From Nocardioides jiangsuensis (GTDB lineage: Bacteria; Actinomycetota; Actinomycetes; Propionibacteriales; Nocardioidaceae), in the NCBI RefSeq assembly GCF_019679455.1, contig NZ_JAIEZQ010000002.1, forward strand, positions 1,240,001-1,304,000: a stretch of 64,000 nucleotides of DNA, in the 5' to 3' direction. The notes below the pieces were generated by a model, which saw nothing but the letters and a program-made list of their open reading frames with translations, ran no database searches and had not been told where the DNA came from. Below are positions 1-64,000 of the stretch, in pieces; positions within the stretch are counted from its first letter, which is position 1, and the number at the start of each line of letters is the position of its first letter. Position numbers and translations under genes: made by a program.

Positions 1-119
1 ATCCGGGCGAGGGCGTGGTCGAGGGTCGGCGAGGGCGTCGCGTGCACGGCGTCGTACACCGCGCGGTCCAGGACGACGAGCTCCCGGCCCGCCTGCCGGA
101 GCGTCTCGGCCGCGCTCAC
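1..119 (-). CDS. PAP2-family phosphatase, N-terminal fragment (cut by window edge)
   Basis: Only the first 39 codons are in the window. A GTG start overlaps the stop of the upstream lipid-kinase gene by 4 bp (GTGA), so the two are translationally coupled. The visible peptide includes LDRAVYDAVHATPSPTLD, the usual N-terminal segment of actinobacterial PAP2 (phosphatidic acid phosphatase type 2) membrane enzymes. In many actinobacteria PAP2 and diacylglycerol-kinase domains are neighbours or fused, which fits a lipid-phosphate or undecaprenyl-phosphate job. The catalytic motifs lie outside the window, so the call rests on the N-terminus and the context. Confidence 0.6.
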   Translation of the reverse strand, partial: MSAAETLRQAGRELVVLDRAVYDAVHATPSPTLDHALAR

Positions 120-1447
120 CGAACCGACCGCCGGGAGGAGAACGACGCGAGCTCGCGGAGCCGGACCCAGCTCCACGGGGGGCGGTGCCGGGGCACACCC
201 GGGCGGTCGCGGGGCACCCGGACCCGGAGCGCCCGGGGGCGCACCGTGCAGCGCACCGGGGTCGGCAGGACGAGCGCCTCGCCGTCGACGGCGACCGGGA
301 TCTGCGGGGTGTCCGCCTCGACGACGACCTCCGCGGCCGCCACCGAGATCAGTCCGCGGTCGCTGCCGCCGCGCAGCAGACCGACCGCGTGCACGGCGTT
401 GTCGACGGTGACCGCGACCATGCCGAGCAGCCCACCGTCGAGCCGGGCCCGGCGCCCCATCCCGGCCACGTCGCCCAGGCCGTACGGGTTGTCGCTGACC
501 AGCACTGCCTGGGGTTGCTCCACGACGACCCCGTCCGCGCGCGCGGTGAGGCGGGGCTCGGCGTGCGCGCTGATCAGGTCGGGGAGGATCCGCAGCGTCG
601 TCCGCCTCTTGTCGTCGCGGTACGCCGGGCTCTGCACCACCGTGGCGTACGCGCCGAACGACGCGTTGTTCACGAAGGTGCGGCCACCGACCGTGCCGAG
701 GTCCACGTGCAGCTCGACGGCGTCCTCGGTGAGCGCGGCCAGGCACGTGGACGGGTCGTCGCGGTCGAGCCCGAGGTCGAGCGCGAAGTGGTTCCGGGTG
801 CCGGCACTGACCACGAGGAAGGGCAGGTCGTGCTCGGCGGCCACGCCGGCGACGAGCGCCTGCGTGCCGTCCCCGCCGGCGACCCCGAGCAGGTCCGCGC
901 CCCGGGCCACGGCGTCCTCGGCGAGGGTCCGTACGTCGACCGAGTCCGGCCCGAGCAGGGCGACCTCGGCGCCCAGCGCCTCGGCCTTCTCCTTCAGCCC
1001 GAAGCGACCGACCTTTCCGCCGCCCGAGCGGGGGTTCATGATCAGGAACGAGCGACGCGGCGGCGGGACCACGTGCTCCGGCATCGGGGTCTGCCGGTTG
1101 TCCGGCGCGAGCGCGGCCCGTCCGGCGAGGACGACACCCGCCAGCAGGGCGAGCAGGACGACCGTCAGCACGAGCAGGCCGGCCGCGACGAAGATCGCGA
1201 TGACGACCAGCGGCGTGAGGACGATGAGCGCCAGGGCCAGCCAGCGCACCAGCCCGCGGCGGGAGAGGAACCAGTACGTCGCCGCGACGACCACGACCAG
1301 GCCGAGGGCCGCAGCGAGGAGCAGGCGACCGTCCGCGCGCGAGGTGAACGCGAGGAGCAGCGCGAGCGAGACACCGAGGAGCGCGAAGACAAGCCGTGCC
1401 AGCCATCGCTGACGGGACAGTCCCTCGCGCTCGGACCGCAGGGTCAA
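116..1447 (-). CDS. Diacylglycerol kinase catalytic-domain (YegS/BmrU-like) lipid kinase with N-terminal membrane segments
   Basis: 443 residues. The first ~110 residues form three or four hydrophobic helices (about 17-35, 42-60, 68-92 and 92-110). A DAGK catalytic domain follows from about residue 133, beginning FLIMNPRSGGGK and containing the nucleotide-binding GGDGT motif at 191-195. The family phosphorylates diacylglycerol or related lipids with ATP; the exact substrate cannot be told from the sequence. The start is a TTG overlapping the stop of the amphi-Trp gene, and the stop overlaps the PAP2 start, so all three are probably one operon. The fused membrane anchor is less usual than soluble YegS-type enzymes and places the kinase at the inner membrane. 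Confidence 0.85.
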   Translation of the reverse strand: MTLRSEREGLSRQRWLARLVFALLGVSLALLLAFTSRADGRLLLAAALGLVVVVAATYWFLSRRGLVRWLALALIVLTPLVVIAIFVAAGLLVLTVVLLALLAGVVLAGRAALAPDNRQTPMPEHVVPPPRRSFLIMNPRSGGGKVGRFGLKEKAEALGAEVALLGPDSVDVRTLAEDAVARGADLLGVAGGDGTQALVAGVAAEHDLPFLVVSAGTRNHFALDLGLDRDDPSTCLAALTEDAVELHVDLGTVGGRTFVNNASFGAYATVVQSPAYRDDKRRTTLRILPDLISAHAEPRLTARADGVVVEQPQAVLVSDNPYGLGDVAGMGRRARLDGGLLGMVAVTVDNAVHAVGLLRGGSDRGLISVAAAEVVVEADTPQIPVAVDGEALVLPTPVRCTVRPRALRVRVPRDRPGVPRHRPPWSWVRLRELASFSSRRSVR

Positions 1448-1731
1448 GGCGTGACTGCGGCCGCGGCGTCCTGGGTCGACGTCGCCTCACGCCCGGCCGC
1501 CGGGTGCGAGGTGGACCAGGTGAACTCGACCTCGACCTCGACCTCGTCACCCTCGACCTCGACCTCGAACTCCGCCTGGACCCGGTCCGGGATGTGCAGG
1601 TCGACGGTGGCGCGGCCGAGCGGCAGCTGCGCGTGCCCGCCCTTCGCGAACGCCTCGGACAGCGCCTTGAGCCAGACCGCCGCCTCCTCCCGGGACAACG
1701 ACTGCTTGCGCTCCAGCTTGACGTCAGACAT
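1444..1731 (-). CDS. Amphi-Trp domain-containing protein
   Basis: About 95 residues. It begins MSDVKLERKQSLSREEAA and contains the alternating acidic/hydrophobic strand VEVEGDEVEVEVEF followed by a Trp, the pattern of the small amphi-Trp family of unknown function. A GTG 18 bp upstream is also in frame. The ATG at 1731 is preferred because a GGAGAGGA Shine-Dalgarno lies at good distance before it. It is first in an apparent operon with the lipid kinase and PAP2 phosphatase, whose start codon overlaps its stop. The Val-Glu repeats are also visible as a short GACCTC-type nucleotide repetition. Function is not known. Confidence 0.75.
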   Translation of the reverse strand: MSDVKLERKQSLSREEAAVWLKALSEAFAKGGHAQLPLGRATVDLHIPDRVQAEFEVEVEGDEVEVEVEFTWSTSHPAAGREATSTQDAAAAVTP

Positions 1732-1954
1732 CCTCGCGATCCTCTCCACGTCGGAGGGCAGCGGCGGGCCTCACCACGAAGCCCGACCACCGGCTGCCCG
1801 ACCGTCCTTGCTCACCCTGCGGGGAGCGGCGGAGCCGCGCATCACCTCGCCGGGATGAAGTCGGCGCCGCGCCAGGGCCGGGCGCCGTCACCCGGGCGCG
1901 CCGGGTCGGGCCGATCGGGGCACGCGGCGCGCGGCCGGGTGGCAGCATGACCTC

Positions 1955-3202
1955 ATGAGCGAGCCGCTCCTGACGCCGGCCCTCGAGTCCGGCGGCACCG
2001 CAGCGCACATCGAGCTGACCGAGCGCCGGGTAGCGCACAACTACCACCCGCTGCCGGTCGTGCTCAGCGCGGCCGAGGGCGCGTGGGTCACCGACGTCGA
2101 GGGCCGGCGCTACCTCGACTGCCTGGCCTCCTACTCGGCGCTGAACTTCGGCCACGGCCACCCGCGTCTGCTCGCCGTCGCCCACGAGCAGCTCGACCGG
2201 CTCACGCTGACCAGCCGCGCCTTCTACAACGACCAGCTCGGTCCGTTCGCCCGCGACCTCGCCGCGCTCACCGGCAAGGACCTGGTGCTGCCGATGAACA
2301 GCGGCGCCGAGGGGGTGGAGACCGCGATCAAGGTGAGCCGGCGCTGGGGCTACGAGGTCAAGGGCGTCCCCGAGGACACCGCGTCGATGGTGGTGATGGA
2401 GGGCAACTTCCACGGCCGGACGACGACGATCATCAGCTTCTCCACCGACGAGGTCGCCCGACGCCACTACGCGCCGTACACCCCGGGCTTCCGGGTCGTC
2501 CGGTACGGCGACGCTGCCGCGATCGAGGACGCGATCGACGAGACGACGGTCGCGGTCCTGCTGGAGCCGATCCAGGGTGAGGCGGGCGTGATCATCCCGC
2601 CCGACGGTTACCTGCGCGAGGTCCGGGCACTCTGCGACCGGCGCAACGTGCTCATGGTCGCCGACGAGATCCAGTCCGGCCTGGCCCGCACCGGCGAGAC
2701 CTTCGCCTGCGACCACGAGGGCGTCGTCCCGGACGTCTACATCCTCGGCAAGGCGCTCGCCGGCGGGCTGTACCCGCTCTCCGCGGTCGCCGCCGACCAC
2801 GGCGTGCTCGACGTGATCACGCCCGGCTCGCACGGCTCCACCTTCGGCGGCAACCCGCTCGCGGCGAGGATCGGCCGCGAGGTGGTGGCGATGCTTCGCA
2901 CCGGGGAGTTCCAGGAGCGGTCCACCCGGCTCGGCGCGGTGATGGCACAGGGGCTGAGGTCGCTGGTCGGGCAGGGCGTGCTGGCCGTCCGGTGCCGCGG
3001 GCTGTGGGCCGGGGTGGACGTCGACCCGGCGCTGGTGACGGGACGGGAGCTGTGCGAGGCGCTGCTGCGGCGCGGCGTGCTGGCCAAGAACACCCACGGC
3101 TCCACGATCCGGCTCGCGCCCCCGTTGGTGGCGACCGAGGACGACGTCCTCCTCATGGTCGACGCGATCCGGGGTGCGGTCGCCGACGCGTCCTCGGCGT
3201 AG
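1955..3202 (+). CDS. rocD: Ornithine aminotransferase (ornithine--oxo-acid transaminase)
   Basis: 415 residues, normal length for a class III PLP aminotransferase. It converts L-ornithine and 2-oxoglutarate to glutamate-5-semialdehyde and glutamate in arginine/ornithine breakdown. Diagnostic stretches are YHPLPVVLSAAEGAWV near the N-terminus, the MNSGAEGVETAIK cofactor-phosphate region, LLEPIQGEAGV, and ADEIQSGLARTG, with the Schiff-base lysine in ILGKALAGG. No good Shine-Dalgarno precedes the ATG, so the message may be leaderless, as is common in actinomycetes. It stands alone, 68 bp before the prenyl/polyketide operon; no functional link to that operon is apparent. Confidence 0.92.
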   Translation: MSEPLLTPALESGGTAAHIELTERRVAHNYHPLPVVLSAAEGAWVTDVEGRRYLDCLASYSALNFGHGHPRLLAVAHEQLDRLTLTSRAFYNDQLGPFARDLAALTGKDLVLPMNSGAEGVETAIKVSRRWGYEVKGVPEDTASMVVMEGNFHGRTTTIISFSTDEVARRHYAPYTPGFRVVRYGDAAAIEDAIDETTVAVLLEPIQGEAGVIIPPDGYLREVRALCDRRNVLMVADEIQSGLARTGETFACDHEGVVPDVYILGKALAGGLYPLSAVAADHGVLDVITPGSHGSTFGGNPLAARIGREVVAMLRTGEFQERSTRLGAVMAQGLRSLVGQGVLAVRCRGLWAGVDVDPALVTGRELCEALLRRGVLAKNTHGSTIRLAPPLVATEDDVLLMVDAIRGAVADASSA

Positions 3203-3270
3203 CGAGGCGGGCGCCTCCGAGGTACGGAGGGGACTGGCTGGTCGCCTGTTCGGCTGACATCCTGCCAAGG

Positions 3271-4071
3271 GTGAACACGACCGCGCTGCTCCGGGCCGCC
3301 CACCTCGGGCCGACCGTCGCGGTCACGGTCGTGGCCGCCCTCCTCGCCGCCGCGGCAGACGTCGGCCCGGCGACGTGGGTGCTGGTGGTCCTGGCGGTGC
3401 TGACCGGGCAGCTGACCATCGGGTGGTCGAACGACCTCGTCGACGCACGGCGCGACCGGCAGGTCGGCCGTACGGACAAGCCGCTGGCCACCGGGGAGCT
3501 ACCGCGTCCGGTCGCGCTCGCCGCGGTGTCCTCGTCGGCGGCCGCCTGCGTGGTGCTCTCCCTCGCCCTGGGCTGGCCCGCCGGGCTCGTGCACCTCGGT
3601 CCCTGCGTCGGGTCGGGGCTGGCCTACAACCTCGGGCTGAAGTCCACGCGCTGGTCGTGGCTGCCCTACGCCGTCGCCTTCGCGAGCCTGCCCGCGGTCG
3701 TGACGCTCGCGGCCGAGCCGCCGGCCCTGCCGCCGTGGCCGGTGGTCGTGGCGGGCGGACTCCTCGGGGTGGGGGCGCACTTCGTCAACGTGCTGCCCGA
3801 CCTCGACGACGATGCCGCGACCGGCGTGAGGGGGCTCCCGCACCGGCTCGGAGCCCGGAGGTCGCAGCGGGCGGCCACCGCCGTCCTGGTGACCGGCTCC
3901 CTGGCCGTGGTGCTGGGACCGCCCGGTGTCCCCGCCACCGCCGCCTGGGTCGCGCTCGGCGTGACCCTCCTGCTCGCGGTCGCCGCGTTCAGCGGCACCG
4001 GCCGGACGCCGTTCCGGGCCGCCGTGGGCATCGCGCTGGTGAACGTCGCGATGATCACGATGGCCGGGTAG
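3271..4071 (+). CDS. UbiA-family prenyltransferase (membrane)
   Basis: 266 residues from a GTG start, almost entirely hydrophobic helices. The first Asp-rich motif is seen as NDLVDARRD (about residue 55) and the second as [11 protein letters not shown] (about 172-182). In this family these bind Mg2+-prenyl diphosphate. UbiA enzymes attach a prenyl chain to an aromatic acceptor or make a related prenyl transfer. It is the first gene of a seven-gene operon (3271-9018) with a type III polyketide synthase and IPP isomerase, so its acceptor is likely the aromatic polyketide made next door; that is inference. Five bp separate its stop from the next start. Confidence 0.85.
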
Positions 4072-4076
4072 GGCCG

Positions 4077-5249
4077 GTGACCCCGCCGCGCGTCTGGGAC
4101 CTGGCCGTCGTCGGCGCCGGTCCGGCCGGCGCGGCCGCGGCGCTCGGGGCCCTGCACGCACGGCCCGGGCTCTCCGTGCTGCTGGTCGACCGGTCCGACT
4201 TCCCCCGGGACAAGTCCTGCGGCGACGGCATCGCACCGCACGTCCTGGACCTGCTCGCCGAGGTCGGCGTCACGGGCCTGGTCCACGACCGGGTGCCTGT
4301 CACCCGTCTGCGGCTCGAGCGTGGGCGGGCCACGGTCGCCCGCACCATGCGCCGGGCGGCCTGGGTCGTGCCGCGCTCGGTCTTCGACGCCCGGCTCGTC
4401 GACGCGGCGTGCGACGCCGGGGCGCACCTGCTCCGGCACCGGGTCCGCGACATCGCCGTGGGGCGGCAGGGTGTCCGTCTCGACGGGAGCATCACCGCCA
4501 GGCTCGTGGTCGGCGCGGACGGCGCGCACTCCCGGGTCCGCGCGAGCACGGGCGCGCGGCGGACGTCGACGGCGCTGGCGTTGCGCGCCTACGCGCCGGT
4601 GGTCCCGGGACGCGAAGGCGAGCAGGTGATCGCCTTCGGCAGCGGCCGCGCGCCGGCGTACGCCTGGTCCTTCGACCGCGGGGACGGGCTCGCGAACGTG
4701 GGCTACGGGGAGCTGCTCTCGCCGGACCGGCCCCAGCCGACGCGGTCCTCGCTGGTCGCCCGGCTGGAGGACCTGCTGCCCGGGTCCATCGCCGGGGCGA
4801 CCGGATGGCGGGGTCACCACCTGCCGCTGTCACCCGCGCGGTGGGCGCACCCGGACGGCCGGGTGCTTCTCGCCGGCGACGCCGCGGGACTGGTCAACCC
4901 GCTGACCGGCGAGGGCATCTACTACGCGGTGGCGACGGGCCTGGCCGCGGGCCGGACGGCAGCGGAGGCGTTGGCCCACGGCGACGGCGCCGACGCCGGC
5001 CGCGCGTACCGGCGGGCGGTCCGCTCCCTGCTGGCCGGCCACCTGCGGCACACCGCGCTCGCGGGAGGCCTTGCCAGGTCGGGGCGGGTGCTGGAGGCTG
5101 GCATGCTCGCGGCGTCGCGGGACCAGCGCGTGTTCGACGACCTGGTCGAGCTGGGCCTGGGCCGCGGGCGGATCACGCCGGCGGTCGTCGGGGGGCTGCT
5201 CCACGCGGCCGGCGGGCGGCTCGTACATGCGGCGAAGGAGCGGGGGTAA
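4077..5249 (+). CDS. Geranylgeranyl-reductase-family FAD-dependent oxidoreductase
   Basis: 390 residues from GTG. An N-terminal Rossmann FAD site reads [16 protein letters not shown], then the family signature [10 protein letters not shown] at about residue 45. The second FAD motif is [21 protein letters not shown] near residue 262, typical of the geranylgeranyl reductase / digeranylgeranylglycerophospholipid reductase group. Such enzymes saturate prenyl side chains or hydroxylate/oxidise aromatic rings. Between a UbiA prenyltransferase and a polyketide synthase, reduction of a transferred prenyl chain is the simplest reading. The spacing of 5 and 8 bp to its neighbours argues for cotranscription. 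Confidence 0.82.
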
Positions 5250-5257
5250 CCGGGAAC

Positions 5258-6382
5258 ATGCAGATCCTTTCCGTGCGCGGGGCGCTGACCGACCACCGGT
5301 ACTCGCAGGGCGAGATCACCGCAGCCTTCACCGAGGTGCTGCTGGAGGCGGAGGTCAACCGCGAGCTGGTCCGGCGCCTGCACGGCAACGCCGGCGTCCA
5401 CCACCGGCACCTCGCGCTGCCCCTGGAGCGCTACAGCGCGCTGGCCGACTTCGGCGAGGCCAACGACGCCTTCATCGCCGCCGGGGTCACGTTGGGGGCG
5501 CGGGCCGTCACCGACGCCCTGCACGCCGCGGGACTGACCCCGCAGGACGTGGACGTGGTCGTCTCCGCCACGGTCACCGGGCTCGCCGTCCCGTCCCTGG
5601 ACGCGCGGGTCGCCGCCGTGACCGGGATGCGCCCGGACGTGGTCCGCGTGCCGCTCGTCGGCCTCGGCTGCGTCGCGGGGGCGGCCGGGGTGGCCCGGCT
5701 GAACGACTACCTCGTCGGGCACCCGGACCACGTGGCAGTGCTGATGTCGGTCGAGCTCTGCTCGCTGACCCTGCAGAGGAACGACAGCTCAATGCCGAAC
5801 CTGATCGCCAGCGGGCTGTTCGGCGACGGGGCCGCGGCGGTGGTCGCGGTCGGCGAGCGACGCGCCCGCGCGCACGCGGCGGCGGACCCACAGGCCGGGG
5901 CCGCGCAGGGGGCGCCCCGGCCCGAGGTGCTGGCCAGCCGCAGCCGCCTCTACCCGGACAGCGAGCGGGCGATGGGATGGGACGTCGGGGCGACCGGCCT
6001 GCGCATCGTGCTCGATGCGCAGGTGCCCGAGCTCGTCGAGACCTACGTCGGCGGCGACGTCGAGGAGTTCCTCGTCGACCACGGCCTGCGCCGCGAGGAC
6101 GTCGAGTGGTGGGTCGCGCATCCCGGCGGGCCGAAGGTGCTCGAGGCGCTCCAGGCGGCGCTGAAGGTCGAGCGCTCGGCGCTGCAGGTCACCTGGGACT
6201 CGCTGGCCCGGGTCGGGAACCTGTCCTCGGCGTCGGTGCTGCACGTCCTGGCCGACACGTTGCGCGACCGGCCGCCGCGGCCCGGCTCCTACGGGCTGAT
6301 GATCGCGATGGGGCCGGGCTTCTGCTCCGAGCTCGTCCTGCTCCGCGCGCCGGAGGACCGCGCTCCCGAGGTGTCGTCGTGA
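5258..6382 (+). CDS. Type III polyketide synthase (chalcone/stilbene-synthase superfamily)
   Basis: 374 residues. The catalytic triad is visible: Cys138 in [11 protein letters not shown], His288 in [11 protein letters not shown] and Asn321 in [10 protein letters not shown]. The C-terminal [11 protein letters not shown] matches the usual GPGF loop. These homodimeric enzymes extend an acyl-CoA starter with malonyl- or methylmalonyl-CoA and cyclise the chain to a resorcinol, pyrone or similar ring. The following methyltransferase-like and flavoprotein genes resemble the srsABC set of Streptomyces griseus, which makes methylated alkylresorcinols and quinones. A GGAG-containing leader precedes the ATG. 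The starter unit and ring type cannot be told from the sequence. Confidence 0.93.
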
Positions 6383-6924
6383 GCAGCGAGGTCCTGTTCA
6401 CCGGCCTGGTGCTGCTGGTCGGGCTGGAACGGGTCGCCGAGCTGGTCGTCTCGAAGCGCAACGCGGCCTGGAGCCTGGAGCGCGGCGGTGTCGAGAGCGG
6501 CCGGCGGCACTACGCCGTGATGGTCGTCCTGCACACCGCGCTGCTGGTGGGCGCCCTGGTGGAGGTGTGGGTCCTCCGACCCGACGTCGTCCCGGCCCTG
6601 GCGGTGGTCATGCTGCTCGCCGTCGGCGCCGCGCAGGCGCTGCGCTGGTGGTGCATCACGACGCTGGGCCGGCAGTGGAACACCCGGGTGATCGTCGTAC
6701 CCGGCCTGCCGCTGGTCAGCCGCGGGCCGTACCGGTGGTTCTCCCACCCCAACTACGTGGCCGTCGTGGTCGAGGGTCTCGCACTGCCGCTCGTGCATTC
6801 CGCGTGGGTGACCGCCCTCGTCTTCACGCTCGCCAACGCCGCGCTGCTCACGGTGCGGATCCGGGTCGAGGACGCCGCGCTCCGGTCGGTGGCCGGGAGC
6901 AGCCCGGCCGGGGTGGCGTCGTGA
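6379..6924 (+). CDS. Isoprenylcysteine carboxyl methyltransferase (ICMT)-like membrane methyltransferase
   Basis: 181 residues starting at a GTG that overlaps the polyketide-synthase stop by 4 bp. It has four or so hydrophobic helices. The C-terminal [18 protein letters not shown] is the conserved SAM-binding region of the ICMT/PEMT/NNMT family (RHPNY motif). Proteins of this type coupled to type III PKS genes, such as SrsB of S. griseus, O-methylate the resorcinol product. That is the most likely role here, rather than protein prenylcysteine methylation. It is tightly coupled to both neighbours. Confidence 0.85.
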
Positions 6925-7943
6925 CCGACCTGCTCGTCGGTGGGGGAGGTCCCGCGGGGCTCGCGGCGGCGCTGTACGCCGCCCGGGCCGGGCTCGAGGT
7001 GACCGTCTGGGAGCCGCGCGGGGAGGTGATCGACAAGGCGTGCGGCGAGGGGCTGATGCCCGGTGCCGTCACGGCCCTCCGGGAGCTGGGCGTCGACCCG
7101 CCGGGGCACCCGCTCGCGGGCATCCGCTACGTGGCCGGGGAGGCCGCGGCGCAGGCGGACTTCCGCGACGGCGAGGGCCGCGGCGTACGACGGACCGCCC
7201 TGCACGCCGCGCTGCGGGCCGCCGTCGTGGAGGCGGGCGTCGCGATCGTCCGGCGGCCGGTGACCGAGGTCGTGCAGCGGGAGCACGACGTGCTCGTCGA
7301 CGGGGTCCCCGCGCGGTACCTCGTCGCCGCCGACGGCCTGCACTCCCCGACCCGGCGGCTGCTCGGGCTCGAGGGGCGCCCGGCGACGGTCCGCCGGTAC
7401 GGCCTGCGCGCCCACGTGGAGCGGGCGCCCTGGACGTCCCACGTCGAGGTGCACTGGTCGTCCACCGCGGAGGCCTACGTCACCCCGGTCTCCCGGGACC
7501 TGGTCGGCATCGCGCTGCTGACCACCGCGCGCCGGCCGTTCACCGAACAGCTCGCGGACTTCCCGGCGCTCCGGACGCGGGTCGAGGGGCGGCGGACCAC
7601 GGCGGTGCTAGGCGCCGGACCGCTGCGGCAGCGGTCGTCGCGCCGCGTCGCCGGCCGGGTGCTGCTGGTGGGCGACGCCGCGGGCTACGTGGACGCGCTG
7701 ACCGGGGAGGGCGTCGCCCTCGGCCTCGCCCAGGCCCGCGCCGCCGTGGCCGCGGTCGCGGCGGACGACCCCGAGCGCTACGAGGCGGCGTGGCGGCGGG
7801 TGACCTGGCGCTACCGGGTGCTCACCGCGTCCCTGCTCGGGGTGTCCCGGGTGGCGCCGCTCCGGCGCGGGATCGTGCCGGCCGCCTCGGCCCTGCCCGG
7901 GCTGTTCCAGACCACGGTCGACGCGCTCGCGAGGCCGGCATGA
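6921..7943 (+). CDS. FAD-dependent monooxygenase/oxidoreductase (SrsC-like tailoring flavoprotein)
   Basis: 340 residues from GTG, overlapping the methyltransferase stop. The N-terminal VGGGGPAGLAAALYAARAG is the ADP-binding motif, ACGEGLMP follows, and LLVGDAAGYVDALTGEGVALG is the second FAD/ribityl-binding motif. The fold is that of aromatic hydroxylases and geranylgeranyl-reductase relatives. In the srs operon the third gene is a flavoprotein hydroxylase that turns a methylated alkylresorcinol into a quinone precursor, and this gene holds the same position. It differs clearly in sequence from the other flavoprotein at 4077-5249, so the operon has two separate flavin steps. Confidence 0.8.
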   Translation: MTDLLVGGGGPAGLAAALYAARAGLEVTVWEPRGEVIDKACGEGLMPGAVTALRELGVDPPGHPLAGIRYVAGEAAAQADFRDGEGRGVRRTALHAALRAAVVEAGVAIVRRPVTEVVQREHDVLVDGVPARYLVAADGLHSPTRRLLGLEGRPATVRRYGLRAHVERAPWTSHVEVHWSSTAEAYVTPVSRDLVGIALLTTARRPFTEQLADFPALRTRVEGRRTTAVLGAGPLRQRSSRRVAGRVLLVGDAAGYVDALTGEGVALGLAQARAAVAAVAADDPERYEAAWRRVTWRYRVLTASLLGVSRVAPLRRGIVPAASALPGLFQTTVDALARPA

Positions 7944-8602
7944 CGCCCGAGCTGGTGGTCCTCCTCGACGAGGCGGGGAACGCGGTCGGGACGGCCGCCA
8001 AGCGCGCCGTGCACCACGCGAGCACGCCGTTGCACCTGGCGTTCTCCTGCTACGTCTTCGACCCGCAGGGCTCGGTGCTCGTCACCCAGCGGGCGCTGCA
8101 CAAGCCGACCTGGCCCGGGGTGTGGACCAACAGCGTGTGCGGCCACCCTGCCCCGGGGGAGGACCTCGCCGACGCCGTGGTGCGGCGCGCCCGCCAGGAG
8201 CTCGGCATCGCGGTGTCCGACCTGCGGTTGGCGCTGCCCGCCTTCCGGTACGAGGCCGTGATGGCCGACGGGGTCCGCGAGAACGAGATGTGCCCGGTGT
8301 TCACCGCGGTCACCGCGGACGAGGTGCGGGCCGCACCGAACGAGGTCGAGGCCGTCGCGTGGGAGCCGTGGGAGGCGTTCCGCGACGGCGTGCTCGCCGG
8401 CCGTCGCGAGGTCTCGCCGTGGTGCGTGGAGCAGGTGGCGCTGCTCCGTGAGCTGGTGCCCGTCGGGCTTCCGCGGGTGGCGGGAGATCCCAGCCTGCTG
8501 CCGCCGGCCGCGCGCGGGGCCCGCGTCGTGGACCCGGGCGCCGCGGACCCGGGCGTCGCGGACCCGGGCGGCGCTGACCCGGGCGTGGGCCCGGGCCGAT
8601 GA
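7940..8602 (+). CDS. idi: Isopentenyl-diphosphate delta-isomerase, type I
   Basis: 220 residues. Nudix-like type I IDI, which interconverts IPP and DMAPP. Catalytic Cys67 sits in WTNSVCGHP and the catalytic glutamate in ENEMCPVF (about residue 116); metal-binding histidines lie near 25-32. Starts with ATG overlapping the previous stop. The C-terminal ~35 residues are unusual: they consist of DPG[A/V/G][A/G] pentapeptides encoded by four 15-bp direct repeats and are not part of the enzyme fold. Placing idi in the operon suggests it raises the DMAPP/IPP supply for the prenyl transfer encoded upstream. Confidence 0.93.
   Translation: MTPELVVLLDEAGNAVGTAAKRAVHHASTPLHLAFSCYVFDPQGSVLVTQRALHKPTWPGVWTNSVCGHPAPGEDLADAVVRRARQELGIAVSDLRLALPAFRYEAVMADGVRENEMCPVFTAVTADEVRAAPNEVEAVAWEPWEAFRDGVLAGRREVSPWCVEQVALLRELVPVGLPRVAGDPSLLPPAARGARVVDPGAADPGVADPGGADPGVGPGR
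8531..8590 (+). repeat. Four 15-bp tandem repeats in the 3' end of idi
   Basis: Four consecutive 15-bp units starting GACCCGGGCG (8531, 8546, 8561, 8576) differ only in the last five bases. They encode DPGAA, DPGVA, DPGGA and DPGVG. They extend the isomerase C-terminus and are a likely slippage-prone, length-variable tail. Confidence 0.9.
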
Positions 8603-9018
8603 GCACCGCGGCCGAGACCGCCCTGGTGGCGGCCACCGCGCTCCACGCCGGCTTCCAGCTCGTGGTGACCGCGCTCGTCTACCCGGCGTTCGCCGAGGTG
8701 CCGGTCGAGGAGTGGACCCGGCACCACACGGCGCACAGCCGGCGGATCACCCCGCTCGTGGTGGGGGTCTACGCGGCGGTCGTCGCCGCGTGCGGCTGGG
8801 TGCTCGTGGCGGGCGGGTGGCAGCCGTCGACCGCGGTCGCCGTGGCCGCGAGCGCGCTGGCGATGCTGACGACGGCCGCCGTGGCCGCCCCCGCCCACGG
8901 GCGGCTGGGCGCGGGGCGTGGGGAGCGGGACCTCACCGTGCTCGTCCGGGCGGACCGGGTCCGGCTCGCGGCCTCCCTCGTCGCGGCGGCGGCGGCGTTC
9001 GGCGCGGCGGTCCGGTAG
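8599..9018 (+). CDS. Small conserved membrane protein of the prenyl-polyketide operon
   Basis: 139 residues with about four hydrophobic helices. It starts at ATG overlapping the idi stop (ATGA). Polar conserved-looking features are VYPAFAEVPVEEWTRHHTAHSRRI near residues 27-50 and ADRVRLAASLVA near the C-terminus. There is a weak resemblance to DUF1772/anthrone-oxygenase-like four-helix membrane proteins (a paired His/Arg helix pattern), but I cannot assign it to a family with confidence. As last gene of the tightly overlapping operon it probably acts on, or anchors, the pathway product. Confidence 0.7.
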   Translation: MSTAAETALVAATALHAGFQLVVTALVYPAFAEVPVEEWTRHHTAHSRRITPLVVGVYAAVVAACGWVLVAGGWQPSTAVAVAASALAMLTTAAVAAPAHGRLGAGRGERDLTVLVRADRVRLAASLVAAAAAFGAAVR

Positions 9019-9095
9019 GACGCCGTACGTCCGGAAACGTCGCGTACATCGCCGTACGGCGGGTCCGCGAGGTGGTTGGACGGGCCACGGCGCGC

Positions 9096-9109
9096 GGGAC
9101 CTAGGACCC
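9096..9109. promoter_or_regulatory. Possible DosR/DevR-type box upstream of the E1 operon
   Basis: GGGACCTAGGACCC fits the degenerate GGGACnnnnGnCCC core often seen in actinobacterial DosR (hypoxia/NO response) sites. It lies 59 bp before the E1-alpha start, in the only intergenic gap (9019-9167) between two same-strand operons. A single motif match in G+C-rich DNA is weak evidence. Confidence 0.3.
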
Positions 9110-9167
9110 TGTCCGGCGCCGGGGCGCGTGCCTACGTTCGCAGGAGGATCCCTGCTTTGGAGGACGC

Positions 9168-10211
9168 ATGACGACAGAGGCAGCATCGACGTCGATTCCC
9201 CAGCAGAGCCGTCGCGGTGAGGTCCCGGAGGCCGCCGTACGACTCGGGCTGTACCGGACCATGGTGCTGAGCCGCACCTACGAGGAGGCGATCCTCCGGG
9301 AGTACCACGCGGACAAGGGGCCGGGCTTCGACATCGGCAAGGGGCTGGTCCCCGGCGAGATGCACCTGTCCGCCGGGCAGGAGCCCGTCGCGGCCGGTGT
9401 CTGCGCGCACCTGACCACCGACGACGCGGTGACCGCGACCCACCGGCCGCACCACCTCGCGGTCGCGCACGGCGTCGACCTGCGGAAGATGACCGCGGAG
9501 ATCTTCGGACGCGAGACCGGCCTCGGTCGGGGCCGCGGCGGCCACATGCACCTGTTCGACCCCGCGACCCACTTCTCGTGCTCGGGCATCATCGCGGAGG
9601 GGTACCCGCCGGCGCTCGGCCAGGCGTTCGCCTTCCAGCGCCGGGGGACCGACCGGATCGCGGTGGCCGTGACCGGCGAGGGCGCGGCCAACCAGGGCGC
9701 CTTCCACGAGTCGCTGAACCTCGCGGCGCGGTGGTCGCTGCCCGTCGTGTTCGTGGTCGAGGACAACGACTGGGGCATCTCCGTCCCGCGCGACGCCGCC
9801 ACCGCGATCGGCTCGAACGCGGACCGCGCGGCGGCGTACGGCATCCCGGGCGAGCGGGTCGAGAACGACGTGGAGGCGGTGTACGACGCGGCGAGGCGGG
9901 CCGTCGCACGCGCCCGCGCCGGCGACGGACCCTCGCTGATCGAGGTCCACACGCTACGGATGTGGGGCCACTTCGAGGGCGACGCCCAGGGCTACCGGAC
10001 GGACCTCGCGGACGTGGCGGAGCGGGACCCGATCCCGCGCTACGAGGAGGTCCTGCGCAAGGCCGGGGTGCTCGACGACGAGAAGGTGGCGCAGGCCAAG
10101 GCCGACGCGAGCAGGCGCGTCGAGGACGCGGTCGAGTTCGCCAGGAGCAGCGCGATCCCCGACCCCGCCGACGCCACCGCGTACGTCTTCACCGAAGGAG
10201 CCCTCCGATGA
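9168..10211 (+). CDS. Thiamine-diphosphate-dependent 2-oxo-acid/acetoin dehydrogenase E1 component, alpha subunit
   Basis: 347 residues. The ThDP-binding motif is seen as GEGAANQGAFHESLN followed by VVEDNDWGIS (the G-D/E-G ... N-N type signature). THRPHHLAVAHG and RGRGGHMHLF are typical of the acetoin/pyruvate/branched-chain E1-alpha group. It decarboxylates a 2-oxo acid or cleaves acetoin and passes the acyl group to a lipoyl domain. A TTTGGAGGACGC leader gives a strong Shine-Dalgarno. It overlaps the beta-subunit gene by 4 bp. The substrate is not certain; the sequence style is closest to AcoA/PdhA-like proteins. Confidence 0.88.
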   Translation: MTTEAASTSIPQQSRRGEVPEAAVRLGLYRTMVLSRTYEEAILREYHADKGPGFDIGKGLVPGEMHLSAGQEPVAAGVCAHLTTDDAVTATHRPHHLAVAHGVDLRKMTAEIFGRETGLGRGRGGHMHLFDPATHFSCSGIIAEGYPPALGQAFAFQRRGTDRIAVAVTGEGAANQGAFHESLNLAARWSLPVVFVVEDNDWGISVPRDAATAIGSNADRAAAYGIPGERVENDVEAVYDAARRAVARARAGDGPSLIEVHTLRMWGHFEGDAQGYRTDLADVAERDPIPRYEEVLRKAGVLDDEKVAQAKADASRRVEDAVEFARSSAIPDPADATAYVFTEGALR

Positions 10212-11239
10212 CGATCACCGAAGCGCCCCAGGCCACCCGCAGGCTCACCACCTCCAAGGCGATGGTCGAGGCCATCGCGCAGGAGATGGAGCGTGACCCG
10301 TCGGTCTTCTACCTGGGCGAGGACGTCGGCGCGTACGGCGGCATCTTCAGCTCCACCACCGGGCTGCTCGAGCGGTTCGGGCCCCAACGGATCATCGACA
10401 CCCCGATCTCGGAGACCGCCTTCATCGGCCTGGGCATCGGCGCCGCGGTGGAGGGGATGCGTCCGATCGTCGAGGTGATGTTCACCGACTTCATGGGCGT
10501 GTGCCTGGACCAGATCTACAACCACATGGCGAAGATCCACTTCGAGTCCGGGGGCAACGTGAAGGTGCCCATGGTGCTCACCATGGCGGCCGGCGGCGGC
10601 TACTCCGACGGCGCGCAGCACTCCCAGTGCCTGTGGGGCACCTTCGCCCACCTGCCCGGGATGAAGGTCGTCGTGCCCAGCACCCCGGCCGACGCCAAGG
10701 GGCTGATGACCTCGGCGATCCGCGACGACAACCCGGTCGTCTACATCTTCCACAAGGGCGTGATGGGACTGCCCTGGATGGTGAAGAACCCCCGCAGCAT
10801 CGACGAGGTCCCCGACGGCGAGCACACGGTGCCCATCGGCGAGGCCCGGGTGGCCCGGGAGGGCAGCGACGTCACGGTGGTCACCCTGTCCCTGTCGGTG
10901 CACCACGCCCTCGACGTCGCCGAGTCCCTCGCGCCGCAGGGGATCGACGTGGAGGTGGTCGACCTGCGCAGCCTGGTCCCGCTGGACCGCGACGCGATCG
11001 TCGCCTCGGTGGCCAAGACCGGCCGGCTCGTCGTCGTCGACGAGGACTACCTGTCGTTCGGCGTCTCGGCGGAGGTCGTCGCGAGCGTCACCGACCGTGA
11101 CCCCACGCTGCTGCGCGTGCCTCCGCAGCGGATCGCGGTGCCCGACGTCCCGATCCCGTACGCACACGACCTGGAGCACGCCGTACTCCCGCGGCACGAC
11201 CGCATCGAGCGGGCCGTCCGTACGGCGATGGGCAGATGA
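10208..11239 (+). CDS. 2-oxo-acid/acetoin dehydrogenase E1 component, beta subunit
   Basis: 343 residues from ATG at the end of the alpha gene. It has the transketolase pyrimidine-binding domain (YLGEDVGAYGGIF, DTPISETAFIGLGIGAA, EVMFTDFM) and the C-terminal transketolase domain (VEVVDLRSLVPLDRDAI, VDEDYLSFGVSAEV). It forms the alpha2-beta2 E1 heterotetramer with the preceding product. The stop overlaps the start of the lipoyl-domain gene, so E1-alpha, E1-beta and the carrier should be made in fixed ratio. Confidence 0.9.
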   Translation: MTITEAPQATRRLTTSKAMVEAIAQEMERDPSVFYLGEDVGAYGGIFSSTTGLLERFGPQRIIDTPISETAFIGLGIGAAVEGMRPIVEVMFTDFMGVCLDQIYNHMAKIHFESGGNVKVPMVLTMAAGGGYSDGAQHSQCLWGTFAHLPGMKVVVPSTPADAKGLMTSAIRDDNPVVYIFHKGVMGLPWMVKNPRSIDEVPDGEHTVPIGEARVAREGSDVTVVTLSLSVHHALDVAESLAPQGIDVEVVDLRSLVPLDRDAIVASVAKTGRLVVVDEDYLSFGVSAEVVASVTDRDPTLLRVPPQRIAVPDVPIPYAHDLEHAVLPRHDRIERAVRTAMGR

Positions 11240-11469
11240 CCGACGTCCTCTTCCCGGCGCTCTCGGAGGAGAACCCGGACGCGGAGGGGGTCCTCGCCAC
11301 CTGGTTCGTGACCGAGGGCTCCGCCGTCACCGCCGACCAGCTTCTCGCGGAGGTGCAGGTCGACAAGGTGTCCGCGGAGGTGCTCGCGCCCTCGGCCGGG
11401 GTGGTGCACCTGCTCGTCGAGGAGGAGGCCGCGGTCCCGCAGGGGACACCCGTCGCGCGCATCGAGTGA
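11236..11469 (+). CDS. Stand-alone lipoyl (biotinyl/lipoyl-carrier) domain protein
   Basis: 77 residues, i.e. one lipoyl domain and nothing else. The lipoylation site is Lys44 in EVQVDKVSAEV, in the middle of the domain between two beta sheets. ATG overlaps the E1-beta stop. In a normal complex the lipoyl domain is fused to the E2 acyltransferase, but the E2 peripheral-subunit-binding and catalytic domains are absent here and no E2 gene follows. The domain must either serve an E2 encoded elsewhere or pass the acyl/redox group to another partner. Confidence 0.88.
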   Translation: MTDVLFPALSEENPDAEGVLATWFVTEGSAVTADQLLAEVQVDKVSAEVLAPSAGVVHLLVEEEAAVPQGTPVARIE

Positions 11470-11532
11470 CGTGTCCTGGGTACGTGCCCGCCAGTCGGCG
11501 CAGCCGAGCGCCACCACCCGAGAGGAGCGTCT

Positions 11533-11796
11533 ATGACCACGACCCCGAACGAGCCGGTGAAGGACGAGGACATCGAGACCATCGGCGCCCCGCCGGCCGC
11601 CGGCGAGATGATCGGTGACCAGGACGCCGACGGCACCGACACCGCCGACGCGGACGGGACCGACGGCGACAGCACCGACGGCGACAGCACGGACGTCACG
11701 GACGGCGACAGCACGGACGCGTCCGACGGTGACAGCACCGATGTCACGGACGGTGACAGCACCGACGGCGGCGACGCCGACGGCACCGACGCCTGA
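11533..11796 (+). CDS. Short acidic Asp/Gly/Ser/Thr repeat peptide, candidate substrate (precursor) of the JmjC oxygenase
   Basis: 87 residues, ATG with a GAGAGGAGC Shine-Dalgarno. Residues 1-29 are of ordinary composition (MTTTPNEPVKDEDIETIGAP then PAAGEMIGD). From residue 30 to the end the chain contains almost only Asp, Gly, Thr, Ser, Ala and Val, with five DGDSTD-type blocks flanked by DADGTD blocks. It has no signal peptide or transmembrane segment. This two-part leader-plus-repeat layout next to a peptide/protein hydroxylase (11810) and an Fe-S protein (12934) resembles a ribosomally made, post-translationally modified peptide. No named family is recognised. It could instead be a simple acidic low-complexity protein. 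Confidence 0.75.
   Translation: MTTTPNEPVKDEDIETIGAPPAAGEMIGDQDADGTDTADADGTDGDSTDGDSTDVTDGDSTDASDGDSTDVTDGDSTDGGDADGTDA
11695..11766 (+). repeat. Three 24-bp tandem repeats within the acidic peptide gene
   Basis: Units at 11695-11718, 11719-11742 and 11743-11766 each encode [V/A][T/S]DGDSTD. Shorter copies of the GGCGACAGCAC core lie just upstream. Third-position differences (GGC/GGT, ACG/ACC, GAC/GAT) show that the units have diverged silently while the peptide stayed the same. Confidence 0.88.
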
Positions 11797-11809
11797 GCCA
11801 GCCGACGCC

Positions 11810-12937
11810 GTGGACGCACTCGAGCTGCTCAGCGGCGACGCCCAGACCTTCCGCGCGAAGGTCTGGGCGTCGCACGTGCACATCCATTACACGGACCCGG
11901 CCGACCTGGTCGGGCTGCTGTCCCTCGACGACGTCGACCACCTGCTGACCAGCGTCGCGCTGCGGACGCCGGCGCTGCGCGTGGTGAAGCACGGCTCGGT
12001 CCTGCCGTCGAGCCGGTTCACCCGGTCGGCGACGATGGCCGGGTCACCGCTCACCGGGCTCGTCGACGCCCGCAAGGTGCTGGACCACTTCGACGACGGC
12101 GCGACCGTCGTCCTCCAGGGGCTGCACCGCTACTGGCCACCGCTCACGCGGCTGGTCCGCGAGCTGGAGCTGGCGCTCGGCCACCCGTGCCAGGCCAACG
12201 CCTACCTCACCCCGCCCGGGTCGCAGGGGTTCGCGCGGCACAGCGACACCCACGACGTCTTCGTGTTCCAGACCCACGGCCGCAAGCAGTGGGAGATCGT
12301 CGAGGGCGGCGAGGAGCGAGAGGTGTTGCTCGAGCCGGGGCTGAGCATGTACCTGCCCACCGGCACCCCGCACTCCGCGCGCAGCCAGGAGCAGACCTCG
12401 CTGCACGTCACGGTCGGGATCAACCGGCTCACCTGGCGCCAGGTGCTGCGGTCGGTCACCGACCGGGTGCTCGCCGACGAGAGGTACGACGCGCCGCTGC
12501 CGGCGGGCTACCTCGACGACCCCGCCGTCCTCGCGGAGCAGCTCGCCGAGCAGCTCGCGTCGTACGCGGACGGGATGCGTTCCGTGGACGCCGCCGTCGT
12601 CGCCGACGAGCGGGCCGCGGCGTTCCTGCGGGAGCGCACGCCCGCCCTGCGCGGAGGGCTGACCGACCGGGTCGGGCTCGACGCCCTGGGTGACGAGACG
12701 CTGCTGGAGCGGCGCCCGACGGCCGCGTGCGTGCTCAGGCCGGGGGAGGAGGGGTTCGAGGTGCTCCTCGGCGACCGGGCGCTGCGGATGCCGGCGCGCC
12801 TGCGGGAGCCGATGACGTTCGTCCGTGACCACCCCACGCTGCGCGTACGCGATCTCGCGCCGTGGCTCGACGAGCAGAGCAGGCTGGTGCTGGTCCGCCG
12901 GCTGGTGCGCGAGGGTCTGCTCCGGATCGCCGGGTGA
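11810..12937 (+). CDS. JmjC/cupin-4 family 2-oxoglutarate/Fe(II) oxygenase (ribosomal-oxygenase-like)
   Basis: 375 residues from a GTG 13 bp after the acidic peptide gene. No clear Shine-Dalgarno is present, so coupling to the upstream gene is likely. The JmjC core holds the Fe(II) facial triad: H144 and D146 in FARHSDTHDVFVFQ and H188 in PTGTPHSA. GRKQWEIV follows, as in the YcfD/ROXA/MINA53/NO66 group. The C-terminal ~80 residues (RALRMPARLREPMTFVRD to WLDEQSRLVLVRRLVREGLL) look like the family's winged-helix domain. Known members hydroxylate Arg or His of ribosomal proteins. Here the adjacent repeat peptide is a candidate substrate (inference). The start is uncertain by a few codons. Confidence 0.85.
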   Translation: MDALELLSGDAQTFRAKVWASHVHIHYTDPADLVGLLSLDDVDHLLTSVALRTPALRVVKHGSVLPSSRFTRSATMAGSPLTGLVDARKVLDHFDDGATVVLQGLHRYWPPLTRLVRELELALGHPCQANAYLTPPGSQGFARHSDTHDVFVFQTHGRKQWEIVEGGEEREVLLEPGLSMYLPTGTPHSARSQEQTSLHVTVGINRLTWRQVLRSVTDRVLADERYDAPLPAGYLDDPAVLAEQLAEQLASYADGMRSVDAAVVADERAAAFLRERTPALRGGLTDRVGLDALGDETLLERRPTAACVLRPGEEGFEVLLGDRALRMPARLREPMTFVRDHPTLRVRDLAPWLDEQSRLVLVRRLVREGLLRIAG

Positions 12938-13863
12938 GCGGCACCGCCGCGGGCTCCGGTGGCCTGTCCGGCGCCTTCCGGTGCGCGGCGGCGAGCGAGG
13001 TGGCCGCCGAGCCGCTGGCCGGCACCGCGTCCACGGTCCGGGCGTTCCTCCTGGTGGAGGCGCCCGGGCCGTGGGGCGTCGACGCCGTGCGCGACAGCCG
13101 GCTCCCCGACGACGTGAAGGCGCGGCTGGGCGAGCTGGAGTCGCGGCACCGGGTCCGGCCGCTGCTGGTCCGGCGCCACGGCGGCGCGCGTCCGGCGACG
13201 ACGCGGGTGTTCGCCGCCTACGCCGACCCCGCACGGCCCTGGGTGGGGACCACCGAGCTCGCCGACGTCCGCGACCTCCTCGACCTCGAGCTGGTCGGGC
13301 TCGGCGAGGGGCGGTCGCCGGGACTGGCGCCGTACGACGAGCCGCTGTTCCTCGTGTGCACCCACGGGCGGCACGACGCCTGCTGCGCGGAGCGCGGGCG
13401 GCCGCTGTGCGCGGCGATGGGGGAGGTCGCCCCGGAGGCCACCTGGGAGGTCTCCCACATCGGGGGCGACCGGTTCGCGGCCAACCTGCTCGTGCTCCCG
13501 CACGGCCTCTACTACGGCCGGCTCGGGCCGGCGGACGCGGCGGGCCTCGTGCAGGCGCACCTCGCCGGCCGGCTCGACCTCGAGCACCTGCGGGGGAGGT
13601 CGTCGTACCCGTTCGCGGTGCAGGCCGCGGAGGTGTACCTGCGGCGCCGGCTCGACGTGACGACGGTGGAGCCGCTGGCGGTGCGGAGCCGTGCTCGCGA
13701 CGGCGCCGAGACGCGAGTGGTCTTCGCGGTGGAGGGGGAGGACTGGGAAGTTGTCGTGCACACCTCACGCGGGGCTCCGCGGCAGCTCACGTGCCGCGCG
13801 GGGTCGCCGTCGGCCGGACTGGCCCACACGCTGGTCAGCCTCGGACGCACTGCGGCACGCTGA
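12934..13863 (+). CDS. Sucrase/ferredoxin-like (thioredoxin-like [2Fe-2S]) protein
   Basis: 309 residues from a GTG overlapping the oxygenase stop by 4 bp. The signature HGRHDACCAERGRPLCAAM carries the clustered cysteines of the sucrase/ferredoxin-like family, and the second half holds SHIGGDRFAANLLVLPHGLYYG, including the conserved HxGGxR/H-type Fe-S ligand region. Such proteins bind a thioredoxin-like [2Fe-2S] cluster and probably carry electrons. The tight coupling suggests it supplies electrons to, or works beside, the JmjC oxygenase. An unrelated redox role cannot be excluded. Confidence 0.82.
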   Translation: MSGTAAGSGGLSGAFRCAAASEVAAEPLAGTASTVRAFLLVEAPGPWGVDAVRDSRLPDDVKARLGELESRHRVRPLLVRRHGGARPATTRVFAAYADPARPWVGTTELADVRDLLDLELVGLGEGRSPGLAPYDEPLFLVCTHGRHDACCAERGRPLCAAMGEVAPEATWEVSHIGGDRFAANLLVLPHGLYYGRLGPADAAGLVQAHLAGRLDLEHLRGRSSYPFAVQAAEVYLRRRLDVTTVEPLAVRSRARDGAETRVVFAVEGEDWEVVVHTSRGAPRQLTCRAGSPSAGLAHTLVSLGRTAAR

Positions 13864-13917
13864 CGGCGCGCTGGTCCGTGGGGGCGGCGCGGCGTGTGCC
13901 CCTGCGCGCGGGCCGTC
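13862..13917. terminator. Possible bidirectional terminator hairpin
   Basis: Between two convergent genes. The outer arms GACGGC (13862-13867) and GCCGTC (13912-13917) enclose an inner GGGGC/GCCCC hairpin. There is no T-tract, which is common for actinobacterial terminators. Modest support. Confidence 0.4.
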
Positions 13918-13923
13918 GGTCGC

Positions 13924-14166
13924 CTAGGCGGCCCGTCGTACGTCGCGGGCGGCCATCCAGGTCTCGAACCGGCCCTTGTTGCCCATCAGGTACACGCGGA
14001 AGAGCGTCTCGAACGCGAGGACCTGGCCGCGCAGGGCGAGCATCTGGTACTCCAGCCGTCGCTCCGGGTTGCAGGTGTGGAAGTCGGTCCTCGCGGTCTC
14101 GACGGACTCCCCGCACTCGGCACACGGCATGAAGCTGGCGAAGTACACCGAACCCTCCAGATACAT
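13924..14166 (-). CDS. Small hypothetical protein with Cys/His zinc-binding pattern
   Basis: 80 residues. It begins MYLEGSVYFASFMPCAECGE and has CxxC (in PCAECGE) plus a later HTC, a plausible zinc knuckle. A helical, hydrophobic/basic C-terminal half (YQMLALRGQVLAFETLFRVY) follows. The composition and well-formed hydrophobic pattern look like a real protein rather than a chance reading frame. No family is recognised. It is convergent with the sucrase/ferredoxin gene and divergent from the MBL hydrolase. A weak GAGAG precedes the ATG. Confidence 0.6.
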   Translation of the reverse strand: MYLEGSVYFASFMPCAECGESVETARTDFHTCNPERRLEYQMLALRGQVLAFETLFRVYLMGNKGRFETWMAARDVRRAA

Positions 14167-14312
14167 CTCTCGAACGACACCGGAAGGGTTCCCGCTGAGG
14201 ACGCGGTCGAAACGGCCCCGCGTCGAGGTCCTTGTCACCCGCCGTCTGTCTAGTCGCCGCCGGGGATGCTCGGGTTGTTCGGCGCAGGCGTTGACCTGTC
14301 CCGGAGGGCTGT

Positions 14313-14369
14313 GGATCGTGGAGAGAGCACCGGTGTCACCGCAGGACCGACGTCGCGCACCCACGATCC
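14313..14369. promoter_or_regulatory. Inverted repeat in the leader of the MBL-fold gene
   Basis: GGATCGTGG (14313-14321) and CCACGATCC (14361-14369) are exact 9-bp complements separated by 39 bp, just upstream of the AAGGAG Shine-Dalgarno of the gene at 14401. They could form a leader stem or a split operator. The rest of the 234-bp divergent gap (14167-14400) shows a TTGACC at 14291 but no convincing -10. Confidence 0.3.
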
Positions 14370-14400
14370 GCCGCAGTCCCTCTGGATCCAAGGAGCCGTC

Positions 14401-15216
14401 GTGCAGACTCACCGCATCAACTCCGACCTCACCGTCATCAACGACCACCTCCCCGTCCCCACCATCGGGTACCTGCCGATCAACGCGTTCGTGCTCCATG
14501 CCGAGCAGCCGGTCGTGGTGGACACGGGGGTGAGCATTCCCGACCGCGGGTTCATGGACGTGCTCGGCTCGGTCATCGACCCGAAGGACGTCCGCTGGAT
14601 CTGGCTGACCCACCCCGACCGGGACCACACGGGGGCGATCTTCGAGCTGCTCGAGGCTGCGCCGCAGGCGCGCGTGGTCACCACCTTCCTGAGCGTGGGG
14701 ATCATGACGACGTACCGGCCGCTGCCGATGGACCGGCTGTTCCTGATCAACCCCGGCCAGACGCTCGACGTCGGGGACCGGACGCTGACCGCCTTCCGGC
14801 CGCCGCTGTTCGACAGCCCGGCGACGGTCGGATTCTTCGACCCCCGCTCGCGGACTTGTGTCGCGTCCGACTGCTTCGGGGCACCGATGTCGAGCGCGGA
14901 CCTCGCCGAGGCGAGCGACGTCCGTGACGTGCCGTCCGGCGACCTCCGGTCCGGGCAGCTGCTCTGGGCCACCGTCGACAGCCCGTGGATCCACGTCACC
15001 GACCAGAACGCGTACATGAAGACCGTGGACCCGCTGCGGGAGATGGAACCCGAGGTGATCCTCAGCTCGCACCTGCCGCCGGCGGTCGACCGGATCTCGG
15101 AGTGCCTGGACATGCTCTCCGTGGCGCCGATGGCCGACCCGTGGGTCGGCCCCGACCAGCGTGCGCTCGAGGAGATGCTCGCGGGCTTCGAGCCGGCCGC
15201 CACCCCTCACGGCTGA
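14401..15216 (+). CDS. MBL-fold metallo-hydrolase
   Basis: 271 residues from GTG with an AAGGAG Shine-Dalgarno 6 bp upstream. The metal-binding motif is THPDRDHTGA at about residue 68, replacing the classical HxHxDH with HPDRDH. This pattern occurs in the flavodiiron/ROO-like branch and related MBL hydrolases, where the first position can differ. Other metal ligands are expected at VASDCFGAP and SSHLPP. It lacks the flavodoxin domain of a full flavodiiron protein, so it is probably a hydrolase or an oxygen/NO-sensing relative. The substrate is unknown. Monocistronic. Confidence 0.82.
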   Translation: MQTHRINSDLTVINDHLPVPTIGYLPINAFVLHAEQPVVVDTGVSIPDRGFMDVLGSVIDPKDVRWIWLTHPDRDHTGAIFELLEAAPQARVVTTFLSVGIMTTYRPLPMDRLFLINPGQTLDVGDRTLTAFRPPLFDSPATVGFFDPRSRTCVASDCFGAPMSSADLAEASDVRDVPSGDLRSGQLLWATVDSPWIHVTDQNAYMKTVDPLREMEPEVILSSHLPPAVDRISECLDMLSVAPMADPWVGPDQRALEEMLAGFEPAATPHG

Positions 15217-15231
15217 CGGCCGCACCTCTGC

Positions 15232-15786
15232 TCACTCCGGCCACTGGTCCGGGAACTCGCGTCGGAGGAGGGCGCGCATCTCGTCGCGGTCGAGGCCGTC
15301 GGCGCGGTGCTGCGCGGCCAGCTCGCGCAGCCGCAGCACGAACGCCGCCGGCGCCGGGGTCGACACCCGCGGAAGCCCCAGCTCGCGCTCGGCCCACAGC
15401 AGCAGCCGGATCGTGCGGGCGTCGGCGTAGACGTTCTCCTCCGTGAAGCCGCAGGCATGGGCGTCGCGGCTGCGGCAGGCCAGGGCGATCGTCGGACGCG
15501 CCTGCCACCAGCCGCACGCCTGGCAGGTGATCCGCAGGGTGCCTTCCCGGTGGGCTCGAGTGCCTTCAGGTGCGGACCTACTGCCTTCTGATGCGGACCG
15601 GAGCACCACGGCGGAGGTCGGCTGCGCCGTTCGCAGGTCGATGTGCCCGAGCGTCTCGACCAGGTCGAGCGTCGGGTCGCCGCGCGTGGGCGGCGATGCT
15701 CTGGACCCGGCCGGTCCCGCGGGTGCGTCACCGACGTCGCCGAGCGTAGCGGCGAGCGGGGACAGGTCGGTGTGGAGGGTACACAT
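15232..15786 (-). CDS. Hypothetical protein with a central Cys-rich segment
   Basis: 184 residues. The N-terminal ~75 residues are low-complexity. The central LRITCQACGWWQARPTIALA plus CRSRDAHACGF has four or five cysteines that may bind zinc. The C-terminal ~70 residues (DARTIRLLLWAERELGLPRV to RRDEMRALL-type helices ending FPDQWPE) look like a compact helical domain. Near-duplicate TGCCTTC-containing 17-bp segments at about 15562 and 15581 encode a repeated SEG/PEG stretch. It is divergent from the DUF222-HNH gene across a 129-bp gap. No function assigned. Confidence 0.6.
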   Translation of the reverse strand: MCTLHTDLSPLAATLGDVGDAPAGPAGSRASPPTRGDPTLDLVETLGHIDLRTAQPTSAVVLRSASEGSRSAPEGTRAHREGTLRITCQACGWWQARPTIALACRSRDAHACGFTEENVYADARTIRLLLWAERELGLPRVSTPAPAAFVLRLRELAAQHRADGLDRDEMRALLRREFPDQWPE

Positions 15787-15915
15787 CGCGGCCGAGCCGG
15801 GCGCTCAGGACCGAGCGCCAGCCAGGTTTCGTCCACAGACAGACTCAGGCGTGGGTCCTCCACGAGTGCGAAGATACTTTCGAAAAGCGTCGAGAAGCAC
15901 GCCTAGATTGGTTCC

Positions 15916-17205
15916 ATGACCGATCGACACGAGCCCGAAGCGCCCAGCGGCGACGCGCCGCACCGGGTGCTCGGGCTCGCGCGGGCGTTGGAGGCCGCCT
16001 TCGACCGGGTGCGTGAGACGCCGACCTGGGCAATGAGCGCCGACGAGCAGCGCGAGACGCTGCGGGTGCTGCACCGTGTCGAGTCGCGGCTCGCCGACCT
16101 CCAGCTGCGCGTGCTCGCGGCGGCCGACCGGAACGAGGTCGGCGCCGACTCCGGCGCGACGTCGACAGGCGCCTGGCTGGCGCACGAGACGCGACGCACG
16201 CGGGCTCACTGCTCACGGCAGGTGAGGCTGGCACTGGCCCTGGACGACGAGTTCGCGGCCACCCGTGCCGCCCTCGCAGAGGGGCGCATCGACCGCGAGC
16301 AGGCCGGTGTGGTGGTCGACGCGGTCGGACGGCTGACCGACGAGCACGACGACCTCCCCGAAGGGACCCACGCGCGGGCGGAGTCGCACCTGCTCGACCT
16401 GGCCGGCGAGTTCGACGCGGCCATGCTCCGCAGGCTCGGCAAGCGGCTCTTCGAGGTGGTCTGTCCGGAGGCTGCCGACCAGGCAGAGGGGGAGCGTCTC
16501 GCGCGCGAGGAGGAGCTCGCCCGGCGTCGGGCCTACCTCTCGACGCACGACAACGGCGACGGCACCGTCGACGGCCGGTTCCGGCTGCCCACGCTGCATG
16601 CCGAGATCCTGAAGAAGGCGCTGCAGTCGCTGACCTCGCCGCGACGGCTGGGGGAGGGGCGGCTCGACCCGGCGACCGGCAGGAAGCTCGACTACCGCAC
16701 GCTGCTCGGCCACGGGCTCATGGAGCTGGTGGAGAGCCACCTGGCGGTCGACAAGCTCCCGACCCAGGGCGGTAGCCCGTTCACCATCGTGGTCACCATC
16801 GGCCTCGACCAGCTGCTGTCGGGGATCGGCGTGGCCGGGCTCGACACCGGCACGCGCATCAGCGCCCGCGAGGCGCGGCGGCTCGCCTGCCGGGCCGGGC
16901 TGATCCCGATGGTGCTCGACGGGGACTCCGTGCCGCTCGACCTCGGGCGTGAGCGTCGGCTGTTCTCCAAGGCACAGCGCATCGCGCTGGCGCACCGGTA
17001 CGGCGGCTGCGCGGCGGTCAACTGCGACCGGCCGCCCGCGTGGACCGAGGCCCACCACCTCGACCCGTGGCACCAGGGCGGCCGGACCGACCTGCGGCGC
17101 GGGATCCCGCTCTGCCCGCCGCACCACCACATGGCCGACCACCCGGACTCGTGGAACATGAAGCGGATGCCCCACGGCGGGGTCCGGTTCAGCAGGCGCC
17201 AATAG
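15916..17205 (+). CDS. DUF222 / HNH endonuclease-domain protein
   Basis: 429 residues. The helical DUF222 domain (about residues 15-300) is followed by a C-terminal HNH nuclease: GCAAVNCDRPPAWTEAHHLD, then DLRRGIPLCPPHHHMAD, giving the Cys/His metal site and the HH catalytic pair. The family is found in many copies in high-G+C actinobacteria. Its job is unknown and it behaves like a dispersed, perhaps mobile, gene. A TTTCGAAA palindrome and a TAGATT -10-like hexamer lie within 40 bp of the ATG. A six-unit tandem repeat begins 7 bp after the stop codon. Confidence 0.9.
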   Translation: MTDRHEPEAPSGDAPHRVLGLARALEAAFDRVRETPTWAMSADEQRETLRVLHRVESRLADLQLRVLAAADRNEVGADSGATSTGAWLAHETRRTRAHCSRQVRLALALDDEFAATRAALAEGRIDREQAGVVVDAVGRLTDEHDDLPEGTHARAESHLLDLAGEFDAAMLRRLGKRLFEVVCPEAADQAEGERLAREEELARRRAYLSTHDNGDGTVDGRFRLPTLHAEILKKALQSLTSPRRLGEGRLDPATGRKLDYRTLLGHGLMELVESHLAVDKLPTQGGSPFTIVVTIGLDQLLSGIGVAGLDTGTRISAREARRLACRAGLIPMVLDGDSVPLDLGRERRLFSKAQRIALAHRYGGCAAVNCDRPPAWTEAHHLDPWHQGGRTDLRRGIPLCPPHHHMADHPDSWNMKRMPHGGVRFSRRQ

Positions 17206-17211
17206 GCGATG

Positions 17212-17325
17212 CCCGTGCAGCGAGGCAACGCCCGTGCAGCGAGACGCTTCCCGTGCAGCGAGGCAACGTCCGGGACGCGAGACGCAGCCCGTGCAGCGAG
17301 GCAACGCCCGGGCAGCGGCACCACC
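17212..17325. repeat. Six 19-bp tandem repeats after the DUF222-HNH gene
   Basis: Units start at 17212, 17231, 17250, 17269, 17288 and 17307. Units 1, 3 and 5 are identical (CCCGTGCAGCGAGGCAACG); units 2, 4 and 6 diverge, with 2 and 4 sharing a CGAGACGC core. The result is an alternating 38-bp higher-order pattern. There are no unique spacers, so this is not a CRISPR array. It fills most of the 188-bp gap between the two convergent genes. The remaining 17326-17393 shows nothing recognisable. Confidence 0.92.
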
Positions 17326-17393
17326 ACGCTCCGTCGAGCAACAGCTGATCAACTGGTGCGATCGCGGACCGGGGCAACCCGGCGACAGGCGAG

Positions 17394-18824
17394 CTAGCGG
17401 GACTGCCGTGGGATCTTCACGTCCGACCAGCCGGTCGGCGGGACGTTGTGGTTGGACCGGAACATGTTGGTCGGGTCCCACTCGTCCTTCAACGCGACGA
17501 GCCGCGTGAGCTTCTCCTCCCCGAAGCCGGCCTTGAGGTCGCTCATCGACGTGCCCGGCTCGAAGTTCAGGTAGGTGCCCCCCGTGGCCGCGGGCGCGAT
17601 CGCCGCGGAGAACCGACGTACCCAGTCCATCTCGTAGTCGGTCTGGTCCGGCGTCGACCAGCAGGCGATCGGGTGGCCCATGTACTCCGCCGCCCGGTTG
17701 CCTGCCGCGGTGGCGTCCTCGGGGACCCGGCTGACCGCACCGCCGTGGTGGAAGATGATGCCCTGGGTCATCGGTGAGTGGATGCTCTGCCCGACCGCGA
17801 GGAACGGCTCGATGATCTCGTCGCTCAGCGCGGAGAGGTGCTGGCCGCGGTGGTAGTTCAGCCAGCCCTTGGGAGCGAACCCGTCGAGCATCGCCTGGAG
17901 CGCGGTGTACGGCATCGGCTGGATGAGGTCCATCCCGCCGGCGTCGCCGACGATCTGCCGGAGCGGTGCCAGCGCCTCGACGGCCTCGTCGGGACTGCCG
18001 ACGTACGCCAAGACGAACGCGAGCACCGGCTTGCCGACCAGCTCCGGCGGGACGAACTCCTCCGGAGGCGCCAGGATCGTGGCCGTCGCGCTGACGACCT
18101 CCTCCGGTGCCGTCAGCGTGTAGTCGCGGTAGGCGCGCAGCATGGGCCCGGCGTCCTGGTTCGGGACCACCAGCATCCCCGCGAGCAGCAGCGGCGGGAG
18201 CGGGTGCAGCCGCAGCTCGTACGACGTCACGACCCCGAAGTTCGCGCCGGCGCCGCGCAGGCCCCACAGCAGCTCGGGGTTCTCCGACTCGCTGACGTGG
18301 ACCAGCCGTCCGTCCGCGGTGACGATGTCCGCGGCGACGAGGTTGTCGCAGGTCAGCCCGTACTTGCGGGACAGCCAGCCGTAGCCGCCGCCGAGGGTGA
18401 ACCCGCCGACACCGGTCGTGGTCACCCGGCCGCCCGGTGTGGCCGTTCCGTAGAGCTGGGTCTCGCGGTCGTACTCGCCCCACAGCACACCAGCCTGGGT
18501 CAGCGCCGTGCCCCGGGCCGGGTCGACGTTCACGCCCTTGAGGCTGGAGAGGTCCACGAGCACCCCGCCCTCACAGCTGGAGGTGCCCGCGACGCTGTGC
18601 CCGCCGCAGCGAACCACGATCGGCAGCTGCGCGGTGCGCGCGTAGTTCACGGCGTCCATCACGTCCGCGGCGCCGGTGGGACGCACGATCAGCGCCGGAC
18701 GCCGGTCGATGCTGCCGTTGTAGACCGCCCGGGCCCGGTCGAACTCCGGGTCGCCGGGGTGGATGGCCTCGCCCTTGAACTCGGAGCCGAGCTCCAGGAC
18801 GGCCTGTGCGCTCGTATCGGTCAT
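17394..18824 (-). CDS. FAD-binding (berberine-bridge-enzyme-like, PCMH-type) oxidoreductase
   Basis: 476 residues from ATG at 18824, chosen for the GAGGGAGAC Shine-Dalgarno; a longer reading has no ribosome site. The PCMH-type FAD domain shows VVRCGGHSVAGTSSCEGG, in which His of GGHS and a later Cys normally attach FAD covalently, and TTGVGGFTLGGGYGWLSRKYG. The C-terminal BBE motif ends FRSNHNVPPT. Members oxidise alcohols, sugars or alkaloid-like substrates with O2, usually as secreted or cytosolic monomers; no signal peptide is seen. The substrate is unknown. It has its own promoter and no operon partner. Confidence 0.87.
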   Translation of the reverse strand: MTDTSAQAVLELGSEFKGEAIHPGDPEFDRARAVYNGSIDRRPALIVRPTGAADVMDAVNYARTAQLPIVVRCGGHSVAGTSSCEGGVLVDLSSLKGVNVDPARGTALTQAGVLWGEYDRETQLYGTATPGGRVTTTGVGGFTLGGGYGWLSRKYGLTCDNLVAADIVTADGRLVHVSESENPELLWGLRGAGANFGVVTSYELRLHPLPPLLLAGMLVVPNQDAGPMLRAYRDYTLTAPEEVVSATATILAPPEEFVPPELVGKPVLAFVLAYVGSPDEAVEALAPLRQIVGDAGGMDLIQPMPYTALQAMLDGFAPKGWLNYHRGQHLSALSDEIIEPFLAVGQSIHSPMTQGIIFHHGGAVSRVPEDATAAGNRAAEYMGHPIACWSTPDQTDYEMDWVRRFSAAIAPAATGGTYLNFEPGTSMSDLKAGFGEEKLTRLVALKDEWDPTNMFRSNHNVPPTGWSDVKIPRQSR

Positions 18825-18869
18825 ACGGTCACGTCTCCCTCGCACACTCGAGAAACCCCCGTCCCTTTC

Positions 18870-18899
18870 ACTACACCGCTGCCGCGACGGGACGGTCAA
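18870..18899 (-). promoter_or_regulatory. Sigma-70-like promoter of the FAD oxidoreductase
   Basis: On the minus strand TTGACC (18894-18899) is followed after 18 bp by TGTAGT (18870-18875), about 45 bp before the ATG. It is a fair match to the housekeeping consensus, in a 183-bp gap that otherwise shows no gene. Confidence 0.5.
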
Positions 18900-19007
18900 T
18901 GACTAGATCGACTCCCTTGACGTGGCACGGCGAGACGGTGGTGAGGCGGTTCGGCCGCGCTCCGCTCCCACGCGTGCGGGAGATCCGGTGACCCACGCCG
19001 GCCGACG

Positions 19008-19358
19008 TCAGGAGTCCGCCCGGCCGGACCTGGACGGGATGACCTCCTCGGCGATGGTGGGGGTCGCCGCCGGATGCTCCACGAGCGCGAGGATCCGGCT
19101 GGCCATGAAACGGGCCGTGCGGACCGGCGTACCGCCCCGGGTGACCTCGGTGACCTCGACGACCCCGCGCCCGGTGTGGATCTCGACCCGACGGCCGTTG
19201 CGGGTGGCCACGACCTCGTACGTGCGGACCTCACCGCCCGCATCGATCACGATCTCCACCCGGTCGCCGCGCACGCTCAGGTCACCCCCGCCGTCCTGCC
19301 CCGTTCCGCCATCACAGCCCCTGACCTCAGTGTGCGGCTCCTCCACGCCGCGTGTCAT
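19008..19358 (-). CDS. Hypothetical protein
   Basis: 116 residues from ATG at 19358. The central part (VRGDRVEIVIDAGGEVRTYE to VVEVTEVTRGGTPVRT) reads as alternating beta strands, followed by a helix (ARFMASRILALVEH). There is no signal peptide, membrane segment or known motif. Codon use is like that of the neighbours. It sits downstream of the IclR-group operon on the same strand with a 65-bp gap. Function unknown; the start could be further downstream. Confidence 0.55.
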   Translation of the reverse strand: MTRGVEEPHTEVRGCDGGTGQDGGGDLSVRGDRVEIVIDAGGEVRTYEVVATRNGRRVEIHTGRGVVEVTEVTRGGTPVRTARFMASRILALVEHPAATPTIAEEVIPSRSGRADS

Positions 19359-19423
19359 GGCACGCAGAGGCAAGAGTCGCGGACATTCCCGTCCGAACCG
19401 GCGCACACGTGGGCGCACGCGGG

Positions 19424-20221
19424 TCAGGCGTTGACCGCGCGCGTGGCGACCAGCGCGCCGCGGCGTACCGCCCGCTCCAGGTCCCACCGTCGTACGGCGA
19501 ACTCCGCGGACGGCAGCGAGACCGCCACCGACGCGACCACCGACCCCGCGCGCGACCACACCGGCGCGGCGAGGCAGGACAGCCCGCTCTGGAACTCGCT
19601 GATCTCCAGCGCCACGCCGGACTTCCGCACCTGGACGAGGTGTGCCTCCAGGTCAGCGCGGTCGGTGATCGTGTTCTCGGCGCACCGCCGCAGGCCCACC
19701 CGGTCCAGGTACGCGTCGCGGTCCTCCGGCGTCATCGCGGCGAGCATCACCTTGCCGAACGCGGTCGCGTGCGTGGCCTCGTGGAAGCCGATGTCGAGGA
19801 TCCGCACCCGCGGCCGCCGGTCGGAGTCGGCCACGTGCGCGACCACGACGTCGATGTCGCGGTACACCGCGTAGTACGCCGCCGCGTCGGCCTCCACGTG
19901 CAGCCGCTTGATCGCCTCGACGGTCTGCGGCGGCACCTCGAGCTGCTTCTCCAGCCCCTGCTCGAGCAGCCGCACCCGATACCCGAGCCCGTACCGGTGC
20001 TCCTGGGAGAGGTGCACCAGGTAGCCCGCCTCGATCAGCGTGGTCAGCACGTGGTACGTCGACGGCAGCGCGATGTCGAGGTGCGCCGCGAGCTCCTTCG
20101 CGGTCACCCCGTCCCTGCTCGCGGCGACGAACTCCAGGGCACGCAGGGCACGGGCGACGGACTGCACCGAGCCCGCAGCCGGTGTCTCGCGCCGAGCCGG
20201 TCGCGTAGGGAGAGCCTCCAC
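19424..20221 (-). CDS. IclR-family transcriptional regulator
   Basis: 265 residues from GTG. The N-terminal winged helix-turn-helix runs over VARALRALEFVAASRDGVTA and LPSTYHVLTTLIEAGYLV. The C-terminal IclR effector domain contains DIDVVVAHVAD, HATAFGKVMLAAM and AAPVWSRAGSVVASVAVSLP. It is the last gene of the alcohol dehydrogenase/amidohydrolase/DUF59 group, so it is the obvious candidate to bind the dyad at 23180-23206. Its GGGGAG Shine-Dalgarno is buried in one arm of a 9-bp inverted repeat (20231-20276), which may limit its translation. Confidence 0.9.
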   Translation of the reverse strand: MEALPTRPARRETPAAGSVQSVARALRALEFVAASRDGVTAKELAAHLDIALPSTYHVLTTLIEAGYLVHLSQEHRYGLGYRVRLLEQGLEKQLEVPPQTVEAIKRLHVEADAAAYYAVYRDIDVVVAHVADSDRRPRVRILDIGFHEATHATAFGKVMLAAMTPEDRDAYLDRVGLRRCAENTITDRADLEAHLVQVRKSGVALEISEFQSGLSCLAAPVWSRAGSVVASVAVSLPSAEFAVRRWDLERAVRRGALVATRAVNA

Positions 20222-20230
20222 CCGTCCAGT

Positions 20231-20276
20231 CTCCCCGACTCCGCGCCGGGACTCACGCCCTCGCGAGGTCGGGGAG
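20231..20276 (-). terminator. Inverted repeat downstream of the DUF59 gene, overlapping the IclR ribosome site
   Basis: CTCCCCGAC (20231-20239) and GTCGGGGAG (20268-20276) are perfect 9-bp complements with a 28-bp loop, starting 13 bp after the DUF59 stop on the minus strand. It could end part of the transcription and, in read-through RNA, hide the IclR Shine-Dalgarno. No T-tract. Confidence 0.4.
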
Positions 20277-20289
20277 GCCGCGGAGGTCG

Positions 20290-21033
20290 TCAACCCGTCT
20301 CCCGGCCGAGCCCGTAGCGCACCCCGAGCAGCCCACGGCACAGGCCGGCGTTGCCCTCGATGCTGATCCGGGTGGTCTTCGCGAGACGCAGCTGGGTGAC
20401 CAGGTCGGGCGCCGTGACCGGTGTGCCGTCCGGTCCCAGCAGGAGCGGCGCCGCGTCGTCGGCGGGAAGCCCGAGGTCCGCGCGCCGCCGCCGCAGCCGG
20501 TCCAGCTCCGGGCCGGGCGCCGCGTCGCCCAGGGTCAGGCCGGCCAGGTCCTCGAGGGGCCGCCCGGACCGCACGACCCGGGACGCGACCCGCTCCTGGC
20601 AAGCCTGGTGCGCCTTGCGCTGGAACGTCACCCGCAGCTCGTGCAGCTCGTCGTCGGCAAGCCCGGGGAACGACCCGGAGAAGCCACGACCGCCGGCCAC
20701 CCCGGCGTTGATCTCGTCGGAGGCGAAGTGGTCGAGCAGCCGGATCGTCACCGGTCCCACCCCGGCCACCGCCGACACCGCGTCGTGGGCGTCGGCGACC
20801 ATCAGGTAGGCGAAGTTCGGCGCGCAGAAGTACGTCGGCAGCCGCAGCTCGACCACGACCTCCCCACCACCCCCGACGGTCGCGCCGCTCCCGACGTCGC
20901 CGACGTCGCCGACGGTCACGGAGGCGACGAAGTCCAGGTCGGTGATCGACTCGTCGAGCTCGGGGTCGCGCACCGTGCCCAGCGCGGCGCGGACCCGGTC
21001 CTCGAGCGAGGTCATGCCGGTCGCGGTGGTCAT
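20290..21033 (-). CDS. DUF59/MIP18-family metal-sulfur cluster assembly protein with C-terminal extension
   Basis: 247 residues. The N-terminal part is the MIP18/SufT-like domain (RVRAALGTVRDPELDESITD, VELRLPTYFCAPNFAYLMV), which contains the single conserved Cys. The remaining ~140 residues (FQRKAHQACQERVASRVVRS onward) are an extension of unknown function. ATG overlaps the amidohydrolase stop. DUF59 genes accompany soluble di-iron propane monooxygenase loci in Rhodococcus, Gordonia and Mycobacterium relatives, probably helping metallocentre assembly. Here no monooxygenase is nearby, so the client protein must be encoded elsewhere. Confidence 0.8.
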   Translation of the reverse strand: MTTATGMTSLEDRVRAALGTVRDPELDESITDLDFVASVTVGDVGDVGSGATVGGGGEVVVELRLPTYFCAPNFAYLMVADAHDAVSAVAGVGPVTIRLLDHFASDEINAGVAGGRGFSGSFPGLADDELHELRVTFQRKAHQACQERVASRVVRSGRPLEDLAGLTLGDAAPGPELDRLRRRRADLGLPADDAAPLLLGPDGTPVTAPDLVTQLRLAKTTRISIEGNAGLCRGLLGVRYGLGRETG

Positions 21034-22058
21034 GCGACCGGCACCGGCTCTGCCCCGACCGCGCCGTCGGTCGACTCGGGCAGCCGCAGGTCGGCGGGCA
21101 CGTCGATGTCGTAGAGCTTCGCCGCGTTGAGGCCGAGGATCTTCTTCTTGACCTCCGTCGTCAGCGGGGCGTACTCCGTCAGGTCCTCCGGGATCTGGAA
21201 GTCGACGAACCGCTCGATCAGCCACTGCGGCGTCCAGATCGCGTAGTCGCTGGCGAACGTGATCCGGTCCTCGCCGATCCAGTAGAGGAGCTCGCCGACG
21301 ATCTGCGCGAAGTACCGCGGCCGCGTGTGGATGAACGGCATGGCGACCGCGAGCCCGCCGTACACGTTGGGCTCCTGGGTGGCGATCCAGCAGAAGTCCT
21401 CGAGTCGCGGCAGCCCGACGTGCTCGACGATGAAGTTCAGGTCGGGGAACGCCGTCGCCGCGTCGTCGACGTCGGCCACGTCGAAGGCGTCCCGGTTGAG
21501 CGGGTAGATGGTCGGACCCTTGTGGACGTGGATGTTCCTGATCCCCAGCTCCTGGCACTTCTCGAAGTAGCGGTAGGCCCACGGGTCGCTGAGCTTCCAG
21601 CCCTTGGACGCGCCCTTCCACTCGGCGGTGTAGAGCTTCACGCCCTGGAGCTGCCAGCGCTCGGCGAGCTCGGCGAGCTTGGTCAGCCCGTTCTCGCCGT
21701 CTCGCGGGTCCCACGACCCGTTCGCGATGAACTTGTCCGGGTGCTTCTCGGCGAGCACCCCGTTCTGCTCGGTGGTGTTGAACCCGTTGACATAGAAGTC
21801 GGTCAGGTACGTCGGCTGGAAGATCGCCTTGTCGACGTACCCCTCCTCGAACAGGTCCTTGATGATCCGCTCCTCGGACTGCTTCTGGAACTCCTCGAGC
21901 GTCCACACCCGGTCCGCCGGGCTGAGGTTGCGGTGGTAGTCGTAGAAGCAGTTGATGAAGCCCTCGCCGTAGCGGTTGGCTTGATTCGCCGGCGTCGCGT
22001 CCCACGCGTGGATGTGGGCGTCGACGATGAAGTAGCTCTCGCCGTTCTTGGTGTACAC
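21030..22058 (-). CDS. Amidohydrolase-family protein of the propane-oxidation accessory type
   Basis: 342 residues from GTG with an AGGGAGC Shine-Dalgarno. The TIM-barrel metal site starts with FIVDAHIHAWD (HxH at residues 15 and 17). Later metal/active residues are in IVEHVGLPRL and FASDYAIWTP. The FYDYHRNLSPADRVWTLEEF region is strongly reminiscent of the amidohydrolase-like protein encoded beside propane monooxygenase genes (from memory). Its biochemical role is not established even there. It lies 23 bp after the alcohol dehydrogenase gene and overlaps the DUF59 gene. Confidence 0.85.
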   Translation of the reverse strand: MYTKNGESYFIVDAHIHAWDATPANQANRYGEGFINCFYDYHRNLSPADRVWTLEEFQKQSEERIIKDLFEEGYVDKAIFQPTYLTDFYVNGFNTTEQNGVLAEKHPDKFIANGSWDPRDGENGLTKLAELAERWQLQGVKLYTAEWKGASKGWKLSDPWAYRYFEKCQELGIRNIHVHKGPTIYPLNRDAFDVADVDDAATAFPDLNFIVEHVGLPRLEDFCWIATQEPNVYGGLAVAMPFIHTRPRYFAQIVGELLYWIGEDRITFASDYAIWTPQWLIERFVDFQIPEDLTEYAPLTTEVKKKILGLNAAKLYDIDVPADLRLPESTDGAVGAEPVPVA

Positions 22059-22081
22059 GGCTGCTCCCTGGGGTGTCGTGG

Positions 22082-23110
22082 TCAGCTGGTGAGGATCGCG
22101 CGGCCGCCGGGCACCCGGCCGCCGTCGAGGTCGTCGAGCGCGGTGAGCGCGTCGGTGAGCGGGTACTTCTGCGTGGACAGCCGGACGCTGCCCATCGCCG
22201 CGAGGGTCATCAGGTCGTCGAGGTCGTTGTAGGAGCCGACGAGGTTGCCGACCACGTTGATCTCGCGGGAGATGATGTCGATCGTCGGTACGTCGAGCCG
22301 GCCGCCGTACCCGATGACGAAGTAGGAGCCCGCGTTGCGGGTCATCGCCACCCCCTCCTTCTCGGTGCCGTGCTCGCCGACGAAGTCGAGGACCACCTGC
22401 GCCCCGTCGCCGTCCGTCAGCTCGAGGACCTGCTCGACCTGGCCGCCGTCGCTGAGCACGGTGCGGTGCGCGCCAAGCGCCGTCGCCTTGCGCAGCACCT
22501 CCGCGGACCGGTCGACCACGGTCACCCGCGCCGCGGTCATCGCGACCAGGCACTGGAGCCCGATGTGCCCGAGCCCGCCGGCGCCGATCACGACCACGTC
22601 CGCGCCCGGGTGCAGCAGCGGCACCGCCTTGCGGACCGCGTGGTAGGCGGTGAGCCCCGCGTCGGCGAGTGCGGCGACGTCGGCCGGCTCGAGGCCCTCC
22701 TCGAGCCTCACGCAGGACCGCACCGACGTGCGCAGCAGCTCGGCCATCCCGCCGTCCCGGTCGATGCCGGGGAACTCCGAGCCGGCGCAGTGCACGTCGT
22801 CGCCGGCGCGGCAGGCGCGGCAGAGGCCGCAGGTGACCAGCGGGTGCAGGATCACCTTGTCGCCGACGGCGACACTGCCGACCGCGGCACCGACCTCGAC
22901 CACGGTGCCGGCGTTCTCGTGGCCGATCACGTAGGGCAGCGCGACGCCGCTCTTCTCGGCCCACTGGCCCTCGATGATGTGCAGGTCGGTCCGGCACACG
23001 CCCGCCGCGTCGACCTTGACCAGCACGTCGAGCGGTCCCTGGAGCGTCGGCTCCGGGATGTCGTCGATCGTGGGTGGTTTCCCGTACTCGTGAACCCGGA
23101 CTGCCTTCAC
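22082..23110 (-). CDS. Zinc-dependent NAD-linked alcohol dehydrogenase
   Basis: 342 residues from GTG with an AGGGAG ribosome site. The MDR fold is shown by the catalytic zinc region CRTDLHIIEGQW and GHENAGTVVEVG, the structural zinc cysteines in HPLVTCGLCRACRAGDDVHC, and the NAD-binding VIGAGGLGHIGLQC. It oxidises a primary or secondary alcohol. In propane-oxidising actinobacteria the matching dehydrogenase acts on 2-propanol or 1-propanol. As first gene after the 23180-23206 dyad it is the likely leader of a four-gene regulated operon. Confidence 0.9.
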   Translation of the reverse strand: MKAVRVHEYGKPPTIDDIPEPTLQGPLDVLVKVDAAGVCRTDLHIIEGQWAEKSGVALPYVIGHENAGTVVEVGAAVGSVAVGDKVILHPLVTCGLCRACRAGDDVHCAGSEFPGIDRDGGMAELLRTSVRSCVRLEEGLEPADVAALADAGLTAYHAVRKAVPLLHPGADVVVIGAGGLGHIGLQCLVAMTAARVTVVDRSAEVLRKATALGAHRTVLSDGGQVEQVLELTDGDGAQVVLDFVGEHGTEKEGVAMTRNAGSYFVIGYGGRLDVPTIDIISREINVVGNLVGSYNDLDDLMTLAAMGSVRLSTQKYPLTDALTALDDLDGGRVPGGRAILTS

Positions 23111-23179
23111 CTGGAACTCCCTCGTCCGTGCGATTCGGTGGCACCTCGATCGTGATGCAGGTCACAGGCTCGGTGGAAC

Positions 23180-23206
23180 CGGCGTTATCGCCCTCCGATA
23201 ACGCCG
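23180..23206. promoter_or_regulatory. Perfect 11-bp inverted repeat, probable operator of the alcohol-dehydrogenase operon
   Basis: CGGCGTTATCG (23180-23190), spacer CCCTC, then CGATAACGCCG (23196-23206). It lies 70 bp upstream of the alcohol-dehydrogenase GTG and 73 bp upstream of the divergent helicase gene. The A/T-containing TTATC/GATAA core stands out against the G+C-rich surroundings. The IclR regulator encoded at the end of the operon is the best candidate to bind it. Confidence 0.7.
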
Positions 23207-23278
23207 CGCCTCGCCGGCGTGAGGGCCGTCCCCCGACCGCGGCGCGGAACCGTCGGTGGCCCCGCTTAGGCTCGTCCG

Positions 23279-26200
23279 GTGGTCGACCTGTCGTTGCTGC
23301 TCACCGAGGAGGACCTGCGCCGCAGGTTCGGCTCTGGGACCCTCGAGCGCGCCGTCGACTACGTACGCCGCGGCAACGTCCTCGCCTGCAGCCACCAGAT
23401 CGACCCCGACGGTGACCTCGACCTGCGCGGGAGCGTCGAGGGGTCGGCCGGCGTGGTCTACACCGTCCACGTCAGCGCCGGCCTCAGCGGCGACGGCGTG
23501 TGGGTCTACGGCCGGTGCAGCTGCCCGGTGGGAGAGGGCTGCAAGCACGCGGTCGCCCTCCTGCTGACCGTGCGCGCGCAGCAGGAGCGGGAGAACGCCG
23601 CCCGCGGCCCCGAGGCGGGCAGGCGCTGGGAGCGGCAGCTCAGCTCGGTGCTCGACGAGCTCGACGACACGCACCGCACGGCCTCGGCCGCCAAGCCGCT
23701 CGGCCTCCAGGTCGAGGTGAACCAGCGGACGTCTGCGGCCGGCTACCGGGCCTGGGCAGAACCGGCGACGGCACGGCGCGGGACGCTGCGGATCCGCCCG
23801 CTGCAGCGCGGCGCCCGCGACAACTGGGTCCGCTCCGGCGTCTCCTGGCAGCAGGTCCCGCACCTCGACCCGCGCCGCGGCTACGACCCCGACCAGGTGG
23901 CCGCGCTCAGCGAGCTGCTCGCCGCGCACCGCGCCGCCTCCCGGCAGACCTACTTCGGCTCCGAGACGCACCTGGGACTGGGCGGCTTCGGCGGGTCGTT
24001 GTGGAGCATGCTCCGGCGCTGCGAAGAGGCCGGCATCGCGCTCGTGCCGGGCGCCGCGCTCGAGGGCGTCGAGGTGCTCACCGACCCGGTAACGCTGCGG
24101 CTCGACGTCAACGCCGCCCCCGCCCGCGACGCCCACCTGCGCCTCGGGGTGTCGGCGGGTCAGGAGTGGTACGGCGCCGAGCAGCTCGACGTGCTCGGGG
24201 AGGCCGGGCACGGCGTGGCCCTGTGGCTGCCGGGGGCCGAGCCGCAGACCTGGTCGGTGACGCTGGCCCCGCTCACCCGTCCGGCCGGGCCCGAGGTCCG
24301 GCGCCTGCTCGCCGCGGGGTCGGACCTCGTGGTCCCCGCGGGTGACCGCGACGACCTGGTCGCGGAGTACCTCCCGCGCCTGCAGCGCCACGTGCCGGTC
24401 ATCTCCTCCGACGGGTCGGTCGCGGTGCCCGAGACGGCGCCGCCCCGGCTCGCGCTCACCGTCACCTGGGTCGCGGTCGACGAGGTGACCCTGGCGTGGT
24501 CGTGGCGCTACCGGGTCGGCGACGACGACCGCGTCTACGCCCTCGACGAAACCCGCGGGCTGCGCGGAGTACGGCGCCCGGAGGAGGAGGCCGCGCTGCT
24601 GGCCGCGCTGGAGCTGGACGACGACGCGGCGTACCGGCTCTGCCACGGCCACCGTCGTGAGGGCGGACTGGTCGCGCGGCAGACGCTCACCCACGGCGCG
24701 GCGATCGCCTTCGCCGACGACGTGCTGCCCGGTCTGGAGAAGGCCGGCCAGGTCGAGCTCGAGGAGGTCGGCGGCCGGCCCGACTACCGCGCCGCCACCG
24801 GCGCCCCGGTCATCCGCTTCGCCACCGCCGAGGACGGCTCGGACGACGGCTCCGCCGACGACGCGCGCACGGACTGGCTCGACCTGGAGGTCGTGATCAG
24901 CGTCGACGGGCAGTTCCTGGCGCTCGCCCACCTGCTCGAGGCGCTCACCCGCGGCCAGGACCGGGTGGTGATGCGCAACGGCGTGCACATCGCGGTCGAC
25001 CGGCCCGAGTTCGCCCACCTCGCCGAGCTGGTCGGCGCCGCCGGCGAGCTGCACGAGCAGCCTCGTGACGGCGTCCGCGTCGCCCACCACGACCTCGGGC
25101 TGTGGGACGAGCTCGCCGAGGTCGGCATCGTCGACGCGCAGGCCGCGCAGTGGGTGCGCGCGGCCCGGGCGCTGCGCGGCGGGCAGGAGCTTCCGGCCGT
25201 GGACCCGGTCGGGGTGGAGGCCGAGCTGCGGCACTACCAGCTCGAGGGTTTCCGCTGGCTCGCGTTCCTGTGGCAGGCCGGGCTCGGCGGGATCCTCGCC
25301 GACGACATGGGGCTCGGCAAGACCCTGCAGACCCTGGCGCTCGTCGCCCACGCCCGCGCGTCCGGGTCGGGCCCGTTCGTGGTCGTCGCGCCCACCAGCG
25401 TGGTCTCCACCTGGGCCCACGAGGCCGCGCAGTTCACCCCCGGCCTGGTCGTCCGTGCGGTCACCGAGTCGCACGCCCGGCGGGGCACGTCGGTCGCCGA
25501 GCTGGCCGAGGGCGCCGACGTGGTGATCACCTCCTACACGCTCTTCCGGCTCGAGGCCGACGACTACGTCGCGCGCGACTGGGGCGGCCTGGTCCTCGAC
25601 GAGGCGCAGACGGTGAAGAACCACCAGGGCAAGACCTACCAGGCCGTGCGCCGCCTCGACGTCCCGTTCCGCCTCGCGCTGACCGGCACCCCGATGGAGA
25701 ACCGGCTGATGGAGCTGTGGTCGCTGCTGTCGATCGTCGCGCCCGGGCTCTACCCGTGGCCGCAGCGGTTCGTCGAGCAGGTGGCGAACCCGGTCGAGCG
25801 GCTCGGCGACACCGCCGTCCTCGAACGCTTCCGCAAGCGGATCCGGCCGTTCCTGCTGCGGCGTACCAAGGACCTCGTCGCCGCCGACCTGCCGCCCAAG
25901 CAGGAGCAGCTCCTCGAGGTCGTGCTCACGCCCCGGCACCGCAAGATCTACGAGACCCACCTGCAGCGCGAGCGGCAGACCGTGCTCGGCCTGGTCGAGG
26001 ACTTCGACAAGCACCGGATCGCGATCTTCCGGTCGCTCACCAGGCTGCGCCAGCTCAGCCTCGACGCCGCCTTGGTCGACCCGGAGCACGACGGGATCGG
26101 GTCGGCGAAGGTCGACGTGCTCGCCGACCACCTCCTCGAGCTCGCCGCCGAGGGGCACCGCGCGCTGGTGTTCAGCCAGTTCACGTCGTTCCTCGCGCGG

Positions 26201-26608
26201 GTGCGCGCCCGGCTCGACCGGGAGGGGATCGCGTCGGCCTACCTCGACGGCAGCACCCGCAAGCGCGGTGAGGTCGTGGACGGCTTCAGGCAGGGCGACG
26301 CCTCGGTGTTCCTGATCAGCCTCAAAGCCGGGGGAGTCGGGCTGACGCTGACCGAGGCCGACTACGTCTTCGTGCTCGACCCGTGGTGGAACCCGGCGGT
26401 CGAGGCGCAGGCCGTGGACCGCGCGCACCGGATCGGGCAGCGGCACCCGGTGATGGTCTACCGCCTCGTCGCGGTGGACACCATCGAGGAGAAGGTGATG
26501 GAGATGAAGGCGCGCAAGGCCGCGCTCTTCGCGAAGGTCGTGGACGGCGACGGCTCCGCCTCCACGCCCATCGGCGCGGACGACGTACGCGCGCTCTTCG
26601 ACGACTGA
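23279..26608 (+). CDS. SWIM-zinc-finger SNF2-family helicase/ATPase
   Basis: 1109 residues from GTG. A SWIM zinc finger (CSCPVGEGCKH, residues ~80-90) precedes a long bacterial SNF2-associated region. The SNF2 motor follows: Walker A ADDMGLGKTLQT (~673-684), motif II LDEAQTVKN (~772), motif III TGTPMENRLMELW, and the C-terminal RecA lobe (VFSQFTSFLARVR, ISLKAGGVGLTLTEADYVF, AVDRAHRIGQ). It probably translocates on double-stranded DNA during repair or transcription recovery. No methylase or nuclease gene is adjacent, so I do not call it part of a restriction or DISARM-like system. Monocistronic. Confidence 0.93.
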   Translation: MVDLSLLLTEEDLRRRFGSGTLERAVDYVRRGNVLACSHQIDPDGDLDLRGSVEGSAGVVYTVHVSAGLSGDGVWVYGRCSCPVGEGCKHAVALLLTVRAQQERENAARGPEAGRRWERQLSSVLDELDDTHRTASAAKPLGLQVEVNQRTSAAGYRAWAEPATARRGTLRIRPLQRGARDNWVRSGVSWQQVPHLDPRRGYDPDQVAALSELLAAHRAASRQTYFGSETHLGLGGFGGSLWSMLRRCEEAGIALVPGAALEGVEVLTDPVTLRLDVNAAPARDAHLRLGVSAGQEWYGAEQLDVLGEAGHGVALWLPGAEPQTWSVTLAPLTRPAGPEVRRLLAAGSDLVVPAGDRDDLVAEYLPRLQRHVPVISSDGSVAVPETAPPRLALTVTWVAVDEVTLAWSWRYRVGDDDRVYALDETRGLRGVRRPEEEAALLAALELDDDAAYRLCHGHRREGGLVARQTLTHGAAIAFADDVLPGLEKAGQVELEEVGGRPDYRAATGAPVIRFATAEDGSDDGSADDARTDWLDLEVVISVDGQFLALAHLLEALTRGQDRVVMRNGVHIAVDRPEFAHLAELVGAAGELHEQPRDGVRVAHHDLGLWDELAEVGIVDAQAAQWVRAARALRGGQELPAVDPVGVEAELRHYQLEGFRWLAFLWQAGLGGILADDMGLGKTLQTLALVAHARASGSGPFVVVAPTSVVSTWAHEAAQFTPGLVVRAVTESHARRGTSVAELAEGADVVITSYTLFRLEADDYVARDWGGLVLDEAQTVKNHQGKTYQAVRRLDVPFRLALTGTPMENRLMELWSLLSIVAPGLYPWPQRFVEQVANPVERLGDTAVLERFRKRIRPFLLRRTKDLVAADLPPKQEQLLEVVLTPRHRKIYETHLQRERQTVLGLVEDFDKHRIAIFRSLTRLRQLSLDAALVDPEHDGIGSAKVDVLADHLLELAAEGHRALVFSQFTSFLARVRARLDREGIASAYLDGSTRKRGEVVDGFRQGDASVFLISLKAGGVGLTLTEADYVFVLDPWWNPAVEAQAVDRAHRIGQRHPVMVYRLVAVDTIEEKVMEMKARKAALFAKVVDGDGSASTPIGADDVRALFDD

Positions 26609-26629
26609 GCCGGGAGCGGGGGTCGCAGG

Positions 26630-27169
26630 TCAGCCGTGGGAGTGGCCGGCACCGGCGTGCTCGTGCGCGGGTGCCTGCATCGCCTGGAACAGGTGGTGGC
26701 AGTACACCTGGAAGCCGAGCATCGCCTCGACGTACCCGCGGGCGTCCGTCACGGACCGCTCGCGGTCGGCCGCCAGCCGGCGGACCTCCGCGAGCCGTCG
26801 TGCCAGCTCGTCGTGCAGCACCGTGGTGAGGAGCTCCGCCACCTCGTCCGGCGACCCGGTCTCCACGGCGCGCTCGGCCAGGGGGATCACGGGGCCGAAG
26901 CCCAGCCCGGCCGGCTTGAGCCCGGTGTACGGCGCGCCCTCACCCTCCCGGTGCACCCGCACCACGGTCTCGAAGAACAGCCGGTCGGCTACCTCGCGCG
27001 CGTCGTCGCCGAGCCGGCGTACCGGCAGGGTGGTCTCGAACACGGCGCGCACCTCGGCCTCACCGTCCTCCGGCACGTAGGGGAGGACGAGGTCGATGTC
27101 GCCGGCAGCCAGGGCCAGGCGGGCCGCGGTCACCACCGGGCCGTCGAGCGAGTCGCAGTGCGGGGGCAT
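26630..27169 (-). CDS. DUF6448 family protein
   Basis: 179 residues, ATG with a GGAGGGGAGA ribosome site. It begins MPPHCDSLDGPVVTAARLAL, the characteristic opening of DUF6448, and continues with IDLVLPYVPEDGEAEVRAVF. The C-terminus is His-rich (HEHAGAGHSHG) and may bind metal. No signal peptide. Function unknown. It is convergent with the helicase gene and downstream of the acyltransferase gene on the same strand with a 140-bp gap, so probably separately expressed. Confidence 0.8.
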   Translation of the reverse strand: MPPHCDSLDGPVVTAARLALAAGDIDLVLPYVPEDGEAEVRAVFETTLPVRRLGDDAREVADRLFFETVVRVHREGEGAPYTGLKPAGLGFGPVIPLAERAVETGSPDEVAELLTTVLHDELARRLAEVRRLAADRERSVTDARGYVEAMLGFQVYCHHLFQAMQAPAHEHAGAGHSHG

Positions 27170-27309
27170 GGGAGTCTCCCCTCCGGGACGGCCGTCCGAG
27201 ACGGTCCTGTGGAGCAGCAGGGCCGTCTCCGACGCTACGGGCGTGGCCGCCACGCCCGGGAGGGTCCAAGGTCCCGCGCCCGATCCCACCCGGGCGTCGT
27301 CCGGGTGGC

Positions 27310-28722
27310 TCACGCGATACCGGTCGCCTTCTCCAGCGCCGCGAGCTCGTCGTCGAGGTGGGTGAGCAGGCGCTGGAGGTGCGGCACGGTACGGCGGCAG
27401 CCGGTCAGCCCGAACCCCATGTGCCCGTCGTAGCTGGTGCAGGTGATGTTGAGCGCCATACCGTGGATCGGGATCGACAGCGGGTACATCCCGTCCAGCC
27501 GGGCGCCGTTGAAGTAGTGCGGGGTTCGCGGCCCGGGCACGTTGGAGATGATCAGGTTGAACGGCGGCCTGGTGATGCCGTGCAGGCGCAGCATCGGGGC
27601 GAGCACGGCCGGCGCCATCCCGAGCGCGCTCATCGCGAGGATCTGAGCGGGTGTCATCGTGCCCAGCGCCTCCTTGCCCGACCGCATCGAGCGGTGGATG
27701 CTGTCCAGCCGGTCGCCCGGGTCCTCGAGGTCGGTGGCGAGGTTGACCATCACCGCGCCCACGGCGTTCCCGCCCGAGGCCGAGGCGGTGTGCGCCTCCC
27801 GGGCCTTGAGCCCGACCGGGACCATCGCGACCAGGGGCGCGTCGGGCAGCGCACCGAGCTCGACCAGGTAGGCGCGCATGGCGCCGCTGCACATGGCGAG
27901 CACGACGTCGTTGAGCGTGGCCCCCGTGGCCGCACCGACCGCGCGCATCCGCTCGATCTCCCAGTCCTGGGCCGCGAAGCGGCGGGAGCCGGTGATCGGC
28001 TTGTTGAGGATGGTCCGCGGGGCGTACAGCGACAGCGCCGACGCCTCGTTGCGCAGGCCGCGCGACAGGGTGCGGACCAGCGCGGCGGGCAGGCCCGCGG
28101 CCTCGGTGGCCAGGCCGAGCGCCGAGCCGAGCGCGCTCGCCGGGAGGTCGAGCAGCGCCGGTGCCGGGTCATCGCTCCCGCGCATGCTCGCCCGGGTCCG
28201 TTCCGGGCGCCGGCCCCACGGCGGCGGCATGTCCCGCTGCGCCGGGTCGGTGGAGAGCACGCTCTGCAGCAGCCGCATCGACGACACCCCGTCCACGAGC
28301 GCGTGGTGCATCTTCGTGTAGACCGCGATCCGGCCGTCCTCGAGCCCCTCGATGACGTGGGTCTCCCACAGCGGCCGCTCGAGCGCGAGCCGGGTGCCGT
28401 GCAGCCGGGAGCACAGGGCGAGCAGCTCCCTGATCCGCCCCGGCTGGGGGAGCGCGCTGTGCCGGACGTGGTACTCGATGTCGAACTGGTCGTCCTCGGT
28501 CCACACCCACTGCCCGCCGGTCGACAGCGAGCGGTGCGGCCGCTTGAGGAACAGCGGTGCCACCTCGTCCGCGCCGAGCGAGCGGGTGAACATGTCGCGG
28601 ACGTAGTCCGGTCCGGCGTTCCCAGGCGGGTCGAACAGCTGCAGCCCGCCGACGTGCATCGGCTGGTTCCGGTTCTCGGCGAAGAGGAACCCGCTCGAGG
28701 TCGGGTCCAGCGGTACGGCCAT
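27310..28722 (-). CDS. Wax ester synthase / diacylglycerol O-acyltransferase (WS/DGAT)
   Basis: 470 residues, the usual length. The catalytic HHxxxDG motif is KMHHALVDGVSS (His139-His140, Asp144-Gly145). The N-terminal PLDPTSSGFLFAEN and the C-terminal NLIISNVPGPR and PIHGMALNITCTSYDGHMGF are further family blocks. It esterifies fatty acyl-CoA with diacylglycerol or long-chain alcohols to make storage triacylglycerol or wax ester at the membrane/lipid droplet. Monocistronic; the 123-bp gap upstream (28723-28845) shows no other gene. Confidence 0.93.
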   Translation of the reverse strand: MAVPLDPTSSGFLFAENRNQPMHVGGLQLFDPPGNAGPDYVRDMFTRSLGADEVAPLFLKRPHRSLSTGGQWVWTEDDQFDIEYHVRHSALPQPGRIRELLALCSRLHGTRLALERPLWETHVIEGLEDGRIAVYTKMHHALVDGVSSMRLLQSVLSTDPAQRDMPPPWGRRPERTRASMRGSDDPAPALLDLPASALGSALGLATEAAGLPAALVRTLSRGLRNEASALSLYAPRTILNKPITGSRRFAAQDWEIERMRAVGAATGATLNDVVLAMCSGAMRAYLVELGALPDAPLVAMVPVGLKAREAHTASASGGNAVGAVMVNLATDLEDPGDRLDSIHRSMRSGKEALGTMTPAQILAMSALGMAPAVLAPMLRLHGITRPPFNLIISNVPGPRTPHYFNGARLDGMYPLSIPIHGMALNITCTSYDGHMGFGLTGCRRTVPHLQRLLTHLDDELAALEKATGIA

Positions 28723-28845
28723 GGGTCCCCCTGGTGCGTCGACGGAGAACGACGGCTACGTGACCGTCGTCTCCGGCCTGGTCACAGGGTGCCCGGTTCG
28801 CCGCCACCTAACCAAGAGGGGACAAAGCGGCCGAGGCTCACCGGG

Positions 28846-30360
28846 TCACCTGCCCGCGTCGGTGCTGCGCATGACCAGGACGTCGCCGTGGCCGCCGTAC
28901 CCCATCACCTTCTCGGCGAACTGGGTGCCGTCGAAGGTGACCAGCAGGTAGCCGCCGCCCCGGTCCTCGGGAAGCGGGACCAGCTGCGGGTGCGGGATGT
29001 TCGTCTCGTACGGCGCGTCCAGCGTGCCGGCCGGGCGCATCCGGAGGTCGTAGACCGGGTAGCGGCGGTCGTCGCCGTCGCTGGCCAGGAACCACCACCG
29101 GTCCTCGACCCGGGCGATGATCGGGCCCTCGCACTGGTGCAGGTCCGTCGCGGCGCCGACGAGCTCGAGGCCGTCCAGCCAGTCGGCCCCGGCGGGCGCG
29201 GCCGCGAGTGCAGGGTGGAAGTCGAACGGGTCCTGGGACGGGCTCTCGACGAACCCGATGTGCCAGCGGCCGTCGATCCTCGTCATCCCGGGGTCCCAGG
29301 AGCTCACCCGCGTCGGCAGCGGGGTGGGCGTGGTCTCGAGGACGTGCACGCCGCTGAGCACGTCGTCGGTGGTGACCACGTGCCGCACGTGGACGCCGTC
29401 GAAGGCGAAGTCGCCCCACGAGCTGGTGGCCACCAGCCAGCGGTCGTTCTCGTCGTCGCGGACGATCTGGCCGGCGTGGTCGCCGAGGAGCAGCCCGTCG
29501 CGGCGGGAGTACAGCTGGGCCACCTGCTCGAGACGGGTCGGTGCGGCGAGGTCGAGGGTGAACACGCCCCAGTGCGCCTGCTGGAAGAACCCGAGGCCGG
29601 CGCACGTGGCGGTGAAGTAGGCCTTGCCGTCACGCAGGTACGGCGTCCCGTCGCTGTGCTGCACCAGGTGCTGGTCGCGGATCCCGGTCATCCCGAACAG
29701 GCCCGCGCGTACGCCGGCCAGCTCGGCCGAGCCCGCCGACCCGTGCGCGCCCCAGGCGTAGCGGTGGGCCCGGAGCGTCTCGGGGACCCGCATGTCCACG
29801 TGCTTGGACACCTTCTCGCGCCGGCTCAGCAGCGGCTGCCACCCGTCGCCGGTGTCGGCGAGCACGGTCACCCGGTTCTCGCAGAGGGCGAACGCGAAGC
29901 GGAACGAGGCGGGGAGCCGCGCCTTCTTCCGGGCCACCGTGGTGGTCCGGCCGCCGCGCCGGACCTCGATGGAGGCCCGCTGGGACGCCGGGTCGTAGAC
30001 GGCGAGCAGGTGCTCGTCGCCGGACGTCGCCAGGCCCGCGCAGACCGGCCCCGTCAGGGCGTCCACGTCGACCTCGACGGCGGCGAACGGCGCCGCGGGC
30101 GTGTGGTCGCTGACCGCGAGCCCCTCGACGGCGCCGGCCCCGGACCTCACGGCGGTGAACGCCGGGGCGACGAGCTCGAACGGCCGGTAGCGGGACTCGA
30201 TCTTGAAGCTGAGGTCGAAGATGGCTGACTCCTGGGACGGGTTCGGGTGGGACGGGTCGCTGTGGTCGGGAGAACCCCAGCAGCCGGTCACGGTAGCGGC
30301 GGTGACCGCACCCGCCGCGCACAGCACCGACCGACGGCTGAGGAACAGGGGCCGGCTCAC
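28846..30360 (-). CDS. Secreted glycoside-hydrolase-like lipoprotein of the arabinoside operon
   Basis: 504 residues, GTG overlapping the permease stop by 4 bp. The N-terminus has a twin-arginine signal (LSRRSVLCAAG) ending in a lipobox (TVTGC), so it is exported folded and lipid-anchored. A ~200-residue concanavalin-like beta region is followed by a beta-propeller-like half with repeated Trp/Asp strands (SSWDPGMTRIDGRWHIGFVE, CEGPIIARVEDRWWFLASDG), as in GH43/GH117-type folds. Its place at the end of the arabinofuranosidase/ABC operon supports action on arabinose-containing glycans. The exact family is uncertain. Confidence 0.72.
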   Translation of the reverse strand: MSRPLFLSRRSVLCAAGAVTAATVTGCWGSPDHSDPSHPNPSQESAIFDLSFKIESRYRPFELVAPAFTAVRSGAGAVEGLAVSDHTPAAPFAAVEVDVDALTGPVCAGLATSGDEHLLAVYDPASQRASIEVRRGGRTTTVARKKARLPASFRFAFALCENRVTVLADTGDGWQPLLSRREKVSKHVDMRVPETLRAHRYAWGAHGSAGSAELAGVRAGLFGMTGIRDQHLVQHSDGTPYLRDGKAYFTATCAGLGFFQQAHWGVFTLDLAAPTRLEQVAQLYSRRDGLLLGDHAGQIVRDDENDRWLVATSSWGDFAFDGVHVRHVVTTDDVLSGVHVLETTPTPLPTRVSSWDPGMTRIDGRWHIGFVESPSQDPFDFHPALAAAPAGADWLDGLELVGAATDLHQCEGPIIARVEDRWWFLASDGDDRRYPVYDLRMRPAGTLDAPYETNIPHPQLVPLPEDRGGGYLLVTFDGTQFAEKVMGYGGHGDVLVMRSTDAGR

Positions 30361-31169
30361 CCCTTGAGGCCCGAGCGCGAGACTCCCTCGATGACGAAGC
30401 GCTGCGCGAAGGCGTAGAGGATCAGGACCGGGACGCTCGCGATGACCGCGCCGGCCATCAGCAGGTCGTAGCGCACGTTGTTCGCGGACTGCAGCGTGCT
30501 GAGCCCGGCCTGGAGGGTCTGCATCTCCGGGCTGAACAGCACGTAGACCGGCCAGAGGAAGTCGTTCCAGTTGGTGAGGAACGCCAGCAGGGCCAGCGTC
30601 GCGAGGGCGGGCCGGGACAACGGCAGGACCACCTTGGCGAACACCTGCCAGGTGTTCGCGCCGTCGAGGTAGGCGGACTCCTCGAGCTCCTTGGGCAGCC
30701 CGATGAAGAACTGGCGGAGGAAGAACACCCCGAACGCGTTGGCGGCGGTGGGCACGATCACCGCGGTCAGCGTGTCGAGCCAGAACAGCCGGCCGACGAT
30801 CTCGTAGTTGGGGATCACCAGGATCACCGGGGGCACGAACAGCGTGGCGACGATGAGCCCGAACACGACCTTGCGGCCCCGGAACTCCATCCGCGCCAGG
30901 GCGTAGGCCGCCAGGGCCGCGGTCGCCACGACGAGCACGGCGTTGGCCGTGGCGGCGAACATGGAGTTGAGGAACCAGCGGAACACCGGGGTGTCCGCGG
31001 CGGTGAGGATGTGCGCGTAGGCCTGGAGCGTCGGCTCCTCGGGGAACAGGGTCGGCGGCGTCCGCGAGGACTCCACACGTGTCTTGAACGAGGTGGAGAT
31101 CATGAACAGCAGCGGGCTGACGAACAGCAGGGTCAGCAGCCCGAGGGTGGCGTACCTCAGCGCTTTCAT
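30357..31169 (-). CDS. Carbohydrate ABC transporter permease (MalG/AraQ type)
   Basis: 270 residues with six predicted membrane helices. The EAA loop that contacts the ATPase is ELEESAYLDGANTWQVFAKV. It starts MKALRYATLG with ATG overlapping the stop of the first permease gene, and its stop overlaps the glycoside-hydrolase start. It imports an oligosaccharide, here probably arabinose or arabino-oligosaccharides judged by its neighbours. No ATPase gene is present in the locus; actinomycete sugar importers often share one (MsiK type). Confidence 0.92.
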   Translation of the reverse strand: MKALRYATLGLLTLLFVSPLLFMISTSFKTRVESSRTPPTLFPEEPTLQAYAHILTAADTPVFRWFLNSMFAATANAVLVVATAALAAYALARMEFRGRKVVFGLIVATLFVPPVILVIPNYEIVGRLFWLDTLTAVIVPTAANAFGVFFLRQFFIGLPKELEESAYLDGANTWQVFAKVVLPLSRPALATLALLAFLTNWNDFLWPVYVLFSPEMQTLQAGLSTLQSANNVRYDLLMAGAVIASVPVLILYAFAQRFVIEGVSRSGLKG

Positions 31170-32119
31170 GCCTTGCTCCCGTCGCGCTCGCGGAACAGCC
31201 AGAAGACGACGACCGAGGTGAGCATCAGCGCCAGCGTGAGGATCCAGCTGGCCGCGGCGGCGGAGCCCATCTGGAAGTTCTGCAGACCTGTCTCGGCGAT
31301 GTAGAAGATCGCGGTGCGCGTCTCCTGGCCGGGTTGGCCGTTGGTCATGATGAACGACTGGCCGAACATGTTCGCCGAGGCGATGATCGTCACCATCAGC
31401 ACGAACATCAGGACCGGCCGCAGCCCCGGCAGCGTGACGTGCCGGAACCGGGACCACGCACCCGCGCCGTCCACCTCGGCGGCCTCGTAGAGCTCGCGGG
31501 GCACGTCCTGGAGCCCGGCCAGGAAGATCACGGCGTTGAAGCCGAGCGTCCACCAGACGGTGACCCCGACCAGGGCCACCCAGGCCTCCGGCACCGAGCT
31601 CAGCCACGGGGTCGCGTCGGGCAGCCCGAGCGTGCCCATCACGTGGTTGACCAGGCCGATGTTGGCGTCGAGCAGGAACCGCCACAGCACGCCCACCACG
31701 GCGACACCGAGGACGTACGGCGCGAAGAAGATGCTGCGGAACAGGTTCCGTCCGGGGAAGCGCTGGTTCATCGCCAGCGCGACCCCCAGGGGCACCACGA
31801 TCAGCAGCGGGACGCTGAAGAGCGTGAAGATGCCCGTGGCCCGCATGGAGCCCCAGAACGGGTCGAACGACACCGACGAGGGATCGAGCAGCGCGGTGTA
31901 GTTCTCCAGCCCCACGAACGGCTTGCCGGGGAGCGTGAAGTCCCACGAGTGCAGGCTGATCCAGAGCCCGAACACGATCGGCAGCAGCACGAACACGCCG
32001 AACAGCACGAGGTAGGGCGCGAGGAACAGCCAGGCGATCGGCTGGTTCGTCCGCCGCTGCCGCGGCGGGGCGGCTGCGGCGCTCGGTGCTGTCGCCGTCG
32101 TCGCGGTGGTGGTGGCCAC
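31166..32119 (-). CDS. Carbohydrate ABC transporter permease (MalF/AraP type)
   Basis: 317 residues from GTG. An Ala/Thr-rich cytosolic N-terminus (first ~25 residues) is followed by six helices and the EAA loop ELYEAAEVDGAGAWSRFRHV. It pairs with the second permease, which it overlaps by 4 bp, and follows the binding-protein gene with a 4-bp gap. The PYLVLFGVFVLLPIVFGLWI helix is typical of the MalF branch. Confidence 0.92.
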   Translation of the reverse strand: MATTTATTATAPSAAAAPPRQRRTNQPIAWLFLAPYLVLFGVFVLLPIVFGLWISLHSWDFTLPGKPFVGLENYTALLDPSSVSFDPFWGSMRATGIFTLFSVPLLIVVPLGVALAMNQRFPGRNLFRSIFFAPYVLGVAVVGVLWRFLLDANIGLVNHVMGTLGLPDATPWLSSVPEAWVALVGVTVWWTLGFNAVIFLAGLQDVPRELYEAAEVDGAGAWSRFRHVTLPGLRPVLMFVLMVTIIASANMFGQSFIMTNGQPGQETRTAIFYIAETGLQNFQMGSAAAASWILTLALMLTSVVVFWLFRERDGSKA

Positions 32120-32123
32120 GACG

Positions 32124-33467
32124 TCAGCCTCCGAACTTTTCCAGGTTGTCCTGCATCAGCTTCGTGGCGTTCTCCTGGGCCTTGCCGAGTGCCTCCTCCG
32201 GGGATGCCTTGCCGAGCACCGCCTCGTTGACCGCTACCTCGACGGTCTGCGGGGTGATGTCCCCCAGACCGGGGACGGCGGGGAGGAAGTGCAGGTTCTC
32301 CAGGTAGTCGTTCAGCACCGCCTGCGGCGACTCGGTGAAGGCGGCGTCCTCCCGGGCGGAGTTCCGGGCCGGGATCATCCCGGCCTTCGCCCAGCTGCCG
32401 GACTCCTGGCTCAGCGAGCTGATGAACACCTTCGACGCGTTGGCGAGGTTGCCGTCCTCGGCGGCCTGCTTGGTCATGAAGAAGTGGTGGGAGTTCGCCC
32501 AGGCGGCGGGCTTCTCGCCGATGGTCGGGATCGGCGCGATGCCGTAGTCGAGGCCGGCGGCCTCGAGGTCGTTGATCTGCCAGATCCCGTCCCAGGTGAT
32601 CGAGTTCTGGCCGTTCTTGAACGCGAGGTACTGCGCGTCGATGTCGACGTTCGACGGGCCGTAGCCCTTGTCGACCTGCTCCACCATCCAGGACAGCGCC
32701 TCGACGCCCTCCGCGGAGCCGAACGTCGCCTCGGAGCCGTCCTCGGCGTAGGGCTCGCCGCCGAACTGCCACAGGAGGCTGAAGAACATCAGGTGGGCCG
32801 GCCACTGGTTCGGCATCCAGAACGGCTGGAAGCCGGCGGACTTCAGCTTCCGGCACGCCTCGTCCAGCGTGGCGGCGTCCGTCGGCGCCTCGCCGATGCC
32901 GGCCTTCTCGAAGTGGTCCTTGTTCCAGTACATCGCCAGCGAGTGCACGTCGAGCGGAATGCCGTACCGGCTGCCGTTGTAGATGCCCGGTCCCCACACG
33001 GCAGGCGTGAAGTCCGACTCCGCGAGGTCGATCTGCTCGGCCACGTCGTCGAGTGGGACGATGACGCTGCGGGCGGCGTTCGTGGCGAGCTGGTCGAGGT
33101 GCATGACCCCGACGTGGGGCCCGCGGCCGGCGTTGGCGGCGGCGGGGAGGCGCTGGTAGAAGTCCGCCCACTCGACGGTGTTGGACTTGACGGTGATGTT
33201 CTTCTGGGCGCTGTTGAAGTCCTTGACGAGCGCCTGCATCGTCGGCCCGTCGCCACCGGTGAAGCCGTTCCAGTAGTCCAGGGTGACCGGCGGGCCGGTG
33301 TACTTCCCGGTGAACTCACCGCCCGCGCTGGGCTGGGCCCCGACCCCCTTGCCACCGCCGCACCCGGCGAGGAAGGCGGCGGTGGAGCCGGCGCCGAGGA
33401 CGAGGAAGCCGCGCCTGCTGAGGCTGGTCTCCACGGGTCGGGACCTGCGGAAGGGGGTGTTCGTCAT
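32124..33467 (-). CDS. Sugar ABC transporter substrate-binding lipoprotein (Tat-exported)
   Basis: 447 residues. The signal SLSRRGFLVLGAGSTAAFLA followed by GCGGG combines a twin-arginine motif with a lipobox Cys at about residue 36. The mature domain is a family-1 solute-binding fold (PPVTLDYWNGFTGGDGPTMQ, YGIPLDVHSLAMYWNKDHF, NSITWDGIWQINDLEAAG). It binds the sugar outside the membrane for the two permeases encoded next. It lies 22 bp after the GH51 gene, so uptake and intracellular hydrolysis are co-expressed. Confidence 0.92.
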   Translation of the reverse strand: MTNTPFRRSRPVETSLSRRGFLVLGAGSTAAFLAGCGGGKGVGAQPSAGGEFTGKYTGPPVTLDYWNGFTGGDGPTMQALVKDFNSAQKNITVKSNTVEWADFYQRLPAAANAGRGPHVGVMHLDQLATNAARSVIVPLDDVAEQIDLAESDFTPAVWGPGIYNGSRYGIPLDVHSLAMYWNKDHFEKAGIGEAPTDAATLDEACRKLKSAGFQPFWMPNQWPAHLMFFSLLWQFGGEPYAEDGSEATFGSAEGVEALSWMVEQVDKGYGPSNVDIDAQYLAFKNGQNSITWDGIWQINDLEAAGLDYGIAPIPTIGEKPAAWANSHHFFMTKQAAEDGNLANASKVFISSLSQESGSWAKAGMIPARNSAREDAAFTESPQAVLNDYLENLHFLPAVPGLGDITPQTVEVAVNEAVLGKASPEEALGKAQENATKLMQDNLEKFGG

Positions 33468-33489
33468 GGTGGGACTCCTGTGGTTGAGG

Positions 33490-35007
33490 TCAGCGGTCGC
33501 TGACGGTGGTGAGACGGATGACGGCCCAGGACACCGGCGGGAGCTGGGCGCGCAGCTGCCCGCCGTCCACGGTCACGTCGGGCAGGGTGCGGGGGATGAC
33601 CCGGTCGGGCTGCTGCTCGGTGTTCGTCGCGCGGACGTCGTCGTCGGACAGGACGGTCGCCTCGACGACCCGGCAGGACCCACCCAGGCCGCGGAGGTCG
33701 GCCCGGAGCTCCGTGGCCTCGTCGGTGGAGCGGTTGGCGCAGAGCACGGTGACCTCGCCGGTCTCCTCGTCGTACGTCGCGGTCGCGTCGAGCAGGGGTA
33801 CGTCGCCGTGGAGCGCGCTCTCGTAGGACTCCACCGAGGGCTGGACCAGGAGCACCTCGCCCCGGGCCCAGCGGGCCGCCTGCGCGAACGGGTGGAAGAT
33901 CGTCTGGGTCCAGGCGCCGCCTCCCGCCTGGGTCAGGATCGGGGCGATCACGTTCACCAGCTGGGCCTGGCAGGCGATGCCGACCCGGTCGGCGTGGCGG
34001 AGCAGCGTGATCAGGAGGGAGCCCACCACGACCGCGTCGGCGACGTCGTACACGTCCTCGATCAGGGCGGGCTCGTCGCCGTAGGTGCGCGCGTCCTGGC
34101 CCTCGAACCGGGACTGGTGCCACACGTTCCACTCGTCGACCGAGAGGCGAAGCCGGCGGCGCGACTTCAGGCGGGCCCCCACGGCGTCGGCGGTCGCGAC
34201 GACCGCGTCGATCATCCGGTCCAGGTCCACGGAGCTGGCGAGGAAGGTGGGCAGATCGGTGGGGAGCGGGTCGTAGTAGGTGTGCAGCGAGACGTAGTCG
34301 ACCAGGTCGTAGCAGTGCTCCAGCGTGGTGGCCTCCCACGCACCGAAGGTGGGCATCCGGCTGTTGGAGCTGCCGCAGGCGACGAGCTCGATGCCCGGGT
34401 CGACCATGCGCATCGCCCGGGCAGTCTCGGCGGCGAGGCGGCCGTACTCGTCGGCGGTCTTGTGGCCGACCTGCCACGGGCCGTCGAGCTCGTTGCCCAG
34501 GCACCAGACCTTGATGTCGTGCGGCTCCTTGGCGCCGTGCGCGCGCCGGAGGTCCGAGAGCGCCGTGCCCTCCGGGTGGTTGCAGTACTCCAGCAGGTCC
34601 ACGGCCTCCTGTACCCCGCGCGTACCGAGATTCACCGCCATGATCGGGTCCATCCCGACCGTGCGGCACCACGCCGTGAACTCGTCGACGCCCACGGCGT
34701 TGGTCTCGATCGCCTTCCAGGCGAGGTCGAGCCGGCGGGGCCGGTCGGCCTGCGGGCCGATGCCGTCCTCCCAGCGGTAGCCGGAGACGAAGTTGCCGCC
34801 GGGGTAGCGGACGACGGTCGGACCGAGCTCGCGGACCAGGGCGGCCACATCGCCGCGGAAGCCGCCGGCGTCGGCCGTCGGGTGGTCGGGTTCGTAGATC
34901 CCGGTGTAGACGCATCGGCCCATGTGCTCGACGAACGTGCCGAAAAGCCGCCGATCCACCGGTCCTACCCGGAAAGCCCTGTCGAGTGTGATCGTTGCCA
35001 CTGCCAT
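33490..35007 (-). CDS. abfA: Alpha-L-arabinofuranosidase, glycoside hydrolase family 51
   Basis: 505 residues, full length, no signal peptide, so it acts in the cytoplasm. Family GH51 signatures: LFGTFVEHMGRCVYTGIYEP at the N-terminus, the acid/base Glu in WCLGNELDGPWQ, and the nucleophile Glu in LSVDEWNVWHQ. It removes terminal alpha-L-arabinofuranose from imported arabino-oligosaccharides. First gene of the operon 35007-28846, with the LacI-type operator directly upstream and a divergent LacI regulator. Confidence 0.95.
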   Translation of the reverse strand: MAVATITLDRAFRVGPVDRRLFGTFVEHMGRCVYTGIYEPDHPTADAGGFRGDVAALVRELGPTVVRYPGGNFVSGYRWEDGIGPQADRPRRLDLAWKAIETNAVGVDEFTAWCRTVGMDPIMAVNLGTRGVQEAVDLLEYCNHPEGTALSDLRRAHGAKEPHDIKVWCLGNELDGPWQVGHKTADEYGRLAAETARAMRMVDPGIELVACGSSNSRMPTFGAWEATTLEHCYDLVDYVSLHTYYDPLPTDLPTFLASSVDLDRMIDAVVATADAVGARLKSRRRLRLSVDEWNVWHQSRFEGQDARTYGDEPALIEDVYDVADAVVVGSLLITLLRHADRVGIACQAQLVNVIAPILTQAGGGAWTQTIFHPFAQAARWARGEVLLVQPSVESYESALHGDVPLLDATATYDEETGEVTVLCANRSTDEATELRADLRGLGGSCRVVEATVLSDDDVRATNTEQQPDRVIPRTLPDVTVDGGQLRAQLPPVSWAVIRLTTVSDR

Positions 35008-35027
35008 GCATCTTGTTCTAACCTGGA

Positions 35028-35043
35028 TTTACATCGTTGTAAA
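35028..35043. promoter_or_regulatory. LacI-type operator between abfA and its regulator
   Basis: TTTACATCGTTGTAAA: 6-bp perfect arms TTTACA/TGTAAA around TCGT, an even palindrome of the LacI/GalR kind. It lies 21 bp from the abfA start and 22 bp from the regulator start, so one site could control both divergent transcripts. The A/T-rich sequence is conspicuous here. Confidence 0.8.
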
Positions 35044-35064
35044 GACCGAGTCGAGGGTGAGCGC

Positions 35065-36105
35065 ATGGTGGTCCGGCTGAGCGACGTCGCTGCGCGAGCC
35101 GGGGTCTCGGTCAAGACGGTGAGCAACGTCGCGAACGGCTACCTGCACGTGAAGCCGGAGACCCGCGAGCGGGTGCAGGCGGCGATCGACGACCTGAACT
35201 ACCGCCCGAACCTGTCCGCCCGCAGCCTGCGCCAGGGACGGTCCGGCGTGATCGCCCTGGCCGTGCCCGCCCTCGACATGCCGTACTTCGCCGAGCTCAC
35301 CCGCGCCGTCGTGGAGGCTGCCGCCGAGCGCGGCTGGACGGTGCTCGTGGACCAGACCGACGGCCTCCGGGAGCGTGAGCTCGAGGTGGCCTCGGGTCTG
35401 CGCGGCCACCTGATCGACGGCCTCATCCTCAGCCCCGTCGGGCTCGAGGTCGACGAGCTGGAGCGGTCGAAGGAGGACACGCCGCTCGTGCTGCTCGGCG
35501 AGAAGATCGCGGGCGGGCCGGTCGACCACGTGGCCGTCGACAACGTCGAGGCCGCCCGGCTGGCGACCGACCACCTGCTCGGCCTCGGCCGCAAGCGAGT
35601 GGCCGCGATCGGCTACCAGGCCAGGGCCGACGCCGCGTCGGGGGTCGCGCCGCTGCGCCGCCGCGGCTACGAGCGGTCGCTGGCCGCCGCCGGCATCACC
35701 GTCGACGCGGAGCTGACCCCGCAGGTCGCGGGGTACCGCCGGGTGGACGGCGCGCACGCCATGGAGACGCTCCTGGCACTGCCCGAGCCGCCCGACGCGG
35801 TGTTCTGCTTCTCCGACCTGCTCGCTCTGGGTGCCCTGCGTGTGCTCGCCGAGCGCGGGCTGCGGGTTCCGGAGGACGTCGCCCTGATCGGGTTCGACGA
35901 CATCGAGGACGGCCGGTACAGCACGCCGAGCCTCAGCACGGTCGCGCCGGCCAAGGACGAGATCGCCCGGCACGCGGTGGACATGCTGCACGACCGCATC
36001 GCCGGCAGGGACGCGGTGCCCGCACGTGACGTCCGCGTCGGCTTCGAGATCGTCCCGCGCGAGTCCACGCTCGGTCGCGGGCAGACGGGTCCGTCCGGTC
36101 CGTAG
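35065..36105 (+). CDS. LacI/GalR-family transcriptional regulator
   Basis: 346 residues. The N-terminal LacI helix-turn-helix (LSDVAARAGVSVKTVSNVAN) and hinge (NYRPNLSARSLRQGRSGVIA) lead into a periplasmic-binding-like effector domain (VDHVAVDNVEAARLATDHLL, FCFSDLLALGALRVLAERGL, LIGFDDIEDGRYSTPSLSTV). It is divergent from the arabinofuranosidase operon and flanks the operator at 35028-35043, so it is almost surely its repressor, with an arabinose-type sugar as likely inducer. Upstream ATG/GTG choices exist; this ATG puts the HTH at the normal place. Confidence 0.93.
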   Translation: MVVRLSDVAARAGVSVKTVSNVANGYLHVKPETRERVQAAIDDLNYRPNLSARSLRQGRSGVIALAVPALDMPYFAELTRAVVEAAAERGWTVLVDQTDGLRERELEVASGLRGHLIDGLILSPVGLEVDELERSKEDTPLVLLGEKIAGGPVDHVAVDNVEAARLATDHLLGLGRKRVAAIGYQARADAASGVAPLRRRGYERSLAAAGITVDAELTPQVAGYRRVDGAHAMETLLALPEPPDAVFCFSDLLALGALRVLAERGLRVPEDVALIGFDDIEDGRYSTPSLSTVAPAKDEIARHAVDMLHDRIAGRDAVPARDVRVGFEIVPRESTLGRGQTGPSGP

Positions 36106-36150
36106 AGGCATCCGCAGCAGCATCCGTACAGGAAAGAGGTGGGGTCGGCG

Positions 36151-38004
36151 ATGGCGTCCCAGGGTCTTCGTGTTCTCGCGGCGGTCGCCGCCCTCGTGGT
36201 CGTCCCGTGGGTGTCGGCGCCGCCGTCCTCCGCGACGACCGGCGGCTACCGCAACCCGCTGCGACCGGGGGTGAACGGGTCGGACCGCACGGTGGACAGC
36301 TGCGCCGACCCGACGGTGCTCCGGGGGCAGCAGCCGGGGGACCGGTACTGGTACCTCTACTGCACCACCGACCCGCTCGACGACCAGGACACCGCCGGCC
36401 CCGGTGACCCGGTCTTCCACCCCGTCCCGATGATGCGCAGCACGGACCTCGTGGACTGGACCTACGTGGGGGACGCCCTGCCCGAGGCTCCTTCCTGGGC
36501 GGCCGAGGGAGCCGGCCTCTGGGCACCGGACGTCGTCTACTCCCGGTCGCTCGACCGCTACTACATGACCTTCGTGGTCACCGACGTCGACGACGCCGTC
36601 AGCGGTGAGCCCGGGTGCACGTCGGACAGCGCGATCGGCGTCGCGACGAGCCGCCGGCCCACGGGCCCGTGGCGGGTCAGCGACACCCCCGTCGTCGCTC
36701 CGCGCCGGGCCGGTGTCGGCTGCGACTTCTTCTGGACCTACGACCCCGACGTCCTCGGTGACGGCATCCGTGACCGTGGCGTCCTCTACTTCGGCAGCTA
36801 CTACGGCGGCATCCACGGCAGCCGGGTCGAGCTCACCCGGCACGGGATGACCGCCACCGGCGGCACCACCCGGATCACGGTCGGGAACCGGTACGAGGGG
36901 GCGAACGTGGTCCGGCGCGGCGACCACTACTACCTGTTCGCCTCGGCGACCAACTGCTGCAACGGGCCGCTCACCGGCTACAGCGTGTTCGCGGGCCGGG
37001 CGGACTCGCCGCTCGGCCCGTTCACCGACCGGGAGGGGACCTCGCTGCTCGCGGGACGCGTCGGCGGCACCCCGGTGCTCAGCATGAACGGGAACCGCTG
37101 GGTCGGCACCGGCCACAACTCGGTGTTCCGGGACTTCGACGGGCAGTGGTGGACCGTCTACCACGCCGTGGACCGGGAGGACCCCTACTTCGCGAGCGAG
37201 CCGGGCTTCACCAAGCGGCCCGCGCTGCTCGACCCGCTCGACTGGGTGGGCGGCTGGCCGACCGTGCGCGCGGGGCGGTGGACCTCCGACGAGCCCATGC
37301 CGGCCCCCGCCGCGCAGCCGGGGGAGGGGACGTCGTACACGCCCGCCCCGCTGCCCGACGACGTGCCCGGCGAGCGGCTCGTGGCCTACTCCGACGACTT
37401 CTCGGGGACCACGCTCGACCCGCGCTGGTCCTGGGTGCGGCAGCCCGCCCCGGCGACGTACGGCGTGGAGGGCGGGGCGTTCCGGTTCGACACCCAGGCG
37501 GGTGACCTGTACGTCGACAGCAACACCGCCTCGGTGCTCACCGAGGACGCGCCGGACGGCGACTACGTCGTGGAGACCCGGGTGCGGCTCGACGTCCCGG
37601 CCGAGGGCTGCTGCTTCAACTACGTGCAGGCGGGGCTGGTCGTCTACGGCGGCGACGACGCCTTCGTCAAGCTCGCCCACGCGTCGATCTGGGAGACCAG
37701 GCAGACGGAGTTCGCCAAGGAGGTGCCGACCGCGCCGGAGGGCTCGCCGAGGTACGGCAACACCGTGGTCGGTCCGCCGGCGGACCGGACCTGGCTGCGG
37801 GTGGTCAGGCGCGGCGTGCCGGGTTCCGCCGGCGACACGGAGCGGTACACCGCCTACACCAGCCAGGACGGCACGCGCTGGGTGCGCGGCGGTACGTGGA
37901 CGCACGACCTCGGCGACGACGCCCGGATCGGTCTGGTCTCCATGGGAGGCGCGGGGTTCAGCGCCCACTTCGACTACGTCGAGGTGTCCTCGCTCGGCCG
38001 GTGA
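36151..38004 (+). CDS. Secreted glycoside hydrolase family 43 protein with C-terminal concanavalin-like domain
   Basis: 617 residues. A Sec signal peptide (hydrophobic LAAVAALVVVPWVSA, likely cut after SSA) leads to a five-bladed GH43 propeller. The catalytic base Asp is in DSCADPTVL, the pKa-tuning Asp probably in FWTYDPDVLGD, and the acid Glu in NRYEGANVV. Residues ~410-617 (YSDDFSGTTLDPRWSWVRQP onward) form a beta-sandwich like GH43 C2/DUF1349 domains. It probably cuts arabinan or arabinoxylan outside the cell, feeding the ABC importer. It follows the LacI gene by 45 bp. The ATG is chosen for the AGGAAAGAGG at 36130. Confidence 0.87.
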   Translation: MASQGLRVLAAVAALVVVPWVSAPPSSATTGGYRNPLRPGVNGSDRTVDSCADPTVLRGQQPGDRYWYLYCTTDPLDDQDTAGPGDPVFHPVPMMRSTDLVDWTYVGDALPEAPSWAAEGAGLWAPDVVYSRSLDRYYMTFVVTDVDDAVSGEPGCTSDSAIGVATSRRPTGPWRVSDTPVVAPRRAGVGCDFFWTYDPDVLGDGIRDRGVLYFGSYYGGIHGSRVELTRHGMTATGGTTRITVGNRYEGANVVRRGDHYYLFASATNCCNGPLTGYSVFAGRADSPLGPFTDREGTSLLAGRVGGTPVLSMNGNRWVGTGHNSVFRDFDGQWWTVYHAVDREDPYFASEPGFTKRPALLDPLDWVGGWPTVRAGRWTSDEPMPAPAAQPGEGTSYTPAPLPDDVPGERLVAYSDDFSGTTLDPRWSWVRQPAPATYGVEGGAFRFDTQAGDLYVDSNTASVLTEDAPDGDYVVETRVRLDVPAEGCCFNYVQAGLVVYGGDDAFVKLAHASIWETRQTEFAKEVPTAPEGSPRYGNTVVGPPADRTWLRVVRRGVPGSAGDTERYTAYTSQDGTRWVRGGTWTHDLGDDARIGLVSMGGAGFSAHFDYVEVSSLGR

Positions 38005-38037
38005 GGAGCCGTTGCGGGGCTCGGGCATGATGTGCCG

Positions 38038-39570
38038 ATGAGCACCGAACCGCAGCAGAGCCAGCCCGACCCGCAGGGGCCGGAGAAGAGCGAGCCGGAG
38101 CAGCGCGGGGTGGTCTTCCCGGCCGCCGCCGACGGGCGCCGCAGCACCTCGGCGCTCGGCCGTGCGGTCGTCGCCGACGCGCTGCGCCCGGTGGACGTGG
38201 CGGGCGCCCTCGACGCGGAGCAGGAGACGAGCTGGCGCTCGGGCTACCTGGTGCACTTCCGGCGGCTGCTCGAGGCCGGCCTGTCGTCCCGCGACGCCGC
38301 GCTGGCGGTCGCGAACGGCGGCCTCGGCTCGCTGCACCAGCGGATGCGTGCGGTCGACGCCGAGGGCCGGGAGCAGCCGCTCGAGACCTGGGCCCGCTCG
38401 GCCGCCGACCGCACGCTCGACACCGTCGAGGTGGGCGGTTCGGGGGAGGCGGAGACGGGGCTCTCCCTGCCGTTCCACGGCCGTCGGCTGCGCGGCGACG
38501 AGCTGCGGCGGCGGCTGGACAACTGGGTCGCCGAGGGCGTGATGGAGCCGACCGCCGCGGACGCCGTACGCACGGTCATGGAGAACCCCGACTGGCTGCG
38601 GCTCGACGGTCACACCGTCGCGGTGCTCGGCGCCGGCGCCGAGATGGGCCCGCTCCAGGCGCTGCTGCGCTGGGGCGCCCGGGTCGCCGCGGTGGACCTG
38701 CCCCGGCCGGCGATCTGGCAGCGGGTGCTCGACACCGCCGACCGCGGGGCGGGCACGGTCGTGCTCCCGGTGCCGCAGGGAGCGAGCGACCTCACCACCG
38801 ACCGGGTGCCGCACCACGCCGGCGCCGACCTGGTCGCAGAGGTCCCGGTCGTCGCGGACTGGCTCGCGGGGCTGCCGGGGAGGCTGGTGCTCGGCAACTA
38901 CGTCTACGCCGACGGCGCGCACAACGTCCGGGTGTCGCTGGCCGTCGACGCGCTCACCACCCGGCTGCTCGAGGACCGCGACGACCTGGCGCTGGCGTTC
39001 CTGGCCACCCCGACCGACGTGTTCGCGGTCCCCGGGGACGCGGTCGCGCAGTCGACCCGCGCCTACGAGAGCCGCGCGGCCACCGCGAAGCTGATCGGCC
39101 GGCCGCTGCGCACGGTGAGCGGGGGCAGGCTGCTGAGGCGTGGCTACGTGCCCGGCTCCGACCCCGGCATCAACGACAGCCTGGTCCCGCAGCAGGGGCC
39201 GAACTACGCGCTCGCGAAGAGGCTCCAGCGCTGGCGCGCCACGGTCGCCCGCGACGCCGGTACGACGGTGTCGATGAACGTCGCGCCACCGACCCGGACG
39301 CGGTCGGTGACGAAGAACCGTGCCCTGGCCGCCGCCTACGCCGGGGCACACCGGTTCGGGGTCGAGGTGTTCGAGCCCGCCACCTCGAACGTGCTGATGG
39401 CCGCGCTGCTCGTCCACGACCTGCACACCGGCGGCGGGCCGGCGCACGAGCACCCGTGGCAGGACGAGGCGTACGGCGCCGTGCACGGCGGCCTCTGGCG
39501 CACGGCGTACGCACCGCGCAGCGCGCTCGGCCTGGCCGCGCTCCTCGGGTACGGCGCCGCCCGCACCTGA
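38038..39570 (+). CDS. Conserved protein of unknown function with a Rossmann-like segment
   Basis: 510 residues. The first ~30 residues are polar and disordered. A glycine-rich VAVLGAGAEMGPLQALLRWG at about residue 200, followed by VAAVDLPRPAIW, resembles a nucleotide-binding Rossmann turn with an acidic residue after the second strand. Other conserved-looking blocks are LGNYVYADGAHNVRVSLAVD and SMNVAPPTRTRSVTKNRALA. No signal peptide or membrane helix. I do not recognise a characterised family. It stands alone between the GH43 and Abm genes. Confidence 0.75.
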   Translation: MSTEPQQSQPDPQGPEKSEPEQRGVVFPAAADGRRSTSALGRAVVADALRPVDVAGALDAEQETSWRSGYLVHFRRLLEAGLSSRDAALAVANGGLGSLHQRMRAVDAEGREQPLETWARSAADRTLDTVEVGGSGEAETGLSLPFHGRRLRGDELRRRLDNWVAEGVMEPTAADAVRTVMENPDWLRLDGHTVAVLGAGAEMGPLQALLRWGARVAAVDLPRPAIWQRVLDTADRGAGTVVLPVPQGASDLTTDRVPHHAGADLVAEVPVVADWLAGLPGRLVLGNYVYADGAHNVRVSLAVDALTTRLLEDRDDLALAFLATPTDVFAVPGDAVAQSTRAYESRAATAKLIGRPLRTVSGGRLLRRGYVPGSDPGINDSLVPQQGPNYALAKRLQRWRATVARDAGTTVSMNVAPPTRTRSVTKNRALAAAYAGAHRFGVEVFEPATSNVLMAALLVHDLHTGGGPAHEHPWQDEAYGAVHGGLWRTAYAPRSALGLAALLGYGAART

Positions 39571-39660
39571 CCCGGACCGCCGGGCACGGCGCCGTGACCT
39601 CGGTCATGCCCCCGACTCAGCCCGTCCGACGTCCCGCGTCACGGCTTCTAACCTGGGACG

Positions 39661-40260
39661 GTGACCATCTCCACGCACCCCGACGTCGCCGTGCCCGTGA
39701 CCGTCTCGATCACCCGCCACGTCGACCCGGAGCACACCGAGCAGATGACCGCCTGGGTCCGGGCGGGCACGTCGCTGGCGGAGCGGTTCCCGGGGTTCCT
39801 GGGGACCGGCTGGGTCCGCCCGGGCGGCCGGTCGGACGAGTGGCACATGCTCTACCGCTTCGACAGCCCGGAGTCGCTGGCCCGGTGGGAGGCGTCGGAG
39901 CAGCGGGCGTGGTGGCTCGGGTCGGCGCAGGGGCTGGTGGGGGAGTCGCGCCGCGAGCGCCGTACCGGCATCGAGGGCTGGTTCGACCCGCCGCAGGAGC
40001 ACGACGTCGAGGACCTCCGGGCGTTGCCCGGGGCGCCGCCGCGCTGGAAGCAGGCGGTGATGATCTGGACCGCGTTCTTCCCGCTCAGCCTCGCGATGAG
40101 CGCGCTGCTCGGCGTCGTCGCACCTGACCTGGCCCTGGTCCCGCGAGCGCTCCTGACGACCGTGGTGATGACGCCGATCATGACCTACCTCGTGCTGCCG
40201 CAGCTGACGTCGCGTCTGGACTGGTGGCTGCACGGGCGACCCGCTCCCTGGCGCCGCTGA
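39661..40260 (+). CDS. Antibiotic-biosynthesis-monooxygenase (Abm)-domain membrane protein
   Basis: 199 residues from GTG. Residues ~10-105 form a ferredoxin-like Abm domain (VTVSITRHVDPEHTEQMTAW, FPGFLGTGWVRP, WHMLYRFDSPESLARWEASE). Two hydrophobic helices follow (about 130-152 and 158-178) and a basic tail. This Abm-plus-two-helix layout is common in bacteria and its role is unknown; substrate and enzymatic activity are both uncertain. Monocistronic, followed by a neat hairpin. Confidence 0.8.
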   Translation: MTISTHPDVAVPVTVSITRHVDPEHTEQMTAWVRAGTSLAERFPGFLGTGWVRPGGRSDEWHMLYRFDSPESLARWEASEQRAWWLGSAQGLVGESRRERRTGIEGWFDPPQEHDVEDLRALPGAPPRWKQAVMIWTAFFPLSLAMSALLGVVAPDLALVPRALLTTVVMTPIMTYLVLPQLTSRLDWWLHGRPAPWRR

Positions 40261-40283
40261 CCGCGCACCGGTCCCGCACTCCT

Positions 40284-40301
40284 GGGGACGACCGCGTCCC
40301 C
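40284..40301 (+). terminator. Short hairpin terminator after the Abm gene
   Basis: GGGGACG (40284-40290), loop ACCG, CGTCCCC (40295-40301), 24 bp after the stop. Perfect 7-bp stem without a T-tract. The rest of the 221-bp gap before betB shows no gene. Confidence 0.55.
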
Positions 40302-40481
40302 GTGGGGCGCCGGGGACTCCCGGGGCGGTGTGACCCAGATGACTAGTCCAGCAGGTTCTGTCCCGGAATGACGGGGGAATGATCCGCGCGACCCTCTGCG
40401 ACGACACCACCGCTGCTCGTCGCGCCCCACGGCCGTGGACGCGTCCACCCGGTGCAGCCGCGGTCCCGACGGAAGGAACGC

Positions 40482-42005
40482 ATGCCGGAGCTGTTCATCG
40501 ACGGGAGCTGGCGAGACGCCGGCGACGGACGAACCCGGGAGATCCGCTGTCCCGCGGACGGGAGCGTGGTCGCCACGGTCTCCGAGGCCGGACCGGAGGA
40601 CGCCCTGGACGCGGTCCGCGCCGCGCGCCGGGCCTTCGACGAGGGCCCCTGGCGGGACACCCCCGCCCCCGAGCGCGCCGCGATCCTGCACCGGGTCGCC
40701 GACCGCCTCGAGGCCGACAAGGACGAGGTGGCGCGGCTCGAGTCGCTGGACACCGGCAAGCGCCTCGTCGAGTCCGAGATCGACGTCGACGACATCGTCT
40801 CGGTGTTCCGGCACTACGCCGGTCTGGCCAACGCCGACGCCGGCCGGGTCGTGGACACCGGGATGCCCGACGTGTCCAGCCGGGTCGTGCACGAGCCGGT
40901 CGGGGTCTGCTCCCTGATCACGCCGTGGAACTTCCCGCTGCTGCAGACCTCGTGGAAGGTCGCGCCCGCGCTCGCCGCCGGGAACACCTTCGTGCTCAAG
41001 CCCAGCGAGCTCACCCCCTCGACGTCGATCTGGCTGATGAAGGCGCTCACCGACGCCGGCGTACCGGCGGGTGTCGCGAACCTGGTGCTCGGCACCGGGG
41101 ACCAGGTCGGCGCCCCGCTGACCGACGCCCCCGAGGTCGACCTCGTCTCGTTCACCGGAGGGCTGCTGACCGGCCGCAGGATCATGGCCGCGGCGGCGTC
41201 CACCGTGAAGAAGGTCGCCCTCGAGCTCGGCGGCAAGAACCCCAACGTGGTGTTCGCCGACGCCGACATCGAGACCGCGATCGACTACGCGCTGACCGCG
41301 ATCTTCCTCGACTCCGGGCAGGTCTGCTCGGCCGGCGCCCGGCTGGTCGTGGAGGCGTCGATCCACGACGAGTTCGTCGACGAGCTGGTCCGGCGGGCCG
41401 AGCGGATCCGGCTCGGCGGACCCTTCGACACCGACGCCGAGACCGGCCCGCTGATCAGCGAGGCGCACCGGGAGAAGGTCGAGCAGTACGTCGCCGACGC
41501 GATCACCGACGGCGCGACCCTGCGCACCGGCGGCGCACGTCCCGCCGACCCGGAGCTCGAGAAGGGCTTCTACTACCTGCCGACGATCCTCGACCACTGC
41601 GCCTCCGACATGCGGTGCGTGCGCGAGGAGTCCTTCGGCCCGGTGCTGACCGTCGAGACGTTCACCGGCGGCAGCGACCAGGAGCGCGAGGACGCCGCCG
41701 TGTCCGTCGCCAACGACACGATCTACGGGCTGGCCGGCGCGGTGTGGACCCGGGACGCCGGACGGGCCGAGCGGGTCGCCCGCCGGCTCCGCCACGGCAC
41801 GGTGTGGATCAACGACTACCACCCGTACGTGCCGCAGGCCGAGTGGGGCGGCTTCAAGCAGTCCGGCGTCGGTCGCGAGCTCGGCCTCGCCGGGCTCGAC
41901 GAGTACCGCGAGAAGAAGCACATCTGGCACAACACCAAGCCCGCGCCGCAGTACTGGTTCGGGGAGCCGGCGACCCCGGCCGCGCCAGGAGAGGACGCCC
42001 GATGA
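40482..42005 (+). CDS. betB: Betaine-aldehyde dehydrogenase
   Basis: 507 residues, ATG with a GGAAGGAA ribosome site. NAD-dependent aldehyde dehydrogenase fold: [33 protein letters not shown], catalytic Glu in [10 protein letters not shown] and nucleophile Cys in [12 protein letters not shown]. Specificity is inferred from the operon: the next genes are a BetA-like choline dehydrogenase and a BCCT transporter, so betaine aldehyde to glycine betaine is the expected reaction. The stop overlaps the betA start by 4 bp. Confidence 0.88.
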
Positions 42006-43705
42006 GCAAGATCTACGACTACGTGATCGTCGGGGGCGGGTCGGCCGGCTCAGCGCTGGCGAACCGCCTCAGCGCCGACCCGGCCACCAGCGTCCTGGTG
42101 CTCGAGGCGGGCCGCAGCGACTTCAAGGTCGACCCGTTCATCCACATGCCCGCCGCGCTGCCCATCCCGATCGGCAACAAGCTCTACGACTGGAAGTACG
42201 AGTCCGAGCCCGAGCCGTTCATGGGCGGCCGCCGCGTGTTCCACGCCCGCGGCAAGGTGCTCGGCGGGTCGAGCAGCATCAACGGGATGATCTTCCAGCG
42301 CGGGAACCCGCTCGACTTTGAGCGGTGGGCCGCGGACCCGGGGATGGAGACCTGGGACTACGCCCACTGCCTGCCGTACTTCAAGCGCATGGAGACCTGC
42401 ACCGCCGGCGCCGACGAGTGGCGCGGCGGCTCCGGCCCCCTCGCGCTCGAGCGCGGCCCGGCCACGAGCCCGCTGTTCGGCGCCTTCTTCGAGGCCGTGC
42501 AGCAGGCCGGGCACCCGCTGACCGACGACGTGAACGGCTACCGGCAGGAGGGCTTCGCGAAGTTCGACCGCAACGTGTACTGGGGCCGCCGGCTGAGCGC
42601 CGCCCGCGCCTACCTGCACCCGGTGATGAGCCGGCCGAACCTCGACGTGCACACCCTCGCCCACGTCACCGGCCTGCGGATGCAGGGCAACCGGGTGACC
42701 GGCGTCGACTACGTGCGGGCCCGCAAGGCGCACCGCAGCGTGGAGGCCAAGGAGGTCATCCTCTGCGGCGGCGCGATCAACACCCCGCAGCTGCTCCAGC
42801 TCGCCGGCATCGGCAACGCCGAGGAGCTGCGGGCGCTCGGGATCGACCCGGTCGTCGACCTGCCGGGCGTGGGGGAGAACCTCCAGGACCACCTCGAGGT
42901 CTACATCCAGCACGCCAGCAAGCAGCCGGTGTCGATCGCCCCGTGGATGAAGCACCGGCACAAGCCGCGGATCGGAGCCGAGTGGCTCTTCCGCCGCAGC
43001 GGCGTCGGCGCCTCCAACCACTTCGAGGCCGGCGGGTTCATCCGCAGCAACGACGCGGTGACCTACCCGAACCTGATGTTCCACTTCCTGCCGATCGCGA
43101 TCCGGTACGACGGGTCGCAGCCGGCCAGCGAGCACGGCTACCAGGTGCACATCGGCCCGATGTACTCCGACTGCCGCGGCACGGTGAAGATCAGGTCCAA
43201 GGACCCCTTCGAGTACCCGGCGCTGCAGTTCAACTACCTGTCGACCGAGACCGACCGGCGCGAGTGGATCGAGATGGTCCGCGCCGCACGAGACATCCTG
43301 GAGCAGCCGGCGTTCGCGCCGTTCAGCGCCGGGGAGATCTCGCCCGGCCCGTCGGTGCGGACCGACCAGGAGATCCTCGACTGGGTCGCCAAGGAAGCGG
43401 AGACCGCGCTGCACCCGTCGTGCACCGCGAAGATGGGCACCGACGAGATGAGCGTGGTCGACCCGGCCACCATGCGGGTGCACGGCGTGGAGGGGCTGCG
43501 GGTCGTCGACGCCTCGGCGATGCCGTACGTCACCAACGGCAACATCTACGCGCCGGTGATGATGCTCGCCGAGAAGGCAGCCGACCTGATCCTCGGCAAC
43601 GAGCCGCTCGCCCCGCTCGACGTCCCGTTCTACCGCCACGGCACCGGGATGCCCCTCTACCCCGCGGGCGACCCCCGCAACGTCCGGACTGGAGCCGCCT
43701 CATGA
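42002..43705 (+). CDS. betA: Choline dehydrogenase (GMC oxidoreductase)
   Basis: 567 residues. The FAD site [20 protein letters not shown] and the GMC signatures [20 protein letters not shown] and [20 protein letters not shown] are clear. Long stretches (for example [20 protein letters not shown]) match Escherichia coli BetA closely from memory, supporting choline rather than another alcohol. It oxidises choline to betaine aldehyde, probably membrane-associated. It overlaps both betB and the transporter gene by 4 bp, giving a three-gene choline uptake and oxidation operon. Confidence 0.9.
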
Positions 43706-45738
43706 GTGAGACCACCCTGCACGACAAGGAAGCAGAGCTCGAGCCGCCGGCCAAGATCCGGCCGGTCGTGTTCCTCACCTCGGCCGCCGTCACGCTGGCG
43801 ATCGCGATCTGGGCCATCATCGCGCCCACCGCCGCCGCCGACACGATCGGCGTCCTCGTCGGCTGGACCACGTCCTGGTTCGGCTGGTTCTACATCCTGC
43901 TGGCGACCGTCGTACTGGTCTTCGTGGTCTTCCTCGGCGTCTCCCGCTACGGCCGGACCAAGCTCGGGCCCGAGCACTCCCAGCCGGAGTTCAGCACCTT
44001 CTCCTGGGCGGCGATGCTGTTCGCCGCGGGCATCGGCACCGACCTGATGTTCTTCTCCGTCGCCGAGCCGGTCACGCAGTACCTCGCGCCGCCGGTCGGG
44101 CAGGGCGAGACCGTGCAGGCCGCCCGCGAGGCGTCCACCTGGACGCTGTTCCACTATGGCATCAGCGGCTGGGGCATGTACGCGCTGATGGGCATGGCGC
44201 TGGCCTACTTCTCCTACCGGATGAACCTGCCGCTGGCGATCCGCTCCTCGCTGTTCCCGATCTTCGGCAAGCGGATCCACGGCGTGCTGGGCCACAGCGT
44301 CGACTCGGCGGCCGTGATCGGCACCATCTTCGGTGTCGCCACCTCGCTCGGCATCGGCGTGGTGCAGCTCAACTACGGGCTCGAGATGCTGATGGGGATC
44401 CCCGAGGGGGTGCCCGCGCAGATCGGCCTCGTCGTGCTCGCGGTCCTGATCGCGACCATCTCCGCGGTCAGTGGCGTGGACAAGGGGATCAAGCGGCTCT
44501 CGCAGCTCAACGTGCTGCTCGCGATCGGCCTGGCCGTGTGGATCCTGGTCACCGGCAAGACCACGTTCCTGCTCAACGCGTTCGTGCTCAACATCGGCGA
44601 CTACGTGAGCAGCTTCGCCGGGCTCACCAACCAGACCTTCGCCTACGACCAGCCGGTCCAGTGGATGAGCTGGTGGACGCTGTTCTTCTGGGCCTGGTGG
44701 ATCGCCTGGGCGTCCTTCGTGGGCCTGTTCCTGGCGCGCATCTCCCGTGGCCGGACCATCCGGCAGTTCGTGGCGGGCACGCTGATCATCCCGTTCAGCT
44801 ACGTCCTGATGTGGGTCTCGATCTTCGGCAACGCCGCGATCGACGCCGTGCGCAGCGGTGACGCGGCCTTCGGCCGGCTCGCGATGAACACGCCCGAGCG
44901 GGGCTTCTACACGCTGCTGACGCAGTACCCGGCGTTCACCTTCATCGCCGCGGTCGCCACCTTCGTCGGCCTGCTGTTCTACGTGACCTCCGCCGACTCG
45001 GCGGCGCTGGTGATGGCCAACCTCTCGTCGAAGCTGCGCACCCCGCAGGACGACGCCACCAAGGGGGCGCGGATCTTCTGGGCGGTCGCCACCGGCCTGC
45101 TGACCATGTCGATGCTGCTCGTCGGCGGCGTGCCCGCCCTGCAGAACGCCACGATCATCATGGGCCTGCCGTTCGCGTTCGTGATCGTGCTGGTGATGGC
45201 GGGTCTCTACAAGGCGCTCCGGGTCGAGGCGTACCGCGCCGAGAGCGTCCGGCAGAGCATGCCCGGTGTGCTCTCGGGGCGCACCACGCCGAGCCCGGAG
45301 AGCCACCAGGGCCGTCCTTGGCGGGCCCGGCTCAGCCGCGCGATGGCCTTCCCCGGCGCCTTGAAGGTCGCCGAGTTCGTCGACGACGTGGCGCTCCCGG
45401 CGCTGGAGGACGTCGCCGAGGAGCTGCGCCGCCAGGGCGTCGAGGCCACCGTGGACAAGGTCGCCGACAACGGCACGTCGTACGTCGAGCTCGCCGCCGA
45501 CCTCGGTACGGAGCACCCGTTCCACTACCGGATGTGGCCGCGTGAGGTGCCCCTGCCGATCTACGGCCGCGGTCCCGCGGGGCACGACGTGTACTCCCGG
45601 CTGGAGGTCCACCTGCGCGAGGGCGGCCAGGGGTACGACGTCATGGGCTACACGCACACGCAGCTCATCGACGACGTGCTCGACCAGTACGAGCGGCACC
45701 TGGAGTTCCTGCGCCTGAACGCGGGGAGCCCCGCCTAG
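43702..45738 (+). CDS. betT: BCCT-family choline/betaine transporter
   Basis: 678 residues. Twelve hydrophobic helices and the BCCT signature in [20 protein letters not shown] with the Trp-rich substrate box. A long cytosolic C-terminal domain of ~150 residues ([20 protein letters not shown] to [19 protein letters not shown]) is typical of the BetT branch, where it helps osmotic regulation. It takes up choline with H+ or Na+ for the two enzymes encoded upstream. Last gene of the operon, closed by the strong hairpin at 45772-45843. Confidence 0.9.
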
Positions 45739-45771
45739 GCAGGAACGACGGCTGCCCCGCGTAGCCCTTCA

Positions 45772-45843
45772 GACGTGCAGACGACGCCGTCGGGACCCGA
45801 CCCCACGCCTGGGGAGGGGCCCGGCCGGCGTCGTCTGCACGTC
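45772..45843. terminator. Long perfect inverted repeat between convergent genes (bidirectional terminator)
   Basis: Two exact 18-bp complementary arms: GACGTGCAGACGACGCCG (45772-45789) and its complement (45826-45843), with a 36-bp G+C-rich loop. It begins 33 bp after the transporter stop and ends 19 bp before the stop of the opposite gene, so it can end both transcripts. The arm length is well above that of ordinary terminators here. Confidence 0.75.
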
Positions 45844-45862
45844 CGGGCGGTGGTCGTCGCGG

Positions 45863-46165
45863 CTAGGACTCGAGCCAGACCCGCCGGTCGAAGCCGCCTC
45901 GCTCGGCGCGCTTGAGCTCGGCGCGCCGGGCCACGTCCTCGAGGCTGAGCCCCAGGTGTCTGGCCAGCGCGAGCAGCACCTCGTAGACGTCGGCGGCCTC
46001 CTCCAGCCGGCCCTCGGGCGTGGTGTCGCGGAGTTCCTCGGCCTCCTCGACGACCTTCGCCAACAGCGCTGCCTCGTAGCCGGGGTCGTCGAGCACGCGC
46101 GTCATCGGGCGATCCCCTCGGGCATAGATGAGCTCCGGGATCCGGTCGCGCACCAGCTTCCCCAC
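45863..46165 (-). CDS. MazG-like / phosphoribosyl-ATP pyrophosphohydrolase-like protein
   Basis: 100 residues from GTG with a GAGGAG ribosome site. It opens GKLVRDRIPELIYARGDRP and has the all-alpha NTP pyrophosphatase metal motif ExxE...ExxD as VVEEAEELRD followed by RLEEAADVYEVLLALARHLG. Such small single-domain proteins hydrolyse nucleoside triphosphates and are usually house-cleaning enzymes. It is too small and isolated to be the HisE step of histidine synthesis, and no his genes are near. Divergent from the HNH gene. Confidence 0.82.
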   Translation of the reverse strand: MGKLVRDRIPELIYARGDRPMTRVLDDPGYEAALLAKVVEEAEELRDTTPEGRLEEAADVYEVLLALARHLGLSLEDVARRAELKRAERGGFDRRVWLES

Positions 46166-46257
46166 CGTGGTACTCCTCGCTCGTCGTCGGCGCCCGGACC
46201 CACCGGGGCACGGCGCGATCCGGCGCCGCCGGCACGGTATCGGACATACTGCTCGCG

Positions 46258-47337
46258 ATGAACGAAGGTGCGGAGGACCCGCTGGCGCTCGGGCAGCGCA
46301 TCGTCGCAGTCCTGGAGACCGGGGCGCGTACGGCGACGTACAAGCTGGCCACCCTGACCGCGCTCATCGACCACTGCGTGGAGCACCTGCCGGCCGACCC
46401 GTCGGCGCCGCTCGAGGTGCCCGTACGCGCGTTGGCCCACCGGGTCGTAGAGATCTACTGGCGCCAGGTGCGCCCGTTCGAGGGACAGCAGCTGCGCCAG
46501 TCCTCCCAGCCTGTCGCGCGGATTCCGCGGGCTGTGACGACCCTGCGTGAGGCCGCGGGCGCCCAGGGGGCCGGTCTCTCGCTGGACCTCGCGATGATCC
46601 GCTGTCCCGAGGTCTACGCGGCGACGCTGGAAGACGTCGCGCTCACCCTCGTGCGGCAGCCGATCCACCGCTTACAGAAGCTTCCGGGCGGTGGCGGCGT
46701 TCCCTTTCTCTACGACGACTCGTGGATGCACGATCAGGTGAGCCGCCGGACCCTGGACGCGCACGGCGGGGTGATCAGGCTGTTCCACGGCGTGGCCTAC
46801 GGGCTGGCGCGGCTGTCCGGACTGCTCAAGCCGGCGCTGGAGATCCTGTGGGTCGAGGACGTACGCCGGATGAACCGCCACCTCGACGCGAACGTCCCCG
46901 ACGTGGCGGGACACCTGTTCGGCAGGGACCGGACCGCCTTGGCGCCGGCGCGCTCAGCCCTCAAGGAGGCGTTCGGTGCGCGTTGCTTCTACTGCGAGGT
47001 CCCCCTAGCCGCGAACAACCCTGTCGACCACGTCCTGCCGTGGTCGCGGCTGGGCATCGACGGACTGGCCAACCTGGTCCTGGCATGCGGCCGCTGCAAC
47101 GGGAGCAAGCTGCACGCTCTGCCCTCCGTGGAGCTGATGGACCGCGCGCTGTCACGGGAGCCGGCCGTGCTCGAGCAGGTCGCCGAGGCCATCGCCTGGC
47201 CGACGCAGTACGACCGGGTCGTGGCCGCGGCGCGTGGGGTGTACCGCGGCGAGCCGGCCGGTTCGCTGACCTGGGCCGGCCCCGGCCGGGCGGTGCACCT
47301 GGACCTGTCGTCGGCGCCGGACTGGCTGCGCGTCTAG
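46258..47337 (+). CDS. HNH endonuclease-domain protein with long N-terminal domain
   Basis: 359 residues. The C-terminal third holds a zinc-containing HNH nuclease: CFYCEVPLAANNPVDHVLPW, then GLANLVLACGRCNGSK, i.e. two CxxC pairs around the catalytic DH. Residues 1-~230 are helical with no motif I know (for example LEVPVRALAHRVVEIYWRQV). This domain order, effector nuclease plus unknown front half, is seen in stand-alone defence or DNA-repair proteins, but no partner ATPase is adjacent. A CATACT hexamer lies 8 bp before the ATG, so the message may be leaderless. Confidence 0.8.
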   Translation: MNEGAEDPLALGQRIVAVLETGARTATYKLATLTALIDHCVEHLPADPSAPLEVPVRALAHRVVEIYWRQVRPFEGQQLRQSSQPVARIPRAVTTLREAAGAQGAGLSLDLAMIRCPEVYAATLEDVALTLVRQPIHRLQKLPGGGGVPFLYDDSWMHDQVSRRTLDAHGGVIRLFHGVAYGLARLSGLLKPALEILWVEDVRRMNRHLDANVPDVAGHLFGRDRTALAPARSALKEAFGARCFYCEVPLAANNPVDHVLPWSRLGIDGLANLVLACGRCNGSKLHALPSVELMDRALSREPAVLEQVAEAIAWPTQYDRVVAAARGVYRGEPAGSLTWAGPGRAVHLDLSSAPDWLRV

Positions 47338-47362
47338 ACCCCGGGCGTCGTACGGCGGCGGC

Positions 47363-47379
47363 CTCCGGCCCGCCCGGAG
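47363..47379 (+). terminator. Hairpin terminator after the HNH gene
   Basis: CTCCGG (47363-47368), 5-base loop, CCGGAG (47374-47379), 25 bp after the stop. Short G+C stem with no T-tract; plausible but weak. Confidence 0.4.
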
Positions 47380-47446
47380 TCCGGGACGGCCCCAGGGTGT
47401 TCGGCCAATCGAGACACATGCTCCGGGAAGTGTTCATAATGGCGGC

Positions 47447-48418
47447 ATGGGGGGATCGGACGGTGGTGGAGTGCTCCAGGCGCGGGTACGCATGGTCGCC
47501 CTGCCCGAGAGCGTGCCGGTGGCCCGTCGCTTCGTCGACGACGCCCTGACCCAGTGGGGCCGGGAGACCCTGATCGAGGACGTCGGCCTCTGCGTCTCCG
47601 AGCTGTCCACCAACGCGACCCTGCACAGCGGCAGCCGCTTCTTCGAGCTCGAGCTCGAGCAGTCCCCCGAGACCGTGCGGCTCACGGTGCTCGACACGGG
47701 GAGCGCGACCGCGGACTCGATGACCGCGCAGTCGGACCTGACCGACGCGCTGCTGGACGACCAGACCGCCGACGACGCATCGACCACCGGCCGCGGCATC
47801 TTCATCGTCTCGGCCCTGGCCAGCTCCTGGGGCATCGACGAGCTGCCCGAGGGCAAGCGGGTGTGGGCGGAGTTCGACGACGACGGCGACACCACGTACG
47901 ACGCCCGGCCGCCCGCGGTCACCCGCCGGGAGGCCTCGCCGCAGCCCGCCGAGCTCGATCCCGACGCGTGGGTGACGGTGCACTTCCTGGACTGTCCCGC
48001 CGCGCTGCTGCTGGCCCACGACGACAACCTGGCCGAGATCATCCGGGAGCTCCAGCTCGTCGGCAGCGACCTGGACCGGCCGCACTTCCACCGGCTCGCC
48101 GGGCTGCTGGCGGGCCACGTCCAGCGGCACGCGGTGAACTGGGACCCTGCGCGGATCATGGCGATGGACGCCATCCGCGACGGCCACGAGCGCGCCGACA
48201 TCCACGTCCTCTCGCCCCGCCACGTCACGGAGGAGATCGCCTTCCTGCGCAGCCTGGTGGGGGAGGCCGAGGCGCTCGCCGAGGCGGGCAAGCTGATGAC
48301 CATGCCCGCACGCGCGGAGATCCAGCAGCTGCGTGACTGGCTGGAGGCGGAGTTCCTCAACCAGGTGGAGCGTGGGCAGCCGCCGGTGCCCTACGGCGTC
48401 TGGCTCGAGCAGCACTGA
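47447..48418 (+). CDS. Anti-sigma-factor-type (HATPase_c) ATP-binding protein with C-terminal extension
   Basis: 323 residues. Residues ~15-145 are a GHKL ATPase of the RsbW/SpoIIAB kind: N-box ELSTNATLHSGS, G1 VLDTGS, and G2 GRGIFIVSALASSWGI. The C-terminal ~170 residues (DAWVTVHFLDCPAALLLAHD to LRDWLEAEFLNQVERG) are helical and not a known domain to me; they may sense a signal. Such proteins phosphorylate an anti-anti-sigma factor or bind a sigma factor. Partners are not encoded next to it. Divergently placed regulatory genes are absent. Confidence 0.8.
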   Translation: MGGSDGGGVLQARVRMVALPESVPVARRFVDDALTQWGRETLIEDVGLCVSELSTNATLHSGSRFFELELEQSPETVRLTVLDTGSATADSMTAQSDLTDALLDDQTADDASTTGRGIFIVSALASSWGIDELPEGKRVWAEFDDDGDTTYDARPPAVTRREASPQPAELDPDAWVTVHFLDCPAALLLAHDDNLAEIIRELQLVGSDLDRPHFHRLAGLLAGHVQRHAVNWDPARIMAMDAIRDGHERADIHVLSPRHVTEEIAFLRSLVGEAEALAEAGKLMTMPARAEIQQLRDWLEAEFLNQVERGQPPVPYGVWLEQH

Positions 48419-48437
48419 GCCGGCAGGCGGTCCGCCG

Positions 48438-49481
48438 TCAGCGCTCCAGGTCGACCACGGTCATGCCCGCGGCGCTCCCGGCCCGGCCCATGGCGGCCAG
48501 CGCGGCACCGGCCTGGTCGAGCCCGATCACGCGTCCCACGAGCAGGTCCGGACGCAGGGTGCCGTCGGCGACCAGCGCGAGCATCGCCGGGTAGTCGCGC
48601 GCGGGCATCCCGTGCGACCCGTAGATCTCCAGCTCCTTCGCCACCACCTGGTCCATCGGCAGCGGGGGCGTGGAGCTCTCGCCGAGCAGCAGACCTACCT
48701 GGACGTGCCGCCCCCGCGGCGCGAGGCAGCGCACCGAGGCGGTGGCGGTGCCGGGCGAGCCGAGCGCGTCGAGCGACACCCGGGCGCCGCCACCGGTGAC
48801 CTCGCGCACGGCCTCCGCGGCGTCGGCGACCTCGCGCGCGTCCACCACGTCCTCCGCGCCGACCCGGAGCGCATGGTCGAGGGCGGCGGTGGAGAGGTCC
48901 ACGGCGACCACCCGGGCGCCGAGCGCGGCACCGATCATCACCGCGGACAGGCCGACCCCGCCGCACCCGTGCACGGCGAGCCAGTCGCCGCGGCCCACCC
49001 GGCCGTGCGCGGTGATTGCGCGGAAGGCGGTCGCGAACCGGCAGCCGAGCGAGGCCGCGGTCACGAAGTCCACCCCCGGCGGCAGCGCGACCAGGTTGGT
49101 GTCGGCGGCGTGGATCGCGACGAGGTCGGCGAACGAGCCCGGGCCGGTGAAGCCGGGCTGGGTCTGGTCCGGGCACACCTGGGCCTCGCCGGCACGGCAG
49201 TACGCGCAGGTCCCGCAGCCGCACACGAACGGCACCGTGACCCGGTCACCGACCCGCCACCCGGTCACGCCGGGGCCGACCTCGGCCACCACGCCGGCGA
49301 GCTCGTGGCCGGGCACGTGCGGCAGCGCGACGGGGTCGTGCCCCCTCCACGCGTGCCAGTCCGAGCGGCAGACCCCGGTGGCCCGGACGGCGACCAGCAC
49401 GCCGTCCGCGGGGCAGGGCGGCGCGGCGACCTCGGCGAGCTCCGGGACCGCCTGGTAGGCGGAGTAGACGACCGCTCTCAT
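48438..49481 (-). CDS. Zinc-dependent alcohol dehydrogenase (MDR family)
   Basis: 347 residues. Catalytic zinc region GVCRSDWHAWRGHD and PGHELAGVVAEVG; structural zinc cysteines in PFVCGCGTCAYCRAGEAQVC; NAD(P) site VHGCGGVGLSAVMIG. Typical of primary/secondary alcohol or polyol dehydrogenases; the substrate is unknown. It is divergent from the GMC oxidoreductase/aldehyde dehydrogenase operon across 154 bp, so it may share regulation with it, and convergent with the ATPase gene. Confidence 0.88.
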   Translation of the reverse strand: MRAVVYSAYQAVPELAEVAAPPCPADGVLVAVRATGVCRSDWHAWRGHDPVALPHVPGHELAGVVAEVGPGVTGWRVGDRVTVPFVCGCGTCAYCRAGEAQVCPDQTQPGFTGPGSFADLVAIHAADTNLVALPPGVDFVTAASLGCRFATAFRAITAHGRVGRGDWLAVHGCGGVGLSAVMIGAALGARVVAVDLSTAALDHALRVGAEDVVDAREVADAAEAVREVTGGGARVSLDALGSPGTATASVRCLAPRGRHVQVGLLLGESSTPPLPMDQVVAKELEIYGSHGMPARDYPAMLALVADGTLRPDLLVGRVIGLDQAGAALAAMGRAGSAAGMTVVDLER

Positions 49482-49635
49482 GGGCGGGCTGCCGGGGCGG
49501 GTGCGGGGAAGTGCGCCATGCGGGACAGTCTGCCGGGCGGTCCGGCCCGCGCCCGGACGGGTCCGGCCCGGCGCTCGGGACGCCGTGTAAGTTCGGTCAC
49601 ACCCGCGCCACCGCCGTACCTCTCGAGGGGGAGAT

Positions 49636-51240
49636 GTGTCCGAGCACGAGACCCATGACTACGTCATCGTCGGCGCGGGCAGTGCCGGCGCCGTGCTCGC
49701 CTCGCGGCTGACCGAGGACCCCGGCACCTCGGTGCTGCTGCTCGAGGCGGGCGGCGAGGCCACCGCCGACGAGATCACGATCCCCGCGGCGTTCTCGTCA
49801 CTGTTCAAGACCCGGTGGGACTGGCACTACAACACCACCGAGCAGAAGCAGCTCAACGGCCGCCGCGCGTTCTGGCCACGGATGAAGGCGCTCGGCGGCT
49901 GCTCGTCGATGAACGCGATGATCTACATCCGCGGGAACCGGCTCGACTACGACACCTGGCGCGACGAGCACGGCGCCACCGGGTGGGGGTATGACGACGT
50001 GCTGCCGTACTTCGTCCGGTCCGAGGGGAACACCACGCACGGCGCGCCCTTCCACGGCCAGGACGGCCCGCTGCACGTCGAGGACCGCCGCTACACCCAC
50101 CCGCTCACCTACGCCTGGCTGGCGTCGGCCGCGGCCAACGGCTTCAAGCCCAACGACGACTTCAACGGCGCCGAGCAGGAGGGTGCCGGGCTCTACCAGG
50201 TGACCTGCCGCAAGGGGCGCCGCTGGTCGGTCGCCGACGCCTACCTCACGCCCGCGCTGGGACGGCCGAACCTCACCGTGCGCACCGGTGCCCTGGCCGG
50301 CCGGGTCGTGCTCGAGGGTGGCCGCGCGGTCGGGGTGGCCTACCTGCACGGCCGCGAGGAGCGGGTGGCGTACGCCGGCTCCGAGGTGATCCTCTCCGGC
50401 GGCGCGGTCAACTCCCCGCAGCTGCTGATGCTCTCGGGCATCGGGCCGGCCGCGCACCTGCGCGAGGTCGGGGTGGAGGTCGCGGTGGACCTGCCCGGGG
50501 TCGGCCAGAACCTGCACGACCACCCGGCCGCGCCGCTGGTGTGGCACACCACGGGCACCAGCGACCTCGCCGAGTTCAACAACCTGGTCAACTTCGGCCG
50601 CGCCAAGGCGACCGGGCGCGGACCCCTGGTGTCGAACGTCGGCGAGGCCGGCGCCTTCTTCCACAGCCGGGGCGGGCTGCCGGCTCCCGACCTGCAGGTG
50701 CACATGGCGCCCACCGGGTTCTGGGACAACGGGCTGCACGAGCCCACCACGCGCAAGGTCACCGTCGCCCCGACCCTGGTGAGCGTGGCCAGCCGCGGAC
50801 AGCTGCGGCTGCGGTCGACCGACCCGCGCTGGCACCCCGACATCGACCCCGCGTACTACGACGACCAGGCCGACCTCGACGCGATGGTCGCCGGCGTGCA
50901 GCGGGTGGTGGAGACCGTCGCGTCCGGCGCCGTGGCGCGGTACGTCGACCGGCCCTTCCTGCCCACGGGCCGCGCCCCGTCGGAGACCGAGATCGTCGAG
51001 CACCTGCGGCAGAACACCCAGACGCTCTACCACCCGGTCGGCACCTGCGCGATGGGCCAGGGGGAGCAGGCCGTGGTCGACCCCGAGCTGCGGGTGCGCG
51101 GCGTGGGGGGCCTCCGGGTCGCGGACGCCTCCGTGATGCCCGTCGTACCCCGCGGGAACACCAACGCCCCGACGGTCATGATCGGCGAGAAGGCGGCGGA
51201 CCTGGTCCGCGGCCGCGCGCACGGAGGAGAGACCCGATGA
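49636..51240 (+). CDS. GMC-family alcohol oxidoreductase
   Basis: 534 residues from GTG with a GGGGGAGA ribosome site. FAD site [23 protein letters not shown] motifs [20 protein letters not shown] and [21 protein letters not shown]-terminal active-site region [12 protein letters not shown] and [18 protein letters not shown]. It shares the fold with BetA at 42002 but differs throughout, so it is a paralogue for another alcohol. Coupled by 4 bp to the next aldehyde dehydrogenase, suggesting sequential alcohol-to-aldehyde-to-acid oxidation. Confidence 0.9.
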
Positions 51241-52730
51241 GCCAGAAGCTGGAGTCGACCAACCCCGCGACCGGTGACCTGGTCGGCGTCCACGTCGTCG
51301 ACGAGAGGCCCGACGTCGACGCCGCGGTGGCCCGGGCCAGGGAGGCCGCGGGCTGGTGGGCCGAGCAGGGCTTCGCCGGCCGGAGGCGGGTCCTCGACCA
51401 GTGGCGCGGCGTGCTCACCCGGCGGATGGGCCAGCTCGCCGACGTCGTGCACCAGGAGACCGGCAAGCCGCACGCGGACGCGCTGCTCGAGATCGGGATG
51501 GCCGTGGACCACCTGGCCTGGGCCGCGGCCCACGCCGAGAAGGTGCTCGGCGAGCGGAGGGTCTCCTCGGGCCTGCTGATGGCCAACCAGGCGGCGTCGG
51601 TGGAGTACCTCCCGCTCGGCGTGGTCGGGGTGATCGGCCCGTGGAACTACCCGGTGTTCACGCCGATGGGGTCGATCGGCTACGCGCTCGCCGCGGGCAA
51701 CACCGTGGTGTTCAAGCCCAGCGAGCTCACCCCGGGTGTCGGGGTCTGGCTCGCCGACAGCCTGGCCGAGGTGGTTCCCGACCACCCGCTGCTCCAGGTG
51801 GTGGTCGGCTTCGGGGAGACCGGGGCCGCCCTGTGCCGCGCGGGCGTCGACAAGCTCGCGTTCACCGGGTCCACCGAGACCGGCAAGAAGGTGATGGCCG
51901 CCTGCGCCGAGACCCTGACCCCGGTGATCATCGAGGCCGGCGGCAAGGACGCGCTCCTGGTCGACGAGGACGCCGACGTCGAGGCCGCCGCCGACGCCGC
52001 CGCGTGGGGCGCCCTCTCCAACGCCGGGCAGACCTGCATCGGGGTGGAGCGGGTCTACGTGCACGAGCGGGTGTACGACGAGTTCCTCGATCAGCTGACC
52101 CGCCGCGCCCGCGAGGTGCACGCCGGGGTCGACACGAACGCCCGGATCGGGCCGATGACGATGGCGTCCCAGGTCGACGTCGTCCGCCGGCACGTCGAGG
52201 ACGCCGTGTCCCGCGGCGGACGTGCGGTGGTCGGCGGGCCTGGTGCGGCGGGCGACCGGTTCGTGCAGCCGACCGTGCTCACCGACGTGCCGCAGGACTC
52301 GGTGGCGATCACCGAGGAGACGTTCGGACCGACCGTGACGGTGAACAAGGTCCGCAGCATGGACGAGGCGGTGACCCTGGCCAACGCCACCCGCTACGGG
52401 CTCGGGTCGACGGTGTTCTCGCGGGCCCGCGGCGCCGAGCTGGCCCGCAGGTTGCGGTCGGGGATGACCGCGGTCAACTCGGTGATCGCGTTCGCGGCGA
52501 TCCCGGCGCTGCCGTTCGGCGGGGTCGGCGACTCCGGGTTCGGCCGGATCCACGGACCCGACGGGCTCAAGGAGTTCACCTACGCGAAGGCGGTCGCCCG
52601 GCAGCGGATGAGGCCGCTGCTGGCGCTGACCACGTTCTCCCGCGACGCGAAGGCGGACACGGCGTTCGCCACGCTGATCACGGTGCTGCACGGCCGGGCC
52701 ACGCAGCTGCCCCGGCGACGTCGCCGGTAG
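51237..52730 (+). CDS. Aldehyde dehydrogenase family protein (membrane-associated type)
   Basis: 497 residues. NAD(P) fold with GVVGVIGPWNYPVFTPMGSI, FTGSTETGKKVM, catalytic Glu in IEAGGKDALLV and Cys in SNAGQTCIGVERVYVH. The C-terminal extension ending in a basic RRRRR tail and the VGVIGPWNYP signature are like fatty/coniferyl aldehyde dehydrogenases. ATG overlaps the GMC gene stop. The substrate is unknown; it probably oxidises the aldehyde made by the GMC enzyme. Confidence 0.9.
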   Translation: MSQKLESTNPATGDLVGVHVVDERPDVDAAVARAREAAGWWAEQGFAGRRRVLDQWRGVLTRRMGQLADVVHQETGKPHADALLEIGMAVDHLAWAAAHAEKVLGERRVSSGLLMANQAASVEYLPLGVVGVIGPWNYPVFTPMGSIGYALAAGNTVVFKPSELTPGVGVWLADSLAEVVPDHPLLQVVVGFGETGAALCRAGVDKLAFTGSTETGKKVMAACAETLTPVIIEAGGKDALLVDEDADVEAAADAAAWGALSNAGQTCIGVERVYVHERVYDEFLDQLTRRAREVHAGVDTNARIGPMTMASQVDVVRRHVEDAVSRGGRAVVGGPGAAGDRFVQPTVLTDVPQDSVAITEETFGPTVTVNKVRSMDEAVTLANATRYGLGSTVFSRARGAELARRLRSGMTAVNSVIAFAAIPALPFGGVGDSGFGRIHGPDGLKEFTYAKAVARQRMRPLLALTTFSRDAKADTAFATLITVLHGRATQLPRRRRR

Positions 52731-52780
52731 CAGGGCGTGGCCCGGCCGCGGGGTGGACGCCGGGGGACCGGCGCCCGGGC

Positions 52781-53797
52781 TCAGCGGCGGGTCAGGTACT
52801 CCGCGCCGAGGTCGCGCAGCCGGGCGTGCAGCCCGTCGTACGCCTGGCTCGCGCCGAGCACGCTCTTGGGCAGCTTGCCGACCATCGTGTAGTTCGTGTC
52901 CACGACGTTGCCGGCGGGCGCCAGCCCGGTCTGGCTGACCAGCTGGTAGGCGTCGAGCTCCTCGAGACCGAGCAGCTGCGCGGTCCACCCGACCAGGTCG
53001 TGCTGGCTCATCCGGAACGCGTCCTCGAGGGGGCGCGCGGAGCCGGTGGTCATCACGAACTCGTCGTTCTCCAACCGCGGGGACGGCGGCGCCTGCCCCT
53101 TGACGAGGTCGATCACGACGGTGGTGCGCATCGCCGCCTCGACGGCGGTCCCGCACACCTCGCCCTCACCCTGCCGGACGTGGCCGTCGCCGATGGAGAG
53201 CATGCCGCCCTCGACGTTGACCCCGAAGTACGCCGTGCTGCCGGCCCGCATCTCGGGGGTGTCCATGTTCCCGCCGTGCGCGGCCGGGGTGATGCTCATG
53301 ATCACCTCGTTCGCGGCCGGCGCGACCCCGACCGTGCCGTGCATCGGGTCCAGCGGCAGCTCCACGGAGAAGTCGCTCTTCCGGGCCTGGAACCGGCAGG
53401 TGCCGGCGGCCACGTCGAGCTCGTAGAGCCACACCCGCTCCTCGAGCGCGGGGTGGAGCATCGCGGTCGCGTGCGTCGTGGTCAGCGCGCCGAAGTGCGG
53501 GAACGTCGTGGAGACCGCCCAGTCGCGGGCGGGCACGATCTCCACGAAGTGCACCGCGATGGTGTCGCCGGGCTCCGCCCCGCGGACCGCGATCGGGCCG
53601 GTCACCGGGTTCAGGAACGGGAACGTGCACACCTGGCTGGGCAGGTCGTCGACGCTCCGCACGTTGCCCGCGAAGCAGTCCTCGGTGGCCAGGTCGATGA
53701 TCGAGCCGGGCTCGACGGTCAGCAGCGGCTCCCGGCCCCCGAAGGCGTAGGCGTACTGGTCGGGGGTCGGCTTGAGCGAGTAGACCTCGGGGCTCAT
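52781..53797 (-). CDS. Acetamidase/formamidase family protein
   Basis: 338 residues. Family blocks: LTVEPGSIIDLATEDCFAGN, FPFLNPVTGPIAVRGAEPGD, DWAVSTTFPHFGALTT, PAAHGGNMDTPEMRAGSTAY, and SIGDGHVRQGEGEVCGTAVE. It hydrolyses short amides (formamide, acetamide) to ammonia and acid in the cytoplasm. ATG overlaps the stop of the permease gene, so uptake and hydrolysis are coupled. With the AmiC-like protein and MarR regulator upstream, it forms a small nitrogen-from-amide locus. Confidence 0.9.
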   Translation of the reverse strand: MSPEVYSLKPTPDQYAYAFGGREPLLTVEPGSIIDLATEDCFAGNVRSVDDLPSQVCTFPFLNPVTGPIAVRGAEPGDTIAVHFVEIVPARDWAVSTTFPHFGALTTTHATAMLHPALEERVWLYELDVAAGTCRFQARKSDFSVELPLDPMHGTVGVAPAANEVIMSITPAAHGGNMDTPEMRAGSTAYFGVNVEGGMLSIGDGHVRQGEGEVCGTAVEAAMRTTVVIDLVKGQAPPSPRLENDEFVMTTGSARPLEDAFRMSQHDLVGWTAQLLGLEELDAYQLVSQTGLAPAGNVVDTNYTMVGKLPKSVLGASQAYDGLHARLRDLGAEYLTRR

Positions 53798-55191
53798 GAG
53801 TGCTCCACCTCGCTGATCGCGGCGAGCTGCGGACGGCGGCCGGTGGCGATCAGCCCGGCCAGGATCACGGCGCCGATGCCGAGCCAGACGAAGCCGAGGG
53901 TCTGGGCGGCGACCTGGGCGTTGACCACGACGTAGGCCAGGATCACGAACCCGATGGCGGGGGCGACCAGGTGGCGCCAGTAGTCGCGGCTCTTGTTGCG
54001 GACCAGGTAGTGCACCACCACGGACACGTGCAGGACCAGGAAGGTCGTCATCGCGCCGAAGTTCACCAGCGTGCTGAGCAGGGTGATGCCGTCCTCGCGG
54101 GAGGCCATGTAGAGGCCGAGCCCGAGGGACACCGCGGCCACCAGCAGCGTGGCGTTGACCGGGACGCCGTGCTTGGCGTGCACCTTGGCCAGGAACGACG
54201 GCAGCTGCCGGTCGCGGGCCATCGCGTACAGCAGCCGCGACGTGGCGGCCTGGGCGACGAGCGAGTTCGCGAAGCCCCAGGCGATCGCGGTCGCGAGCGC
54301 GGTGAGGCTGGCCAGCCAGCCGCCGGCGGCGACGCGGGCGGCGTCGTAGAAGGCGGTACCGCCCGGGTCGCCGTTGGCGATCAGCTCGTCCGGGTCGGGC
54401 ACGAGCAGCGAGGCGATCCAGGTCTGTGCGATGAACAGGGCACCGGCCAGCAGCAGCGCGGCGACCATGGAGCGGCCGATCGCGCGGGCGGACTCCTTGT
54501 TCTCCTCCGCGAGCATCGAGATGCCGTCGAAGCCGAGGAAGCTGAGCACGGCGATGGAGACCGCGCCGAAGATCAGCGACCACGAGAACGTGTCGGCGTT
54601 GTAGAGCGGGGTGAGGTCGAAGCCGCGGCCCTTGCCCTGGGCCAGCGCGACGATGCCGATCACCAGGAAGATCCCGAGCACGATGAGCTCGCCGATCAGC
54701 ATCACCTTGTTGACCTTGGCGGTCATCTCGATGCCGGCGTAGTTCACGACCGTGTTGAGCACGACGAAGCCGACGAGCCACAGCCACACCGGGATCGCGG
54801 GGACCAGGGAGTTCATCGCGATGCTCGCGATCAGGTAGAGCAGACCCGGGATGAGCACGTAGTCCAGCAGGATCATCCAGCCGGACAGGAAGCCCACCGG
54901 GGCGGCGATGCCGCGGCCGGCGTAGGAGTACACCGAGCCCGCCATCGGGAACGCCCGCGACATCTGCGAGTACGACAGGGCGGTGAACATCATCGCGACC
55001 ATGCCGACGGCGTAGGCGAGGGCGACCATCCCGCCCGAGCCCTGGAACACGCCGCCGAAGATGCCGAACGGGGCGATCGGCACCATGAACACCAGTCCGT
55101 AGACCAGCAGGTCCCCGAAGCTCAGGGAGCGGTGGAGCTCTTGTTTGTAGCCGTAGTTCTCGATCTTCTCGGACGCCGTGGTCTCGGCCAT
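53794..55191 (-). CDS. APC-superfamily amino acid/amide permease
   Basis: 465 residues with twelve hydrophobic helices. It begins HRSLSFGDLLVYGLVFMVPI, with the first-helix GIFGGVFQ region and FLGFDGISMLAEENKESARA typical of APC (AAT/ACT-like) transporters. Probably imports an amide or amino acid; the exact substrate follows from context only (formamidase encoded 4 bp overlapping downstream). Weakly spaced (76 bp) from the AmiC-like gene; the gap carries a small dyad (55243-55255). Confidence 0.88.
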   Translation of the reverse strand: MAETTASEKIENYGYKQELHRSLSFGDLLVYGLVFMVPIAPFGIFGGVFQGSGGMVALAYAVGMVAMMFTALSYSQMSRAFPMAGSVYSYAGRGIAAPVGFLSGWMILLDYVLIPGLLYLIASIAMNSLVPAIPVWLWLVGFVVLNTVVNYAGIEMTAKVNKVMLIGELIVLGIFLVIGIVALAQGKGRGFDLTPLYNADTFSWSLIFGAVSIAVLSFLGFDGISMLAEENKESARAIGRSMVAALLLAGALFIAQTWIASLLVPDPDELIANGDPGGTAFYDAARVAAGGWLASLTALATAIAWGFANSLVAQAATSRLLYAMARDRQLPSFLAKVHAKHGVPVNATLLVAAVSLGLGLYMASREDGITLLSTLVNFGAMTTFLVLHVSVVVHYLVRNKSRDYWRHLVAPAIGFVILAYVVVNAQVAAQTLGFVWLGIGAVILAGLIATGRRPQLAAISEVEHS

Positions 55192-55242
55192 GCGCGCTGC
55201 CTCTCCTTCAGGGACCGGGGTCGGCCCGGAGAGAGACTAGAA

Positions 55243-55255
55243 CGGAATATTTCCG
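55243..55255. promoter_or_regulatory. Small inverted repeat before the permease gene
   Basis: CGGAA-TAT-TTCCG (55243-55255), followed by the related GGAAGGAAAT. This A/T-rich patch lies 52 bp upstream of the permease start in a 76-bp gap. It is a candidate operator or promoter element for the permease/formamidase pair, perhaps for the MarR protein encoded at 56387. Confidence 0.4.
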
Positions 55256-55267
55256 AATGGAAGGAAA

Positions 55268-56347
55268 TCACGCCGTGGACACGACGGTGAAGTCCGTGCC
55301 GTCCGCGCGCGCCAGGTGGGTGGTGCGTCCCCGGCCGGCGCCCCGCGTGAGCCGCAGCACGTCAGAGGGGGCCAGGTCGGGCCGCAGCAGGCCCTCGGCC
55401 GCCAGCGAGGCGACCAGGTGCACCCCGTCGTACACGCCCTCGGCGTAGGCGTCGAGGACCGGCGCGGTCTCCCCGAACAGCGCCCGGTGCCGCTCGTCGA
55501 GCCCGAGGCGGTTCTCGTCGCCGAGCGAGGCGAAGGACTGCATCGCGGCGAACATCGTGCCGGACTCGTCGCCACCGACGGCGTAGAGCCCGTTCTCCTC
55601 CAGCGAGCCCGAGAGCCGGACCAGTGTCCGGTCCAGGCCGCTGTGCCGCAGGACCGCGGTGAAGTCGGCGAGGTCCCGGCCGACCAGGCTGAGCAGCACC
55701 GCGTCGGCGCGCGAGCGGCGCAGACCCTCGACGATCCGGCCCGCGTGCGCGGGGGTGACCCGGCCGAGCGGGATGCGCTCGTCCATCACGACCTCGGCGC
55801 CGCCGCGGCGGACCAGCCGGTGCGCGACCCGGTGCACCGCCTGCGGCCAGATGTAGTCGTTGCCGACCAGCGCCCAGCGGCGCAGCGAGTACGTCGCCGT
55901 CAGCCACGCCAGCGGCCCGCTCAGCTGCGAGGCCGGGTGGGCGCCCGTGCAGACCACGCCGGTGCGCCGCGGGCCGCCCTCGTGCGGAGGCGTGAACACG
56001 TACGGCGACCGGCCGGCCACCACCGACTCGACCGCCCGGTGCACGTCGCTGGTGTGGATCCCGGTGACCACGTCGACCGCGCCCGCGTCGCACAGCGCGC
56101 GCACCTCGGCGGCCACGTCCACCGGGGCGCGGCCGCCGTCGACGAGCACCAGGTCGACGTACCGCCCGCCGACACCGTCCGCGACGTTGATCTCGTGGGT
56201 GGCGAGCAGGGCCGCGTCGAGCGCGGAGGGGCCGACCATGCCGAGCGCGCCGGACTGGGGCACGACCAGGCACACCCGCAGGACGTCGGACCGCCGGGGA
56301 ACGATCCGCGCCTCGAGTGCGTCGACAAGACGAGCCTCGATGTTCAC
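55268..56347 (-). CDS. AmiC-like periplasmic-binding-fold protein without signal peptide (amide sensor)
   Basis: 359 residues from GTG. Type I solute-binding fold (LRVCLVVPQSGALGMVGPSA, VDVVTGIHTSDVHRAVESVV, WALVGNDYIWPQAVHRVAHR, LDAYAEGVYDGVHLVASLAA). The HTSDVHR and GNDYIWP patterns recall amide-binding AmiC/FmdD-like proteins. The N-terminus is charged and has no signal peptide or lipobox, so the protein is cytoplasmic, as is Pseudomonas AmiC. It probably senses amide to control the locus rather than feeding an ABC importer. Confidence 0.78.
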   Translation of the reverse strand: MNIEARLVDALEARIVPRRSDVLRVCLVVPQSGALGMVGPSALDAALLATHEINVADGVGGRYVDLVLVDGGRAPVDVAAEVRALCDAGAVDVVTGIHTSDVHRAVESVVAGRSPYVFTPPHEGGPRRTGVVCTGAHPASQLSGPLAWLTATYSLRRWALVGNDYIWPQAVHRVAHRLVRRGGAEVVMDERIPLGRVTPAHAGRIVEGLRRSRADAVLLSLVGRDLADFTAVLRHSGLDRTLVRLSGSLEENGLYAVGGDESGTMFAAMQSFASLGDENRLGLDERHRALFGETAPVLDAYAEGVYDGVHLVASLAAEGLLRPDLAPSDVLRLTRGAGRGRTTHLARADGTDFTVVSTA

Positions 56348-56386
56348 CGACACGAGTATGCTCCCCAGACCGACGAGGGAGGACCA

Positions 56387-56836
56387 TTGGCCGGAACCGT
56401 GGGCGAGGGCGCGCCGACGAGCACCGCGAGTGCCGTGTCCCTCGTCGAGCTGCTGACCGTGGCGCAGCGCCGGGTCGCGCGCGGCCTCGCGCAGGCGCTG
56501 GCCGAGGAGGGCTGCACCCTCGACCAGTGGCGGGTGATGCGGGCCCTCGCCGACGGGCAGGGGCACCTGATGGGCGAGCTCGCCGAGGCGCTGCAGATCC
56601 CGCAGCCGACCCTGACCCGGCTGATGGACGGGCTGGTCGACTCCAGCCAGGTGTACCGGCGCCAGGCCGGCGGCGACCGCCGCAAGGTCGCGGTGCACCT
56701 GTCCCGCAAGGGGCAGGCGCGGCTGGTCCGGCTCGACGCGCTGGTGCAGGCGCACGAGGCGGCGCTGACAGCACGAGGCGGTGACGCCTGGCAGGTGGTC
56801 CGCCGCGAGCTCGACGGACTGGTCCGCGCCGACTAG
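56387..56836 (+). CDS. MarR-family transcriptional regulator
   Basis: 149 residues. TTG start chosen because a strong GAGGGAGGA ribosome site lies 5 bp upstream; no ATG or GTG fits. Winged helix: CTLDQWRVMRALADGQGHLM, ALQIPQPTLTRLMDGLVDSS, and wing YRRQAGGDRRKVAVHLSRKG. Divergent from the AmiC-like/permease/formamidase genes with only 39 bp between starts, so it probably represses them and itself. The ligand may be an amide or a metabolite of the pathway. Confidence 0.88.
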   Translation: MAGTVGEGAPTSTASAVSLVELLTVAQRRVARGLAQALAEEGCTLDQWRVMRALADGQGHLMGELAEALQIPQPTLTRLMDGLVDSSQVYRRQAGGDRRKVAVHLSRKGQARLVRLDALVQAHEAALTARGGDAWQVVRRELDGLVRAD

Positions 56837-56926
56837 GTGCGGTCGGCGGGGGTCGGAATGATCCCGGCTCCGCCCGCGTTGCGAAGGTGTCCACCGACGC
56901 ACGCGACGACGGGAGCGCACCACCCC

Positions 56927-58000
56927 ATGAGCCAGCTGTTCACCCCGTACGACCTCCGAGGCACCTCCGTCCGCAACCGGGTCTGGGTGTCCCCGATGTG
57001 CCAGTACTCCGCGGTCGACGGCCTGCCCGGGGACTGGCACCTGGTGCATCTGGGCTCCTTCGCCCGCGGCGGCGTCGGCCTGGTGATGACCGAGGCGAGC
57101 GCCGTGTCGCCTGAGGGGCGGATCAGCCCCCAGGACACCGGGATCTGGAACGACGAGCAGCGCGACGCCTGGGCCCGGATCGTCGACTTCGTGCACGGCC
57201 AGGGCGCCGTCGCCGCCGTGCAGCTCGCCCACGCCGGTCGCAAGGCCTCCACCAGGCGCCCCTGGGACGGTCGCGGCTCGGTCGCCGAGGAGGACGGCGG
57301 CTGGGAGACGGTCGGGCCGTCCGCGGTCGCGTTCCCCGGCCTGCGTGAGCCGCGCGAGCTGACCGCCGAGGGCATCGCGGGCGTCGTGGACGACTTCGCC
57401 GCGGCGGCGAGGCGCTCGCTCGAGGCTGGCTTCGACGTGATCGAGGTGCACGCCGCGCACGGCTACCTGCTGCACGAGTTCCTCTCGCCGCTGTCGAACC
57501 GGCGCAGCGACGAGTACGGCGGCTCCTTCGACAACCGGGTCCGGCTCCTGCTCGACGTGGTCCGCGCGGTGCGCGCCGCCGTACCGGAGGAGACGCCGCT
57601 CGTCGTGCGGATCTCGGCCACCGACTGGGCCGAGGGCGGCTGGACGGCGGACGACGCCGTCGAGCTCGCCCGGCGGCTGCGGGAGGCGGACGTCGACCTG
57701 GTCGACGTGTCCTCGGGCGGGAATGTGCCAGCCGACATCCCGGTCGAGCCCGGCTACCAGGTGGGGTTCGCGCGGCGGATCCGGCAGGAGGCCGGGATCG
57801 CCACCGGCGCGGTCGGTCTGATCACCGAGGCCAAGCAGGCCGAGGAGGTCGTCGCCGAGGGCTCCGCCGACGTGGTCTTCCTCGCGCGCGCCCTGCTCCG
57901 CGACCCGCACTGGGCGCTGCAGGCCGCGCACGAGCTCGGCGTCGAGATCGGAGCCGGCGTGCACTGGCCCGACCAGTACCGCCGTGCGGCCCTCGACTGA
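56927..58000 (+). CDS. Old yellow enzyme family NADH:flavin oxidoreductase (YqjM-like)
   Basis: 357 residues. FMN TIM barrel with VSPMCQYSAVDG, whose Cys is the redox-tuning residue of thermophilic-like/YqjM OYEs. The His pair in FDVIEVHAAHGYLLHEFLSP and the DEYGGSFDNRVR family motif are present. It reduces activated C=C bonds of enals, enones or nitro compounds with NADPH. Ninety bp after the MarR gene on the same strand; cotranscription is possible but there is no overlap. Confidence 0.93.
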   Translation: MSQLFTPYDLRGTSVRNRVWVSPMCQYSAVDGLPGDWHLVHLGSFARGGVGLVMTEASAVSPEGRISPQDTGIWNDEQRDAWARIVDFVHGQGAVAAVQLAHAGRKASTRRPWDGRGSVAEEDGGWETVGPSAVAFPGLREPRELTAEGIAGVVDDFAAAARRSLEAGFDVIEVHAAHGYLLHEFLSPLSNRRSDEYGGSFDNRVRLLLDVVRAVRAAVPEETPLVVRISATDWAEGGWTADDAVELARRLREADVDLVDVSSGGNVPADIPVEPGYQVGFARRIRQEAGIATGAVGLITEAKQAEEVVAEGSADVVFLARALLRDPHWALQAAHELGVEIGAGVHWPDQYRRAALD

Positions 58001-58054
58001 GGTGGTCGTGCGTCCCGGAGCGACGTGGAGGCTCCGGTCGGCGGGAGCCGAAGG

Positions 58055-58981
58055 CTAGAGGCAGTCGCCCGAGCCGAGCGCGGCGAGCCCCTCACGGTCA
58101 CCGGGCCCGAAGCCGGTGACCCCGACGTTGTCGGCGTACATCAGCTCGCGCGGGTCGTCGACGTGGTCGAGACCGACCAGGTGTCCGAGCTCGTGCATCA
58201 CCACCGCGCGGGCGAGGTCCCGGCCGTCCGGCCGCGCGAGGATGGTGGCCATCGCGGGAGCGTCCAGGTGCACCGTGCCCGAGACGTACCGCAGCCGGCC
58301 GAGCACGCCGAGCTCGAACGCCGAGCTGCCGCCGAGGCCCGCCACGTCACCACGCAGGCCCGGGACCTGCTCGGGCGTGGTCCAGGCGACCAGGGCGGGC
58401 GCCCACCGGTCGCCGTACCGCTCGGGGATGCGCAGCTCCCTGCGCTCAGCGGCCGGCTCGTCGGTGGTGCCCTCGAGGACCAGGCGCAGGCCGGTCGCCG
58501 CCGAGACCTCCGCGAGCGCCTCCTCGACCAGACCCGCGGAACCGGGCGGGGCGAGCGCGTCGTTGACCACGACGGCCACCTCGCGGCAGGGGCTGTACGT
58601 CACCGGACGCGACTCGTCGCCGGGCTGGGTCATCGCGAACGCGTGGCTGCCGACTCCCGGCGTCACCTCCGGCGGCCGGCTCAGCGGGGTGGGGCCGCGC
58701 AGGCCGTCGGCGGTCAGGGTGAGGCCGTACTCCCGGTGCAGGAGCACGCCCAGGCCGACCACGACGATCGCGGTGGTGGCGCACACGACGACCGCCGTGC
58801 GGAAGGGCTGCGCGACAGACCGGCGCGGACGACGGCGATCTGCCGCGGCGCGTGCCTCACGGGCGTCGAGCTCGTCGAGACGGCGGAGCTGCCGGAGCAT
58901 CCACCGTCGCCGGCGCCACGGTCCGAACGTCATCCTGTCCCAGAGCTGCCCCCGCATCACAACGGGGATCCTGCCAGCCAC
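58055..58981 (-). CDS. Matrixin-like zinc metalloprotease, membrane-anchored
   Basis: 308 residues. A basic cytosolic N-terminus (~60 residues, Arg-rich) and one transmembrane helix (~61-82) put the catalytic part outside the membrane. The metzincin motif HELGHLVGLDH (263-273) supplies the three zinc histidines and the Glu, and MYADN (281) is the Met-turn. No propeptide Cys switch is obvious. The substrate is unknown. Convergent with the OYE gene. The start may be at an in-frame ATG eight codons later. Confidence 0.85.
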   Translation of the reverse strand: MAGRIPVVMRGQLWDRMTFGPWRRRRWMLRQLRRLDELDAREARAAADRRRPRRSVAQPFRTAVVVCATTAIVVVGLGVLLHREYGLTLTADGLRGPTPLSRPPEVTPGVGSHAFAMTQPGDESRPVTYSPCREVAVVVNDALAPPGSAGLVEEALAEVSAATGLRLVLEGTTDEPAAERRELRIPERYGDRWAPALVAWTTPEQVPGLRGDVAGLGGSSAFELGVLGRLRYVSGTVHLDAPAMATILARPDGRDLARAVVMHELGHLVGLDHVDDPRELMYADNVGVTGFGPGDREGLAALGSGDCL

Positions 58982-59036
58982 CGCCGCGCCCCGTCCGCGG
59001 AACCGGGCGACCCGGGATGTCCGACATGAGAAGAAT

Positions 59037-59052
59037 TTGCATGAATGTGCAA
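59037..59052. promoter_or_regulatory. Inverted repeat before the NERD gene
   Basis: TTGCA-TGAATG-TGCAA (59037-59052) in an unusually A/T-rich patch 59 bp before the NERD start. It could be an operator or part of the promoter; no regulator gene is adjacent. Confidence 0.35.
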
Positions 59053-59110
59053 CCGGACAAGTTGTGCAGGTCCTACGCTGCTGTCACGAACTACTGGGGG
59101 GTAGGCGGAG

Positions 59111-59935
59111 ATGGCGGGGGAATCGGCGACCGAGGTCGCACGTCAGCGGCGCGCGAAGGCTGAGCGGCTGGCCCAGCAGGCGGAGCTGTTCGACCGGGGC
59201 GCCGAGGGGGAGCGTCGTACGGCGCGGGCGCTGGAGCGGCTGCCGGCGACGTGGCGGCACCTCCACGACGTGCGCTGGCCGGGGCGGCCGTTCGCCAACC
59301 TCGACCACGTCGTGGTCGGGCCGGGTGGGATCTTCGTCGTGGACTCGAAGAACTGGTCCGGGCGGATCGCGGTGGAGCGGAGCGTGCTGCGTCAGGACGG
59401 GCGTGCCCGGGAGACCGCCGTGGCGTCCGCCGCCGACGCGGGCATCGCGGTCGCGCAGCTGCTCCCGTGGCCGTACGCCGGCGCGGTGAGCCCGGTGCTC
59501 TGCTTCAGTCGCGAGGACGCCGTCAGCGGCTGGGTCCGCGACGTGATGGTGTGCTCCACGCAGAACGTCGCGCTGATGCTCCAGACCCGGCCCGAGGTGC
59601 TCACCCCCGCGCAGGTCGACGCCGCGCACGAGCTGCTCGCGAAGCAGCTGCGGCCGGCGACGGCGTCGGTCGCGGTGGGTGGTGCCTCGACGGGGCGCCG
59701 TACGACGTCGGGCAGCACGACGTCGGGCCGCGGCACTGCGGCAGGGCGCCGTACCGCCGGGAAGCCGGCGCGCGCGGGCTCCCGGTCGCGCGGGAAGCAG
59801 TCGTCCGGCCCGGACCTGCTCCGCTACCTCGTCGCGATCATGCTGCTGGTGCTGCTGTGGGGGAACCTCGAGGTGGTCACCACCGTGGTCCCGAACTGGT
59901 TCGTCTCGAACGTCCTGGACCTGCCGGCCAGGTAG
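59111..59935 (+). CDS. NERD-domain (nuclease-related) protein with C-terminal membrane helix
   Basis: 274 residues. The N-terminal NERD domain shows ERRTARALERLPATWRHLHD, then FANLDHVVVGPGGIFVVDSK with the nuclease-like Asp ... Asp-x-Lys arrangement. A Ser/Thr/Gly/Arg-rich linker (~200-240) leads to a C-terminal hydrophobic helix (LLRYLVAIMLLVLLWG). NERD proteins are thought to process nucleic acid, but few are characterised. Single gene, closed by the hairpin at 59952-59979. Confidence 0.83.
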   Translation: MAGESATEVARQRRAKAERLAQQAELFDRGAEGERRTARALERLPATWRHLHDVRWPGRPFANLDHVVVGPGGIFVVDSKNWSGRIAVERSVLRQDGRARETAVASAADAGIAVAQLLPWPYAGAVSPVLCFSREDAVSGWVRDVMVCSTQNVALMLQTRPEVLTPAQVDAAHELLAKQLRPATASVAVGGASTGRRTTSGSTTSGRGTAAGRRTAGKPARAGSRSRGKQSSGPDLLRYLVAIMLLVLLWGNLEVVTTVVPNWFVSNVLDLPAR

Positions 59936-59951
59936 GTCCCGGCTCGTCGTA

Positions 59952-59979
59952 CCGGGCCACGGCCGGACCGGTGGCCCGG
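59952..59979. terminator. Hairpin between convergent NERD and isochorismatase genes
   Basis: CCGGGCCAC (59952-59960), 10-base loop, GTGGCCCGG (59971-59979): a perfect 9-bp stem 16 bp after the NERD stop. The remaining 84 bp to the next gene show nothing else clear. Confidence 0.6.
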
Positions 59980-60063
59980 GGGTCACCGCAGGAGCGGCGG
60001 TGCGGGGCCGCAACCAGGCGAGGTCGACACCGACGAAGACGCTGTCCCGGCCGGGCAGGCTGT

Positions 60064-60684
60064 TCACGCGGTCGCGGGCGTCTCCGGTGCCGACGCGTCC
60101 TCGTCGTCGAGGAGGTCGGCGGTGGAGACGACCGTGGCGAACTCGCCGTGCAGGTTGGTCGCGGTCACCCGGGCGAGCTCGTCGGCGGTGACCGTGGACC
60201 CGTCGGGCGCGGTCCGGTCGAAGGTGTGCGTCGCGTCGAGCGCGAAGAGGACGTCGTACCCGAGGTTGCCGCCCACGCGCGCGGTGGTCTCGCAGCAGTG
60301 GTTCGTGGTGATCCCGCAGACCACGATCCTCGAGATGTCACCGGCGCGGAGCCAGGCGTCGAGGTCCGGGGTGCCGTGGAAGCTGGAGTTGACCGTCTTG
60401 GTCACCTCGAGGTCCGGGCGCGCGGTCAGGTAGCCCTTCAGGCGGTTGCCGTCGGACCCGGCGGCGAGGGGCGAGTCCGGCGACTCGGAGTCGTGGCGGA
60501 CGAAGACGAGCGGGCGCCGGTGCCGGCTCCAGGCACGGACCAGCGCGGCGATGTTCCGGTCGCAGTCCGGGTTGTCGCGCGGTCCCCACCACGGGTCCTC
60601 GAAGCCGCGCTGCGCGTCGACGACGACGAGCGCGGTCCGGCCGAGGTCGCCGACGGGGGTGGGGTCGAGGCGCAGGCTGGTCAC
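60064..60684 (-). CDS. Isochorismatase-family cysteine hydrolase
   Basis: 206 residues. Catalytic Asp23 in LVVVDAQRGFEDP, Lys96 in VTKTVNSSF and Cys130 in VCGITTNHCCETTAR with the usual cis-peptide GITTN. The family includes nicotinamidases and isochorismatases. This one lacks obvious zinc-site histidines, so a nicotinamidase role is doubtful. Substrate unknown. A 37-bp gap separates it from the secreted protein gene on the same strand, so they may be cotranscribed. Confidence 0.85.
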   Translation of the reverse strand: MTSLRLDPTPVGDLGRTALVVVDAQRGFEDPWWGPRDNPDCDRNIAALVRAWSRHRRPLVFVRHDSESPDSPLAAGSDGNRLKGYLTARPDLEVTKTVNSSFHGTPDLDAWLRAGDISRIVVCGITTNHCCETTARVGGNLGYDVLFALDATHTFDRTAPDGSTVTADELARVTATNLHGEFATVVSTADLLDDEDASAPETPATA

Positions 60685-60721
60685 CCGCTCACCCTAGAGG
60701 CGGCAGCCGTCGGTGGTGGGC

Positions 60722-61606
60722 TCATCCGGGGAGGGCGTCCCAGCCGGCGTAGTCGTGCACGGAGATCCCGGCGTAGCTCGGGGAGCCGGCCTCGGCCGCG
60801 TCGACCTGCTGCAGGGCGGTGGCCAGGTCGATGTCGCTCTGGCCGTAGAACGTCTGCTTGCGCGAGATCGCGTCATCGCCGAGGTAGCGGGTCTCCACGG
60901 CGAGCCGCGCGGGCTTGCCGGCCGCGGCGGCGGTGGCCAGGGTGGTCGCGCCGACATCGGTGATGCTGTCGGCGCCGGTCACGGTGTTGCGGTAGCTCAT
61001 GATCGTCACCGCGTCGACCCGATCGAGCACGGCGGCGTCCAGCGACCGCCCTTCGGCCGTGCCGACGGTGTGCAGCCAGAACGCGACGTCGGCCTCCACC
61101 GGGAGGGCCGTCGACGCCTCCAGGGCGCCGAGCAGGTCGAGGTACCGGGCGACCGTGCCGGCCTGGTCGGTGTCCCAGGCCGGGTGGCCCCAGGGCTCCA
61201 CGTCGACGTGCGAGCCGGTGAACAGCCCCGTCGACAGCGCTGCCTCCTGCCACGCGAGCGCCGCGGCGGGGTCGTCGATCCAGCCGGGGTCGCCGCCGAG
61301 CGCGTGCAGCCGGATGCCGGTGCCGCGGGCGGCCTTGCTCACCGACCGCACCCAGGAGAGCGCGGAGGAGGAGGAGGGCAGGTTCGGCGGCACCGAGATG
61401 AACAGGTCCTGCGCCGAGTGCCGCTTGGCGAAGTTCACCAGCGTCTTGGCCGGGGGCTGGGTCCACACCCACATCGCTCGCTCGGGCGTGGCGGCCTCGG
61501 CCGGCGGGTGGGCGAGCAGCACGGAGGCCAGCGCAACGGTGGCGGCCGCCAGCGTGCGCAGGGCGTGGGACGTGCGCAGGGCTGGGGACCGGAGAGGTGC
61601 GGACAC
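60722..61606 (-). CDS. Secreted protein, TIM-barrel glycosidase-like (putative)
   Basis: 294 residues from GTG with an AGGGAGC ribosome site. Sec signal peptide (ALRTLAAATVALASVLLA, probable cleavage after AEA). The mature part has strand/helix repeats with SHVDVEPWGHPAWD (a DxE-type pair), ALPVEADVAFWLHTVG and VDAVTIMSYRNTVTG, which recall GH18/GH-like or hypothetical glycosidase barrels where such acidic pairs are catalytic. I cannot name the family. Likely exported and acting on a polysaccharide or peptidoglycan (inference). Confidence 0.75.
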   Translation of the reverse strand: MSAPLRSPALRTSHALRTLAAATVALASVLLAHPPAEAATPERAMWVWTQPPAKTLVNFAKRHSAQDLFISVPPNLPSSSSALSWVRSVSKAARGTGIRLHALGGDPGWIDDPAAALAWQEAALSTGLFTGSHVDVEPWGHPAWDTDQAGTVARYLDLLGALEASTALPVEADVAFWLHTVGTAEGRSLDAAVLDRVDAVTIMSYRNTVTGADSITDVGATTLATAAAAGKPARLAVETRYLGDDAISRKQTFYGQSDIDLATALQQVDAAEAGSPSYAGISVHDYAGWDALPG

Positions 61607-61958
61607 GAGGTGCTCCCTGGATCGGCGGAACCGCGGCGTCGCGGCGTCCGCCCATCTTGGAGGGTCGCCGGGCCGCGGGGAGCGGATTCGCCCAGTCTTT
61701 CCAGGGCGGTCGCCTACGTCCGGGTGCTCCCCGGCACCCGCCCACGCACGGACGCGACGCTCGGCGGCCCGGCACACCCCTGCGTCGTCCCCGGCATGCC
61801 GGGTTCCGTCCCCAGAGACCCCGTCCGTGGCCTGGTCCACCGCCGTGGGATCGGGGCTCCGCGCGGTTCTCGGCAGCGCCTAGCGTCCGGTCGGTACGGC
61901 GGCGTCGCGGGACGTCGGGACCGTGCCGGGACTGACGGGGAGATGAGGGGAGAGGGGC
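61607..61958. other. 352-bp divergent intergenic region
   Basis: Lies between the minus-strand secreted-protein gene and the plus-strand small secreted-protein/dinB pair, and should hold both promoters. The clearest feature is a perfect 14-bp palindrome CCCGGCATGCCGGG at 61790-61803. A purine-rich GATGAGGGGAGAGGGGC just before 61959 serves as ribosome site. No convincing -35/-10 pair, SOS (LexA) box or gene is seen. Confidence 0.6.
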
Positions 61959-62300
61959 ATGGGCGGACGACGGGTGCTGGTGGTGGCGGTGCTGCTGCCG
62001 CTGCTGTGCATGGTGACGGTGGCGTGGGCGGGAACGCGTTGGGTGCCGCCGGACGACACGATCACGCATGTGAGCGGCACGGCCGACCGTGGCTTCCACG
62101 TGGAGCGTCACGACGGCTCGCAGCTGTGGACGCCCACGCTGTCCGAGGCGGTCGCCGAGTGCGGGGAGTACGACCGGCTGCTCGCCCGTGCTCGGTGCCG
62201 GGTGCAGGTGCGCACCTGGTACCGCGACCTCGGCGACACCAAGCGCGCGCTGCGGTACGCCCGCCTGTACGGGGAGGGGGACGCCACAATGGGCCCATGA
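61959..62300 (+). CDS. Small secreted protein of unknown function coupled to dinB
   Basis: 113 residues, ATG after a GAGAGGGG ribosome site. Residues 1-25 are a signal peptide or membrane anchor (MGGRRVLVVAVLLPLLCMVT then VAWAG). The rest is polar with two cysteines (AECGE, RARCRVQ) that may form a disulfide outside the cytoplasm. No family recognised. The stop overlaps the dinB start by 4 bp, so translation is coupled even though an exported protein and a DNA polymerase have no obvious link. Confidence 0.65.
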   Translation: MGGRRVLVVAVLLPLLCMVTVAWAGTRWVPPDDTITHVSGTADRGFHVERHDGSQLWTPTLSEAVAECGEYDRLLARARCRVQVRTWYRDLGDTKRALRYARLYGEGDATMGP

Positions 62301-63343
62301 CCCGCAGCTGGGTGCTCCACGTCGACCTCGACCAGTTCATCGCCGCGGTCGAGATGCTGCGCCGCCCCGAGCTGGAGGGGCGGCCGGTGGTCGTGGGCGG
62401 GCGCGGTGACCCGACCGAGCGCGGGGTGGTGGCGACGGCGTCGTACGCCGCCCGTGCGTTCGGGGTCGGGTCCGGGATGCCGCTGCGGACGGCCGCCCGG
62501 AAGTGCCCCGACGCGGTGTTCCTGCCCGTGGACGCGCCGGCCTACGACGCGGTCTCGGCGGAGGTGATGGCGACGTTGCGCTCGCTCGACGGGGTGGTGG
62601 TCGAGGTGCTCGGCTGGGACGAGGCGTTCCTGGCGGTGCAGACCGACGACCCGGAGGCGTTCGCCGCCGAGGTGCAGCACCGGGTGCTGGAGGCGACCCG
62701 GCTGCACTGCTCGGTCGGGATCGGGGACAACAAGCTGCGCGCGAAGATCGCGACCGAGTTCGGGAAGCCGCAGGGGATGTTCCGGCTGACCGAGGAGACC
62801 TGGGACGCGGTGATGGGGGACCGGCCCACCTCGGCGCTGTGGGGGATCGGCCGTAAGACCGCGAGACGACTGGAGGCACTGGGGATCACCACGGTGCGGG
62901 AGCTCGCGCACGCGGACACCCGGTGGCTGGCCGACGAGCTCGGCCCGACCATGGGGCCGTGGTACCGCCGCCTGGGGCGGGGCGTGGACTCCTCCCCGGT
63001 GGTGGGGACGCCGTACGTCGCCCGGTCGCACAGCCGGGAGAGCACCTTCCAGCAGGATCTGACCGCGTGGGACGAGGTGGAGGCGCAGACGCGCCGGCTC
63101 GCACGGCAGGTCACCGACGACATCCGCGGGGAGGGGCGTCCCGCGGTCCGGGTGGCGGTCAAGGTGAGGTTCGCGCCGTTCGACACCTACACGCGCAGCC
63201 TGACCCTGGACGGCCCGACCAGTGACCCGGAGGTGGTCGTGGCGGCCGCGGTCGAGCTGCTGAACCGGTTGGAGCCGGCGCGGCCGGTCCGGCTGCTGGG
63301 TGTGCGCGCGGAGATGGCCCCGCCCCAGGATCAGCCGTCGTAG
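62297..63343 (+). CDS. dinB: Y-family DNA polymerase IV, DinB2-like, with aliphatic steric gate
   Basis: 348 residues. Palm carboxylates: D10 in LHVDLDQF and the DE pair in VLGWDEAFL. Finger region YAARAFGVGSGMPLRTAARK, helix-hairpin-helix WGIGRKTARRLEALGITT, and a little-finger domain at the C-terminus. The steric-gate position after VDLDQF is Ile15, not the usual Phe/Tyr. Mycobacterium smegmatis DinB2 has Leu14 there and readily inserts ribonucleotides; GWDEA in place of the usual SxDEA is also DinB2-like (from memory). No C-terminal clamp-binding peptide is evident. Expected to do translesion or ribonucleotide-tolerant synthesis. Confidence 0.92.
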   Translation: MTRSWVLHVDLDQFIAAVEMLRRPELEGRPVVVGGRGDPTERGVVATASYAARAFGVGSGMPLRTAARKCPDAVFLPVDAPAYDAVSAEVMATLRSLDGVVVEVLGWDEAFLAVQTDDPEAFAAEVQHRVLEATRLHCSVGIGDNKLRAKIATEFGKPQGMFRLTEETWDAVMGDRPTSALWGIGRKTARRLEALGITTVRELAHADTRWLADELGPTMGPWYRRLGRGVDSSPVVGTPYVARSHSRESTFQQDLTAWDEVEAQTRRLARQVTDDIRGEGRPAVRVAVKVRFAPFDTYTRSLTLDGPTSDPEVVVAAAVELLNRLEPARPVRLLGVRAEMAPPQDQPS

Positions 63344-63987
63344 GAGACCTCGGGGCGCCAGTCGGCGTCGGGGGTCTGCGCGGCGCGGAAGAGCGCCTCC
63401 GCGACCAGGTCGGGGGTGAACCGGCCCTCCGCGGCGAGCGTGCCCTTCACGGTCAGCGACATCGCATGGATCCCGGAAGGCGCCAGCGTGGTGTCGAGGC
63501 TCAGCAGGAGGTTGCGCAGCGCAGCCTTCTGCACCCCCAGCGAGGCCGCCTCGTACCAGGGCTGGTCGGCTGCCATCGAGCCGGTGGCGGTGATCCGCGC
63601 GCCCGCGCTCATGAAAGGCCGGGCGGCCTGGACGGCGGTGAGCAGGCTGGCCGCTCCGAGGTGCACGTCGGCGAGCAGGTCGCGGGCGGTGAGTGTGAGC
63701 GGGTCCTGGTGCCGGAAGGCGCTCGGGTTGAAGTGGAGCACGTCGATCCGGTCGGCGAACCGGCCGAAGCGGGTCACCGCGTCGGAGAACGCGTCGGTGT
63801 CGGTGATGTCGACGGCGGTCCAGCCGGTGGTGACCCCGTCGGCCTGCAGGGACCTCCCGAGCTCGTCGAGGCGCTCCGTCGAGCGTGCGACCAGCGCGAC
63901 GTCGTACCCCGCGGCGCCGTACCGGCGGGCGACCGAGGCGCCGACGCCGGGGCCCGCGCCCACTACCAGGACCACCTTGTTGCTCAT
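63331..63987 (-). CDS. Short-chain dehydrogenase/reductase-like protein lacking the catalytic Tyr
   Basis: 218 residues. N-terminal NAD(P) site VVLVVGAGPGVGASVARRYG and VDITDTDAF. The active-site region reads TGSMAADQPWYEAASLGVQK: Ser and Lys are at the normal spacing (18 positions apart in count), but the position of the catalytic Tyr (Lys minus 4) is Leu. The NNAG-type motif is also changed (HFNPSAF). So it is likely a binding or non-classical SDR. The gene overlaps the 3' end of dinB by 13 bp on the opposite strand. The upstream side runs to the window edge. Confidence 0.85.
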   Translation of the reverse strand: MSNKVVLVVGAGPGVGASVARRYGAAGYDVALVARSTERLDELGRSLQADGVTTGWTAVDITDTDAFSDAVTRFGRFADRIDVLHFNPSAFRHQDPLTLTARDLLADVHLGAASLLTAVQAARPFMSAGARITATGSMAADQPWYEAASLGVQKAALRNLLLSLDTTLAPSGIHAMSLTVKGTLAAEGRFTPDLVAEALFRAAQTPDADWRPEVSYDG

Positions 63988-64000
63988 GCCGCCGACCTTA

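Follow-up and report, generated by a model that had tools for sequence, protein, structure and literature searches.

Pairing of an acidic repeat peptide with a JmjC oxygenase in actinobacteria suggests a kind of modified bacterial peptide not described so far

The locus and its peptide

The window (the whole 64,000-nucleotide stretch of Nocardioides jiangsuensis DNA that was analysed) carries three consecutive genes on the plus strand. An ORF for an acidic repeat precursor peptide of 87 amino acids (11533..11796) is followed by the gene of a JmjC_2 (ribosomal-oxygenase-type) Fe(II)/2OG oxygenase of 375 amino acids (11810..12937) and the gene of a Suc_Fer-like protein (12934..13863). The sequence-only reading had described three coupled genes, with 13 bp between the peptide stop and the oxygenase start and a 4-bp overlap of the third gene with the oxygenase gene. 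All ORFs are present at these coordinates, with gap and overlap as described. The oxygenase and Suc_Fer-like genes both start with GTG, the latter within the oxygenase stop (GTGA). The sequence GAGAGGAG lies directly 5' of the peptide ORF, which has a third-codon-position GC content of 95%.

The peptide comprises 25 Asp, 4 Glu and 1 Lys, and lacks Cys. Residues 1-18, MTTTPNEPVKDEDIETIG (11533..11586, plus strand), form the leader with the motif DEDIET at residues 11-16, an assignment based on the motif counts and pN/pS given below. The core, residues 30-87 (11620..11793, plus strand), consists of DADGTD and DGDSTD blocks and has 22 Asp among 58 residues. No Pfam or NCBIfam family was found for the peptide up to an E-value of 1. 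The NCBIfam daptide model matched one of seven peptides with 15.8 bits (cut-off 25), a weak hit judged to be chance. The source genome had no second match to the peptide (E up to 10).

Distribution of the peptide-oxygenase pair

The sample comprised 121 loci related to this one, drawn from family and phylum; 116 of them had sufficient upstream DNA. Each of these 116 had an acidic, Asp-rich ORF as the immediate upstream neighbour of the oxygenase. Homologous oxygenases without the peptide would have refuted the sequence-only reading; this is not what was found. JmjC matches were present in 79 of 149 genomes of the source's own family. The oxygenase family occurred in 52 of 396 phylum-sampled genomes; an acidic ORF adjoined it in 50 of these, and the other two lacked upstream DNA. 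A search of genome contigs with the oxygenase as query yielded at least one locus; phage records yielded no match. A peptide profile detected the peptide in 50 of the 149 family genomes. All 50 were among the 79 oxygenase-bearing ones, and the listed places each abut an oxygenase. Orphan peptides were not detected by this profile, which has limited sensitivity and recovered only 50 of the 79 family genomes that carry the oxygenase.

The strict leader motif D-[DE]-[DE]-[IM]-x-T was present in 78 of 113 loci and a looser pattern in 98, both phylum-wide, while the cores diverge. The motif is usually preceded by L-x. The expectation of a conserved leader before repeats that vary in number and sequence was thus met; its proposed length of about 29 residues was not, the conserved stretch covering about 10-18 residues and ending in a DDDIxT-like motif. 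With a pN/pS of 0.35 (18 codons, seven close relatives), the leader looks to be under purifying selection.

A tail-composition filter was applied to 8,449 stop-to-stop segments of 50-400 amino acids from 904 kb (fetched loci and window). It was passed by 106 segments, 104 of them directly upstream of a JmjC gene. One of the other two was the copy in the window itself, which entered the scan as a source of its own; the second was an antisense segment elsewhere. Since this sample is centred on JmjC genes, family versus generic JmjC_2 loci is the fairer control: the strict filter was passed by 112 of 116 family loci and by none of 11 generic loci. One control locus (L135) also meets a loose acidity criterion. 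The repeat ORF might be an accident of GC-rich repetitive DNA, in agreement with further open frames through the repeat. Conservation of leader and position over 116 loci, the leader pN/pS and the absence of such an ORF, by the strict filter, from the 11 generic loci leave this explanation practically no room. A chance origin was rejected on the composition-filter scan, the leader pN/pS and the comparison of family with generic loci. The pairing of peptide and oxygenase is confirmed as a real observation.

Asp, Gly and Ala are the sole residues common to all 112 cores examined. Thr is absent from two and Ser from eight; Cys, Phe and Trp occur in none. Core aspartates are mostly spaced by 2-3 residues and followed by Gly, Ala, Ser or Thr. 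A simple repeat test was passed by 98 of 116 upstream peptides and failed by 18. Several of the failures consist of two or three long copies, a layout that the test does not detect. The peptides of L013, L100, L115, L118 and L120 are weakly repetitive, and that of L080 is without repeats. An encoded precursor with a conserved leader, a variable core and an adjoining modifying enzyme are the features of a RiPP system, and the cassette has them.

The oxygenase and its chemistry

The oxygenase belongs to JmjC_2 (PF08007; 1.7e-19, 70 bits, cut-off 22). Its AlphaFold model has a mean pLDDT of 90.8. The best PDB matches of the full-length protein were the ribosomal oxygenases NO66, MINA53 and YcfD (VIA Z 27, 25 and 19; range 18-27), with about 24% sequence identity to NO66. 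The double-stranded beta-helix and the HxD...H iron site of the JmjC_2 family are both present; hydroxylase activity is inferred. The iron site had been called intact, in agreement with the alignment of 17 sequences, where H144 and D146 of the HxD motif (12239..12247, plus strand) and H188 (12371..12373, plus strand) are invariant. H188, in the PxGxxH position, is presumably the third iron ligand by analogy to YcfD. H199 (12404-12406, plus strand) is likewise invariant.

Ribosomal-oxygenase-type enzymes are C-3 hydroxylases. Asp is present in every core and Thr and Ser are not, which makes Asp the better target. Asp hydroxylation as the main change is inferred and has somewhat better than even support. 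The JmjC enzyme could catalyse a different reaction: Ser/Thr or Gly/Ala oxidation, cross-linking or backbone cleavage. The C-3 hydroxylation by related enzymes and the lack of Cys in all 112 cores and of aromatic residues (F, W, Y) in 109 argue against this, and such chemistry is rather unlikely here. Precedents exist in other systems. A Cys-Tyr cross-link in a different RiPP is reportedly made by an alpha-ketoglutarate-dependent enzyme (Xia et al. 2025, cited in PMC12636437), and HExxH enzymes cleave the backbone (PMC12636437).

The structural matches also allow the possibility that the true target of the oxygenase is a ribosomal or other cellular protein, with the acidic peptide as a docked partner or inhibitor rather than a substrate. 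Ribosomal oxygenases are the best full-length matches (VIA Z 18-27), but the identity to NO66 is low (about 24%). The wholesale change of the core between clades behind a constant leader fits a substrate better than a fixed inhibitor surface. A cellular target is improbable. That the peptide is the substrate of the oxygenase is inferred with high confidence.

The C-terminal domain

Residues 279-375 of the oxygenase (12644..12934, plus strand) form a predicted winged-helix or RRE-like domain, assigned by the structure model and by Foldseek and VIA matches. An RRE-like fold at this position was absent from the sequence-only reading. The domain is modelled with a pLDDT of 88.8 as strands followed by three helices; the model has the three-stranded sheet and three helices of the RRE fold. 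Foldseek with the domain alone matched PqqD (TM 0.62/0.64) and the RRE of PbtF (TM 0.55/0.60) with a probability of 0.99 each. The E-values of these matches were weak (0.015 and 0.047), and none was listed at 0.001 or better. VIA gave Z 6.5-7.5 for MccB, McbB, PbtF, TbiB1 and PqqD. The winged helices of ribosomal oxygenases matched better (Z 10-11), and unrelated chains reached RRE-like scores (methyltransferase Rv2067c 7.8, KICSTOR 6.7, GdmN 6.6). The fold is therefore no proof of a leader-binding role. By sequence, Pfam did not find a PqqD domain in this part (E up to 10), and a comparison with the PDB gave nothing convincing (best E 0.44).

The 15 loci without the leader pattern represent one clade, and in all 15 oxygenases the C-terminal domain is degenerate. 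On a quick tree, which carries a long-branch warning, this joint loss happened once. An independent-pairs test of the two features yields no statistics from one event only. A pattern for an intact C-terminal helix missed ten leader-bearing loci, where a like helix is kept on reading. The C-terminal domain is proposed, on the predicted structure and without binding data, as the leader-binding part.

The Suc_Fer-like protein

The third gene product has a Suc_Fer-like domain (PF06999; 1.1e-20, 75 bits, cut-off 34.9), a family that we take to be thioredoxin-fold [2Fe-2S] proteins. C17, C142, C150, C151, H175 and C287 are kept in 108 of 108 aligned homologues (the numbering of the column conservation is shifted by 13). 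Domain and conserved Cys/His residues support the family assignment; a bound cluster is inferred. The gene was located at most 200 bp downstream of the oxygenase in 108 of 116 loci and was absent beside it in eight. It was found nowhere in four of these eight genomes, one of them being only 81% complete. The three-gene set first proposed is thus the usual arrangement, but its third member is accessory and not essential.

Relation to known systems

The ribosomal oxygenases NO66, MINA53 and YcfD (JmjC_2/cupin_4, PF08007) share the full-length fold with the cassette oxygenase, including the C-terminal winged helix, as well as the HxD and H iron site. Their targets are ribosomal proteins according to the PDB entry titles. 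In contrast, each of the 116 assessable cassette oxygenases has an acidic peptide of its own encoded upstream.

JmjC enzymes are already known from RiPP pathways. In the biphenomycin RiPPs, BipG, BpmG and PbsQ are JmjC or related cupin enzymes which hydroxylate a ribosomal precursor (PMC12257519, PMC12707348). Their target is ornithine, and their larger gene cluster also includes MNIO, arginase, B12-rSAM and TldD protease. The cassette has one oxygenase and a multi-Asp peptide instead. JmjC (PF08007) proteins fused to an RRE-like fold were described from fish and algae, and their bacterial homologues (about 30% identity) reportedly occur in RiPP-like contexts (Bregman et al. 2025; PMC12710340). 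The accessible portion of that article gives no precursor, leader motif or class, and a possible identity with the cassette family is undetermined. The cassette differs by a phylum-wide precursor family with a leader motif.

The proposed product residue is also found in cinnamycin, where 3-hydroxy-Asp is made by the 2OG enzyme CinX. Unlike cinnamycin, the cassette lacks a lanthipeptide synthetase and has many Asp per peptide. A description of an Asp-repeat peptide/JmjC class was not found in the searched literature, which mostly excluded subscription papers. The findings suggest a kind of modified bacterial peptide that has not yet been described.

Genomic neighbourhood and proposed function

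All 1,190 frames of 118 loci, excluding those over the oxygenase, were compared all against all (flanks of 1.5-5 kb). Within these flanks, no protease recurred across clades and no exporter was widely conserved. An MFS transporter frame was located downstream in four of 118 family loci (L033, L052, L053 and L091), two of which were confirmed by Pfam. An AAA/regulator-like frame, assigned by reading, was present in 11 loci. Apart from the cassette itself and from antisense frames, the other clusters of four or more loci had 4-7 loci, and many were of a single clade. Functions for proteolysis and export could be encoded elsewhere in the genome. In 112 upstream regions, neither a shared site (IdeR-, Zur-, Rex-, CRP-, SigR-, OxyR- or HrcA-like strings) nor 5-base dyads were clearly above shuffled sequence; the lack of a shared site leaves no clue to iron control.

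Eukaryotic hydroxylases modify repeat proteins in place. The peptide could likewise be a stable acidic repeat protein, hydroxylated without leader removal and not a natural product, with the modified protein itself acting as an ion buffer or disordered stress protein. The lack of a widely recurrent protease or exporter in the flanks is in agreement with this, as are cassettes that are mostly single-copy per genome and have differing neighbourhoods. A leader with varying cores is the typical RiPP layout, however, and peptidase or transporter genes do occur: the MFS frames in the four family loci, an S9 peptidase and an ABC transporter near a distant relative in S. clavuligerus, and M13 or S9 peptidases in clusters with other distant JmjC_2 relatives. 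Modification in place remains possible, with the evidence leaning the other way.

Probably, the cassette is a RiPP-like system in which the JmjC oxygenase modifies the neighbouring ribosomal peptide. This RiPP-like reading is supported. The analysis established the pairing of the genes, the conservation of the leader, the composition of the cores and the predicted folds; hydroxylation and cleavage are still inferred. The enzyme would bind the acidic leader motif through its RRE-like C-terminal domain. Its Fe(II)/2OG active site may then move along the unstructured tail and beta-hydroxylate core aspartates. Where present, the Suc_Fer-like protein might keep the enzyme iron reduced or supply electrons, an inferred role that remains tentative. 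As neither a dedicated protease nor a widely shared exporter is encoded close by, the product is likely to remain in the cell. It would be an intracellular hydroxylated polyanion, perhaps a metal ligand, a function for which the inference is weak. A further step is speculative and doubtful at present: across the phylum, a single JmjC-RRE fusion enzyme might convert actinobacterial multicore peptides into intracellular poly-beta-hydroxyaspartate ligands of Fe or Ca, a ribosomal in-cell metal buffer and not a secreted antibiotic or siderophore.

The simple two- or three-gene system is common in actinobacteria and directly testable. By this example, some enzymes with the ribosomal-oxygenase fold, whose C-terminal winged helix is similar to leader-binding domains, may act on dedicated peptides. 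If true, dense poly-hydroxy-aspartate sequences would join the known peptide chemistry. The leader motif can be used for further genome mining. The distant S. clavuligerus homologue is preceded by a 48-amino-acid peptide with a similar leader and an Asp-rich core.

Cassette genes and their distribution

The sequence-only reading had placed three coupled genes in the window, and their positions, the 13-bp gap and the overlap were reproduced. The acidic repeat peptide is encoded at 11533-11796; Pfam named no family for it. The JmjC_2 oxygenase gene (11810-12937) has a GTG start 13 bp past the peptide stop and overlaps in GTGA with a Suc_Fer-like gene (12934-13863). Both enzymes are supported by Pfam well above cut-off. 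The locus L031 is 70% identical to that of the window. A second Suc_Fer-like paralogue with 39% identity is encoded in the same genome away from the cassette (G000:C1:439228-440115, L141). In the stretch 9168-11469, two ORFs resemble, by reading, 2-oxoacid dehydrogenase E1 alpha and beta subunits, and the 77-aa ORF after this pair is a lone lipoyl domain (Biotin_lipoyl).

The peptide-oxygenase cassette is real and widespread. JmjC matches were found in 79 of the 149 genomes of the bacterial family of the window, and a profile matched at 1e-20 in 58 of 396 genomes spread over the phylum. Loci were fetched from 70 of the 79 and from all 58 genomes. After removal of three duplicates, the set comprised 121 loci of the oxygenase family and, as control, 11 generic JmjC_2 loci from six genomes (122-262 bits). 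Loci scoring >285 bits against the profile were counted as family, as were L056, which is broken, and L124, which is divergent; by this definition, the family extends to 52 of the 396 phylum genomes. The oxygenase frame of L056 (G034:C16) is split into several pieces with a still readable peptide leader, due to a sequencing error or a pseudogene.

The upstream gene was assessable in 116 of the 121 loci. All 116 have an acidic ORF upstream of the oxygenase; relative to the point where the oxygenase match begins, the end of this ORF lies from 127 bp ahead to 20 bp beyond. Homologous oxygenases mostly without the peptide would have refuted the proposed system; this was not observed. The loose acidity criterion (D+G+E ≥0.33 and D ≥0.12 in the last 45 residues) was also met by one of the 11 controls, L135. 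A stricter filter was passed by 112 of 116 family loci versus none of the controls. By a simple test that compares four-residue repeats with shuffled sequences, peptides were repetitive in 98 of 116 loci. Among the 18 failures, several carry a long unit two or three times (L034, L078, L082-L085, L126) and others are short and weakly repetitive (L013, L100, L115, L118, L120); the L080 peptide has no repeats by this test. A profile of 11 peptides matched in 50 of the 149 family genomes, all among the 79 with an oxygenase, and every listed match adjoins an oxygenase. Since the profile misses 29 of the 79 genomes, the absence of orphans holds only for window-like peptides. Two generic JmjC_2 loci, L130 and L132, each have a 45-aa ORF ahead of the match, at a distance of about 160 to 22 bp. 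Both ORFs end in GRSDGND and have an AARTR/AARAR stretch further in; perhaps they represent another JmjC-linked precursor family.

Of the 116 loci whose sequence extends far enough downstream, 108 have a Suc_Fer gene ≤200 bp past the oxygenase; none of the 11 controls does. Whole-genome searches of the eight genomes without an adjacent copy detected no homologue in four, one of them 81% complete. The other four encode one elsewhere, in one case beside a second oxygenase copy. Because Suc_Fer can be missing beside the oxygenase and from whole genomes, peptide and oxygenase form the core and Suc_Fer is accessory.

Leader and core of the peptide

In line with the sequence-only reading, the leader is mostly kept and the repeats vary. 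Among the 113 loci whose oxygenase is full-length, 78 have the strict motif D-[DE]-[DE]-[IM]-x-T, and 98 match a loose pattern that was broadened on inspection of the sequences to include DDDLxT, TDADMET, SEQDIES, SDADIS and similar. None of the 15 loci outside the loose pattern has the strict motif; L074 has a decayed NDDDTMGT. The pattern starts 6-10 residues past the start codon in 96 of 112 peptides, counted with a pattern set that also takes in the EGPADGG found in the leaderless clade. Core sequences diverge strongly from clade to clade: the window's own clade has DADGTDGDSTD, another has EGPADGGAEGTPGVQDGGADGG, and SADGTDQGVPGGTYGPRDA, ADADASDADA and EDDENLDAPGEHSQDTGDE occur in others.

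In the 112 cores with an assignable start, Asp accounts for 27.6% of residues, mostly at a spacing of 3 or 2. Every core contains Asp, Gly and Ala, and no core contains Cys, Phe or Trp; Tyr is lacking in 109, Lys in 100, Ser in eight and Thr in two. Asp is the only reactive side chain in all cores and was therefore assigned, by inference, as modification target.

Oxygenase structure

The AlphaFold model of the oxygenase (mean pLDDT 90.8) matched NO66, MINA53 and YcfD over its full length (VIA Z 27, 25 and 19). His144, Asp146, His188 and His199 are invariant in 17 sequences; by comparison with YcfD, we take the first three to be the iron ligands.

The C-terminal 97 residues (279-375) were modelled alone with a pLDDT of 88.8. 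Best VIA matches were the winged helices of ribosomal oxygenases (Z 10-11), followed by structures bearing a RiPP recognition element (RRE): MccB, McbB, PbtF, TbiB1, PqqD and TruD (Z 5.8-7.5). Unrelated chains fall into the same score range: Rv2067c methyltransferase (7.8), KICSTOR (6.7) and GdmN (6.6). Foldseek, once past the ribosomal oxygenases, ranked the PbtF RRE, PqqD and ThcOx first (E 0.015-0.05, prob 0.95-0.99). The predicted RRE-like fold is not proof of function. The 15 leaderless loci (L057-L062, L064-L067, L070, L071, L074, L075, L080) form one clade in a quick catalytic-domain tree (SH-aLRT 96, with a long-branch warning). In each of them, the C-terminal domain is degenerate and lacks the LDxxSRLVLxRRLVREGLL helix; except in L080, GPADGG/DGGADGG-type repeats are kept beside the oxygenase gene. 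The joint loss of leader and intact C-terminal domain is a second line of evidence, only suggestive because it is a single event.

Proposed relation to RiPP systems

The best reading is a RiPP-like Asp hydroxylation of the peptide, in which the modification, any cleavage and the biological role are hypothetical. RiPPs with a JmjC hydroxylase are already known: in biphenomycin-type peptides, ornithine is hydroxylated by the JmjC enzymes BipG and PbsQ (PMC12257519, PMC12707348). Bregman et al. 2025 (PMC12710340) noted RRE-like folds in JmjC PF08007 proteins, and RiPP-like contexts for bacterial homologues; the sections consulted describe no precursors for them. Searches of open-access literature turned up no account of the precursor family; subscription papers were mostly outside their scope. 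New are the multi-Asp cores, the own leader motif, the optional Suc_Fer and the presence of only one JmjC enzyme, which carries an RRE-like domain.

An MFS transporter frame follows the cassette in four loci (L033, L052, L053, L091), confirmed as MFS_3/MFS_1 in L033 and L091, and is a possible exporter in some lineages. A plasmid of S. clavuligerus (NZ_CP065235.1) encodes a distant oxygenase homologue with 33% identity. At this locus (L143:3769-5164), the homologue is preceded by an annotated hypothetical peptide of 48 aa, MDDKKTSLEPDEIEVI...IADNDPSDPPIAIADPDPFDPVI, whose leader resembles LxxDEIE and whose repeats are rich in Asp and Pro. Genes for an ABC transporter and, on the opposite strand, an S9 peptidase lie downstream; this is a RiPP-like layout. 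Homologues on other Streptomyces plasmids (L144, L145, L146) matched over about half the protein. Their clusters look like RiPP clusters: all three contain a pair of cupin (JmjC-like) genes together with an M13 metallopeptidase; carbamoyltransferase and DinB genes are present in two, and an MFS transporter in one. A Pseudanabaena homologue lies near a lanthipeptide synthetase. These neighbourhoods of distant relatives fit a link between the enzyme group and RiPPs.
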